DNA from: an uncultured Bacteroidales bacterium
Lineage (GTDB): Bacteria; Bacteroidota; Bacteroidia; Bacteroidales; Bacteroidaceae
Length of the DNA stretch: 44,982 nt
NCBI GenBank assembly: GCA_902779315.1
Contig: CACZBC010000024.1
Location: forward strand, 1-44,982
Reading direction: 5' to 3'
The notes beneath the pieces were generated by a model. The model was given only the letters and a program-made list of their open reading frames with translations, was not told where the DNA came from and did not search any database. Shown piece after piece: positions 1 through 44,982 of this stretch. Position 1 is the stretch's first letter; the number at the start of each line of letters is the position of its first letter. The position numbers and the translations under genes were made by a program.

Positions 1-130
1 TTAAGCATTTAAGCAAATTAAACATTGCTTAAAAAGACACACTGATATATTATGAAAACAAAGCGGCGAGCCTGACTGTCATGCCAAACCCGCCGATTTC
101 ATTTATCTGGACTTGCGCTCTTCTTGGCCT
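1..130. other. Non-coding stretch downstream of the sulfotransferase gene
   Basis: No gene is visible here. It holds a perfect 8-bp inverted repeat (TTAAGCAA at 9-16, TTGCTTAA at 25-32). A weaker hairpin has CGGCG/CGCCG arms near 65-94 and is followed, on the minus strand, by a T-rich run. The second could be the terminator of the minus-strand operon that ends at 131, but the stem is short and the loop long, so this is only a suggestion. Confidence 0.35.
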
Positions 131-1240
131 TTACAGCCTTTCGTAGCCCCATTCGTCGAGGACCTCGCCCCAATGTTCGTTGACAAGCTGAACCGTGCGG
201 GGGTCGTACTGGTACTTGTTCTTCTTGTAGCCTTTCTTGCCCTGTATGTACTTCTCGATGGCTGGTTTCGCTTCCTCCCAACCAGGCAAATCAAGCTTCT
301 TGTAGATGTCCTCCGTGATGGCAAGGGCGTCTTTCTCTATGTCCTCGAAACGCACTTCATAGAGCCTTCCTTCCGGCAGGCTTTGTTTCTGCTCTTTGTA
401 GGCACGATAGAGCTCCATGTAGTTGCGCAGGATGTTCTGCTCCATTTCTTCGTCGGTGATGGTGTGGAACTGCAGGGGTTTTATCGTGCTGAGATAGAAG
501 GAGCGGGTGCTCTCGAAGACGGTGTAGGGATTCCTGATGAGGTACACGAACTTCGCGTTGGGAAAGAGCTCCGAGAGGGCTTTTATGCGGCCTGTGTGGG
601 GTGGATTCTTCGAGAGGTACTGGGTGCCTCCCGTGTTCCACAGACTTATCTTGACGAGCTTTTCGAAGGTCTGCTTAAACTCTTCCAACTCGTCGTCTTT
701 TATGTCCTTGAAGGTGAGGAAGCGGTCGCAATATTCCTGCATCCTTTCGGGGAAGAACCAGAAGTTGTAGTAGTTGTAGGCTGTCATGTTTGCCAGCGAA
801 AACTCCTCTTCCTGTGGCAGGTCGGGAGCAAGCTCCATGTTGTCGGTGGGACGCTTGTTGGGCATCACCCATTTCATGACGGGCTTGAACAGTCCCTGCA
901 TCGCCATGATGTAGTGGGGGAAGACGGTCTGATAGGTGGTGGTGTAGCCAAAGTGCTTGTCCTGAGCAAAGATGTTATGCACAAAGGTTGTGCCGCTCCG
1001 CCAATGCCCCAGGATGAAAAGCGGGTCGTTCTTTAATGGCTTGTCGGCCAATTGCTTACGATACTTTCGCTCTTGTAAAGCTACAAATGGACTGAGGATG
1101 CGGCAAATGCATTTTGTGAGTATGTAGTTTGCCCTTTTGTCCTTGGCAATGTGCTGATCTTTGGTAAGAGATTTGAAGGTTTTCCAGTCTGCGCCCACCA
1201 GAGTGTTGACAGGCAATTGCTGATAATTGAGCAGGCCCAT
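131..1240 (-). CDS. PAPS-dependent sulfotransferase
   Basis: This 369-residue cytosolic enzyme would transfer the sulfuryl group of PAPS to an acceptor hydroxyl or amine. The 5'-phosphosulfate loop is GHWRSGTT at residues 78-85. The 3'-phosphate-binding part is LIRNPYTVFESTRSF at 234-248, with Arg236 and Ser244 in the expected places. The layout fits the Sulfotransfer_3-type family, and no signal peptide or membrane segment is seen. It starts 2 nt after the cysN stop, so it is the last gene of the PAPS-making operon. Gut Bacteroides carry comparable sulfotransferase and PAPS-synthesis clusters known to sulfonate steroids. Whether this enzyme uses sterols, lipids or glycans cannot be read from sequence. 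Confidence 0.88.
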   Translation of the reverse strand: MGLLNYQQLPVNTLVGADWKTFKSLTKDQHIAKDKRANYILTKCICRILSPFVALQERKYRKQLADKPLKNDPLFILGHWRSGTTFVHNIFAQDKHFGYTTTYQTVFPHYIMAMQGLFKPVMKWVMPNKRPTDNMELAPDLPQEEEFSLANMTAYNYYNFWFFPERMQEYCDRFLTFKDIKDDELEEFKQTFEKLVKISLWNTGGTQYLSKNPPHTGRIKALSELFPNAKFVYLIRNPYTVFESTRSFYLSTIKPLQFHTITDEEMEQNILRNYMELYRAYKEQKQSLPEGRLYEVRFEDIEKDALAITEDIYKKLDLPGWEEAKPAIEKYIQGKKGYKKNKYQYDPRTVQLVNEHWGEVLDEWGYERL

Positions 1241-1242
1241 AG

Positions 1243-2709
1243 TTACTTTATTATTTTGACTTCAATTCCTTGTTTACTCAACTCTTTGACGGCCTTCTCG
1301 ATGGCTTCGTAGTGCTCTGGAGCGATTCCGAGCTTGGGCAGGTCGAGTGTCGGCAGTTCTTCATGCAAGAGGTCTTCTTCGGCCAGAGGTTTCTCTATCA
1401 TTCCCACGGCACACGTGTTGTTTGTGATGGGGTCGATGAGGATGAAGGCACCCGTCGCTCTGTTCTTCTTGTACTCATCGAAGAAAAGCGTCTTGGCAGT
1501 AGTTATCTGAACTTGACCTATCTCGTTGAGTTTGAACTCTTTGCCTTCTAATCGTTCCATCGTGTTCACGTCGATGCGATAGTCAATGGCGCTGATTGTG
1601 GCTCTCGTCGTGTTCGTGTTGGCCTTGAGGAAGAACTGCTTGCTGCAATCCATCGGCTCTTCGTCCATCCATACAAGTTTTGTCTGCAAATGTCGACCGA
1701 CGAAGGGCAGATTGTCGGGCTTGACAAGCATTTCGCCTCTGCTGATGTCTATCTCGTCCTCGAGCGTGATAGTGACGCATTGTGGGCAGAAAGCGTATTC
1801 CAGTTCGCCTTCATAGGTGACGATGCTCTTCACCCTGCTTGTTTTTCTGCTGGGCAAAGCCATGATTTCGTCACCTTTACGAATCACACCGCTTGCCACT
1901 TTTCCGCTGAATCCACGGAAGTCGAGATTGGGGCGTAGGACATACTGCACAGGGAAGCGGAAGTCCTGCATGTTGCGGTCTTGGTCGATGGGCACGGTCT
2001 CGAGGAACTGGAGTAGGGAAGTGCCCTCGAACCAAGGTGTCCTGTCGCTCTTTTTCACTACATTGTCGCCTTCCTTTGCCGAGAGCGGGAAACACGTAAC
2101 GTCCTCTATTCCAAGTTGATTCGTGAGCTCAAGGTACTCGTTCTTAATCTTGTTGAAGACCTCCTCGGAGAAATCCACGAGGTCCATCTTGTTGACGGCA
2201 AGCACGATGTGCTTGATGCCAAGCAACGAGACGAGGAAAGTGTGGCGGCGTGTCTGTGTGATGACACCCATACGGGCATCGACAAGGATGATGGCAAGAT
2301 TGGCGGTAGAGCCGCCAGTAATCATGTTGCGGGTGTATTGCTCGTGTCCTGGAGTGTCGGCAATGATGAACTTGCGCAGGTTCGTCGAGAAGTAGCGATA
2401 AGCCACATCGATTGTGATGCCTTCCTCGCGTTCTGCCTTCAATCCGTCAAGCAGCAGGGCATAGTCAATCTCCCCCGCTCCGGCATTACCCACTCGCTTT
2501 GAGTCGCGCTCGAGGGCTTGCAACTGGTCTTCATAAAGTTTCTTGCTATCGAAAAGCAGACGCCCTATAAGGGTTGACTTGCCATCGTCTACACTGCCGG
2601 CAGTAAGTAATCTGAGGAGCGACTTACGCTCGTCAGCGTCAAGGAAGGCCTTGATATCGACCCCACTCCCTTGCCCCTCCCGTGGGAGGGGAGTTATATC
2701 TTTTGTCAT
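1243..2709 (-). CDS. cysN: Sulfate adenylyltransferase subunit 1 (GTPase)
   Basis: CysN is the GTPase subunit of ATP sulfurylase; GTP hydrolysis drives synthesis of APS from ATP and sulfate together with CysD. The 488-residue protein shows an EF-Tu-like G domain: GSVDDGKST at 38-46, DTPGH at 118-122 and NKMD at 173-176, followed by beta-barrel domains. At this length it has no fused APS kinase domain, matching the separate cysC. Residues 5-17 are encoded by a GC-rich palindromic repeat. The family normally begins close to the [11 protein letters not shown] segment, so the ATG used here appears to belong to the inserted repeat region. It lies between cysD and the sulfotransferase gene. Confidence 0.95.
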
Positions 2710-2747
2710 ATATAATTGTATTTTATGTTATCTTAGGGGAGAGGGGT
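2666..2747. repeat. GC-rich palindromic repeat across the cysD-cysN junction
   Basis: A perfect palindrome, CCCCTCCC-GT-GGGAGGGG, lies at 2674-2691 inside the first codons of cysN. A related G-rich string (GGGGAGAGGGG) at 2736-2746 abuts the cysD stop, and an AT-rich spacer separates the two. From memory, similar C/G-rich palindromes are scattered through Prevotella genomes as short dispersed repeats. Here one copy supplies about a dozen in-frame codons. Whether it also affects mRNA folding between the two genes is unknown. Confidence 0.6.
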
Positions 2748-3655
2748 CAGAAATATCCCTCTCTCTTCTTTTGTTCCATGGATGCTTCCTGATCGAAGTC
2801 GATGACACGTGTGGTGCGTTCGCTCTTCGTTGTTGTCATCATCTCCTCCACAATCTCTTCGATGGTTGTGGCGTTGCTTTCCACGGCTCCCGTCAAGGGC
2901 CAGCAACCAAGGGTACGGAAGCGAACCATGCGCATGTGAATCTTCGGAACAAGTTCTTTCGGCAAACGGTCGTCATCGGCCATAATGAGGTTGCCGTCAA
3001 TCTCTACGCACGGACGTTCCTTTGCGAAATAGAGGGGCACAATGGGGATGTTCTCGAGTCGGATGTATTGCCAAATGTCAAGTTCCGTCCAGTTGCTGAG
3101 AGGGAATACGCGAATGCTTTCTCCCTTGTGTATGCGACTGTTGTAAATGTCCCAAAGCTCAGGGCGTTGGTTCTTAGGGTCCCACTGATTGAACTGGTCG
3201 CGGAAACTGAAGATGCGTTCCTTTGCCCTCGACTTCTCTTCATCACGACGAGCTCCGCCGAAGGCTGCATCGAACTTCCACTTGTTCAGGGCATCGAGCA
3301 AGGCTTTTGTCTTCATCAGGTCGGTATGCACTTTGCTGCCATGCGTGAAGGGTCCTACACCTGCCTTGAACGCCTCCATGTTGCTCTCTACAATCAGGTT
3401 CCAACCATGTTCTTTTGCATAAGAGTCGCGGAACTCAATCATCTCGCGGAACTTCCATTTCGAGTCGATGTGCATCAGAGGGAAAGGCACTTTGCCTGGC
3501 GCGAAAGCCTTTTCTGCAAGACGTACCATCACGCTGCTGTCCTTGCCGATGCTATAGAGCATGACGGGATTCTCGAATTCTGCTGCCACCTCTCGGATGA
3601 TGTGGATGGACTCTGCCTCGAGTTCCTGAAGGTGGCTCAAACGATATTCTTCCAT
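2747..3655 (-). CDS. cysD: Sulfate adenylyltransferase subunit 2
   Basis: CysD is the catalytic ATP sulfurylase subunit, which adenylates sulfate to APS in partnership with CysN. The 302-residue protein has the N-type ATP pyrophosphatase PP-loop SIGKDS at residues 35-40 and the usual full length. The strong resemblance to CysD rather than to the PAPS reductase CysH, another PP-loop family, rests on the N-terminal [16 protein letters not shown] region and on its pairing with CysN. It follows cysC by 7 nt and precedes cysN by 37 nt, and that gap contains part of the palindromic repeat. It belongs to the sulfation operon. Confidence 0.95.
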
Positions 3656-3662
3656 TTATTGT

Positions 3663-4262
3663 CTATATGTTTTTGTTTATTAGTTCAATTACTGCTTCCA
3701 CCTCTTCTTTCAACGTCATTTTACTGGTATCGAGGCTGAGGTCGGGGTTTGTGGGAGCCTCGAAGGGGGCACTAATGCCAGTGAAATCCTTCACTTCACC
3801 ACGACGGGCACGTGCATAAAGGCCTTTCACATCACGACGCTCACATTCGTCAAGAGGTGTGGCGATATACACTTCGCGGAAGTCTTTCTCGCCAATAATC
3901 TTGCGAGCCATCTCTCGAAGTTCTGTGGTAGGGGAGACAAAACAAGCAATTGTGACGATGCCCGTATCCACAAAGAGTTTGCCAATCTCTGCTATTCGAC
4001 GGATGTTCTCACGTCTGTCCTCTTCCGAGAAGCCGAGGTTGGAGTTGATGCCTGCACGAATGTTGTCTCCGTCGAGAATGCGACAAAGGATGCCCCGATT
4101 GTGCAGTTCGCGTTCCACACCTATTGCGACGGTACTCTTTCCGCTACCGCTCAAGCCTGTCATCCAAATCATTATGCCGCGCTGATGGAGTAGGGATTCC
4201 TTGTCCTCACGGCTTAGCATCTTGTCGAAGATGGGGTATATGGTATTTAACGAATCGGCCAT
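3663..4262 (-). CDS. cysC: Adenylylsulfate (APS) kinase
   Basis: CysC phosphorylates APS at the 3' position to give PAPS, the sulfate donor of sulfotransferases. The 199-residue protein has the P-loop GLSGSGKST at residues 36-44 and the family motif ISAPFEAPTNPDL near the C terminus. The N-terminal segment ending in IYPIFDKMLSREDKE is typical of the Bacteroidota form, which supports the start chosen. That start overlaps the end of the upstream transporter gene by 16 nt, which suggests translational coupling. With cysD and cysN downstream, all steps from sulfate to PAPS are encoded together. Confidence 0.95.
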   Translation of the reverse strand: MADSLNTIYPIFDKMLSREDKESLLHQRGIMIWMTGLSGSGKSTVAIGVERELHNRGILCRILDGDNIRAGINSNLGFSEEDRRENIRRIAEIGKLFVDTGIVTIACFVSPTTELREMARKIIGEKDFREVYIATPLDECERRDVKGLYARARRGEVKDFTGISAPFEAPTNPDLSLDTSKMTLKEEVEAVIELINKNI

Positions 4263-5803
4263 ATTATTGGAATTACAAATACACTAATTAAGAAAACTAT
4301 GATGTTCAAAGGCAAACCAACCTTCACGTAATCTGTGAACCGATAGCCTCCGATGCCTTGCACAAGCAGGTTGGTTTGATAGCCGATAGGTGTGCTGAAG
4401 GCAGCAGATGCTGCGACACAAATGCAGATGAAGAAGGGCATCGGATCGACTCCCAACTTTTCCGCAACTGCCAATGCCAAAGGAAAGGCGAGGGCAGCAG
4501 CTGCATTGTTCGTAATGAGCTCTGTGAATAGGTTCGTGATGATGAACAGAATGGCAAGCATGGCATAAGGTCCATGTTCTGTCTGTCCGATAACGTCGGC
4601 ACAAGCAATGATGATGTCGGCTATCTGGTCAGCGAATCCCGAGTTCTGCATGCCTTTCGAAATGGCAAAAGCACAGGCAATCGTGACCAAGACATCCCAG
4701 CTGATGTACTTGCTATACCTGCGAGGATTGAATATCTTTGCCCAAGCCATGATGACAGTTGTCACGCAAACGAAGAAGAACATATCGAACTTGAAACCAG
4801 GCACGGCTTCCCTGACGAATGGCAACTCACCCACTGTAGCTCCAACTATCATCAAAACAAGCAAGATAAGGGCTAGATAGCGTTTCTTGTGGTCTAGTGG
4901 CTGATTGTCGGCATCGTAGCTTGAAATGAGGAAAGAAGTGGTTTCCTGATAGGTTTGGACAAACTTCTCGTCGGTATCGAGCAGCAGGGTGTCGTGGTTT
5001 TGCAGAGGCATGTTCATCCAGTCTCCGCTAAGAAGTGTGCCACCTCTGCGAATAGAACGAACCGTTGCACCATATTGGCGGTAGAAGTCGAACTCTCGAA
5101 GCGTCTTTCCCAATCCGTTGAAACGGCTTCGCAGCACTATCTCGACACGATGAACACCCTCGGCTTTCTCGTCGTCATCCGTTTCGGTTTCTCTCGTTTC
5201 GGGCAAGAGATAATGACTATAAAAGATAAGGTACGCAAGACCTACTATACAAATGATGATGCCAACCTTGCCCAACTCGAACATACTCATTCCCTCTCTG
5301 CCGGATTCTTGAATGAGACCATCCACAACAAGGTTCGTGCTTGTGCCAATCAGGGTACATATTCCACCCAGAACTGTTGCGTAGCTCAGGGGAATGAGGA
5401 ACTTCGTGTGTGAAAGTCCGACTTTTCTCGCCCAGTTTTTTATGATGGGAGCAAAGATGACCACAACTGGCGTGTTGTTCAGAAAGGCTGAGAGCGCGGC
5501 TATTGTAGGCAGGAGCTTTGCGTTGGCTCGAGTGACAGTAGTGTGTTTGTGAGGTAATAGGGTTAGAATGATGCGCTCCAGTATGCCACTCCTTCTCACG
5601 CCTTCGCTGACGAGGAAGAGTAGGGCAACGGTAATCATTCCCTTGTTCGAGAAGCCTTCCAGGCATTCTTTGGGTTGAAGAATGCCTGCACAAAGCATCA
5701 TCACAACACAACTGAACAGAATGAGTCCAGGTTTCAATCTGTCTGCTATGAGTGCCCAAATCATGAACACCAAGCAAAAGGCTACGAAATATACACTAAA
5801 CAT
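4247..5803 (-). CDS. SLC13-type permease with RCK_C domain, probable sulfate importer
   Basis: This 518-residue integral membrane protein belongs to the SLC13/DASS ion-transporter family. Both half-site signatures are visible: SAFLNNTPVV with IGTSTNLVV in the first half, and ITNNAAAALAFPLAL with TPIGYQTNLLV in the second. A soluble region at about 215-300, containing a segment like GKTLREFDFYRQYGATV, looks like a TrkA-C (RCK_C) regulatory domain. The family takes up sulfate, dicarboxylates or phosphate. Sulfate is inferred from the neighbours: the gene overlaps cysC by 16 nt and heads the PAPS genes. It begins 1 nt after the radA stop. Confidence 0.85.
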   Translation of the reverse strand: MFSVYFVAFCLVFMIWALIADRLKPGLILFSCVVMMLCAGILQPKECLEGFSNKGMITVALLFLVSEGVRRSGILERIILTLLPHKHTTVTRANAKLLPTIAALSAFLNNTPVVVIFAPIIKNWARKVGLSHTKFLIPLSYATVLGGICTLIGTSTNLVVDGLIQESGREGMSMFELGKVGIIICIVGLAYLIFYSHYLLPETRETETDDDEKAEGVHRVEIVLRSRFNGLGKTLREFDFYRQYGATVRSIRRGGTLLSGDWMNMPLQNHDTLLLDTDEKFVQTYQETTSFLISSYDADNQPLDHKKRYLALILLVLMIVGATVGELPFVREAVPGFKFDMFFFVCVTTVIMAWAKIFNPRRYSKYISWDVLVTIACAFAISKGMQNSGFADQIADIIIACADVIGQTEHGPYAMLAILFIITNLFTELITNNAAAALAFPLALAVAEKLGVDPMPFFICICVAASAAFSTPIGYQTNLLVQGIGGYRFTDYVKVGLPLNIIVFLISVFVIPIIWPIR

Positions 5804-5804
5804 A

Positions 5805-7178
5805 TTATCCGAACAATTCTCTTACAGCTTCTACTACTCTGCGGACTGGCACCAGTTCTATCTTGTATTGTTTCTTGTCGAGCCCATTCATGTTGTGTGA
5901 CGGAATGAGGATGCGTTTGAAACCAAGCTTTTCTGCTTCCGCAATTCTTTGTTCTATACGTGATACTGGCCTTATTTCTCCGCTCAAACCCACTTCGCCA
6001 GCCATGCAGACATCGCCTTCGATGGGCATGTCTCCATTACTGGAAAGTACTGCTGCAATTACGCTCAGGTCAATTGCGGGGTCAGTTACACGGAGTCCTC
6101 CTGCTATGTTCAGGAAGACATCTTTCTGGGCAAGTTTGAAGCCGACACGTTTCTCGAGAACTGCCAGAAGCATGTTGAGTCGACGACCATCAAAGCCTGT
6201 CGTGCTTCTTTGAGCAGTTCCGTAAGCTGCCGTGCTGACCAAAGCTTGCGTCTCAATAAGGAAAGGTCGCACACCTTCTATCGAGCAGGAAATGGCCACA
6301 CCTGAGAGTCCTTCGCGATTATCCGTGAGAAGCAGTTCGCTAGGGTTGCTTACCTGTCGAAGCCCGTCGTGTCGCATCTCGTAAATACCCAGTTCGCTCG
6401 TGCTCCCGAAGCGGTTCTTCATGCTCCGAAGGATGCGGTAAAGGTGGTGCTGGTCGCCTTCAAATTGGAGGACGACATCAACGATGTGCTCCAAAACCTT
6501 AGGTCCTGCCAGGGAACCTTCCTTATTAATATGGCCGATGAGAAGAATTGAAGTTCCTCCCGACTTTGCGTATCTGAGCAGAGCTGCAGCACATTCCCTG
6601 ATTTGGGCAAGTGAGCCTGCAGACGATTCGACTGTTTCTGTTTGAACAGTTTGAATGGAGTCGATGACAACTAGGTCTGGCTTCATCTCTTCGATGTGCT
6701 GGAAGATCTGTTCGAGAGAAGTTTCACAAAGCACGAAGAGCCCTTCGTTGACTGGTCCCAACCTGTCCGCTCTGAGCTTTATTTGTCTTGCACTTTCCTC
6801 GCCACTCACATAGAGGATGCGTCTTCCTTGCAGTTGAAGGACCGTTTGCAGCGTGAGTGTGCTCTTGCCGATGCCAGGTTCGCCACCAAGAAGAACGAGG
6901 CTTCCAGGCACTAGACCCCCACCAAGAACGCGGTTCAGCTCGCCATCGCCCATATCGATGCGTGGCTCGGCACCAGCTTCGATTGTGTGAAGTTGTTGAG
7001 GTGCAGGGCGTTCCAGAGTGGTTTGACTCGCAATCTTACCCATAGAAGGCTTTGATGGAGCCGCAATCTTCATTTCCTTCATTGTGCCCCAGCGATTGCA
7101 GGCGGGACATTTGCCCATCCACTTCACGCTTTCTTGCCCGCAATAGTCGCAGACGTATACTGTCTTGTCTTTTGCCAT
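5805..7178 (-). CDS. radA: DNA repair protein RadA
   Basis: RadA is a RecA-like, DnaB-related branch-migration ATPase that processes recombination intermediates. The 457-residue protein shows all hallmarks. The N-terminal C4 zinc finger has Cys10, Cys13, Cys24 and Cys27. The Walker A motif GEPGIGKST is at 99-107, and the RadA-specific KNRFG motif is at 254-258. A Lon-protease-like C-terminal domain follows. Length is normal. It sits 3 nt after tex and 1 nt before the transporter gene, so it is probably cotranscribed with the sulfation genes although functionally unrelated to them. Confidence 0.96.
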   Translation of the reverse strand: MAKDKTVYVCDYCGQESVKWMGKCPACNRWGTMKEMKIAAPSKPSMGKIASQTTLERPAPQQLHTIEAGAEPRIDMGDGELNRVLGGGLVPGSLVLLGGEPGIGKSTLTLQTVLQLQGRRILYVSGEESARQIKLRADRLGPVNEGLFVLCETSLEQIFQHIEEMKPDLVVIDSIQTVQTETVESSAGSLAQIRECAAALLRYAKSGGTSILLIGHINKEGSLAGPKVLEHIVDVVLQFEGDQHHLYRILRSMKNRFGSTSELGIYEMRHDGLRQVSNPSELLLTDNREGLSGVAISCSIEGVRPFLIETQALVSTAAYGTAQRSTTGFDGRRLNMLLAVLEKRVGFKLAQKDVFLNIAGGLRVTDPAIDLSVIAAVLSSNGDMPIEGDVCMAGEVGLSGEIRPVSRIEQRIAEAEKLGFKRILIPSHNMNGLDKKQYKIELVPVRRVVEAVRELFG

Positions 7179-7181
7179 TCC

Positions 7182-9305
7182 TTATAGTTTCTTCATGCTC
7201 AACGAGATACGCTCTCTTTGTAAATCTATTCCTACAACTCGAACCATTACCTGTTGCTGCACTTTTACAACGGTTGTCGGATCTTTCACATAGTGGTCTG
7301 CAAGTTGCGAAACATGCACCAAACCCTTGATGTGAACACCTATATCGACGAAGGCGCCAAAGTTTGTGATGTTTGTCACGATTCCAGGAAGCACCATACC
7401 CTCGCGAAGGTCGCCGATTTCGTGTACTGTCGGATCGAAAGCGAAGGCATGAAGCGGCTTACGTGGGTCGAGACCAGGCTTGTCGAGCTCAGTCATAATG
7501 TCCTTCAAGGTTGGCAAACCCACATCACCACTCACATAGCGATTGACATCTATCTTGTCCCTGAGTTCCTTGTTGGCCATGAGTTCTGCCACAGAACACT
7601 TTTGGTCGCGAGCCATTCGCTCAACCAACTCGTATCTTTCGGGGTGAACTGCACTATTGTCCAGCGGCTCGTCTCCACCTTTTATGCGAAGGAAACCAGC
7701 CGATTGCTCGAAGGCTTTTGCCCCCAGACGCGGCACTTTCATCAACTCTTTGCGAGAGTGGAAAGGTCCGTTCTCACGGCGATAGCGAACGATATTTTGT
7801 GCGAGAGAAGGTCCGAGACCGCTCACGTAAGTCAACAACCACTGACTCGCGGTGTTGAGGTTCACGCCAACTCTGTTCACACAGGCAATCACGGTATCTT
7901 CGAGACTCTTTCTGAGAGCCGTTTGATTGACGTCTTTCTGGTACTGTCCCACGCCAATGCTCGACGGATCTATCTTTACGAGTTCGGCAAGAGGGTCCAT
8001 CAGTCGCCGACCTATGCTGACAGCTCCCCTGACGGTCACATCCTCGTTGGGGAACTCTTCACGCGCAATCTCGCTGGCACTATAGATGCTGGCTCCATCT
8101 TCGCTAACGCTGTAAATCTCCACACCTTCAGGAAGGTCAAGATGCCGCACAAAATCTTCGGTCTCCCGACCAGCTGTTCCATTGCCGATACTGATGGCCT
8201 GAACGCCATACTTCTCGACAAGATTCTGGACGGTCAGCATCGCCTTAACGCGCTCAGCTCGAGGAGGGTGGGGGAAGATGACATCGTGATGGAGGAGATT
8301 GCCTTCCGAATCGAGACAGACGACCTTGCAACCTGTTCGGAAACCCGGGTCAATCGCCATAACACGCTTCTGTCCGAGGGGCGACGCCATTAGGAGTTGC
8401 TCCAGATTACTAACGAATATTCGGATGGCTTCCTCGTCTGCTTTTTGCTTTGACGAAGCGCCAAACTCGTTGCTGATGCTGGGTTCGAGGAGTCGCTTGT
8501 AACCGTCTTCGACTGCTTCATATACGGCTTTGCTGCACTCGTTGTTGCCTCTGACGAACTGTCTGGCTATTCGTTCCAAAGCCGGTTCGTCATCAACACA
8601 GATCGAGACACGCAGGATGCCTTCGGCCTCACCTCGCCGCATAGCCAGCAAACGGTGGCTGGAACAGCGTTTCAGGGGTTCGTGCCAATCGAAGTAGTCG
8701 CGATAATTCTGCCCTTCTACATCTTTGCCTTTGATGACTTTGCTTTGTATCTGTGCATGAATGGAGAAGGTCGTCCTGAGCGTTTGCCTTGCTCGTTCGT
8801 CCTCGCTCACACGTTCAGCAATAATATCCTTTGCCCCTTGAAGAGCTTCCTCCTCGCTAAGTTCAATTTTGAATCTTGAATTTTGAATTAACACCTTTAA
8901 TGGTGTTGAAGTTTGCTTCATGATAGCATTGGCAAGAGGCTCCAGTCCGGCTTCCCGAGCAACTTGGGCACGCGTCCTGCGCTTCTGCTTGTAGGGGAGA
9001 TAGATGTCTTCCAAAGTGGTCGCATCCCAACATTCCTCGATTCTGGTTCGCAGTTCTGGAGTGAGTTTCCCCTGTGCGTCTATAGTGGTGAGAATGAACT
9101 CCTTGCGGTGCTCCAACTCGTTGACATTGTCGAGTTCTGCAGCCACCTGAGCGACCTCAACATCAGTCATTCCACCAGTCGCTTCCTTGCGATAACGGCT
9201 GATGAAGGGCACTGTGGCGCCTTCCTGCAGCAAGTCGACAACTTGTCGCACATATTTTTCCTTGAGGCCAGTTCGTTCGGCAATCAGGTTGTAGTTCATA
9301 CTCAT
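7182..9305 (-). CDS. tex: Tex-family RNA-binding protein (S1 domain)
   Basis: Tex is a nucleic-acid-binding protein linked to transcription and translation; its exact role is unsettled. The 707-residue product contains a YqgF-type RNase H-like core (VMAIDPGFRTGCK), helix-hairpin-helix segments (LARNIVRYR-like and MKVPRLGAKAFEQS) and a C-terminal S1 domain at about 633-707. Residues 133-148 are encoded by a dispersed AT-rich repeat joined to a small palindrome, replacing sequence normally found in the N-terminal helical domain without breaking the frame. A promoter-like TATCTTTG box upstream at 9322-9329 makes this the first gene of the run that continues through radA to the sulfotransferase. 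Confidence 0.94.
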   Translation of the reverse strand: MSMNYNLIAERTGLKEKYVRQVVDLLQEGATVPFISRYRKEATGGMTDVEVAQVAAELDNVNELEHRKEFILTTIDAQGKLTPELRTRIEECWDATTLEDIYLPYKQKRRTRAQVAREAGLEPLANAIMKQTSTPLKVLIQNSRFKIELSEEEALQGAKDIIAERVSEDERARQTLRTTFSIHAQIQSKVIKGKDVEGQNYRDYFDWHEPLKRCSSHRLLAMRRGEAEGILRVSICVDDEPALERIARQFVRGNNECSKAVYEAVEDGYKRLLEPSISNEFGASSKQKADEEAIRIFVSNLEQLLMASPLGQKRVMAIDPGFRTGCKVVCLDSEGNLLHHDVIFPHPPRAERVKAMLTVQNLVEKYGVQAISIGNGTAGRETEDFVRHLDLPEGVEIYSVSEDGASIYSASEIAREEFPNEDVTVRGAVSIGRRLMDPLAELVKIDPSSIGVGQYQKDVNQTALRKSLEDTVIACVNRVGVNLNTASQWLLTYVSGLGPSLAQNIVRYRRENGPFHSRKELMKVPRLGAKAFEQSAGFLRIKGGDEPLDNSAVHPERYELVERMARDQKCSVAELMANKELRDKIDVNRYVSGDVGLPTLKDIMTELDKPGLDPRKPLHAFAFDPTVHEIGDLREGMVLPGIVTNITNFGAFVDIGVHIKGLVHVSQLADHYVKDPTTVVKVQQQVMVRVVGIDLQRERISLSMKKL
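8862..8907. repeat. In-frame ATTCAAAA-type repeat plus small palindrome inside tex
   Basis: 8862-8889 is built from TTGAATTTT-like words, the strand partner of tandem ATTCAAAA. It is joined to the palindrome AACACC-TTTAAT-GGTGTT at 8890-8907. Translated in the tex frame it gives IQNSRFKIE. A near-identical peptide ([10 protein letters not shown]) is encoded by the same repeat type in hisS, and related words lie upstream of tamL and between hisS and the next gene. Confidence 0.65.
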
Positions 9306-9321
9306 TCGTTCTAACGGACTG

Positions 9322-9329
9322 CAAAGATA
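9322..9329 (-). promoter_or_regulatory. -7 promoter box for tex and the downstream run
   Basis: TATCTTTG on the minus strand, 16 nt before the tex ATG. It matches the Bacteroidota -7 consensus TAnnTTTG. No clear TTTG -33 element is visible at the usual 19-21 nt spacing. No other such box was noticed between tex and the sulfotransferase gene. Confidence 0.7.
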
Positions 9330-9432
9330 CGAATTTTAATTGAAAATTAAAAACTGAAAGTTGGAAAAAGTTCAATAAATATTGCAAGAAGTACTCTTGG
9401 AACATTGGAAAATCCTTTACAAAACGCAGTAT

Positions 9433-9682
9433 GGGGTTTACTCAAAATGTTGTAAAGATTTTTCCGAAACATGATGTGTCGACCTTCGAAAGCCTGAAAA
9501 TTCCAACATGGGCAAGGTCGTTGGCAAACATATAAGGTGATGTTTGCCAACTTCACACGCCTAAATTGCCGATTTAACGTGCTTTGTAAGGCTCCGAAAC
9601 ACGCCAAAATCGCTACTTTTTCGTGCCAAATCCAGAATCTTTACAAGTCAACATTTTGACTTACAAACACATAGCCAACCCC
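9433..9682. other. Structured non-coding element with nested inverted repeats
   Basis: The roughly 700-bp gap between tex and the DUF3127 gene contains this block besides the tRNA. Three collinear outer arms pair across it: GGGGTT (9433-9438) with AACCCC (9677-9682), CAAAATG (9443-9449) with CATTTTG (9652-9658), and TTGTAAAGATT (9450-9460) with AATCTTTACAA (9636-9646). Inside are CGACCTT/AAGGTCG (9480-9486 and 9514-9520), a 12-bp perfect hairpin GTTGGCAAACAT/ATGTTTGCCAAC (9520-9531 and 9540-9551), and AAGTCAA/TTGACTT (9645-9651 and 9656-9662). It could be a structured RNA or a small non-autonomous mobile element. No coding sequence is convincing. Confidence 0.5.
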
Positions 9683-9851
9683 AGAAAATCCCATTCTTTT
9701 CAGCCTCGGCACTATTTGGCCTAAAATAACGCAAGGAAAATGGGTCAAAATAGCGAATTTTCTTGACAAACTCAGAATTTTCAATTAATCTTTGTCGCTC
9801 GTTGGAAAACAAATAGAGCCGCAGGAAAACTGCAGCTCTATCATTTCGAAG

Positions 9852-9925
9852 TGACTCCGCTGGGATTCTAACCCAGGACCTTCAGAACCGGAATCTGACG
9901 CTCTATACAGCTAAGCTACGGAGCC
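9852..9925 (-). tRNA. tRNA-Arg (anticodon CCG)
   Basis: The 74-nt sequence folds into a full cloverleaf. The acceptor stem is GGCTCCG/CGGAGTC, the D stem GCTT/GAGC and the anticodon stem TCAGA/TCTGA. The anticodon loop TTCCGGT carries CCG, which reads the Arg codon CGG. The T stem is CTGGG/CCCAG. The discriminator is A, and CCA is not encoded. Position 19 is T and position 56 is A instead of the near-universal G19 and C56, so the tertiary pair is preserved in changed form. No promoter box is visible directly upstream, so it may be cotranscribed with the DUF3127 gene 96 nt upstream. Confidence 0.93.
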
Positions 9926-10021
9926 AGAAAGTGGAAAATGTGAAATTCAGAAATTCAGAGAATAAGAAAAGGGCATTTGAATCCAACTCTCTTATTTTCT
10001 TATTTTCTCAATATCTTATTT

Positions 10022-10414
10022 TCAGAAAGGCAGATCGTCTGTTGCGCTTGGTGCCTCGAAGGGAATCGTGGCAGGTTGTTCAACCTGAGGAGCTGGAGCT
10101 TCTGAAACTGCCTGAGGCTCTGGAGCGGCAGAGGGAGCAGCCTGACCTCTATCGATACGGAAAGCGCGTACATCGTTGAACCAACGGCCGTTATATTCGT
10201 GAGCGTCAATGTCAAAGTGAACTGTCAGCGTTTCACCAATTTGAATGTTGAAGGCTTGCAAGCGGTCAACGCCAAATACGTCGAACACCAGCTTTCTAGG
10301 AAACTCTCCTGGAACCTCCAAAACATACGACTTTGCCTTCCATTCGTTACCTGTTCTGTTGCTCACTCCACCGCGTTCGTTGAACTCGGCAATAATCTTT
10401 CCTGTTAATTCCAT
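10022..10414 (-). CDS. DUF3127 protein, putative OB-fold single-stranded DNA-binding protein
   Basis: This 130-residue protein has an N-terminal domain of about 90 residues of the DUF3127 type (MELTGKIIAEF, then YVLEVPGEFPRKLVFDVFG and LTVHFDIDAHEYNGRWFNDVRAF). An Ala/Pro/Glu-rich linker follows. The protein ends in DDLPF, resembling the acidic C-terminal tip (DDDIPF) with which SSB recruits repair and replication proteins. The family is common in Bacteroidota and, to my knowledge, poorly characterised. SSB-like function is inferred from the domain-linker-tip layout. It has its own promoter at 10444-10451 and diverges from dnaN, the replication clamp gene. Confidence 0.8.
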   Translation of the reverse strand: MELTGKIIAEFNERGGVSNRTGNEWKAKSYVLEVPGEFPRKLVFDVFGVDRLQAFNIQIGETLTVHFDIDAHEYNGRWFNDVRAFRIDRGQAAPSAAPEPQAVSEAPAPQVEQPATIPFEAPSATDDLPF

Positions 10415-10443
10415 ATTGTGTGTTTGTTTTAAGAATTTGGCTG

Positions 10444-10451
10444 CAAAGATA
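10444..10451 (-). promoter_or_regulatory. -7 promoter box for the DUF3127 gene
   Basis: TATCTTTG on the minus strand, 29 nt before the ATG. Its upstream region, where a -33 element would lie, is occupied by AAAGTTT heptamer repeats. Confidence 0.7.
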
Positions 10452-10457
10452 TAAAAT

Positions 10458-10494
10458 AAAGTTTAAAGTTTAAAGTTTAGAGTTTAAAGTTTTT
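10458..10494. repeat. AAAGTTT heptamer repeats
   Basis: About five consecutive copies of AAAGTTT, one changed to AGAGTTT, fill the gap between the divergent DUF3127 and dnaN promoters. Copy number in such tandem words can change by slippage, and the array covers the -33 area of the DUF3127 promoter. Confidence 0.8.
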
Positions 10495-10523
10495 CTTTTT
10501 GCGTGTTTTTTTCTACTCTTTTC

Positions 10524-10554
10524 TTTGTGATAGCACGAAAAAAAACTATCTTTG
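10524..10554 (+). promoter_or_regulatory. dnaN promoter (-33 and -7 boxes)
   Basis: TTTG at 10524-10527, a 19-nt spacer, then TATCTTTG at 10547-10554. Both boxes and the spacing match the Bacteroidota sigma-factor consensus. The dnaN ATG follows at 10589. Confidence 0.75.
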
Positions 10555-10588
10555 TCGTGCGAAAGTATACACATAACTAATAAATAAT

Positions 10589-11713
10589 ATGAACTTCAAA
10601 GTATCAAGCACGGCTTTTTACGGCCGTCTGACTGCTGCCAGCAAGGTGATGGCAAGCAAGAACTCTATGCCCATTCTGGATTGTTTCCTGCTCGATGTTG
10701 CTGGTGGCACAATCACCATCACTGCTTCCGATAGCGAAAAGTATTTTATCACAACCGTCCCCACCATTGAACAAAGTGGCGACGCTCGCTTCTGCATTCC
10801 CGCAAAGACCCTTATCGAATCGATGAAGGAACTGGCCGAGCAACCCCTCAACATTGGTTACAATCCCGATACTCAGGAGGTGAAAGTCGTTCACAACTCA
10901 GGTTCTTTCGTTGTGATGGCTATGGACGCAGCTCCCTATCCAATGGCAAAGACGGTCGGAGAAGACGCAACCCGCTTCGAGATGCCTGCCAGCGTTCTCC
11001 TCAACGGCATCAATCGTTGCCTCTTCGCAACTGCAAACGACGAGATCCGTCTCGTCATGAACGGCATATATGTCGACATCAGACCTGACAGCATCGTGTT
11101 CGCCGGAACTGATGGTCGCAAGCTTGTCCGCAACACGAACAAGTCTGTCAAGAGTGGTTTGACAGCAGGCTTTATCCTTCAGAAAAAGGTTTCTGCCATC
11201 CTGAAGGCAGTCCTGACGAAGGAGGACGAGAACATCACAATCGCCTTCGACAACGAGAAGGCTACCATTTCATCAGCCGACATGGTGATGCACTTCCGTC
11301 TCATCGAAGGCCGTTACCCCAACTACAATGCCGTCATCCCTGAGAACAATCCCTTCTCAGCTCGCGTTGACCGTCAGGCTCTGATTAGTGCATTGAAGCG
11401 TGTCAGCGTCTTCTGCAATCAAAGCAGCGGCCTCGTTAAGCTCGAACTCGGCAACAACAACATCAAGTTGACTGGTCAGGATAACGAATACGCAACAAGA
11501 GCCGAGGAATTCATCCTTTGCGAATATACAAGCAACCCCATAAGCATTGGCTTCAGCTGCACTTTCCTGCTCGAGATAGCAGGTATCTTGGATAGCGAAA
11601 TGCTCAAGATCGAGCTGGCAGATCCAAGCCGTCCTGGCGTGATTCGTCCTGCCGACGATAACCCGGAAGACGAGGTTCTGATGCTGCTTATGCCTATGCG
11701 CGTAGAAGATTAA
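10589..11713 (+). CDS. dnaN: DNA polymerase III beta subunit (sliding clamp)
   Basis: DnaN forms the ring clamp that tethers replicative and repair polymerases to DNA. The 374-residue product has the normal clamp length and typical segments in each of the three domains: KVMASKNSMPILDCFLL near the N terminus, GTDGRKLVRN in the middle, and a C-terminal DEVLMLLMPMR, the usual end that closes the fold. It is the first gene of a plus-strand run with the exonuclease gene 3 nt downstream. A canonical promoter lies 34 nt upstream. Confidence 0.97.
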   Translation: MNFKVSSTAFYGRLTAASKVMASKNSMPILDCFLLDVAGGTITITASDSEKYFITTVPTIEQSGDARFCIPAKTLIESMKELAEQPLNIGYNPDTQEVKVVHNSGSFVVMAMDAAPYPMAKTVGEDATRFEMPASVLLNGINRCLFATANDEIRLVMNGIYVDIRPDSIVFAGTDGRKLVRNTNKSVKSGLTAGFILQKKVSAILKAVLTKEDENITIAFDNEKATISSADMVMHFRLIEGRYPNYNAVIPENNPFSARVDRQALISALKRVSVFCNQSSGLVKLELGNNNIKLTGQDNEYATRAEEFILCEYTSNPISIGFSCTFLLEIAGILDSEMLKIELADPSRPGVIRPADDNPEDEVLMLLMPMRVED

Positions 11714-11716
11714 ACA

Positions 11717-12484
11717 ATGAAACTCAATCTCGAGAGGCCAATCATCTTCTTCGACCTCGAGACGACAGGCTTGACGATAGGCAAGGACCACATCGTAGAG
11801 CTGTGTTACATTCGCCTCGAACCTAACGGAAACGAACGGGCAGAGACGCTCCGTTTCAATCCCGGCATACATATTCCGAAGGAGAGCAGCGACATTCATG
11901 GCATCACAGACAAAGATGTCAAAGACTGTCCTGCCTTCAGGGATAAGGCTGCAGAACTGGCGAAAGTCTTCGAAGGCTGCGACCTTGCAGGCTATAACAG
12001 CAATAAGTTCGATGTACCGATGCTGGCAGAGGAATTTGCCATTTGCGGCATAGACATCCACATCAACGAGAAGAAGTTGATTGATGTCCAGAACATCTTC
12101 CACAAGATGGAACAGCGAACTCTTGTCGCAGCCTACAAGTTCTACTGCGGGAAGAACCTCGAGAACGCTCACAGCGCACTGGCCGATACTCGAGCAACAT
12201 TGGAAGTGCTCGAAGCACAACTCGACCGTTATCCTGAATTGAAGAACGACGTCGCTTATCTTGCCGACTTCACGCAAATACAAAAGGGTGTTGACCTTGC
12301 TTGTCGCTTTGTCTATGACGAGAAAGGTGTCGAGATAATCAACTTCGGCAAATACAAAGGCCAAGCAGTAAAAGATGTCCTCAAGAAAGATCCTAACTAC
12401 AAGGTTTGGATGTTGCAGGGTGACTTCACGATGAATACAAAACAAACATTGGAACGACTTGCGCTCAAATATGCTGGAAAATAA
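11717..12484 (+). CDS. DEDDh 3'-5' exonuclease (DnaQ-like) with ExoX-type C terminus
   Basis: This 255-residue protein is a 3'-5' exonuclease of the DnaQ/RNase T superfamily. Exo I is FDLETTGL with Asp13 and Glu15, Exo II is NSNKFDVP with Asp99, and Exo III has His152 and Asp157 in HSALADTRAT. The C-terminal 45 residues (FGKYKGQAVKDVLKKDPNY) resemble the domain following the nuclease in exodeoxyribonuclease X proteins. It may act as proofreading epsilon subunit or as a repair nuclease. Placement 3 nt after the clamp gene supports a replication-linked role but does not settle which. Its last 14 nt overlap coaBC. Confidence 0.88.
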   Translation: MKLNLERPIIFFDLETTGLTIGKDHIVELCYIRLEPNGNERAETLRFNPGIHIPKESSDIHGITDKDVKDCPAFRDKAAELAKVFEGCDLAGYNSNKFDVPMLAEEFAICGIDIHINEKKLIDVQNIFHKMEQRTLVAAYKFYCGKNLENAHSALADTRATLEVLEAQLDRYPELKNDVAYLADFTQIQKGVDLACRFVYDEKGVEIINFGKYKGQAVKDVLKKDPNYKVWMLQGDFTMNTKQTLERLALKYAGK

Positions 12485-13667
12485 AAAGATAGTACTTGGC
12501 ATAACAGGAAGCATTGCCGCCTATAAGGCTTGCGTTCTTGCTCGTCTTCTCATCAAGAAAGGAGCCGAAGTTCAAGTCGTTATGACTCCTTCGGCAAAGG
12601 AATTCATCACGCCTCTCACGCTTGCCACCTTAACGCAGAAGCCTGTCGTGAGTGAGTTCTTCGATAGAAGAGATGGAAGTTGGCATTCTCATGTCAGTCT
12701 CGGATTGTGGGCAGATGCTATGCTCGTTGCCCCAGCTTCGGCAAGCACTATCGGCAAAATGGCAAACGGCATTGCCGACAACATGCTTGTTACCACTTAC
12801 CTGAGCATGAAAGCACCTGTGTTTGTGGCTCCAGCAATGGATCTCGACATGTATGCTCATCCAACCACACAAGCAAACTTGAAGAAGCTTGCCAGTTATG
12901 GTAACCATATAATCGAACCAGGTACAGGTTTCCTGGCTTCCAAGTTGGAAGGTAAAGGTCGCATGGAAGAGCCTGAGAAGATTGTCGAGGCACTTGAGCA
13001 ATTCTTTGCTTCACAACAGAGACTTGCTGGCAAGAAAGTGCTCATCACAGCCGGACCGACTTACGAGAAGATTGACCCGGTTCGCTTCATTGGCAATTAT
13101 AGCAGCGGAAAGATGGGCTTTGCTCTCGCAGAAACTTGTGCTGAGCAAGGTGCGGATGTGACACTCGTCAGCGGTCCTGTTATGTTGCAGACAAATCATC
13201 CGAACATTCATCGCATAGATGTCGAGAGTGCAAACGAGATGTATGAAGCTGCGACCAAGCATTTTCCAAAGGCCGACATTACGATTCTTTGTGCAGCAGT
13301 TGCAGACTTCACGCCCAAGACTACTGCCGACAAGAAGATAAAACGGAAGGGTGACGACTTGACAATCATGCTTCAACCCACGCAAGACATTGCCGCAGCT
13401 CTTGGTGCCACGAAGAAAAAGAAGCAGGTACTAGTGGGTTTTGCCCTCGAGACAGACAATGAACTGAATAATGCAAAAGACAAGATGAAGCGTAAGAACT
13501 TCGACTTCATCGTCTTGAACAGCCTTCAGGATAAAGGAGCAGGCTTCCGCGTCGATACGAATAAAGTCACTATCATAGACAAGCATAATGGCATAACTGC
13601 TTACGACACCAAGTCGAAAAAAGAAGTTGCAAAAGACATCATTGAGGCAATATATAATAGACAATAG
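12471..13667 (+). CDS. coaBC: Bifunctional phosphopantothenoylcysteine decarboxylase/phosphopantothenate-cysteine ligase
   Basis: CoaBC carries out two consecutive steps of coenzyme A synthesis: ligation of cysteine to 4'-phosphopantothenate (CoaB), then FMN-dependent decarboxylation (CoaC). The N-terminal CoaC half contains GITGSIAAYKA, the catalytic histidine in WHSHVSLGLW (His74) and the PAMDLDMY segment. The CoaB half starts near residue 185 with VLITAGPTYEKIDPVRF and SSGKMG, followed by AAAVADF. Length is 398 residues from ATG 12471. An ATG 12 nt upstream is possible, but the chosen one gives the normal N terminus LENKKIVLG. It overlaps the exonuclease gene by 14 nt. Confidence 0.95.
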   Translation: MLENKKIVLGITGSIAAYKACVLARLLIKKGAEVQVVMTPSAKEFITPLTLATLTQKPVVSEFFDRRDGSWHSHVSLGLWADAMLVAPASASTIGKMANGIADNMLVTTYLSMKAPVFVAPAMDLDMYAHPTTQANLKKLASYGNHIIEPGTGFLASKLEGKGRMEEPEKIVEALEQFFASQQRLAGKKVLITAGPTYEKIDPVRFIGNYSSGKMGFALAETCAEQGADVTLVSGPVMLQTNHPNIHRIDVESANEMYEAATKHFPKADITILCAAVADFTPKTTADKKIKRKGDDLTIMLQPTQDIAAALGATKKKKQVLVGFALETDNELNNAKDKMKRKNFDFIVLNSLQDKGAGFRVDTNKVTIIDKHNGITAYDTKSKKEVAKDIIEAIYNRQ

Positions 13668-13684
13668 ACGTTATATTATTGGAT

Positions 13685-14605
13685 ATGAGAACACGAACAG
13701 TCAAGTTTTTTGTTTTATATACATTATTTATTATGTATTCCTGTGGTTATGTTCAAGCACAGGAACTTGATGCTCGTGTAAACATCAATCATACGCAAAT
13801 TGAGACAACTAGAACTGAAGTCTTCGAGGCTTTGAAAACGAAGCTCACAGAGTTCCTCAATAACCATAAATGGACGGAGATCCCATTCCGCGAGAACGAG
13901 AAGATTCAATGTAACTTCAACATAACAGTAAACAAGTACAACCAGGAAGAGAACTCTTTCGAGTGCACATTGCTGATGAATTGCAGTCGTCCTGTATATG
14001 GAAGCTCATACAACACAGTGGCTTATGCAGTGAACGACAAGGACTTCACATTTGAATTCAATGAGTTTGACCAGCTTGAGTATCAGGAAAATCAAATTGA
14101 CAACAATCTTGTCGCACTCCTTGCTTACTATGCTTACATGATAATCGGAATGGATCTTGACACGATGGCTCTAAAAGGAGGTACTGATTGTTTCCATGTT
14201 GCAGCAGATATCGCAACGGCAGGCGAAAGCATGGGGTTTCCCGGATGGAAGGCTTTTAGCGATAGTGGCAACCGTTATGGCTTGTTGAACGACTATATGG
14301 ATGGTGCCTTAGAGTGTATGCGTGAGTTCAATTACATTTATCATCGCAAAGGACTCGACCGTATGGCAGAAGTTCCAGACAGTGCAAGAGCCGTCATTGC
14401 CGATGCTTTGGAACTGCTTCATGAAGCCAATACTGCAAAGAACATGACAAAGGTTGCCCAACTCTTTACTGAGTACAAGCGTGATGAACTTGTCAACATC
14501 TTTGCGAAGAAAGGCACGAATGAAGAAAAAGAGAAGGCCTACGAGATTCTTTTCGCTATTGATGCTTCGCAGAACAACACTTGGGAGAAGATTAAAAGCA
14601 ATTAA
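13685..14605 (+). CDS. porD: PorD-like (DUF4835) secreted protein, type IX secretion-associated
   Basis: This 306-residue protein starts with a signal peptide (MRTRTVKFFVLYTLFIMYSC, cleavage near VQAQ), so it is exported. The mature start QELDARVNINHTQI and the later WTEIPF, CNFNI and PVYGSSYNT segments fit the DUF4835 family, named PorD in type IX secretion annotations. The exact role in that system is not well defined. A TTG codon 6 nt upstream could also serve as start; ATG 13685 is preferred. It lies 17 nt after coaBC and overlaps the end of uvrB by 4 nt tail to tail. Confidence 0.78.
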   Translation: MRTRTVKFFVLYTLFIMYSCGYVQAQELDARVNINHTQIETTRTEVFEALKTKLTEFLNNHKWTEIPFRENEKIQCNFNITVNKYNQEENSFECTLLMNCSRPVYGSSYNTVAYAVNDKDFTFEFNEFDQLEYQENQIDNNLVALLAYYAYMIIGMDLDTMALKGGTDCFHVAADIATAGESMGFPGWKAFSDSGNRYGLLNDYMDGALECMREFNYIYHRKGLDRMAEVPDSARAVIADALELLHEANTAKNMTKVAQLFTEYKRDELVNIFAKKGTNEEKEKAYEILFAIDASQNNTWEKIKSN

Positions 14606-16608
14606 AGTTCTGCTTGCAGCCTTAACATTTCGTCGCGAAGGATTGCAGCATCCACAAACTCCATCTTTTTTGCGGCTTCTTGCATCCTCTTTTTGAGGCT
14701 TGCTATGCGTTGTTTCTTTTGTTCTACGGTTAAGGTCTCTGCTTCTGCAACTGCAAGTACTTCGTAATGTGGGGGTTCCACATAAGCTCTTTGCTCTGCT
14801 CCTTGACTGTGCTGAATCAGGTCGCCCATCGTTTGAGCCTTCTTTATCTGTTGAGGTGTAATGTTGTGTTCAGCATTATAACGCAGTTGCTTTTCCCTTC
14901 GACGGTTCGTCTCGTTGATTGTTGCAGCCATGCTTGGAGTAATAGTATCAGCATACATGATGGCTTTGCCATTCACGTTTCTGGCTGCTCTGCCAATTGT
15001 CTGGGTCAGGCTTCGTTGGTTGCGAAGGAAACCTTCTTTGTCGGCATCGAGAATTGCGACAAGTGAAACTTCTGGCAAATCGAGGCCTTCTCGAAGAAGA
15101 TTGACGCCTACAAGAACATCATAAACACCAGAACGAAGCTCACCTAAGATGCGAACTCGTTCCAAAGTGTCAACATCGCTATGAATGTAAGCTGTTTGAA
15201 TGCCCGTTCCCAGAAGATATTCCGTCAGTTCTTCTGCCATTCTCTTCGTAAGCGTGACGACCAGAACTCGTTCTTTCCGCTCGATGCATTGCTGGATTCC
15301 CTCCATCAAATCGTCCACTTGATTTAGGGTGGGGCGCACTTCAATTGGTGGGTCGAGTAGTCCTGTGGGACGTATAACTTGCTCTACAACAACGCCTTCA
15401 CTCTCCGCAATCTCATAGTCGGCAGGCGTTGCGCTTACATAAATGACTTGATTTGTCATTTCCTGGAATTCCTCGAACTTGAGTGGACGGTTGTCTTTTG
15501 CTGCAGGCAAACGGAATCCATAATCGACAAGAGTTGTCTTGCGGGCTTGGTCGCCTCCATACATTGCATGTATCTGGGGCACAGACACATGGCTTTCGTC
15601 AATGACCATCAAGTAATCTTTCGGGAAGAAGTCGAGCAGACAATAAGGACGAGTACCAGGTTTGCGGCCATCGAAATAACGGCTGTAATTCTCGATTCCT
15701 GCACAATGTCCTAGCTCGCGAATCATCTCGATATCATAGGTGACGCGTTCGTACAGACGTTTTGCCTCGAGTTCTTTTCCCTGACTCTCAAAGAAAGAGA
15801 CTTGTGTACGCAGGTCTTCCTGAATCTGAACGATGGCACGTTCCTGAGCATCCTTGGAGGTCATGAAGAGGTTGGCAGGATATACCTTATAGCAATCGTA
15901 GAGTTGAATGCGTATAAGGAGTTCAGAATCAAGCTCTTCTATGCTGTCAATTTCATCATCCCAAAAGGTTATGCGAAGCAGGAAATCGCTATATGCGAGG
16001 GCGATATCTACAGTATCTCCTTTGACGCGATATTCTCCTCGACTTGGCGAGATGTCGTTACGGACATAAAGCAATTCGTTAAGTCGGCGAAGCAGGTCAT
16101 TCCTGTCGAGTTTCTGACCGACGTGAAGTTCCAAGAGACTCTCGTAGAAAGTGGAAGGATTGCCCATTCCGTAGATGCACGAGACACTGCTCACCACAAT
16201 GACATCCGAGCGACCCGAGAGTAGGGCACTGGTTGCGGAGAGTCGCAACTTGTCGATCTCATCGTTGATAGCCAAGTCTTTCTCGATATATGTGTCCGTA
16301 GAAGGCATATAGGCTTCAGGCTGATAGTAGTCGTAGTAGCTGACGTAATACTCGACTGCATTATGGGGGAAGAACTGCTTCATCTCGCCATAAAGCTGAG
16401 CGGCCAAAGTCTTGTTGTGCGACAGAATGAGGGTAGGGCGGCCAATATTCTTGATGACATTGGCGATGGTAAAGGTCTTTCCGCTACCGGTTACACCAAG
16501 CAGAGTCTGAGCTCGCACACCTTGCTTGATGCCGTCCGTCAGTTGCTGAATCGCTTCAGGCTGGTCGCCTGTCGGAACATATTCTGAGATTAGCTCGAAA
16601 GAATTCAT
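14602..16608 (-). CDS. uvrB: UvrABC system protein B
   Basis: UvrB is the damage-verification helicase of nucleotide excision repair. It works with UvrA to load on lesions and recruits UvrC. The 668-residue protein has Walker A GVTGSGKT at 38-45, the beta-hairpin region rich in tyrosine (YYVSYYDYYQPEAYMP), the VIDESH box, helicase motifs such as QTIGRAARN, and the C-terminal UVR motif (LKKRMQEAAKKMEFVDAAILRD). An upstream in-frame start would add 33 residues, but the promoter box TACCTTTG at 16613-16620 lies within that extension. ATG 16608 is therefore chosen, which leaves almost no 5' leader. Confidence 0.97.
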   Translation of the reverse strand: MNSFELISEYVPTGDQPEAIQQLTDGIKQGVRAQTLLGVTGSGKTFTIANVIKNIGRPTLILSHNKTLAAQLYGEMKQFFPHNAVEYYVSYYDYYQPEAYMPSTDTYIEKDLAINDEIDKLRLSATSALLSGRSDVIVVSSVSCIYGMGNPSTFYESLLELHVGQKLDRNDLLRRLNELLYVRNDISPSRGEYRVKGDTVDIALAYSDFLLRITFWDDEIDSIEELDSELLIRIQLYDCYKVYPANLFMTSKDAQERAIVQIQEDLRTQVSFFESQGKELEAKRLYERVTYDIEMIRELGHCAGIENYSRYFDGRKPGTRPYCLLDFFPKDYLMVIDESHVSVPQIHAMYGGDQARKTTLVDYGFRLPAAKDNRPLKFEEFQEMTNQVIYVSATPADYEIAESEGVVVEQVIRPTGLLDPPIEVRPTLNQVDDLMEGIQQCIERKERVLVVTLTKRMAEELTEYLLGTGIQTAYIHSDVDTLERVRILGELRSGVYDVLVGVNLLREGLDLPEVSLVAILDADKEGFLRNQRSLTQTIGRAARNVNGKAIMYADTITPSMAATINETNRRREKQLRYNAEHNITPQQIKKAQTMGDLIQHSQGAEQRAYVEPPHYEVLAVAEAETLTVEQKKQRIASLKKRMQEAAKKMEFVDAAILRDEMLRLQAEL

Positions 16609-16612
16609 GATG

Positions 16613-16620
16613 CAAAGGTA
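16613..16620 (-). promoter_or_regulatory. -7 promoter box directly before uvrB
   Basis: TACCTTTG on the minus strand ends 4 nt before the uvrB ATG. With transcription expected to begin about 3-5 nt after the box, the mRNA would be leaderless or nearly so. Confidence 0.65.
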
Positions 16621-16656
16621 CAAAAAAGCATGCGAATAACCAAACAATATGGACAA

Positions 16657-16810
16657 AATCGCATCACTCTGAGGGACGATTAAAAAGATGGGCAGTGAAG
16701 ATGGCAAACAACTAGTGTGACGTTTGTGATTTACTAACGTGACGTTTGCGATTTACTAGTGTTACGTTTGCAATTATCTAGTGTTACGTTTGCAATTATC
16801 TAGTGTGATG
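16657..16810 (-). repeat. 22-bp-period repeat array, locus 1
   Basis: Read on the minus strand, units of exactly 22 bp follow one another without spacers. Two neighbouring units read CGTAACACTAGATAATTGCA plus AA and CGTAACACTAGTAAATCGCA plus AA. Units on either side begin CGTCAC or CATCACACTAG, and the two nearest uvrB are degenerate. Unit boundaries are 16657, 16679, 16701, 16723, 16745, 16767 and 16789. The array fills most of the gap between uvrB and the divergent unknown gene. The same unit occurs at 24331, 29658 and 38039. Confidence 0.8.
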
Positions 16811-16892
16811 TTGTGAAACGCTTTCAGAAGCAAATTCAAACGCTCGAGTATAAATTTGTCTGTTTGTAATCAGTAATTATTATTTTTTTTTG

Positions 16893-16900
16893 TATCTTTG
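16893..16900 (+). promoter_or_regulatory. -7 promoter box for the unknown acidic-tailed protein gene
   Basis: TATCTTTG, 24 nt before the ATG at 16925 and preceded by a run of T residues. No TTTG is seen at the standard spacing. Confidence 0.65.
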
Positions 16901-16924
16901 CAGCAAAATTAAAGATATCCGACT

Positions 16925-17752
16925 ATGAAAGAAGAGAAGAAAGCCGCAAAAAAGAAGGCTGCAAAGAAGGTCACAAAAAAGCTTGAAAGCATTCTCGACC
17001 TGAATTCCAATAACATTTGGGACTTGGACGAGTTCGCAATTGCTGAAGCCTGGGAGAGAGAGAGAGGAGAGGAAGACTTCAGTATCAGCGAGTTAAAGCT
17101 TCTCAATACCATCAGACTTGCTTTCGAGGTGGTACACTATAATCCTGAAGATGAACGCGAGGCTCAGAAATATGAAAATGGTGGTTGGGCGAAGTTGAAA
17201 CATTGTCATGAAGAAAAAGGCTGTGTGGCAATCCGCAGAAAAGCAATCGAACGTATTACTGACCTCAGCTACGAGAATATCCGCCACATCTCAACGGCAA
17301 TGCTTCTGGAACTTATCGACCGTAATTTCGGCGGTGGTTGGGACGCAATAGCCCTTGCCATTCGAGACATCATCGAGACAGGTTTCGAGATAAGCACAAC
17401 GCAACTTCCCGCAAGTCGCATCCATGCACCAGGCGGCACTGTAGAGAAGAAGATGGCACAAGGTTTCGATGTTCTGGAGATTCCAAAAGGAACTTGGGTT
17501 GAAGCAATCTTCGCCAAGAAGAAAGATCCTGTGGAAAAGATTCATATGGACTTGCCTGAAAGACAGTATGACGAAGACGGAAACCCCATTCCACTTCCTG
17601 ACGACTTGGATAATCTGGACGAGATGGAGGATGATTCACTTGACAACGACGACACTTACTACAGCAGTATCACTCCTGTAGCGGACGTGAAAGACCTGGA
17701 GGAAGAAGGCCTCTCGATAGAAGATATCAACGAAAGCGACGAGGAAGAATAA
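16925..17752 (+). CDS. Unknown protein with Lys/Ala-rich head and acidic tail
   Basis: I do not recognise this 275-residue protein. Three parts are visible. Residues 1-22 are very basic (KAAKKKAAKKVTKKL), resembling DNA- or RNA-binding tails. The middle, about 25-215, is a compact, probably helical region with no known motif seen (WDLDEFAIAEAWERERG; GGGWDAIALAIRDII). The last 65 residues are strongly acidic (DDLDNLDEMEDDSLDNDD and INESDEEE), recalling the RNA polymerase delta subunit or chaperone tails. No signal peptide or membrane segment is present. It has its own promoter, diverges from uvrB across the 22-bp repeat array, and ends 2 nt before the convergent RNA methyltransferase gene. Confidence 0.8.
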   Translation: MKEEKKAAKKKAAKKVTKKLESILDLNSNNIWDLDEFAIAEAWERERGEEDFSISELKLLNTIRLAFEVVHYNPEDEREAQKYENGGWAKLKHCHEEKGCVAIRRKAIERITDLSYENIRHISTAMLLELIDRNFGGGWDAIALAIRDIIETGFEISTTQLPASRIHAPGGTVEKKMAQGFDVLEIPKGTWVEAIFAKKKDPVEKIHMDLPERQYDEDGNPIPLPDDLDNLDEMEDDSLDNDDTYYSSITPVADVKDLEEEGLSIEDINESDEEE

Positions 17753-17754
17753 AC

Positions 17755-18504
17755 CTATCTTCTTCTGAACTCAGCACAAACGATACCAGTACAAACGGCT
17801 ACATTAAGGCTCTCAGTCGTGAGTGAGCCTTGTGGATAGTTGGGCACATATAGACGACGGTCAACAAGTTCAGCAACTTGCTGGCTGATGCCGTTTCCCT
17901 CATTACCCATAACAATGATGCCAGACGAGGAAAGTTCTTCCTCATATATATTTGTGCCGTCAAGAAAAGTTCCGAATACAGGCATCTTTGCCTCTCGAAG
18001 TACTTCTGGCAGATTGCAGTAATGCACTTTCACTCTAGCCAAAGCTCCCATGCAAGACTGCACACATTTGGGGTTGTAAACATCTGCAGAACCGTCTGAA
18101 CAAAGGACTTTGTGGATACCAAACCAGTCTGCGATTCGCAAGATGGTACCTAAATTGCCTGGATCTTGAACGCCATCGAGGGCAATGACGAGTTGGTCCT
18201 GAAGCGAAGCGATGTCGAGTTTCTCGTTTGGAATCTGCATAACTGCAAGGACACTCTGAGGATTACGGAGCAAACTGGCTCTCTCCAATTCCTCGCGACT
18301 CACTTCGTCCACCTCTTTGACGGCTTTCAGAAGATGCTTGTTCTCTGCCAGCCATTCCTTTGTAGCTGCGATATAAAGAGGAATGGAGTAGGGGAGAAGT
18401 TCGCCCACGAGTTTAGGTCCTTCAGCCACAAAAGCATTGTGCTGCAGACGATATTTGCGCATCTCCAACGACTTGATCCATTTAATGCGAGCCTTACTAA
18501 TCAT
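17755..18504 (-). CDS. TrmH/SpoU-family RNA 2'-O-methyltransferase
   Basis: The 249-residue product is a SPOUT-class enzyme that would methylate a ribose 2'-OH in rRNA or tRNA. The N-terminal substrate-binding part contains RKYRLQHNAFVAEGPKLV. The three SpoU motifs follow: NLGTILRIADWFG, IVMGNEGNGIS and the knot-forming LTTESLNVAVC. The target nucleotide cannot be read from sequence. An upstream in-frame start at 18531 falls inside the promoter box at 18529-18536, so ATG 18504 is preferred. The gene diverges from tamL. Confidence 0.92.
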   Translation of the reverse strand: MISKARIKWIKSLEMRKYRLQHNAFVAEGPKLVGELLPYSIPLYIAATKEWLAENKHLLKAVKEVDEVSREELERASLLRNPQSVLAVMQIPNEKLDIASLQDQLVIALDGVQDPGNLGTILRIADWFGIHKVLCSDGSADVYNPKCVQSCMGALARVKVHYCNLPEVLREAKMPVFGTFLDGTNIYEEELSSSGIIVMGNEGNGISQQVAELVDRRLYVPNYPQGSLTTESLNVAVCTGIVCAEFRRR

Positions 18505-18528
18505 TCTTGAGTTGATGTGTTTCTGCTG

Positions 18529-18536
18529 CAAAGTTA
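18529..18536 (-). promoter_or_regulatory. -7 promoter box for the RNA methyltransferase gene
   Basis: TAACTTTG on the minus strand, 24 nt before ATG 18504. The 54 nt between this box and the tamL box carry ATTCAAAA-type words (18545-18564 and about 18574-18585). Confidence 0.6.
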
Positions 18537-18590
18537 TATAATTTGTTTGAATTTTGAATTTCGAATGGGCATATTTTGAATTAATTGTCG

Positions 18591-18598
18591 TATCTTTG
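18591..18598 (+). promoter_or_regulatory. -7 promoter box directly before tamL
   Basis: TATCTTTG ends 4 nt before the GTG start of tamL at 18603, so the transcript should have almost no leader. The box lies inside the longer in-frame reading from TTG 18585, which argues against that upstream start. Confidence 0.65.
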
Positions 18599-18602
18599 TA
18601 GC

Positions 18603-20867
18603 GTGAATTTAGCCAAACGACTCATAAAGCCACTTCTTCTGTTGCATTTTCTCATTCTTTTGAGCGGATGCCACACTTCGCGTTTTATTCCTGAAGGCGG
18701 TTATTTGCTTACAGGAACAAGCATAAGCAGCGAAGATAAGCATGTTGGAACTGAAGAACTTCAGGCCTACATGCCCCAACGCCCCAATAGTAAGTGGTTT
18801 TCCATCTTCAACGTCCCAATCGGGCTTTACAGTCTTTCTGGCAGAGACAGCACCAAACGCTTCAATCGATTCTTGCGTCATCTTGGCGAAGCTCCTGTAA
18901 TCTACGATAGAGAACGAACCATTCAAGCTTGCAACAACATGCAGCTCGCAGTTCGAAACATGGGCTATCTGAATGCGGAAGTACTTTTGCTGGAAAAGGC
19001 GAAGAAGGATAAGATGAAGATTTTCTATCGCATCATTCCACACGAACGCTACTATGTTCACGACTTTTCGCTCGATGTTCAGGACGATTCGCTACGCCAA
19101 GTTCTTGACAGCCTAGACTATCATCCGTCTTTGAGCAAAGACATGATTGCTCCCAATAAGCCATATAGCATCAATGCTCTCGATGCAGAACGAAGCAAAC
19201 TCTATGGCTTGCTTGTGGAAAACGGCTACTATAAATTTAATAAGGATTACGTCCATTTCCGTGTTGACACAACCCTCGGAAATCATCTTGCTGACGTTGA
19301 AATGATAGTCAAGCAGGCTCAGGAGAATGCCGACTCAGCCGATCATTCGCATCATCGCTTTCACTTTGGGAACATAAACTACGAGTTTCCTGACGGCAAA
19401 CCATTCCTTCGTCCGAAAGTTCTTCGCAATGCAACGGCCATAAGTAGTGGCGGACTCTATCGCGAAAGCAATATGCATGAGACATATGCCCGTATGACTC
19501 GACTTAGTGCAGTAATGGCTACGAATGTCACTATCAACCAAAGGGAAGATGATAGCAACTTGTTGGACGTAAATGTCTCACTAACTCCGAACAAACCTAA
19601 TTCCTTTAGTGCAGAACTGGAGGGAACCAACTCTGCTGGAGACTTTGGTGCTGCAGCCAGTTTGACTTATCAAAACAGAAACCTGTTCAAGGGATCGGAA
19701 CTGTTCAACATAAAACTTCGTGGCGCTTTTGAAGCAATAAAAGGACTGAGTGGTTATGCCGATCAGAACTTTATAGAGTACAGCGTCGAGACTGGTCTGA
19801 TGTTTCCAGACTTCAAGTTCCCTTTCCTTCGACCTTCTTTCCGTCGAAATGCTCAGGCAACAACAGAGGTGAATCTCGCATTTGACTCGCAAGACAGACC
19901 AGAATTTCATCGTCGAGTCTTGACAGGAGCGCTTCGATATCGTTGGAACAGGGACAACAGACAACGACAGCATCGCTTCGATCTGTTAAATCTCGACTAT
20001 GTCTTCATGCCTTGGATAAGTGATACTTTCCGCGACAAATACCTTAGCGACCCACAGAATCGTAATGCTATCTTGAAGTATAACTACGAGAACCTGTTCA
20101 TTATGAACTGGAGCTATCACTTCGCTTATACTTCAAGACCTCTTGGAGCCTCTGCTTCGAACTATGGAACAAATGCCTATACGCTTCGACTTGGCATTGA
20201 AACGGCTGGCAATTTCCTTTATGGAATAACTAGTGCAACCCATACACAGCAGAATGAAGAGGGGCAATACACGCTTTTCAATATCGCTTATGCCCAATAC
20301 GCGAAATTCGATGTCGCTTTTTGCAAAAGTTTTCTCATCAACAAGAACAATTCATTGGCACTTCATGCAGCATTGGGAATAGCTTATCCATACGGCAATT
20401 CCTATATTCTGCCTTATGAAAAACGATATTTCAGTGGAGGCGCCAATAGTGTTCGAGGCTGGAGTGTTCGTGAGTTAGGACCAGGCAGTTTCCAAGGTTC
20501 AGACGGTCGTATCGACTTCATCAACCAGACGGGTGACATCAAACTCGACTTGAATGTTGAATACAGAACACATCTTTTCTGGAAATTCGATGGCGCAGCC
20601 TTCATAGATGCAGGTAATATATGGACAATCAGAGACTATAAAGATCAGCCTGGAGGCCAGTTTAAGTTCGATAAATTCTGGCGGCAAATAGCTGTTTCCT
20701 ATGGTCTTGGTCTTCGTCTTAACTTTAACTATTTTATCCTCAGATTCGATGGCGGCATGAAAGCAATACATCCTGCCTATACAGATAGTCACGGACATTA
20801 CCCAATTATACATCCTAAGTTCAAACGCGACTTTACCTTCCATTTCGCAGTCGGAATGCCATTCTAG
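18603..20867 (+). CDS. tamL: TamL-type outer-membrane Omp85 lipoprotein
   Basis: This 754-residue outer-membrane protein belongs to the Omp85/BamA superfamily. From GTG 18603 it begins with a lipoprotein signal whose lipobox is LLSGC, with Cys23 as the lipidated residue. POTRA-like sequence follows to about residue 330, then a C-terminal beta-barrel including RYFSGGANSVRGW and ending in the aromatic FAVGMPF. A lipid-anchored BamA relative of this size is characteristic of Bacteroidota TamL, the partner of TamB in outer-membrane assembly. TamB is not in this window. The glycosyltransferase gene follows after 3 nt. Confidence 0.88.
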   Translation: MNLAKRLIKPLLLLHFLILLSGCHTSRFIPEGGYLLTGTSISSEDKHVGTEELQAYMPQRPNSKWFSIFNVPIGLYSLSGRDSTKRFNRFLRHLGEAPVIYDRERTIQACNNMQLAVRNMGYLNAEVLLLEKAKKDKMKIFYRIIPHERYYVHDFSLDVQDDSLRQVLDSLDYHPSLSKDMIAPNKPYSINALDAERSKLYGLLVENGYYKFNKDYVHFRVDTTLGNHLADVEMIVKQAQENADSADHSHHRFHFGNINYEFPDGKPFLRPKVLRNATAISSGGLYRESNMHETYARMTRLSAVMATNVTINQREDDSNLLDVNVSLTPNKPNSFSAELEGTNSAGDFGAAASLTYQNRNLFKGSELFNIKLRGAFEAIKGLSGYADQNFIEYSVETGLMFPDFKFPFLRPSFRRNAQATTEVNLAFDSQDRPEFHRRVLTGALRYRWNRDNRQRQHRFDLLNLDYVFMPWISDTFRDKYLSDPQNRNAILKYNYENLFIMNWSYHFAYTSRPLGASASNYGTNAYTLRLGIETAGNFLYGITSATHTQQNEEGQYTLFNIAYAQYAKFDVAFCKSFLINKNNSLALHAALGIAYPYGNSYILPYEKRYFSGGANSVRGWSVRELGPGSFQGSDGRIDFINQTGDIKLDLNVEYRTHLFWKFDGAAFIDAGNIWTIRDYKDQPGGQFKFDKFWRQIAVSYGLGLRLNFNYFILRFDGGMKAIHPAYTDSHGHYPIIHPKFKRDFTFHFAVGMPF

Positions 20868-20870
20868 ACC

Positions 20871-21722
20871 ATGAAACTCTCGATACTGATACCTACATAC
20901 AATTATGACTGCAGTCATCTCGTTCTTCAATTGCTGGAACAACTGCCCAAAGAGGCAGAAATAATTATAGGCGATGACTGCTCCACAAAGCCAATAAAAG
21001 AGCCTTCAGGTTGTCGCATTTTCAGACCAGAACACAATCTTGGTCGTGCTGCAATACGAAATGCCCTTGCTCGAGAGGCGAAAGGAGAGTGGTTGCTATT
21101 CATCGATGCCGATGCAGAAGTGCGAAGTTCGACATTTATCCAAGACTATTTGGATGCGGCGAAGAATGCTCAGGTCGTTTGTGGCGGCACAGGAAATCTT
21201 CCCGAGTGTCCTTTTCCTTCAGCAAAACTGCGTTATGATTATGAAATTCAAGCGGAAAAACGGCTTACACTATTGCATAGACAAACTCATCCATACGCGC
21301 AATTTACGACATTCAACTTTCTGATATTGCGCAGTTTGTTTCTTTCGATTTGTTTCGATGAAAGCCTGAAGGAGTATGGACATGAAGATACGTTCTTTGG
21401 TTTGGAACTTAAACGAAGAGGCATTCCAATTCTTCATATTGACAACAAACTGACGCATTTAGGACTTGAGCCTGCTGAAGAATATCTTGAGAAAACAGAA
21501 ACTGCATTAAGATCATTAGCGACAATGGATATTGAACAACAATATAATGTCCGAGTTTCCACTATGGCTTTGCGATTAAAACGTTGGCATTTACTCAGTT
21601 TAGTGCGTTTCGTATTCAAGATAAGCAAACCGTTCCTACGTGCTAATCTGTTAGGAAAACATCCTCAACAAATTCTGTTTTCCTTATATAAACTAGGATA
21701 TTTTGCTACTATGGCACAATAA
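20871..21722 (+). CDS. Family 2 glycosyltransferase
   Basis: This 283-residue GT-A enzyme would transfer a sugar from a nucleotide sugar at the cytoplasmic face. The N-terminal fold starts SILIPTYNYD, the metal-binding DxD is Asp79-Ala-Asp81, and a C-terminal galactosyltransferase-like segment (EYGHEDTFFGLELKRRG) is clear. There is no strong membrane segment. Donor and acceptor are unknown. It is 3 nt after tamL and 77 nt before the oxidoreductase gene, with no promoter box seen in that gap, so these genes are probably cotranscribed. Base composition is lower in GC than tamL's neighbours, particularly towards the 3' end. Confidence 0.88.
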   Translation: MKLSILIPTYNYDCSHLVLQLLEQLPKEAEIIIGDDCSTKPIKEPSGCRIFRPEHNLGRAAIRNALAREAKGEWLLFIDADAEVRSSTFIQDYLDAAKNAQVVCGGTGNLPECPFPSAKLRYDYEIQAEKRLTLLHRQTHPYAQFTTFNFLILRSLFLSICFDESLKEYGHEDTFFGLELKRRGIPILHIDNKLTHLGLEPAEEYLEKTETALRSLATMDIEQQYNVRVSTMALRLKRWHLLSLVRFVFKISKPFLRANLLGKHPQQILFSLYKLGYFATMAQ

Positions 21723-21799
21723 ACATTTAATGGACGTTATGTTTAGTAGAAAATATAGCACTCCTATTTCATTGTAAGAATTAGTAATAAAAACAAACC

Positions 21800-22774
21800 A
21801 TGAAGATTTCAATAGCTGGAACAGGAAAAATAGTTGGCGAAGTTTTGCAGATGATTCATAAAGAGTTTGCTGGCAAGATAGAAGTTACAGGCATTTATTC
21901 GCGTGAACATAGCGTGGAACATGCCATCAATCTATGTCAGGATTATGCTCAAACAGGCTTTGTCTATACCGATTATGAACGTATGCTTCAAGAAGCAGAG
22001 GCTGATTATGTTTATATTGCAAACGCGAATCATGTTCATCATGAATATGCTATGAAAGCGATGATGGCAGGTAAAAACGTCATTGTTGAAAAGCCTATTG
22101 CTGTTGACAGGGTGCAGACGGAAGAACTTATCGACACAGCTATTCAGCGATGTGTCTATTGTCTGCCAGCATTTTCATTGCTTTATATGCCTTTATTCAG
22201 GCAGTTGCAAGAACTAGTTCCACAGCTTGGAACAATCAGGATGATTCATTGCAACTTCGCACAACGAAGCAGTCGTTATGATCGATATCTCAGAGGTGAG
22301 CTCACTCCTGTATTCGATCCGGCAATGGCTGGCGGCACACTTGCGGACCTGAACGTCTATAACCTGTGCTTCATGATAGCCTTGTTCGGCCCTCCAAGAA
22401 CAGTTCGTTACGAATGTAATCGCGGTTTCAACGGTATTGACACAAGCGGAACTCTGCTCTGTCACTACCCTACTTCGATAGCAACCCTAAGTGCGTCGAA
22501 GGATTCAAATGGCCTCTCATATGGATGCATTCAGGGCGAGAACGGTTATATCGAAGTTCATGGTTCCGTGAGTATCCTTGATTCCTTCACGCTTCATCTT
22601 AATGGAAAAGAACCCATTACATATAAAAGTGACAGCAGTCGGCATCGTCTCAGTTATGAGTTTCAGGAGTTCTTGGCTCTCATAGAGAATCGTCAAGAAT
22701 GCCACATCGTTATACCTTATGTGACGCGAATAATGCAAGAGATTGCAATCGCACAAGAAAGAATGATATCATGA
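21800..22774 (+). CDS. Gfo/Idh/MocA-family oxidoreductase
   Basis: This 324-residue protein is an NAD(P)-dependent oxidoreductase of the glucose-fructose oxidoreductase/inositol dehydrogenase type. The Rossmann motif is GTGKIVGEV at 7-15 and the conserved EKP is at 97-99, followed by the alpha/beta substrate domain. Members act on sugars, inositols and cyclic polyols. The substrate here is unknown. It has no signal peptide. The stop codon overlaps the sulfatase start as ATGA, which suggests coupled translation with that gene. Confidence 0.9.
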   Translation: MKISIAGTGKIVGEVLQMIHKEFAGKIEVTGIYSREHSVEHAINLCQDYAQTGFVYTDYERMLQEAEADYVYIANANHVHHEYAMKAMMAGKNVIVEKPIAVDRVQTEELIDTAIQRCVYCLPAFSLLYMPLFRQLQELVPQLGTIRMIHCNFAQRSSRYDRYLRGELTPVFDPAMAGGTLADLNVYNLCFMIALFGPPRTVRYECNRGFNGIDTSGTLLCHYPTSIATLSASKDSNGLSYGCIQGENGYIEVHGSVSILDSFTLHLNGKEPITYKSDSSRHRLSYEFQEFLALIENRQECHIVIPYVTRIMQEIAIAQERMIS

Positions 22775-24321
22775 ACAAACTTCCCCTATTTCTCCTTGGC
22801 AGTTGTGCCTTCAATGCCGTTCAAGCCCAGCGATGGAACATCGTTTACATCATGAGCGACGACCATTCCTATCAAGCAATTAGCGCTTATGGGCACCAAC
22901 TTAGCATGCAAGCTCCGACTCCCAACCTTGACCGTCTTGCAGAACGAGGCATGCTTTTCCGCCGTGCTTATGTGGAGAACTCGCTAAGCACACCCAGTCG
23001 TGCTTGCTTGATGACAGGCATGTATAGTCATCAAAGCGGTCAAAGAACGCTTGACTGCCCAATTGATACGAATGCTCCTTTCGTCAGTGAATACTTGCAA
23101 CAGGTTGGTTATCAGACTGGTATGATTGGTAAATGGCATATGCTTTGCGAGCCTAAAGGCTTCGACACCTATCAGGTTCTTCCAGGTCAAGGCGACTATT
23201 ACGACCCCAAATTCCGCTCGAAAGAGTCTGGAGGCAAGTATGTTGTCGAGAAAGGATATGCCACAAATCTTATTACAGACCATGCTATTCAGTTCCTCGA
23301 AGAACGCGATAAGACGAAACCTTTTGCACTCTTCGTCCATCATAAAGCGCCTCACAGGAATTGGATGCCGCCCCTCGATATGCTCGATCTTTATGAAGAT
23401 GTGGAGTTTCCTTTGCCTGAAACATTCTACGACGACTACTCTACGAGAGGTCGAGCTGCTCATGAGCAACAAATGAGCATTGCGAAAGATATGGAGATGT
23501 GCTACGACTTGAAGGTTACACAGATTAAGCCTGGCATGGGTTATACGCATGAAAGAAACGGTAACGGCTTTCGTCAACAGCTTTCTCGCATGTCTGCCGA
23601 ACAAAGAGAAAAGTGGGAATCTGTCTATAACCCTCGTAACGAGGAAATGCTTTCCCAGCATCTTACCGGAAACGACCTGCTGAAATGGAAATTCCAACGT
23701 TATATCCGCGACTATATGCGTGTCATTCACAGCATAGATGAACAGGTGGGGCGTTTGCTCGATTACCTTGAAGCGAACGATTTGATGGATAATACGCTCG
23801 TCGTTTACACGAGTGATCAGGGTTTTTATATGGGCGAACATGGATGGTTCGACAAGCGTTTCATGTATGAAGAGTCGTTTCGCACTCCCCTACTCGTCTG
23901 TGCGCCAGGAATGAAGGGCGGTCATGAGAGTGACGCTCTCGTTCAAAACATCGACTTTGCCCCAACCTTTCTCGACATCGCAGAGGCTGAAAAACCTCAG
24001 CAAATGGTTGGAACTTCGTTGCTACCTATCATCTCTCAAAGCGGGAAAACACCCAAGAATTGGCGCAAATATCTCTATTATCACTACTATGATTGTCCTG
24101 CTGAACACAATGTGATGCGTCATGATGGAGTGAGTGACGGCCGATACAAACTGATTCACTTTTATGGAGCGAAAGGTTCGTATGATGAACTTTTCGACCT
24201 TAAAAAGGATCCGAATGAGCTTCACAACGTCATTTCAGAAAAGAAATACACTAAACATTTGGCTCGATTGCAGAAGCAATTGGACACATTCCGAGTTGAG
24301 CAAAAAGTTGACGAATGGTAA
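22771..24321 (+). CDS. Exported S-type sulfatase (S1 family)
   Basis: Sulfatases of this family hydrolyse sulfate esters, often on glycans. The 516-residue protein starts with a signal peptide (MNKLPLFLLGSCAFNAVQA), so it acts in the periplasm or outside. Metal-binding Asp30-Asp31 begin the fold. The signature SLSTPSRACLMTG places Ser73 where formylglycine is made; the serine form needs an anaerobic radical-SAM maturase, which is not in this window. HKAPHRNWMPP resembles heparin or glucosamine-6-sulfatase relatives, but the substrate is a guess. A longer in-frame start at 22699 lies within the oxidoreductase gene and lacks a signal peptide. The chosen ATG overlaps the preceding stop. Confidence 0.92.
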   Translation: MNKLPLFLLGSCAFNAVQAQRWNIVYIMSDDHSYQAISAYGHQLSMQAPTPNLDRLAERGMLFRRAYVENSLSTPSRACLMTGMYSHQSGQRTLDCPIDTNAPFVSEYLQQVGYQTGMIGKWHMLCEPKGFDTYQVLPGQGDYYDPKFRSKESGGKYVVEKGYATNLITDHAIQFLEERDKTKPFALFVHHKAPHRNWMPPLDMLDLYEDVEFPLPETFYDDYSTRGRAAHEQQMSIAKDMEMCYDLKVTQIKPGMGYTHERNGNGFRQQLSRMSAEQREKWESVYNPRNEEMLSQHLTGNDLLKWKFQRYIRDYMRVIHSIDEQVGRLLDYLEANDLMDNTLVVYTSDQGFYMGEHGWFDKRFMYEESFRTPLLVCAPGMKGGHESDALVQNIDFAPTFLDIAEAEKPQQMVGTSLLPIISQSGKTPKNWRKYLYYHYYDCPAEHNVMRHDGVSDGRYKLIHFYGAKGSYDELFDLKKDPNELHNVISEKKYTKHLARLQKQLDTFRVEQKVDEW

Positions 24322-24330
24322 GCATGAAAA

Positions 24331-24418
24331 CGTGGCACAGCTAAATTGCAAACATCACACTAGTAAATCGCAAACGTCAAACGTGATGTTTTCAATCGTC
24401 ACTAAGGTCATTTGAAAA
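24331..24418 (+). repeat. 22-bp-period repeat array, locus 2
   Basis: Four contiguous 22-bp units begin at 24331, 24353, 24375 and 24397. The best one, CATCACACTAGTAAATCGCA plus AA, differs by two bases from a unit at locus 1. Later units keep the CGTCA start but degenerate. The array lies between the sulfatase stop and a terminator hairpin, not in front of a gene. Confidence 0.7.
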
Positions 24419-24429
24419 GACAAAAGGAA

Positions 24430-24467
24430 AAGGCAACATTTCCTTGCTTTCGTGGAAGTGTTGCCTT
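24430..24467. terminator. Bidirectional terminator between the sulfatase gene and spt
   Basis: A 14-bp stem (AAGGCAACATTTCC with GGAAGTGTTGCCTT, one G-T pair) around a 10-nt loop. It is flanked by T-rich sequence on both strands, suited to ending both convergent transcripts. Confidence 0.8.
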
Positions 24468-24491
24468 TATTTTGTATTAATGTTTTGGGGC

Positions 24492-25679
24492 TTATAAGAT
24501 TCCCAATTCCTTGAATACTTTCTTAAGTTTGATGACAGATTCGTCGACTTGTTCGCGAGTGTGATTTGCCATCAAGGCATAGCGAACGAGTGTGTCTTGC
24601 GGAGCACAAGCTGGTGGAATGACAGGGTTGATGAAGACGCCTTCGTTGAAAGCCTTCGCAACTGCCATGAAAGTCTTGTCTGTGTCGCGAACATAGAGAG
24701 GAATGATGGGACTTTCTGTGTCACCAATCTCGAAACCTTCCTCGCGGAAACGCTTAAGTGCGTAATTCGTTACACTCCAAAGTGCTTCCAGACGTTCTGG
24801 CTCGTTCTGGATGATATGAAGTGCCTCGCGAGCTGCTGCAGTTGCGGCTGGGGTGCAACTTGCGCTGAAGATGTAGGTGCGAGCTGTGTGGCGAAGCCAA
24901 TTGATGACACTGCTATCTGCTGCGATGAAACCACCGATAGAAGCAAGGCTCTTAGAGAAAGTGCCCATGATAAGGTCAACTTCCTTAGTCAGGCCGAAGT
25001 GGTTGCAGACACCTCTACCCTGCTTGCCGAAAACGCCTATGCCGTGAGCCTCGTCCACCATGATGGCGACGTTCTTGTATTTCTTCTTCAGCTCAACAAT
25101 TTCAGGCAGTTTGCAGAGGTCGCCTTCCATGCTGAAAACGCCATCCACAACGATGAGTTTCACACGGTCAGGCTCGCACTTCTGGATCATCTTCTCGAGG
25201 TCCTCCATGTCGTTGTGCTTGTACTTGAGCTGTGTGGCAAAGCTGAGACGACGGCCATCAACAATACTTGCGTGGTCGCGGTCATCGCAGATGACGTAGT
25301 CATTACGATCAACGAGTTGGCTGATGACACCGCTGTTAACTGTGAAACCAGTTGCAAAGCAGAGTGCTTCATCCTTGCCAACAAACTCAGCAAGCTCTTT
25401 CTCGAGCTGAACATGAATGTCGAGCGTGCCATTCAGGAAACGGCTTCCAGCGCAACCGCTACCGTATTTCTGCATAGCTGCGCAACCAGCATCGATCACA
25501 CGTTGGTCGCCAGTCAATCCTGTATAAGCATTCGAGCCAAACATCAAGACACGTCGGCCTTCCATTATAACCTCTGTACCTTGTTTACCTTCTATCTCGC
25601 GGAAGTAAGGGTAAATACCCTGTGCCATGAACTCTTGCGGGAGAGTATATTTGGCACATCTTTCTTGTAGTAATCCCAT
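24492..25679 (-). CDS. spt: Serine palmitoyltransferase (alpha-oxoamine synthase family)
   Basis: This 395-residue PLP enzyme condenses serine with a fatty acyl-CoA to start sphingolipid synthesis. The family features are GSNAYTGLTGD near the N terminus, the substrate segment GSGCAGSRFLNG, DEAHGIGVFG at 209-218 and the PLP lysine Lys243 in GTFSKSLAS. The MGLLQERCAKYTLPQEFMAQGIYPYF start is that of the Bacteroides SPT group. 2-Amino-3-ketobutyrate CoA ligase and AONS are close relatives and the main alternatives. It diverges from a lipid-kinase-like gene, as I recall for SPT in Bacteroides, and has a TACCTTTG promoter at 25721-25728. Confidence 0.88.
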   Translation of the reverse strand: MGLLQERCAKYTLPQEFMAQGIYPYFREIEGKQGTEVIMEGRRVLMFGSNAYTGLTGDQRVIDAGCAAMQKYGSGCAGSRFLNGTLDIHVQLEKELAEFVGKDEALCFATGFTVNSGVISQLVDRNDYVICDDRDHASIVDGRRLSFATQLKYKHNDMEDLEKMIQKCEPDRVKLIVVDGVFSMEGDLCKLPEIVELKKKYKNVAIMVDEAHGIGVFGKQGRGVCNHFGLTKEVDLIMGTFSKSLASIGGFIAADSSVINWLRHTARTYIFSASCTPAATAAAREALHIIQNEPERLEALWSVTNYALKRFREEGFEIGDTESPIIPLYVRDTDKTFMAVAKAFNEGVFINPVIPPACAPQDTLVRYALMANHTREQVDESVIKLKKVFKELGIL

Positions 25680-25720
25680 AAATGTATAAAAGCGAACCCA
25701 CGAAGGGCCAAATTTTTGTG

Positions 25721-25728
25721 CAAAGGTA
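25721..25728 (-). promoter_or_regulatory. -7 promoter box for spt
   Basis: TACCTTTG on the minus strand, 41 nt upstream of the spt ATG. Confidence 0.65.
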
Positions 25729-25823
25729 CTCCTTTTTCTTGAAATATTGTAGCTCTTTCCCTAAAAAAAATGCATAGTGCGTCTATTTATATTAATAATG
25801 TAGGGATATTGGACATTTTTCCT

Positions 25824-25831
25824 TATCTTTG
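25824..25831 (+). promoter_or_regulatory. -7 promoter box for the lipid-kinase-like gene
   Basis: TATCTTTG ends 11 nt before ATG 25843, giving a very short predicted leader. No TTTG is visible at standard spacing. Confidence 0.65.
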
Positions 25832-25842
25832 CAGCGCGAAAT

Positions 25843-26898
25843 ATGGATAAAAAGACCAAAATAGTATTCATCGTCAACCCGATTTCAGGTACTTCGGACA
25901 AGAGTCACATCATTGATCTAATCCCAGAGTATCTGGATACACGCCGTTTTGAGTGGACAATCTGCAAGACCGAACACAAGGGTCATGCTGCAGAGTTTTC
26001 AGGCAAAGCGATAGAGGAAGGTGTAGATGTGGTTGTGGCTGTAGGAGGCGACGGAACGGTTAACGAGGTTGCTCGAAGTCTTGTCCATACAAACACGGCA
26101 CTCGGCATCATTCCTTGTGGCAGCGGAAACGGACTTGCCAGACATCTCTATATTCCCATGAATCCAGATGGAGCCCTGCAGGTTCTCTCGGATTGTCACA
26201 TCGAACAACTCGATTACGGAATCATCGACCAAACCCCCTTCTTCTGCACTTGCGGCGTAGGTTTCGACGCATTCATCAGCGATCGGTTTGCCCAAAGCAA
26301 TCGCAGAGGCCTTCTTACCTATATAGAAAATACGCTTAAAGAGGGTTTGAAGTATAAGCCTGACACTTACGAGATCACTATTGACGGAGAGAAGCAAGTC
26401 TATAAGGCTTTTCTGATTGCTTGCGCGAATGCCAGCCAATACGGAAACAACGTTTACATTGCCCCTCACGCCAGTATGAGTGACGGCTTGATGGATGTTA
26501 CGTTGATGGAACCCTTTACCTTGCTCGAGGCTCCACAAATTGCAATTCAACTCTTCAACAAGACAATAACGACCAACTCGCACATTCGTTCATTCCGTTG
26601 TCAGCATTTGCACATCAAACGTTCTGCTCCTGGAGTGATACACTTCGATGGCGACCCCAAAGATGCTGGCGAGGAACTTGATGTAAAACTGATGCCGAAA
26701 GGTATACGCATGGTTGTCAATACTCGCGAACAACCCTACGTTCCTCCCCTACTTCGTGCTTTTGCTGATGTATATCACGGTGTAAACGAAGAGATTTCCA
26801 ACTTGGGAGCCGACATCAAAGCCGACTTCAAAGAGGGGCAGAGACGCATCAGCACTATCAACAAAGAACTGCTTCGCAAACTAAGGAAGAAGCCTTAG
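25843..26898 (+). CDS. Diacylglycerol/sphinganine-kinase-like protein
   Basis: This 351-residue protein belongs to the DAGK-catalytic family (YegS, DgkB and sphingosine kinase relatives), which phosphorylates lipid hydroxyls with ATP. The nucleotide-binding VNPISG is at 11-16 and the signature GGDGT at 68-72. A second domain with SDGLMDVTL follows. The last roughly 60 residues form a charged, basic-ending extension beyond the usual fold. Because it is divergent with serine palmitoyltransferase, a sphingoid base is a plausible substrate, but diacylglycerol cannot be excluded. Its end overlaps the small convergent gene by 18 nt. Confidence 0.87.
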   Translation: MDKKTKIVFIVNPISGTSDKSHIIDLIPEYLDTRRFEWTICKTEHKGHAAEFSGKAIEEGVDVVVAVGGDGTVNEVARSLVHTNTALGIIPCGSGNGLARHLYIPMNPDGALQVLSDCHIEQLDYGIIDQTPFFCTCGVGFDAFISDRFAQSNRRGLLTYIENTLKEGLKYKPDTYEITIDGEKQVYKAFLIACANASQYGNNVYIAPHASMSDGLMDVTLMEPFTLLEAPQIAIQLFNKTITTNSHIRSFRCQHLHIKRSAPGVIHFDGDPKDAGEELDVKLMPKGIRMVVNTREQPYVPPLLRAFADVYHGVNEEISNLGADIKADFKEGQRRISTINKELLRKLRKKP

Positions 26899-27081
26899 TT
26901 CCTTCTCGAAACTTGCCGCAATTGCTTCTTTCTGTTCCTGCGACAAAGGAGGCTCTGTTTGTTCCAAAGCAACTTGTAAAGCCTTGATGGCCTTTGTCTT
27001 AGCTTGCTGTTGCCCCATCTTCACGCCGCTTCGGTAAGGTGTGGAAGGGAGCAAGGCACGATTGAAGTTACCGTCGCTCAT
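26881..27081 (-). CDS. Small conserved-looking protein of unknown function
   Basis: This 66-residue protein is not recognised. It is hydrophilic with a helical C-terminal half (KAIKALQVALEQTEPPLSQEQKEAIAA split across two likely helices). There is no signal peptide, cysteine cluster or membrane segment. Support for it being real is its position: it starts 2 nt after the purT stop on the same strand and fills the space exactly to the convergent lipid-kinase gene, overlapping that gene by 18 nt. Confidence 0.6.
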   Translation of the reverse strand: MSDGNFNRALLPSTPYRSGVKMGQQQAKTKAIKALQVALEQTEPPLSQEQKEAIAASFEKELRLLP

Positions 27082-27083
27082 TT

Positions 27084-28247
27084 TTAACTGATTGTAACCT
27101 TGCTTGCCAAAGCCTTACATTTGTCGCGAAGAGCATCTTGCGAGACATCGAAACTGTCCCAACATACCACAACACCCATTCTGCGCCCCACATGAGCTTG
27201 AGGTTTGCCGAAGATGCGAAGGTCTGTCTTCGGTGCTTCACACACTTTCTCGATGCCCTGATATTGAGGGTTATCAGTTTCGACAGGCGAGAGAATCACA
27301 GCAGAAGCGCCTTGACGATAGAGTTCAATCTCGGGAATGGGAAGCGACAAGACTGCCCTTGCATGCAATTCAAACTCGCTGAGATTCTGCGTTCCTGCAA
27401 GCGTGACCATACCTGTATCGTGTGGACGAGGGCTAAGCTCGCTGAAGATTACACCACGTTTCTCACTTACGAAGAATTCCACGCCCCAGATGCCCGATCC
27501 GGTTAAAGCGGCTGTCACTTTCTTGGCCATCGCTTGAGCAGCTGCGAGATGCTCTGGCTTCATCGCTTTTGGCTGGATGCTTTCGCGATAATCACCGCCT
27601 ATTTGAACGTGTCCGATAGGTGCACAAGTCAAGGTTTCCCCATTGTCTTGGGTGACGGTAAGCAACGTGATTTCATAGTCGAAAGGAATGAATTCTTCGA
27701 CAATCACTTCCATAATGTCGCCACGACTGCCTCCACAAGCAAATGCCCAAGCCTTCTCCAGTTCGTCTGGGCTGTCAACTTTGCTTTGTCCGTGTCCGCT
27801 ACTGCTCATCAAAGGTTTGATGATGCATGGAAAGCCTATGATGGAAGCGGCTTGCTTCAATTCTTCGAAGGTACTTGCATAACGATAATCGGCAGTTTGC
27901 AACCCGAGTTCCGTGTGTGCAAGCTCGCGAATGGCTTTACGATTCATTGTATAATTGACCGCTCTTGCGCTGGGAACCACACGGATTCCTTGTTTCTCGA
28001 ACTCGTAAAGTTTCTCTGTTCTGATGGCTTCTATCTCAGGAACAATGATGTCGGGCTTCACCTCGTTGACTGCAGCAACGAGCGCTTCTCCGTCGAGCAT
28101 GCTGAAAACCCGGCATTCATCGGCAACTTGCATAGCTGGAGCACCTGCATACTTGTCGCAAGCTACCACATATTGTCCAAGACGTTGACACGCTATTACG
28201 AACTCTTTTCCGAGCTCTCCTGAGCCTAAAAGCATTATCTTTTTCAT
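27084..28247 (-). CDS. purT: Formate-dependent phosphoribosylglycinamide formyltransferase 2
   Basis: PurT makes formyl-GAR in purine synthesis using formate and ATP, an alternative to folate-dependent PurN. The 387-residue ATP-grasp protein starts with the pre-ATP-grasp fold ([20 protein letters not shown]). It continues with the ATP-binding region ([16 protein letters not shown]) and the metal- and ATP-binding [26 protein letters not shown] split over two strands. Length is normal. The small gene follows after 2 nt, and rarA lies 34 nt upstream on the same strand, so the three are probably one transcript. Confidence 0.95.
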
Positions 28248-28281
28248 CGTTATATGTATGGTTTTTCTAGTTATTTTATGT

Positions 28282-29562
28282 TTATTTCTTCGCGAATCTG
28301 TCTTTGCCCCAACACTTTTCCATTTGTGCCCGGAGCTTGTCTTCAGCCGGATTGTTTTGAGGCTGCCAGAATCGTTGGTCCTTCAGTTCATCGGGGAGGA
28401 ACTGCTGAAGAACGAAATTGCCTTCATAGTCGTGAGCATATTTGTAACCTTCGCTGTAACCCAATTCTTTCATCAAAGATGTAGGAGCATTTCTGAGGTG
28501 AAGAGGAACAGGCTGGTTGCCTGTTTCCTGTACCTTTTGGAGTGCGGTGTTGATGGCCATATATGCCGAATTGCTCTTGGGGCTCGAGGCAAGATAGACT
28601 GTTGCTTCAGCTAGGGGAATACGTCCTTCAGGCCATCCTAACTTCATGACCGCATCAAAAGCGGCATTAGCGAGCAGAAGGGCGTTCGGATTGGCAAGTC
28701 CTATGTCTTCGCTTGCACTGATAACCAACCTTCTGGCTATGAATGCAGGGTCTTCCCCACCCTCGATCATGCGAGCCAGCCAATAGATGGCGGCATCCGG
28801 ATCGCTACCTCGGATGCTCTTGATGAAAGCGGAAATGATGTCGTAGTGCATCTCGCCATCCTTGTCGTAAGCAAGCGGATTCTGTTGCAGGCAATCGGTA
28901 ACGGCTTTGTCTGTTATTTCGACATCGCCTTCTTCAGGAGCCGACTCGTAGACAAGTTCCAAGATGTTGAGCAACTTTCGAGCGTCACCTCCGCTGAATC
29001 GCATCATTGCACTCGTTTCTGTGAACCGGAATGCACGCTTTTTGAGTTCGATATCATGCTCAACTGCATAGTGAGCGAGACGCATCAAATCGTCCTGATC
29101 GAGCGGCTTCAGCGTATAAACTTGGCAACGGGAAAGCAGAGGTCGAATCACTTCGAAAGAGGGATTCTCCGTAGTTGCCCCAATAAGTGTGACGACTCCT
29201 TGTTCTACAGCCCCCAAAAGAGAGTCCTGCTGCGACTTCGAAAAGCGGTGGATTTCGTCAATGAAAAGAATGGGATTGTTCTGGTTGAAGAACCTCGATG
29301 AGCGGGCCTTCTCGATGACGTCGCGAACGTCCTTCACTCCGCTTGTTACGGCACTGAGTGTATAGAAAGGCACTTCCAACTTGCGCGCTATGATGCTCGC
29401 CAGCGTGGTCTTCCCCACTCCGGGAGGTCCCCAGAGGATAAAACTGTTGACGTGACCGCTCTCCAACATCTTACGAAGTACCGCACCTGGTCCCACCAAG
29501 TGTTGTTGCCCGATATAATTGTCGAGCGTCAACGGACGCATTCTTTCTGCTAATGGTTGCAT
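28282..29562 (-). CDS. rarA: Replication-associated recombination protein A (RarA/MgsA)
   Basis: RarA is a clamp-loader-like AAA+ ATPase acting at stalled replication forks. The 426-residue protein has Walker A GPPGVGKT at 45-52, Walker B FIDEIHRF, the sensor segment [12 protein letters not shown], and the C-terminal tetramerisation region typical of RarA ([23 protein letters not shown]). A longer in-frame start at 29613 overlaps the promoter box at 29571-29578. ATG 29562 gives the usual [10 protein letters not shown] start and is preferred, with a leader of only a few nucleotides. Confidence 0.95.
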
Positions 29563-29570
29563 AACGTCTG

Positions 29571-29578
29571 CAAATATA
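29571..29578 (-). promoter_or_regulatory. -7 promoter box for rarA
   Basis: TATATTTG on the minus strand, ending 8 nt before ATG 29562. Confidence 0.55.
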
Positions 29579-29635
29579 CGAAAAAATATCGAGGAAAAAG
29601 AATAAAAACTCAAGAAAATACATCAACTTCAAAAA

Positions 29636-29723
29636 CAACCCACAGTTAAATTCAAAACATAACACTATACGATGGCAATCGTAACACTATACGTTTACGA
29701 TTTAACTACGCTATGTTTTCTGC
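29636..29723 (+). repeat. 22-bp-period repeat array, locus 3
   Basis: Units begin at 29636 (degenerate), 29658, 29680 and 29702 (degenerate). The two good units start CATAACACTATACGATGG and CGTAACACTATACGTTTA. Seventeen consecutive bases (TAACACTATACGATGGC, 29660-29676) recur exactly at locus 4 (38041-38057). The array lies between the divergent rarA and fabD promoters. Confidence 0.75.
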
Positions 29724-29818
29724 CTCGACTCGTGGCATCTTGATGACCTATATCAATTAATAATGTACGCGAGAGGAGATTATCGCTCGTGTATTGCTGT
29801 TATATGAATATTTTTTCG

Positions 29819-29826
29819 TATCTTTG
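29819..29826 (+). promoter_or_regulatory. -7 promoter box for fabD
   Basis: TATCTTTG, 35 nt before ATG 29862. A partial -33 match (ATTG) lies at 29793-29796 with a 22-nt spacer. Confidence 0.7.
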
Positions 29827-29861
29827 CAGCCCGAAAGTAATAAAACAAAACCAAAATAGAC

Positions 29862-30761
29862 ATGAAAGCATTCGTTTTTCCCGGTCAGGGAGCACAGTTT
29901 ACAGGCATGGGTAAAGAGCTTTACGAAAGCAACCCAAAAGCAAAAGAACTCTTCGAAAAAGCTAACGAGATACTCGGTTTCCGCATCACAGACATTATGT
30001 TCGAGGGTGATGCAGAGCAGTTGAAGCAGACTAAGGTGACCCAACCCGCTGTTTTTCTGCATAGTGTAATCACAGCCATCTGTATGGGCGAAGACTTCAA
30101 GCCTGATATGGTTGGCGGTCACAGCCTTGGTGAATTCAGCGCTTTGGTAGCTGCAGGAGCCCTCTCGTTTGAGGACGGCCTACGTCTTGTTCATGCTCGT
30201 GCTATGGCGATGCAGAAGGCTTGCGAAGCCGCTCCCAGCACTATGGCAGCCATCATCAACCTTCCTGACGAAACAGTCGAGCAGGTCTGTGCCGAAGTAA
30301 CTGCAGAAGGCAATGGAGTTGTCGTTCCAGCCAACTACAATTGCCCAGGCCAGTTGGTTATCAGCGGTAATGTCGAGGAGATCAATAAAGCTTGTGAGAA
30401 GCTGAAGGAAGCAGGTGCGAAGCGTGCTTTGGTACTGCCTGTTGGTGGCGCTTTCCACAGTCCTCTCATGCAACCGGCAAAGGACGAACTTCAGGCAGCT
30501 ATCGAACAGACTGAGTTCCACACGCCCTCTTGCCCCATCTATCAGAACGTAGATGCTCAAGCTCACACGGATGCAACCGAGATCAAGCAGAATCTGATTG
30601 CTCAACTGACTGCCTCCGTCCGTTGGACTCAAGAGGTTCAGAACATGCTTGCTGCCGGTGCAACCGAGTTCACAGAATGCGGTCCTGGCCGCGCTCTGCA
30701 GGGCATGATCACGAAGATTGCAAAGGGAATCGAGGGTATCACCATCGACGGCATTCAATAA
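29862..30761 (+). CDS. fabD: Malonyl-CoA:ACP transacylase
   Basis: FabD loads malonate from CoA onto acyl carrier protein, supplying extender units for fatty acid synthesis. The 299-residue protein has GQGAQFTGMG near the N terminus, the nucleophile Ser88 in GHSLGEFSAL, an Arg-containing VHARAMAMQ segment and the catalytic histidine in GGAFHSPLM near residue 200. Length is typical for bacterial FabD. It is the first gene of a two-gene unit with a GH13 enzyme whose ATG comes 1 nt after the fabD stop. No other fatty acid synthesis genes are adjacent. Confidence 0.96.
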   Translation: MKAFVFPGQGAQFTGMGKELYESNPKAKELFEKANEILGFRITDIMFEGDAEQLKQTKVTQPAVFLHSVITAICMGEDFKPDMVGGHSLGEFSALVAAGALSFEDGLRLVHARAMAMQKACEAAPSTMAAIINLPDETVEQVCAEVTAEGNGVVVPANYNCPGQLVISGNVEEINKACEKLKEAGAKRALVLPVGGAFHSPLMQPAKDELQAAIEQTEFHTPSCPIYQNVDAQAHTDATEIKQNLIAQLTASVRWTQEVQNMLAAGATEFTECGPGRALQGMITKIAKGIEGITIDGIQ

Positions 30762-30762
30762 C

Positions 30763-32400
30763 ATGACTATCTATCAGGTCTTCACCCGCCTTTTCGGCAA
30801 CGACAAGCCTGACTGCATTCCTTTCGGAACCAAGCAGGAGAACGGGTGCGGCTTGATGAAAGACTTTACAGCCAAGGCTTTGGAGCAAATCCGAGGACTT
30901 GGCTGTACTCATATCTGGTATACAGGAATCATCGAACACGCAAGCAAGACGGATTATTCGGCTTATGGAATTCCCGTCGATAACCCTGATGTGGTGAAGG
31001 GCGAAGCAGGCAGTCCTTATGCGATTCGCGACTATTATGACGTCGATCCTGACCTTGCGAAAGACCCCCAAAAGCGTATTCGTGAGTTCGAACTCCTGGT
31101 AGAACAGACACACAAGGCGGGCTTGAATGTCATCATCGACTTCGTTCCCAATCATGTTGCACGCCAATATCATTCGGATGCAAAGCCTGAAGGTGTTCGC
31201 GACCTTGGCGAAGATGACGACAAGACCTGCTCCTTCTCGCCCCAAAACAATTTCTACTACCTTCCTGCAGAACAATTGCACCTCGAAAACATCCTTTCGA
31301 AGAGCACATATAAAGAGGTTCCGGCAAAGGCTACGGGTAACGACAACTTCACTTCTTGGCCTTCAAAAAACGATTGGTACGAAACTGTGAAACTCAACTA
31401 CGGTATCGATTATCTTGGTGGCAAACAAGGACGTTTCTCCCCTACTCCAGATACGTGGCAAAAGATGCTTGACATCATGCTCTATTGGGCCTCGAAAGGT
31501 ATCGACGGATTCCGTTGCGATATGGCCGAGATGGTGCCCGTCGAATTCTGGGAATGGGCGTTGCATCAGGTAAAAGAGAAATATCCTGCCATCATTTTCA
31601 TTGCTGAAGTTTACAATCCGAGCCTTTATCGCGACTACATTCATCGAGGTCATTTCGACTTCCTCTACGATAAAGTCGGACTTTACGATACCCTACTGAA
31701 TGTTTGCCGGGGACAAAGCACTCAATTCTTAACATCTTGTTGGCAATCGGTTGACGACATTCGAGACAAGATGCTCAATTTCCTTGAGAACCACGACGAA
31801 CAGCGTCTTGCAAGCGATTTCCTGCTTGGTGATGCCAAGAAAGCTTTGCCGGCATTGCTTGTAAGCAGTTTGATGCCCTCTCCTTTCATGCTCTACTTCG
31901 GACAAGAATTTGGCGAGCGAGGTATGGATGCAGAAGGTTTTAGCGGTCAAGACGGCCGAACCACCATCTTTGATTATTGGAGCGTCCCCACCATTCGACG
32001 TTGGCGCAACAAAGGTCGTTTCGATGGAAAACTGCTCACAAACGAAGAATTGTCACTTCAAAAGACTTATCAGAACGTTCTTCAAACTCGAGAGCAAACG
32101 CTATTTACAAAGGGAGGATTCTACGACCTGATGTATGTGAATCCGCATCTCAGCCGTCAATACGCATTCATTCGTCATTCGGGAAAGAAGTTCGCCTTGG
32201 TCGTTGCCAATTTCTCCGACAATGAAGAGACGATTTCCCTCAACATTCCAAGACATTTCTTTGAGTATACGAGACTTAAAGAAACGGAGAAAGTGTCGTT
32301 AACTAACATTCTGAATGGCAAGAAGATAAGCATACCGTTCAATTCAAACGAGTCGCTCGTCCTCACCTTGCCTGCCAATCTTGGTGTTGTGCTTGTTTAA
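30763..32400 (+). CDS. GH13 alpha-amylase-family enzyme
   Basis: This 545-residue glycoside hydrolase family 13 protein lacks a signal peptide, so it acts on alpha-glucans in the cytoplasm. The four conserved regions are visible: VIIDFVPNHV, GFRCDMAEM (nucleophile Asp), FIAEVYNP (acid/base Glu) and FLENHDEQRLAS (third acid, Asp). A C-terminal all-beta domain follows. Exact specificity (maltose release, glycogen turnover or transfer) is not decidable here. An earlier in-frame ATG lies within fabD, so the ATG at 30763 is preferred. The end overlaps lpxH by 4 nt tail to tail. Confidence 0.88.
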   Translation: MTIYQVFTRLFGNDKPDCIPFGTKQENGCGLMKDFTAKALEQIRGLGCTHIWYTGIIEHASKTDYSAYGIPVDNPDVVKGEAGSPYAIRDYYDVDPDLAKDPQKRIREFELLVEQTHKAGLNVIIDFVPNHVARQYHSDAKPEGVRDLGEDDDKTCSFSPQNNFYYLPAEQLHLENILSKSTYKEVPAKATGNDNFTSWPSKNDWYETVKLNYGIDYLGGKQGRFSPTPDTWQKMLDIMLYWASKGIDGFRCDMAEMVPVEFWEWALHQVKEKYPAIIFIAEVYNPSLYRDYIHRGHFDFLYDKVGLYDTLLNVCRGQSTQFLTSCWQSVDDIRDKMLNFLENHDEQRLASDFLLGDAKKALPALLVSSLMPSPFMLYFGQEFGERGMDAEGFSGQDGRTTIFDYWSVPTIRRWRNKGRFDGKLLTNEELSLQKTYQNVLQTREQTLFTKGGFYDLMYVNPHLSRQYAFIRHSGKKFALVVANFSDNEETISLNIPRHFFEYTRLKETEKVSLTNILNGKKISIPFNSNESLVLTLPANLGVVLV

Positions 32401-33164
32401 CGCGGACTTTCGCCTTCGGTATAGCTTTCCAAGAAGAGTTGTTCGCCGTTATAGACGGCATAGGTGAACTGCGTAATCCAATCTCCAAGAATGAGAACTC
32501 GAGTTTGTTTGGTCAAGGCCAGATCAAGCTCGATATGGCGATGTCCGAAGATGAAGAAATCCACTTCGGGATGCTCGCTTAGATATTTCTTTGCAAAGAT
32601 TACTAACGGTTCCTTGTCTTCGCCTTGATAAGGGGGTTCGCTACCGTCCGAACTGTGCTTTAAGCGGCTGTGTTTAGCCCAATTGAGTCCGAAAGGCATT
32701 CCCAGAGCGGGATGCAACCAACGGAACAGGCATTGGCAGGTCTTGTTGTGAAAGATGCTCCGAATGAGCTTGAATTTCCAATCCCTATCGCCCAAACCAT
32801 CGCCGTGAGCGAGGTAGAAAGTCTGGTCTCCAATCTCGAGCGTAAGGGCGTTGTGATGAAGAATCATTCCGCATTCCTTTTCCAAGTAATCGAGACACCA
32901 AATGTCGTGATTGCCGGTAAAGTAATGCACCTCGATGCCCATGTCCGTCAGTTCGCTTATCTTGCCGAGGAAACGCGTAAAGCCTTTCGGCACAACTGTC
33001 TGGTATTCAAACCAGAAGTCGAACATATCGCCAAGCATATAAATGGCTCCGGCCTTGTCCTTGATTTCGTCGAGAAAGCGTACGAGACGGCGTTCTTGCT
33101 GACGGCTATGCGGAATGGCAAGGCTCCCTAGATGGGCATCACCGATAAAGTAAATGTTCTTCAT
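32397..33164 (-). CDS. lpxH: UDP-2,3-diacylglucosamine diphosphatase-like enzyme
   Basis: LpxH hydrolyses UDP-2,3-diacylglucosamine to lipid X in lipid A synthesis. The 255-residue calcineurin-like metallophosphoesterase has the metal ligands in order: GDAHLG at the N terminus, GDMFDFWFEY, GNHDIWC, HGDGLGDRD and the closing FGHRH. A GDMFDFW segment together with HGDG is characteristic of the LpxH/LpxH2 group. It is the last gene of the minus-strand run starting at hisS, 9 nt after the DUF59 gene. Confidence 0.9.
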   Translation of the reverse strand: MKNIYFIGDAHLGSLAIPHSRQQERRLVRFLDEIKDKAGAIYMLGDMFDFWFEYQTVVPKGFTRFLGKISELTDMGIEVHYFTGNHDIWCLDYLEKECGMILHHNALTLEIGDQTFYLAHGDGLGDRDWKFKLIRSIFHNKTCQCLFRWLHPALGMPFGLNWAKHSRLKHSSDGSEPPYQGEDKEPLVIFAKKYLSEHPEVDFFIFGHRHIELDLALTKQTRVLILGDWITQFTYAVYNGEQLFLESYTEGESPR

Positions 33165-33173
33165 ATCTTGTGT

Positions 33174-33494
33174 TTATAGAAATCCCAGTTCCACTTTTGC
33201 TTCTTCGCTCATCATATCCTTATCCCATTCCGGTTCGAAGACAAGATTGACCTCGACCTTTTCGATACCGGTAATCGTTTCGAGCTTCTGCCTAACATCC
33301 TCAACAATGAAATCGGCTGCAGGACAATTCGGGGCAGTCAGCGTCATATCCACACTTAATTCCGTATTATCCTCGTTGAGCTCAATACGATAGATGAGCC
33401 CGAGGTCGTATATGTTGACGGGTATTTCGGGGTCGAAGACGGTCTTCAGCACTTCGATTACCCTTTCCTGCATTTCCAATTCAGAGTTTTCCAT
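33174..33494 (-). CDS. DUF59/MIP18-family protein (probable iron-sulfur assembly factor)
   Basis: This 106-residue protein belongs to the DUF59 family (SufT, PaaD and MIP18 relatives), linked to iron-sulfur cluster maturation. The hallmark DPEIPVNIYDLGLIY is near the N terminus and LTAPNCPAADFIVEDV contains the conserved Thr and Cys region; the end includes VNLVFEPEWDKDMMSEEAK. Its reading frame is open far upstream through radC, but that part is antisense-like shadow. ATG 33494 overlaps the radC stop by 14 nt, and an in-frame ATG at 33473 is the alternative start. Confidence 0.87.
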   Translation of the reverse strand: MENSELEMQERVIEVLKTVFDPEIPVNIYDLGLIYRIELNEDNTELSVDMTLTAPNCPAADFIVEDVRQKLETITGIEKVEVNLVFEPEWDKDMMSEEAKVELGFL

Positions 33495-34161
33495 TTTCCT
33501 GATAACTGTAATAGTTGTCGCCTGCAAAGATGATGTGGTCCACAAAGCGGATGTTGACGGCTTTGCAGGCATCTGCCGCTTTCTTGGTGAGGTTGTCGTC
33601 GTCACGACTCGGTTGTGTCCTTCCGCTTGGGTGATTATGGCAAAGAACCACTCCAACTGCCATTCCCAAAAGGGCTTCTCGCAAAAGGCAACGCACATCG
33701 ACTGAAGTTCCTGCAATGCCTCCCCTGCTGAGCAGAACGGAGTTCTTGACCTTCATGCCCTGGTCGAGCAGAAGCAAATGACACTCTTCGACAGAGAGGT
33801 CCTGCATTTTGGGGCGGAAGTATTTGAAGGCGTCGGCCGACGTCTTTATGAGCATGCGTTCCGGAAGGTCTTCCTTGAGGCGCTGGTTGGCAAGCTGACA
33901 AGCTGCGACAATCGTGACTGCCCTCGCTTCGCCAATGCCGTCATAGCGCATCAGGTCCTTTACGGAGGCTTTGCTCAGATTCATGAGGCTGTCCCCATAA
34001 TCGGAAAGCATTGTGCGCATGATGTCCACAGCCGACTTGCCCGGCACACCGCTTCCTATGAGAATGGCAAGCAGTTCGGCCTTGCTCAGCGTTTCAGCGC
34101 CGTTGGCAAGCAACCGTTCGCGAGGCCGGTCTTCGGGAGCCCATTCCTTTATCGTCTTCAT
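33481..34161 (-). CDS. radC: RadC-family JAB-domain protein
   Basis: The 226-residue protein has an N-terminal UPF0758 helical region with a helix-hairpin-helix-like segment (LMRYDGIGEARAVTIVA). The C-terminal JAB/MPN domain carries the metal-binding motif HNHPSGRTQPSRDD. Despite its name, a direct role of RadC in DNA repair is doubtful and its activity is unsettled. Its start overlaps the stop of the preceding glycosyltransferase gene as ATGA, and its end overlaps the DUF59 gene by 14 nt. Confidence 0.92.
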   Translation of the reverse strand: MKTIKEWAPEDRPRERLLANGAETLSKAELLAILIGSGVPGKSAVDIMRTMLSDYGDSLMNLSKASVKDLMRYDGIGEARAVTIVAACQLANQRLKEDLPERMLIKTSADAFKYFRPKMQDLSVEECHLLLLDQGMKVKNSVLLSRGGIAGTSVDVRCLLREALLGMAVGVVLCHNHPSGRTQPSRDDDNLTKKAADACKAVNIRFVDHIIFAGDNYYSYQENGKL

Positions 34162-35130
34162 TCGTAAAAGTTCTCTTTAAATGCTTGCAAATCTTCGTTT
34201 CGGCCACAAACGCACCTCAACCACCATGCACGGATGAAACCTGTGCCGTAGCCGATGAGCTGAATGAAGCTTGCCCAAATCGAGAGGAAACCTATCTTGA
34301 CGCTCTTGTTCCGGAGGGAACTGTCGATGAAGACGAGTGCCGAGAAGAGCAGCAGGGGCAAGAGGAATATCAGCATTCCGCCGATGCCGAAAATGATGAA
34401 AAGCATCGGACCATTCGAGCTTCAGGCTTCCCGGATGCCTTTTCATCAAGTTGATGCGGGCAATGCCTGAGTTGTGGACTTGCTTGAAGAACTTCTTGAA
34501 ATCCGTACGACGCTTGTGCCAAACCCATGCTTCGGGGAAAAGTCGGCAACTCGCTCCACTCTTGTAGATGCGCAGACTCAGGTCGATATCTTCGCCGAAA
34601 CGCATGGACGAGAATCCGCCCAGTTGACGGTAAAGGCTGCGACGGATACCCATATTGAATGAGCGCGGATAGAACTTCTTGTCCATCTGCTTCTTGCCGC
34701 CACGGATGCCGCCAGTCGTAATGAACGAAGTCATGCTGTAACTGATGGCCTTCTGAACGGGCGTGAAGCTATCGTGAGCCCTGTCCGGACCGCCCCATGC
34801 GTCGCATTCCTTCCTGCAGAGTTCGACATCCACCTCCTTCAGGAAGTCCGGAGGCAAGACGCAATCGCTATCGAGGAAGATGAGGAACTCGCCCTGGCTG
34901 TGTTCAGCACCGAAGTTGCGAGTTTGTCCGGGCCCGCTATTCTCCTTTGTGTAATAACGCAACGGGAGCTTGCTTGCATAGCGATGCACAACGTTTTCGC
35001 AAGGCTGGCTCGAACCGTCCTCCACGATGATGACCTCCATATCCTTGAACGACTGCTCTTTAAGGCTTTGCAGCAGCTCGTCCACCTCGTCCGGGCGGTT
35101 GTATACGGGAATTATGATTGAGTACTTCAT
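34158..35130 (-). pseudogene. Family 2 glycosyltransferase with a single frameshift
   Basis: The first frame encodes a complete GT-A domain: SIIIPVYNRPDEV, FLIFLDSDCVLPP with the DxD, and an acceptor region with GGFSSMRFGEDIDLS. It loses homology after RHPGSLKL and runs on to 34177 without membrane segments. A second frame from about 34420 encodes the expected C terminus, two hydrophobic segments (FIIFGIGGMLIFLLPLLLF and SIWASFIQLIGYGTGF), ending at 34158 with ATGA overlap to radC. The switch must lie within 34406-34424, because the second frame has a stop just before. Removing one base gives a 323-residue protein. This may be a real inactivation or a sequence error. The gene abuts the methyltransferase stop. 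Confidence 0.8.
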
Positions 35131-35838
35131 TTACTTGTTGATTAGGAAAATTGCAGGTATTTTGCTCAGGTCGGGCAGTTTGGTGTTCTTCCATTCCGAG
35201 ATGCGGAGGGTACGGATGTATTCGTCTTCGGTCGTGATGCCGGCTGCGATGCAAAGACGTGTTTGCGGACGAAGTGTGCAAAGGAGTGCATCGAACATCT
35301 TCTGATTGCGGTAAGGCGTTTCGATGAAGAGTTGCGTCTGCCCTTCCGTCCAAGCCCTCGTCTCGAGCATCTTGAGTTTCTTCGCCCGGTCTGCAGGTTC
35401 GACGGGAAGATAGCCGTTGAAGGCAAAACTCTGTCCGCCCAGACCGCTACTCATCACGGCCATTATCATACTGTTCGGGCCTACGAGGGGAACGACGCGC
35501 AAGCCTTCCTTCTGAGCGATGCCGACGATGTCCGCTCCGGGATCGGCTACGGCCGGGCAACCTGCTTCGCTGATAACGCCGACGGGTTTTCCTTCCCGAA
35601 GGGGTTGCAGATATGTGCTGAAAGTCCTTTCGTCAGCATGCTTGCCCATCTCGTAGAAGGTGCTGTCGTCGATGGGAAATTCGCGGTCGGTCTTCCGGAG
35701 GAAACGACGGGCCGAACGGATATCCTCGACGATGAAGTGGCGGATGCCCATGATGACCTCATGGTTATACGAAGGAAGGACTTGCTCGATCGAAGTCTCG
35801 CCAAGCGTGACGGGTATGAGATAAAGGGCAGCTTCCAT
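35131..35838 (-). CDS. Tetrapyrrole-methylase-fold SAM methyltransferase (RsmI-related)
   Basis: This protein of about 235 residues has the fold of RsmI and the corrin methylases: LYLIPVTLGE at the start, GVISEAGCPAVADPGADIV in the SAM region, VVPLVGPNSMIMAVMSSGL and LFIETPYRNQKMFDALL. RsmI methylates C1402 of 16S rRNA. This shorter, divergent relative, common in Bacteroidota, may have a different target. An upstream ATG at 35868 overlaps hisS, but the extra codons come from an AT-rich ATTCAAAA-like repeat, so ATG 35838 is preferred. The stop abuts the glycosyltransferase start. Confidence 0.85.
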   Translation of the reverse strand: MEAALYLIPVTLGETSIEQVLPSYNHEVIMGIRHFIVEDIRSARRFLRKTDREFPIDDSTFYEMGKHADERTFSTYLQPLREGKPVGVISEAGCPAVADPGADIVGIAQKEGLRVVPLVGPNSMIMAVMSSGLGGQSFAFNGYLPVEPADRAKKLKMLETRAWTEGQTQLFIETPYRNQKMFDALLCTLRPQTRLCIAAGITTEDEYIRTLRISEWKNTKLPDLSKIPAIFLINK

Positions 35839-35864
35839 CAATTCAAAATTAATTAATTCAATAT
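35839..35864. repeat. AT-rich repeat between hisS and the methyltransferase gene
   Basis: The 26 nt between the two genes consist of TTCAAAATTAATTAATTCA-type words, the same word family found inside tex and hisS and upstream of tamL. It can be read in frame as an N-terminal extension of the methyltransferase. Confidence 0.5.
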
Positions 35865-37232
35865 TCAAAGAACAAAGCTAGCCAGTTCTTCGGGCGAAAC
35901 GAGTTTCTGTTCGCCTGTCGTCATATTCTTGAGCGTCACCTTCCCTGCCTGCATTTCCGTTTCGCCGGTCATAGCCACGAAGGGAATCGCCTTCTGGTTG
36001 GCATACTGCATTTGCTTCTTCATCTTGCTGGAATCGGGATAGATTTCGCAGCGGACACCTTGCTTGCGCAGGCTGGCAACAATGGGAAGTGAGTAATCCG
36101 TTTCCTTCTCGCCGAAGTTGATGAAGAGCACTTGAGTTGCAGTCGTGACAGCTTCGGGATAGAGGTCGAGCTGGTTCAGGACATCATAGATGCGGTCAGC
36201 ACCAAAGCTGATGCCAACTCCGCTCAAACCCGGCATTCCAAAGATGCCCGTCAAGTTGTCGTAGCGACCGCCTCCCGTGATGCTTCCTATCTCGACATCG
36301 AGGGCCTTCACCTCGAAGATGCAGCCCGTATAATAGTTGAGTCCGCGAGCCAAAGTCAAGTCGAGCTCGACGTCATTTTGAATTTTGAATTTTGGATTTT
36401 GAATGATATTCAGCACATACTCCACTTCGTCTATGCCTTTCTGCCCCACTTCGCTGCCGGCCAAGGCTTCGCGCATCGTGGCAATCTTCTCGTCGTTGGT
36501 TCCGCTCTGGTTGATGATGGGCTGCAGTTTCCGGATGGCTTCTTCGCTGATGCCGTCCTCGCGCAGTTCCTCGTTCACGGCGTCGAGCCCTATCTTGTCG
36601 AGCTTGTCGATGGCGACCGTGATGTCCACTATCTTGTCTGCTTCGCCTATCATTTCAGCGATTCCGGAGAGGATTTTGCGGTTGTTGATTTTGATGCAGA
36701 CGCGGATGCCGAACCTGCGGAACACTTCGTCGATGATTTGCATCAGTTCCACTTCGCAGAGCAGCGAGTCGCTTCCGACGACATCGGCATCGCATTGGTA
36801 GAACTCGCGATATCGGCCCTTCTGGGGTCGGTCGGCCCGCCAAACGGGCTGAATCTGATAGCGGCGGAAAGGTAAAGTCAGTTCCTCCCTGTGCTGGACG
36901 ACATAACGCGCGAAGGGTACGGTCAGGTCGTATCTGAGACCCTTCTCGCACAATTGGGCTGCGAGATGCCCCGTTGCGCCCTGAGCGAGCTCGTCCGGAG
37001 TGATGCCGCGCAGGAAATCGCCCGAGTTCAGAATCTTGAAGAGCAGTTTGTCGCCCTCTTCGCCGTACTTGCCCATCAGGGTCGAGAGGTTCTCCATGGC
37101 GGGAGTCTCGATTTGCTCAAATCCGTAGAGCGAGTAGACCTCGCGAATCGTGTTGAAGATGTAGTTACGCCTTGCCATTTCGGCCGGACCGAAGTCCCGC
37201 GTACCTTTTGGTATACTTGGTTTTTGCGCCAT
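35865..37232 (-). CDS. hisS: Histidyl-tRNA synthetase
   Basis: HisRS attaches histidine to tRNA-His. The 455-residue class II enzyme shows the motif 2 region ([23 protein letters not shown]), the histidine-specific [14 protein letters not shown] and GGGRYDNL, and the C-terminal anticodon-binding domain. Residues 276-287 ([10 protein letters not shown]) are encoded by an ATTCAAAA-type repeat at 36374-36405, sitting just before the second histidine motif in a region that varies among relatives. The gene has a complete promoter (-33 and -7) upstream and leads a run through the methyltransferase, glycosyltransferase, radC and DUF59 genes to lpxH. Confidence 0.96.
36374..36405. repeat. In-frame ATTCAAAA-type repeat inside hisS
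   Basis: About four tandem TTTTGAAT words with one change (TTTTGGAT). In the hisS frame they give [10 protein letters not shown], nearly the same peptide as the copy in tex. The reading frame and the flanking catalytic motifs are intact. Confidence 0.7.
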
Positions 37233-37260
37233 AATCGGTTTGTTTATTCAAATTTGCGTG

Positions 37261-37291
37261 CAAATTTACGAATTTATTCCGAGATAGCAAA
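37261..37291 (-). promoter_or_regulatory. hisS promoter (-33 and -7 boxes)
   Basis: On the minus strand, TTTG (37288-37291), a 19-nt spacer and TAAATTTG (37261-37268), 28 nt before the hisS ATG. Confidence 0.65.
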
Positions 37292-37461
37292 ATAAAGAAC
37301 GAAAAAGACACAGACTATCTTGAATCGTTCACCAAAACGCGAATTTGAAAAGAAGTGCCAGATCATATCTATGCTAATACTTGCAATAGGATGTTATGTG
37401 GCGAGATAAATATGCAGTAAAATTCTTTGAATTTTAACTACTCGTTTAAGGCACCGTAGAG

Positions 37462-37494
37462 CGCATGTTTTTGCCTCGGAGGTACAAACATGCG
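37462..37494. repeat. Inverted repeat in the hisS upstream gap
   Basis: Perfect 9-bp arms CGCATGTTT (37462-37470) and AAACATGCG (37486-37494) around a 15-nt centre that itself contains CCTCGGAGG. It lies in a 0.9-kb gap without convincing genes between hisS and the zinc-hook gene. Confidence 0.6.
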
Positions 37495-37615
37495 TCGGAG
37501 GCATTTGAAGCGATTCTGGGGCCGTTTCTGCGCAAAACAGAGGGTGTCTGTTCTCCCGACTCCCCAACAGCTGCATAAAGACATAATAATGTTTGCGCGA
37601 AAAAAGAAGTATTTG

Positions 37616-37814
37616 ATACAGAATACAGAATACAGTTTCTATGTGAGGGGGGGTACATTATTTGCTGCTGATAGGATTAGTAAAATATAGTATAATATAG
37701 TTTGTAATATAATATATATTGTAATATATATATTATATATTATAAAAATTTCGCGTCAGAAGTTTTTTATCTATAATATGTGCTCATATAGAAACTGTAT
37801 TCTGTATTCTGTAT
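37616..37814. repeat. AT-rich element bounded by 32-bp inverted repeats
   Basis: The left arm at 37616-37647 (three ATACAGA words, then GTTTCTATGTGAG) and the right arm at 37783-37814 are reverse complements with a single mismatch over 32 bp. The 135-bp interior is dominated by alternating A and T and codes for nothing. No clear target-site duplication is visible. The form resembles a miniature inverted-repeat element, or a very long RNA hairpin if transcribed. Confidence 0.75.
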
Positions 37815-37884
37815 ACATTTCATGAGCACAAAAATGACCCATTCCCCCAGCGTGCTTTTTCGCGTGCTTTTTTTTAAGGAATTA

Positions 37885-37916
37885 TTTGCGCGCGTGTGGA
37901 AAATTTCGTATCTTTG
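37885..37916 (+). promoter_or_regulatory. Orphan canonical promoter
   Basis: TTTG (37885-37888), a 20-nt spacer and TATCTTTG (37909-37916) match the consensus as well as any promoter in the window. No recognised gene starts nearby; the zinc-hook gene begins 238 nt further and has its own box. The promoter could serve a small RNA, the small ORF at 37919, or a long leader. Confidence 0.6.
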
Positions 37917-37918
37917 CA

Positions 37919-38017
37919 GTGGATTTAAGAGACTGTCTCTTAGCAGTGAAAACCGGCCATTTTCCCTGCGAAGAACTGAAGTTCTGGGATTCAATTGCGA
38001 GCCTGTGTCATCCATAA
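37919..38017 (+). CDS. Possible leaderless 32-residue small ORF, or structured small RNA
   Basis: A GTG codon 2 nt after the orphan -7 box opens a 32-codon frame ending at TAA 38015-38017. The peptide begins MDLRDCLLAVKTGHFPCEEL and contains three cysteines. tamL also uses a GTG placed 4 nt after its box, so such a start is plausible here. Against coding, the same stretch contains hairpins, TAAGAGA/TCTCTTA around CTG (37926-37942) and AGAAC/GTTCT around TGAA. A non-coding RNA is an equally good reading. Confidence 0.3.
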   Translation: MDLRDCLLAVKTGHFPCEELKFWDSIASLCHP

Positions 38018-38038
38018 AACAAGCAGGGCGATGCGAAA

Positions 38039-38104
38039 CGTAACACTATACGATGGCCTGCGTAACACTATACAATCGCATTCGTCACACATTATAATTT
38101 ATGA
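38039..38104 (+). repeat. 22-bp-period repeat array, locus 4
   Basis: Units begin at 38039 (CGTAACACTATACGATGG), 38061 (CGTAACACTATACAATCG) and 38083 (CGTCACACATTATAAT, degenerate). It ends 29 nt before the -7 box of the zinc-hook gene, covering the place of the -33 element and upstream sequence. Confidence 0.75.
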
Positions 38105-38133
38105 TACTTCTTTCTTAATTCTCATTTTTTTTG

Positions 38134-38141
38134 TACCTTTG
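38134..38141 (+). promoter_or_regulatory. -7 promoter box for the zinc-hook gene
   Basis: TACCTTTG, ending 13 nt before ATG 38155. An in-frame TTG at 38131 would place this box inside the coding sequence and is rejected as start. Confidence 0.65.
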
Positions 38142-38154
38142 CAGACAAATTCGA

Positions 38155-40911
38155 ATGACGATGAATTTCTTTAGGAAAAAAGATAAGGAGATTGCTCCAG
38201 AGCCGAAAACGGTGGAGAGCATACAAGAAGAGCCGAAAAGCGTCGAGCTGGGCAAAGATGAGCCGGAAGTGGCCGGAGATGCCATCGGGGGCGGCATCAA
38301 TTTCAACTTCGAGGAACTGGCTTCGAACAGTCGTTCCAGACGCGACACCCGCATCCTGAACTCCACGCAGCTGCAACGCGTGAAGGACGCCAAACGGCTG
38401 GCAGAGACGAAGTTGCAAGGCCTGGAGGAGAGTCTGGCCCGACTGCAAGCACAGCAGCAATGGTTGCGCAGATACAACGAGACAAACATGGCTCTGGAAC
38501 GCGAGAAGAAGCGCCTCTTCGAACTGGGCAAGCAGAAGGCCATCTATGTGAAAGACGCGAGCATGCTGGAACGTTACGACCTCTTCGAGGGCATTCAGGG
38601 CACCTACCAGAAACTTGCCGTCGTGAAGGACCAGATAGGCAGAGACAAGCGCGGACTGAGCGTTCTGGAACGCGAAGCCGACGAGAACCGGCAGAAAATG
38701 ACAGAACAGGAGAAGCGGCAAGTGCAGGCTCGCGAGCAGCTGAAGAACACCACCGAAACCCTGCAGAACACCTTCGACCACGTCTGCACGGCCTACCATC
38801 TGACGGGCCTGAACGAGTCCATCGAAGCCGAAACCGCATTCCTGCTCGAATACAGCAACAAGGTGAAGGAGGAGACGACGGCCCTCGCATCGATGATTGC
38901 AGACAAGGAAAAGACGACAGCCCAGCTCTCGGCCGAACTGGAACGCCTTCGCGCCAAACACCAAAGCATGGAAATACACGAAAACATGCTCCAACACGGC
39001 GAAGCGGTGCTCCTGCAGCTGAACCTGCTCGAAGACATGGACAAACGCCGCTCCGAACTGCAGCAGCAACGCCAGCAAGCCCTGAAACGCCAGAACGAGG
39101 AAAACGAACTCCTGGGCAAAGCGTTCGGACAATTCCAGGACCTCGTCTCGCAAGCCGAAACGGCCGAAGCAGAACTGAGCATGCACCGTTCCTACATCCA
39201 AGGCCAGGACGGACTGATGCTTCAGGAACGCGCCCTCATGCTGAAAGGCAGACGCCAGCAACTGCTTTCCGCCCTGTCACTCTGGAAACGCATCAGCACC
39301 GGCTACGAAAGCATCGAGGAGAAGAGCAAGAAGGTGACAGCCCTGCGTCTGGACATCCAGCACCTCGAAGACAACGTACGCGAACTGGAAGACGAGACGG
39401 GCAAGGCACAACGCCTCTGCAAAGAAAAGGAATACACCTATCTCCTGAGCAAAGGCCAGGACATCATCCAGCTGCGTGCCGACCTGAAGGAAGGCGTCAG
39501 TTGCTCGGTTTGCGGAGCCACGCATCACCCCTATCACAGCGACACGATGCTCGACCAGAGCAAACTCATCGGCGAGATGAAGACCGACTACGAGATGCTG
39601 GCTTCGGAAGCGAACGTGAAAGCACAGCAACTCACCGAAATGCAGGCTGAACTGGCGATGGCGAAAGGCCAGCTCAGCGCAGAAGAGGAAGCACTGAACA
39701 CCATTCGCATCCGTCAGAACGAAGACGTCATGGAATGGAAACTCTACGCCCAGCTCGACCCCACCTTCGTGGAATGTTCCGAAAGCACAAACCTCGACGC
39801 CAGAACCGCCCTGCTCCGTCAGTTCATAGAAAACGTCAGTCGCGACGCAGAACTGGCCGAGAAAGAACTCGAGACCTTCACCTTCCACCAAAGCAGCATC
39901 GCCAAAATAAGCGAGGAACTGCAGAAACTGGAACAGAAGAAGAGCGAAGTCAACGTCCGGCTGGGCGAGCTGAATACAGGCTGCCAAGTGTTGAGCCGCG
40001 AAGTGGAACAGATAGGGATGCGTCTGGAAAGCATCAACAAGCAGTTCACACGCATCTACGAAGCGATGCAGGAAGCCGTCTCCATCAAAGACTGGTACTC
40101 CATCTGGCAGAAAACCCCCGAGCAACTCTACGAACAGATTCAGAAACTCCTGAGCAACTGGTTTGCCACAAAGGAAGAGATCACGGCCAAACAAGCCGTT
40201 CTGAATGAGGAGACGGCAAACTTGGAAGGGATGAAGGTGCGGATGCAGTCGTTCGTACGCGCCTCGCAAATCGTCTTGAAGCGAATGGAAGAGCGGGAAG
40301 GCCGAAAAGCCGAGAATCAGAAAGCATATCAACAATTGATTCCGGAAAGGGATGCTAAGACATTACATCAGAAGCACTTGAATGCAATGAAAAACGCTAG
40401 CGAGCAATACGACAACGAGTGCGTCAAGATGAACGAGATCCGTCACGACAACGACATCACGCAAGGCCGTCACGACTTCTACCTCGCCCATATCGACCGC
40501 CTGGAAGGCGAACAGACGCAACTCAACGAGAAGCTCGACCTTTGGATGCACGCCTTCAACCTCCAACACCCGCCAGTTCAAGTGAGCGAGCTCGTCGAAG
40601 TCTTTGCCGACGGCAAGGATTGGAGTCAAATCCGAAGCAATCTGAAACAGATCAGCACCGACTCGCTGCTCTGCCAAGCAAAAGTGGAGGACCTGAACAG
40701 CCGCATCATCGCCCTCGATACGGAAGACGGGCGTTGCAACACCTCAACGCCTGACATTCAGGAAAGTATCGCCTCGAAGCAACAAGCCCTGACCAAACAA
40801 CGGAACGAGACGCTGATGCAGATTGCCCGCCTCTCGGTTCAGCTCGAAGACCACGAACGCGCACTCGCTGCCGAACGCAATTCCGCCGAACCGGTAACCA
40901 GCATGGCGTGA
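38155..40911 (+). CDS. Large coiled-coil protein with SbcC/Rad50-type zinc hook but no ATPase head
   Basis: This 918-residue protein has a short polar N-terminal region (about 1-75), then long heptad-rich coiled coil to about 440. A zinc hook follows, with Cys450 and Cys453 in CSVCGATHHP, then a second long coiled coil to the C terminus. The hook matches the SbcC/Rad50 type (CPVCGS..HP) and lies almost exactly mid-protein, so the two arms could fold back and two molecules could join through zinc. Unlike SbcC, I find no Walker A at the N terminus and no LSGGE signature or Walker B at the C terminus. ATG 38161 is an alternative start. GC content looks higher than in the genes between 10 and 33 kb. 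Function unknown; no nuclease partner is adjacent. Confidence 0.85.
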   Translation: MTMNFFRKKDKEIAPEPKTVESIQEEPKSVELGKDEPEVAGDAIGGGINFNFEELASNSRSRRDTRILNSTQLQRVKDAKRLAETKLQGLEESLARLQAQQQWLRRYNETNMALEREKKRLFELGKQKAIYVKDASMLERYDLFEGIQGTYQKLAVVKDQIGRDKRGLSVLEREADENRQKMTEQEKRQVQAREQLKNTTETLQNTFDHVCTAYHLTGLNESIEAETAFLLEYSNKVKEETTALASMIADKEKTTAQLSAELERLRAKHQSMEIHENMLQHGEAVLLQLNLLEDMDKRRSELQQQRQQALKRQNEENELLGKAFGQFQDLVSQAETAEAELSMHRSYIQGQDGLMLQERALMLKGRRQQLLSALSLWKRISTGYESIEEKSKKVTALRLDIQHLEDNVRELEDETGKAQRLCKEKEYTYLLSKGQDIIQLRADLKEGVSCSVCGATHHPYHSDTMLDQSKLIGEMKTDYEMLASEANVKAQQLTEMQAELAMAKGQLSAEEEALNTIRIRQNEDVMEWKLYAQLDPTFVECSESTNLDARTALLRQFIENVSRDAELAEKELETFTFHQSSIAKISEELQKLEQKKSEVNVRLGELNTGCQVLSREVEQIGMRLESINKQFTRIYEAMQEAVSIKDWYSIWQKTPEQLYEQIQKLLSNWFATKEEITAKQAVLNEETANLEGMKVRMQSFVRASQIVLKRMEEREGRKAENQKAYQQLIPERDAKTLHQKHLNAMKNASEQYDNECVKMNEIRHDNDITQGRHDFYLAHIDRLEGEQTQLNEKLDLWMHAFNLQHPPVQVSELVEVFADGKDWSQIRSNLKQISTDSLLCQAKVEDLNSRIIALDTEDGRCNTSTPDIQESIASKQQALTKQRNETLMQIARLSVQLEDHERALAAERNSAEPVTSMA

Positions 40912-40969
40912 TTTTCTTGAATAAGTATAAATTCTCCTCTCGAAACGTACAACTCTAAACATTTTTTCG

Positions 40970-40977
40970 TACCTTTG
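40970..40977 (+). promoter_or_regulatory. -7 promoter box for the secreted protein-queC-queF unit
   Basis: TACCTTTG, 49 nt before ATG 41027. The only promoter box seen upstream of the three genes. Confidence 0.65.
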
Positions 40978-41026
40978 CAGCCGCAATATACATATATATT
41001 TATTGTTAATAATTCAGAATAACAAA

Positions 41027-41845
41027 ATGAAACGTACACTCACACTCATCGTTGCAGCCGCTTTCGCAATCGGCAGTCAGGCTCAAGCCATCTACAAGGC
41101 AGCCAAGTACCACGCTCCCATCAAGGTGGAGAAGAAATGGAAAGGCTACAATCCCGGAGACGTTGAATTCCACGACGAAGCTCCCTTCTCGGAAGGTTCC
41201 AGGATTTACCACAACATCATCCCCAATCCCGCTCCCTACATCCAGGAGAATGCACTCCGCGTTCTGCAGACCCTCTACTGGGGACCGAAAGACCCGAATG
41301 TGCCTCGCCTGAAACGCATCGTCTATACCATCAAGGACTACAACGGCATCAGCGAGAAGTACGGCAGCGGTGACTATGTCGGCATCCGCTACTCTACGAA
41401 CTGGATTGAGCGTTGCTTCGCAGGAAACGACACGCTTCGCCTCGATTACGAGACCCGCGGTGTCCTCTATCACGAGCTCACACACGCCTACCAGCTCTCT
41501 CCGGAAGGTTGCGGACAGTATGACGGCAAGAGCGAATACTGGCTCTTCATCGAAGGCCTTGCAGATGCAGTTCGCGTGGCTTGCGGATGCTTCGACCAGG
41601 ACTTCAGCAGCAAGGACCGCACGCGTGGCGACTCTTGGCGAAAGGGTTATCGCGTGACGGGTTACTTCCTCTACTGGTTGCAGCTCAACAAGGACAAGGA
41701 GTTCATCCGCAAGTTCAACCGCAGCGCCGTCGAACTCAAGCCTTGGTCTTGGGATAAGGCTATGAAGCACATCCTTGGCGACAAGCCCGAGAACACTACC
41801 GACGCACTTTGGGACGAATACCAGAAAGCTATCGGCGACAAATGA
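41027..41845 (+). CDS. Secreted basic-secretory-protein-family putative metallopeptidase
   Basis: The 272-residue product begins with a clear signal peptide ([21 protein letters not shown]), so it is exported. The mature protein resembles the plant and bacterial basic secretory protein (BSP) family, with the zinc-peptidase motif HELTH at residues 149-153 and a later [10 protein letters not shown] where a further ligand is expected. Peptidase activity is predicted for the family and rarely shown. An ATG 24 nt upstream would place extra residues before the signal peptide and is not preferred. Its stop overlaps the queC start as ATGA. Confidence 0.87.
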
Positions 41846-42498
41846 GCAGCTCTCTCGTAGTTCTATCAGGCGGACAAGACTCCACGACTTGTCTTTATTG
41901 GGCCCTCAAACACTTCGATGAGGTACGGGCCCTCAGTTTCCGATATGGACAAAGGCATATCAAAGAAGTCGAAATTGCAAAGGAACTTTGCCAAGAGGCA
42001 GGAGTGCCTTGGGAATGCATGGACATCAGCTTCATCTCCCAGCTAAGCCCCTCGTGCAGCCTGACAAATTCGGAACTCGACATAGAAGAAGAGAAGAAGG
42101 AAGGTTCGCCCTACCCCACGACTTTCGTGCCTGGACGAAACCTCTTCTTCATTTCTGTAGCTGCCATCTATGCCCGCAATCATGGCATCTACGACGTCAT
42201 AACGGGTGTGGGACAAGCCGACTTCAGCGGATATCCGGACTGTCGCGACGGTTTCATTAAGAGCCTGAACACGACGCTCAATCTCGCCATGGACGAGCAG
42301 TTCCGCCTGCATACGCCATTGATGTGGCTCGACAAACAGCAGACTTGGGCCCTTGCCGACGAACTTGGCGTGCTCGACACTATCCGCTATCGAACCCTGA
42401 CCTGTTATAACGGAATCGTAGGCGACGGATGCGGACATTGCCCTTCCTGCAAACTTCGTCGCGAAGGACTCAAAAAATACCTGGAAAGTAAAGTCTGA
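41842..42498 (+). CDS. queC: 7-cyano-7-deazaguanine synthase
   Basis: QueC converts 7-carboxy-7-deazaguanine to preQ0 with ATP and ammonia, a step towards the modified tRNA base queuosine. The 218-residue protein has the PP-loop LSGGQDSTT at residues 8-16 and the C-terminal zinc cluster [14 protein letters not shown] preceded by a further cysteine. The N-terminal extension in the same frame overlaps the upstream gene and is rejected. queF follows after 4 nt, giving two consecutive pathway steps; queD and queE are not in the window. Confidence 0.96.
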
Positions 42499-42502
42499 TA
42501 AT

Positions 42503-42964
42503 ATGGAAAACAGAGAAAAGGAAGGACTCAAGGCTCTTGGAAAGAAGAGCGAAATTCCTCAAGACTACAATCCCGAAGTTTTGGAGGCGTTTGAAAACAA
42601 ACATCCCGAAAACGACTATTGGGTGCGCTTCAACTGCCCCGAGTTTACCGCTCTTTGCCCCATAACGGGCCAGCCCGACTTTGCCGAGATCCGCATCAAC
42701 TATCTGCCTGACAAACGAATGGTAGAAAGCAAGAGCCTCAAGCTCTATCTGTTCTCGTTCCGCAATCATGGCAGCTTCCACGAGGACTGTGTCAACATCA
42801 TCATGAAGGACCTCATCCGACTGATGGAACCCAAGTACATCGAAGTGACAGGCATCTTTGTTCCCCGCGGCGGAATCAGCATCTATCCCTTTGCCAACTA
42901 CGGTATGCCTGGCACGAAGTACGAGGAAATGGCACAGTATCGTCTGCTCCATCACGACCTCTAA
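42503..42964 (+). CDS. queF: NADPH-dependent 7-cyano-7-deazaguanine reductase
   Basis: QueF reduces the nitrile of preQ0 to the amine of preQ1, using NADPH. The 153-residue protein is of the short, single-domain (YkvM-like) type. The nucleophile Cys52 lies in LCPITGQPD with Asp59, and the family motif [15 protein letters not shown] binds substrate and NADPH. It takes the product of QueC, encoded 4 nt upstream. A hairpin terminator follows the stop. Confidence 0.96.
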
Positions 42965-42984
42965 AAACACATTTCCGCAAAATA

Positions 42985-43011
42985 AAAGCCCTCTGAATTT
43001 CAGGGGGCTTT
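42985..43011. terminator. Terminator between queF and the peptidase gene
   Basis: The stem AAAGCCC/GGGCTTT extends through a T-G pair into CTGAA/TTCAG. T-rich sequence follows on the plus strand and A-rich precedes, so it may serve both convergent transcripts. Confidence 0.75.
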
Positions 43012-43034
43012 GTTGTTTGTAATATGTCCGAGCG

Positions 43035-44982
43035 TTAATCGAGCATCTCCTTGAAGTGCTTCGTAATCTGACGGAAGAGATGATTGCGCGTGTTGCCTCC
43101 GTAAATGCTGTGATTGCGGTTTGTATAGGTCAATTCGCGGAAGTCTTTATCCGCCTGAACGAGGGCTTCCGTATATTCTGCGGCATTACGGAAATGCACA
43201 TTGTCGTCGGCCATGCCGTGAACGAGGAGCAACTTGCCGCTAAGCTTCGAGGCGCGACTGATGGGACAAACGTCGTAACCTGAACCGTTCTCATTAGGCG
43301 TACGCATGAAACGCTCGGTATAAATGCTGTCGTAGTAGCGCCAACTCGTGGGAGCCGCAACTGCCACACCGCAAGCAAAGACGGGACGCCCTTCGCTCAT
43401 GCTCATCAATGTATTGAAACCTCCGTAGCTCCAACCCCAAATGGCAATCTTGTCCTTATCGACATAGCTTTGCTGACCAAGCCAAATGGCAGCTTCCACT
43501 TGGTCGTGACTCTCCAATTGTCCAAGCTTCAGATAAGTACATTGCTCGAAGTCGCGACCTCTTCCGCCCGTTCCTCTTCCATCCACACAAACGCTGATGA
43601 AACCTTCTTGTGCAAGGTATTGCTCGTACATGCAACCTCCCATATTGCCCGCGCTCCAACTGTCTACGACTTGTTGAGAGCCAGGACCCGAGTATTGATG
43701 CATCACGACGGGATACTTCTTGCCCGGATTGAAATCTGCAGGCAAAACCATAAAGCCGTTCAACTGGATTCCATCGCCGGTCGTGAAGGTGAAGAATTTG
43801 CGCTCGCCAAGCCGTAAACCTGCAAGTTTTTGACGAAGAGCAGAGTTGTCCTCGAGCGTCTTGAGCGTCTTGCCCGAAGCATCACAAAGTGTTGTGACTG
43901 AAGGCGTATTGAGGTCGCTCCAAGTATTCATGAAGTAACGAAAATCTTTACTGAAGATGGCGCTATTCCAGCCCGTAGAAGATGTGCTGAGTTTTGTAAC
44001 TTTGCCTTTCGCATCGCTCTTGTAGACACTTTGTCTGAGGGGACTTTCCTGGTTGCTTGCATAGTAGGTGTTGCCCGTCTTGGTGTCGTAGCCGTAAAGC
44101 GACTTCACCTCATAGTTTCCATTTGTAAGTTGGCGTTTAAGCGTTCCGTTTAAGTCATAGAGATACAACTGTTTATATCCACTTCGTTCACTTAAAAGTA
44201 CAAATCCGTTCGGAACAACATTAAAGGCCTTGAGCGCATCTTCCGGAACATAGCATTCCGCTTGGTCACGGACAATAACTCGGCATTCTGTGCTTCTCGG
44301 ATTTGCCAGATAAATGTCGAGACAATCCTGATGTCGATTGAGAGTCAGAACGAGCAATTTCTCCGGGTTGTCGGTAAAGAAGATGCGAGGCACATACCCG
44401 TCTGCAGGGATGGGAAGTTGCATCTTGCGAATGACACGACTCTTGATGTCGAAGCTATGGACGCTGACAACACTATTCTTCGCTCCGGCTATGGGGTACT
44501 TGTAATCGTACGAACCCGGGTACTGCGCGTAATCATTCTTTTCGGGGCTCAAACCCTTGTACCAAGGGAAACTGAACATCGGCACCTCCGACTCGTCGTA
44601 ACGAATCCAGGCAATCATCGTATTGTCTGCGTTGAAATCGAAAGCGCGCGCAAACGAGAACTCCTCTTCGTTCACCCAATCAGGCTTGCCGTTGATAATC
44701 TTGTTGAACTCGCCGTCCTTCGTGATTTGGCTTTCGCTATTGTTGAACAGAAGCTTGACGAGGAAGAGGTTGCCGTCGCGCACAAAAGCCACCATCGTTC
44801 CGTCTCTGCTCCAAAGGGGTTGTTCTTGAGGACCACCCTCGCTGAGATGAGCGAGTGTGCGGTTCTTCACATTATATATATAGTATTCAGCCGTTTTGCT
44901 GTGACGGTAGATGCCCTTCGTCTCGGTTTGAATGAGTATGTTCTTCTCGTCTGGGCTCATCTGATAGCCGTCTATTCGGTCT
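43035..44982 (-). CDS. Dipeptidyl peptidase IV (S9 family), partial
   Basis: The gene runs off the end of the window, so its N terminus is missing; at least 648 codons are present. An N-terminal beta-propeller region with repeated WSRDGTMVAFV-type blades is followed by an alpha/beta-hydrolase domain. The catalytic serine is in GWSYGGFN, the aspartate in HGMADDNVHF and the histidine in NRNHSIYGG. DPP IV removes X-Pro or X-Ala dipeptides from peptide N termini; Bacteroidales enzymes are usually exported and support peptide use. The signal peptide, if any, lies outside the window. Confidence 0.92.
   Translation of the reverse strand, partial: DRIDGYQMSPDEKNILIQTETKGIYRHSKTAEYYIYNVKNRTLAHLSEGGPQEQPLWSRDGTMVAFVRDGNLFLVKLLFNNSESQITKDGEFNKIINGKPDWVNEEEFSFARAFDFNADNTMIAWIRYDESEVPMFSFPWYKGLSPEKNDYAQYPGSYDYKYPIAGAKNSVVSVHSFDIKSRVIRKMQLPIPADGYVPRIFFTDNPEKLLVLTLNRHQDCLDIYLANPRSTECRVIVRDQAECYVPEDALKAFNVVPNGFVLLSERSGYKQLYLYDLNGTLKRQLTNGNYEVKSLYGYDTKTGNTYYASNQESPLRQSVYKSDAKGKVTKLSTSSTGWNSAIFSKDFRYFMNTWSDLNTPSVTTLCDASGKTLKTLEDNSALRQKLAGLRLGERKFFTFTTGDGIQLNGFMVLPADFNPGKKYPVVMHQYSGPGSQQVVDSWSAGNMGGCMYEQYLAQEGFISVCVDGRGTGGRGRDFEQCTYLKLGQLESHDQVEAAIWLGQQSYVDKDKIAIWGWSYGGFNTLMSMSEGRPVFACGVAVAAPTSWRYYDSIYTERFMRTPNENGSGYDVCPISRASKLSGKLLLVHGMADDNVHFRNAAEYTEALVQADKDFRELTYTNRNHSIYGGNTRNHLFRQITKHFKEMLD

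Follow-up and report, generated by a model that had tools for sequence, protein, structure and literature searches.

The Gene and Its Surroundings

The window analysed here is the whole stretch of 44,982 nucleotides of contig CACZBC010000024.1, from an uncultured Bacteroidales gut bacterium of the family Bacteroidaceae. On its forward strand lies an open frame with two ATG codons, at 38155 and 38161, and a stop ending at 40911. The frames of most relatives start at the second ATG in the alignment, and we take the gene from there (38161–40911, with 38155 as the alternative first ATG), which gives a protein of 916 residues. The frame, its family and its dN/dS ratios mark it as the gene of a headless zinc-hook protein derived from SbcC, the DNA-repair protein that is the Rad50 of bacteria. 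In the order of the sequence, all on the forward strand, the protein consists of a variable tail that begins MNFFRKKDKE and is predicted to be disordered from the alignment and the structural model (residues 1–62, 38161–38346), an N-terminal coiled-coil arm (helices 68–441, 38362–39483), a hook loop seen in the AlphaFold2 model (residues 442–462, 39484–39546), which carries the zinc-hook motif CSVCGATHHP (residues 448–457, 39502–39531), and a C-terminal coiled-coil arm (helices 463–907, 39547–40881). Two further motifs, both present in several SbcC arms as well, lie in the second arm: DWxxxW...W (residues 644–667, 40090–40161) and the arm-root motif DLWMHAFN..PPVQ..EL....DW..IR (residues 793–825, 40537–40635). 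The reading of the frame and the model thus confirm the coordinates, the hook and the two arms of the original prediction.

The neighbouring genes in the window are, as named by eye, hisS, a BSP-like peptidase gene, queC, and queF. Just upstream, the candidate promoter element TACCTTTG (38134–38141, forward strand) resembles the −7 promoter element of Bacteroidota, and this likeness suggests that the headless gene has a promoter of its own. Between hisS and the gene there is also a 32-nt inverted repeat (37616–37647 and 37783–37814, 97% complementary, 135 nt apart) that flanks a very AT-rich centre, and this could represent a hairpin or a small mobile element. A 22-bp tandem unit (CGTAACACTATAC..) occurs at three intergenic places, 16710–16812, 29658–29698, and 38039–38090, with six matches of at most three mismatches against 0.04 expected in shuffles. 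The array previously noted ahead of the gene is the last of these; its existence is confirmed, but it comprises only about 2.4 units (38039–38090), and it is not tied to the gene. Near-upstream matches to the repeat are found in just three other loci of 53 (L031–L033, the closest relatives), and its candidacy as a regular companion of the headless gene was rejected.

Absence of the ABC Head

The protein has no recognizable ATP-binding half-domain at either end, as the original prediction had it. A Pfam search finds no ABC domain, and its single match is a sub-threshold one to XhlA at residues 63–104. Among the NCBIfam models none matches a head; all matches lie inside the coils and far under cut-off, that of SMC_prok_B (TIGR02168) scoring 27.1 bits where the cut-off is 567. 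Searching the PDB sequences with the single protein gives no match, and with the family profile 15 weak ones (E from 0.019 to 0.84), none of which is SbcC or Rad50. The patterns for Walker A, the ABC signature, and Walker B are each found in none of the 43 aligned family members, and none of the 60 frames in the first family set contains Walker A. The pattern used for Walker B is a strict one and detects only 7/20 headed SbcCs from Bacteroidales; these 20 were chosen by their Walker A and signature patterns, so that their 20/20 for both is by construction. A degenerate head at the termini was looked for by both profile and pattern, and none was found. The N-terminal extensions of two long frames, in G023 (1444 aa) and G011 (1047 aa), were considered as possible heads and rejected because they contain no Walker A or signature motif.

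The AlphaFold2 model built from the 43-row alignment (mean pLDDT 78.9, pTM 0.32) predicts helices at 68–441 and 463–907 with short breaks, the loop at 442–462, a low-confidence tail at 1–62, and no beta strand. With no strand at all in the predicted fold, there would be no room for an ABC head. The folded hinge domain of the SMC/MukB type is likewise missing from the model, in which the hook loop stands in its place. The overall shape of the protein is uncertain, the pTM being only 0.32, and Foldseek matches, which include JetC and MukB, are coil matches with low TM-scores (query-normalised 0.09–0.19 in the best 18 rows). The net charge is negative (127 K/R, 156 D/E), and such an acidic composition does not suggest direct binding to DNA.

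Descent from SbcC

Because coiled coils match one another by chance, profile comparisons were run with controls. Aligned by hhalign with 20 headed Bacteroidales SbcCs, the family scores 262 (probability 99.8, E = 3.6e-29) over residues 31–905 of the protein and 163–862 of SbcC, compared with 49.6 and 64.8 for reversed alignments and 48–80 for 20 block-of-seven permutations. With the hook removed the score is 144.7 (61.9 reversed), and the C arm alone gives 92.5 (44.4 reversed). The N arm, collinear with that of SbcC, is modest when taken alone, at 54.1 against 34.8 reversed and 39.1 when aligned with the wrong arm. In addition to this likeness of the coils, three non-coil landmarks are collinear with those of many SbcCs, the second and third being missing from some. 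The first is the hook (LRADLKEGVSCSVCGATHHPYHSD in the headless protein, LRGRLLEGEACPVCGSKEHPYGGH in the SbcC of G201), the second is the DWxxxW...W motif, and the third is the arm root, LxxWxxxFN...EL....W...R. The C arm, and with it the protein, ends just ahead of the C-terminal head of SbcC (RWEKLNKLIGSADGNKF).

A tree computed from 209 columns surrounding the three landmarks places 21 headless copies on one side of a branch and 23 SbcC rows on the other (support 98/97). Nearest to the headless copies are the headed SbcCs of G351, from another family, and of G902, from the same genus (97/89), and the SbcCs closest to the group have a very similar hook. The deeper order is unsure because the tree is unrooted and several branches are long (nine rows, namely eight SbcCs and the headless L176). 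The headless rows comprise 12 of the 43 alignment rows and 9/39 later headless loci; L122/L123, which have no hook, were dropped. The family alignment itself leaves out L001–L007 (redundant with the window or with other records), L031 (97% identical), L022, L053, and L008/L051 (partial or split), L064/L065 (start unclear), and L066/L067 (hookless), and 42 of its 43 rows lack the last residue. On these alignments, motifs, and tree, the label "SbcC/Rad50-like" of the original prediction is sharpened: the protein is, as judged from its sequence, a derivative of SbcC specifically, arisen by loss of the engine. It is not an SbcC by the features that define the function, yet it is built from SbcC arms and hook.

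Distribution and Neighbourhood

A first search for relatives matched 34/61 genomes, all from the genus of the window (34/37). With the family profile at E ≤ 1e-10, matches are found in 129/139 genus genomes, including all 18 whose completeness is 90% or more; ten gave no match, and in two of these, G020 and G024, the hisS neighbourhood holds no headless gene. In the order (E ≤ 1e-8) the profile matches 9/393 genomes, the window's own and eight others. Seven of the eight have frames of 1001–1274 aa with Walker A and signature, and the eighth, G230, has a frame interrupted by the contig end and matches SbcC_Walker_B over cut-off. In the phylum there are two matches among 395 genomes, one being the window's own and the other one of the order's SbcCs. 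At E ≤ 1e-8 the profile is insensitive to distant SbcCs (it matches none of five same-family genomes, four of which carry SbcC); therefore, it might overlook a strongly diverged headless gene beyond the genus. A search of contig databases turned up 24 loci; all their titles name Bacteroidaceae, Prevotellaceae, or Bacteroidales, and many are from ruminants.

The gene adjoins hisS in 28/57 loci, a set that includes duplicates and many loci with short flanks, and these include distant and hookless members. In the clade of the window BSP-like and queC genes usually follow downstream, and purA or a DPP III-like gene is among the adjacent genes in G001, G003, and G010 (named by eye). The hisS region of five sister-genus genomes holds no headless gene, and in G095 and G201 the SbcC adjoins an SbcD-like gene (by eye) away from the hisS region. 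The headless gene is not a local truncation.

Such a distribution bears on the idea that the protein defends against phages or plasmids in the manner of Lamassu or Wadjet. PADLOC gives weak matches to LmuB and JetC (E from 1e-4 to 2e-3), and the JetC and MukB matches of Foldseek point the same way; however, the PADLOC matches lie in coils only, the gene is near-universal in its genus among ordinary neighbours, and searches of viral contigs, plasmids, and phages confirmed no relative. LmuB and JetC are ABC ATPase subunits within defence operons, whereas the headless protein matches them in its coils only and its gene lies beside hisS, the BSP-like peptidase gene, queC, and queF (by eye). We consider a defence role very unlikely.

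That the gene is simply a truncated or decaying SbcC is scarcely credible. Both heads are indeed missing, and the copy of G035 (L051/L008) is split into two overlapping frames, by assembly error or by decay. But open frames are mostly 863–977 aa, the headless copies group together in the tree, and the gene is genus-wide, with all 18 near-complete genomes carrying it and dN/dS of 0.04–0.12 (see following). The homologues of the genus are headless too, which answers the concern, raised with the original prediction, that this copy might be a simple truncation.

SbcC and SbcD in the Genus

A full-length sbcCD elsewhere in the genome of the window had been suggested as a check, and none was found with TIGR00618, TIGR00619, or SbcC_Walker_B. 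The SbcC model TIGR00618 has nothing over cut-off there, and its best match was rejected as SbcC since by eye it is UvrA; the only SbcC_Walker_B match was rejected likewise, being RecF. The SbcD model TIGR00619 gives nothing at E ≤ 1e-5, so that the genome shows no SbcD/Mre11 partner. Across the genus, SbcC_Walker_B is over cut-off in 3/37 genomes (G002, G015, and G029), and every one of these matches lies in a full-length SbcC frame whose hook is of another type, CPLCGQ or CPVCGQ, and the other 34 have no headed SbcC over cut-off. TIGR00619 is over cut-off in 2/37 and under it in four more. These genomes are drafts, with 57–100% estimated completeness (84% for that of the window); therefore, single absences of SbcC or SbcD mean little, and the pattern over the 37 says more. 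Three other genera of the family are represented by five genomes; four of these have SbcC_Walker_B over cut-off in frames of 970–1156 aa, and the fifth has a 371-aa frame alone, just under the cut-off.

One genus genome with both proteins, G902 (L159), was met by chance. Alongside its headless copy it encodes a headed SbcC, which is directly preceded by an SbcD-like frame (by eye), and the two hooks are alike (CPLCGATDHPYH in the headed SbcC, CSVCGASHHPYH in the headless protein). In a separate search, SMC_prok_B was over the family cut-off in none of 41 genus and order genomes, with at most 12 candidates scored per genome, and a Bacteroides control genome likewise lacked such a match. The matches of this control family (TIGR02168) were set aside as other coiled-coil proteins, those at L124, L125, and L127 being lipoprotein-like by eye.

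The reading of the headless protein as a regulator or decoy of a genuine SbcC, mixing with it through a common hook type, is favoured by G902, where both occur with similar hooks (CPLCGATDHPYH, CSVCGASHHPYH) and the headed SbcC follows an SbcD-like frame. Yet headed SbcCs over cut-off occur in only 3/37 genus genomes, with other hook types, and not in the window's own, and as far as drafts show the headless gene is kept under purifying selection in genomes without SbcC. We regard this as improbable, and the original suggestion of a dominant partner of a genuine SbcC is unlikely as a general role, the own genome showing neither SbcC nor SbcD and an SbcC head being seen only in the three of 37 genomes and, by chance, in G902. 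A split SbcC, in which ATPase halves from separate genes elsewhere would join the rod in the cell, would account for the conserved arm roots, as a head-docking site would be conserved, and the own genome is just 84% complete. It is about as improbable: in that genome TIGR00618 has nothing over cut-off and SbcC_Walker_B finds RecF alone, and wherever in the genus the SbcC_Walker_B model is over cut-off (3/37) the frame is a full-length SbcC.

The Hook and the N Terminus

The hook pattern C..CG[AS]..HP is present in 43/43 aligned members, at the apex between the two arms (loop 442–462 between helices), and in 36/39 further headless loci. Of the 129 genus genomes with a match, at least five have a form from which the hook has gone together with most of the coil next to it, so that engine and hook are lost and the arms kept; therefore, dimerisation by the hook is not needed universally. 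In a few other genus copies, which are partial, the state of the hook cannot be judged. The hookless proteins (L066, L067, and L161–L163, from G031, G034, G890, G892, and G897) have about 615 aa. They fall into two groups that are only about 48% identical, and hence the loss of the hook is old and the shortened protein has been retained.

The first 60 residues vary between relatives, and disorder is predicted for them. The original prediction held that the polar N terminus replaces the head; the start MNFFRKKDKE is indeed there, but the claim is too strong, as this region is variable and 13/43 members differ there. Those 13 have instead a WW region, for which the prediction gives two short helices in front of the arm. 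Among the 43, 28 begin M-x-[FLI]-[FSY], often with basic residues next. A short motif, GI[NK][FN], is found in the variable tail (region 38161–38346) of 11/43 members, close relatives of the window's protein, and could be a binding peptide. The common start invites the reading that the protein is a scaffold anchored to the envelope or the nucleoid, in which an N terminus of the MNFF(R/K)KK type binds the membrane, the rod spaces a partner, and the hook is optional. The 28 members with such a start, often followed by basic residues, and the arm roots kept in hookless lineages would fit, but 15/43 have no such N terminus, eight of them having the WW region instead. Membrane anchoring by the N terminus is only a guess, and we hold this reading to be unlikely, if conceivable.

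Selection and Conservation

Compared with seven relatives, the window gene has an overall dN/dS of 0.04–0.12; in six of these pairs synonymous change is close to saturated. The lowest dN is at residues 341–580 and the highest at residues 1–60, in 7/7 pairs. Nine pairs of headless proteins have identities of 0.30–0.59 in the coil on either side of the hook (−110 to −16 and +16 to +170) and of 0.16–0.40 in the coil further out; at the arm roots identity rises again, though less (0.26–0.51). In contrast, four SbcC pairs with full coverage are most alike in the hook and in the ends that bear the heads, and their arms (0.19–0.62 identical) show no clear rise beside the hook; a fifth pair, L074/L076, has too few hook-proximal columns. 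The pairs of this comparison were hand-picked. Relative to SbcC, conservation has shifted to the hook-proximal coil. The profile along the sequence suggests two working ends, the hook-side coil and the arm root.

A Probable Zinc-Hooked Rod without a Motor

We think it probable that the protein is a motorless zinc-hooked rod, descended from SbcC, that acts as a tether or scaffold, roles that the original prediction had put forward among others. One SbcC copy in the ancestry of the genus would have lost both ABC half-domains, and the remainder would fold into a long antiparallel coiled-coil rod with the zinc-hook motif at its tip. A coiled coil rises about 0.15 nm per residue, and by this rule of thumb an N arm of about 374 residues would make a rod of about 55 nm; zinc binding and a rod shape in solution we infer. 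Two rods would most likely join hook-to-hook through one zinc ion and four cysteines, as in Rad50/SbcC, leaving the free arm roots to carry partners. The hook of Rad50 is described as a stable dimerisation module (PMC6969161). Lacking ATPase heads, such a dimer would not clamp or cut DNA ends in the manner of SbcCD, and would be a constitutive tether or scaffold. The conservation of the hook-proximal coil and of the arm roots points to these as putative docking sites.

If so, the function of the arms and hook of Rad50/SbcC has been separated in nature from that of the ATPase, and the hooked and hookless motorless rods of a single genus make a ready-made test of the structural role of Rad50 arms and hooks. 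We put at about an even chance the broader claim, that this is a genus-wide motor-free zinc-hook rod derived from SbcC in a genus that has mostly lost SbcCD, with a subclade that has also shed the hook, and that it is apparently the first such bacterial case of the SMC/Rad50 type, reduced to arms and hook. Among the papers found by full-text search of an open-access library, which omits most subscription journals, no title or abstract opening names a bacterial headless Rad50/SbcC family, and two of these papers contain the word "headless".

Comparison with Known Systems

MukB, Smc, and the JetC protein of Wadjet resemble the headless protein in their long coiled-coil rods, as found by Foldseek. 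Unlike it, they have heads and folded hinge domains.

Archaeal ASRPs (coalescin) have a zinc hook on coiled-coil arms, and Arcadin-4 is placed near Rad50 (PMC9389158). ASRPs carry Walker A and B, unlike the headless protein; the NCBIfam matches of the latter to ASRP lie in coils and far under cut-off. Plant DMS3 is a protein with an SMC hinge and no ATPase head that belongs to the scaffold-like DDR complex (PMC6718625). It shares with the headless protein an SMC-type dimerisation module with a coiled-coil arm, the absence of a head and, in its own case, membership of a multi-protein complex (PMC6718625). It differs by an SMC hinge instead of a zinc hook, by flanking helices of only about 50 residues, and by being eukaryotic, and no homology is claimed.

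The closest comparison is with the SbcCs of Bacteroidales. These share the hook type, LRxxLxEGxxCPVCG(S/A)xxHP, and collinear arms, and many have the DWxxxW and arm-root motifs. In contrast to them, the headless protein has no ABC head halves and has no SbcD found in its own genome, and its conservation has moved to the coil beside the hook.
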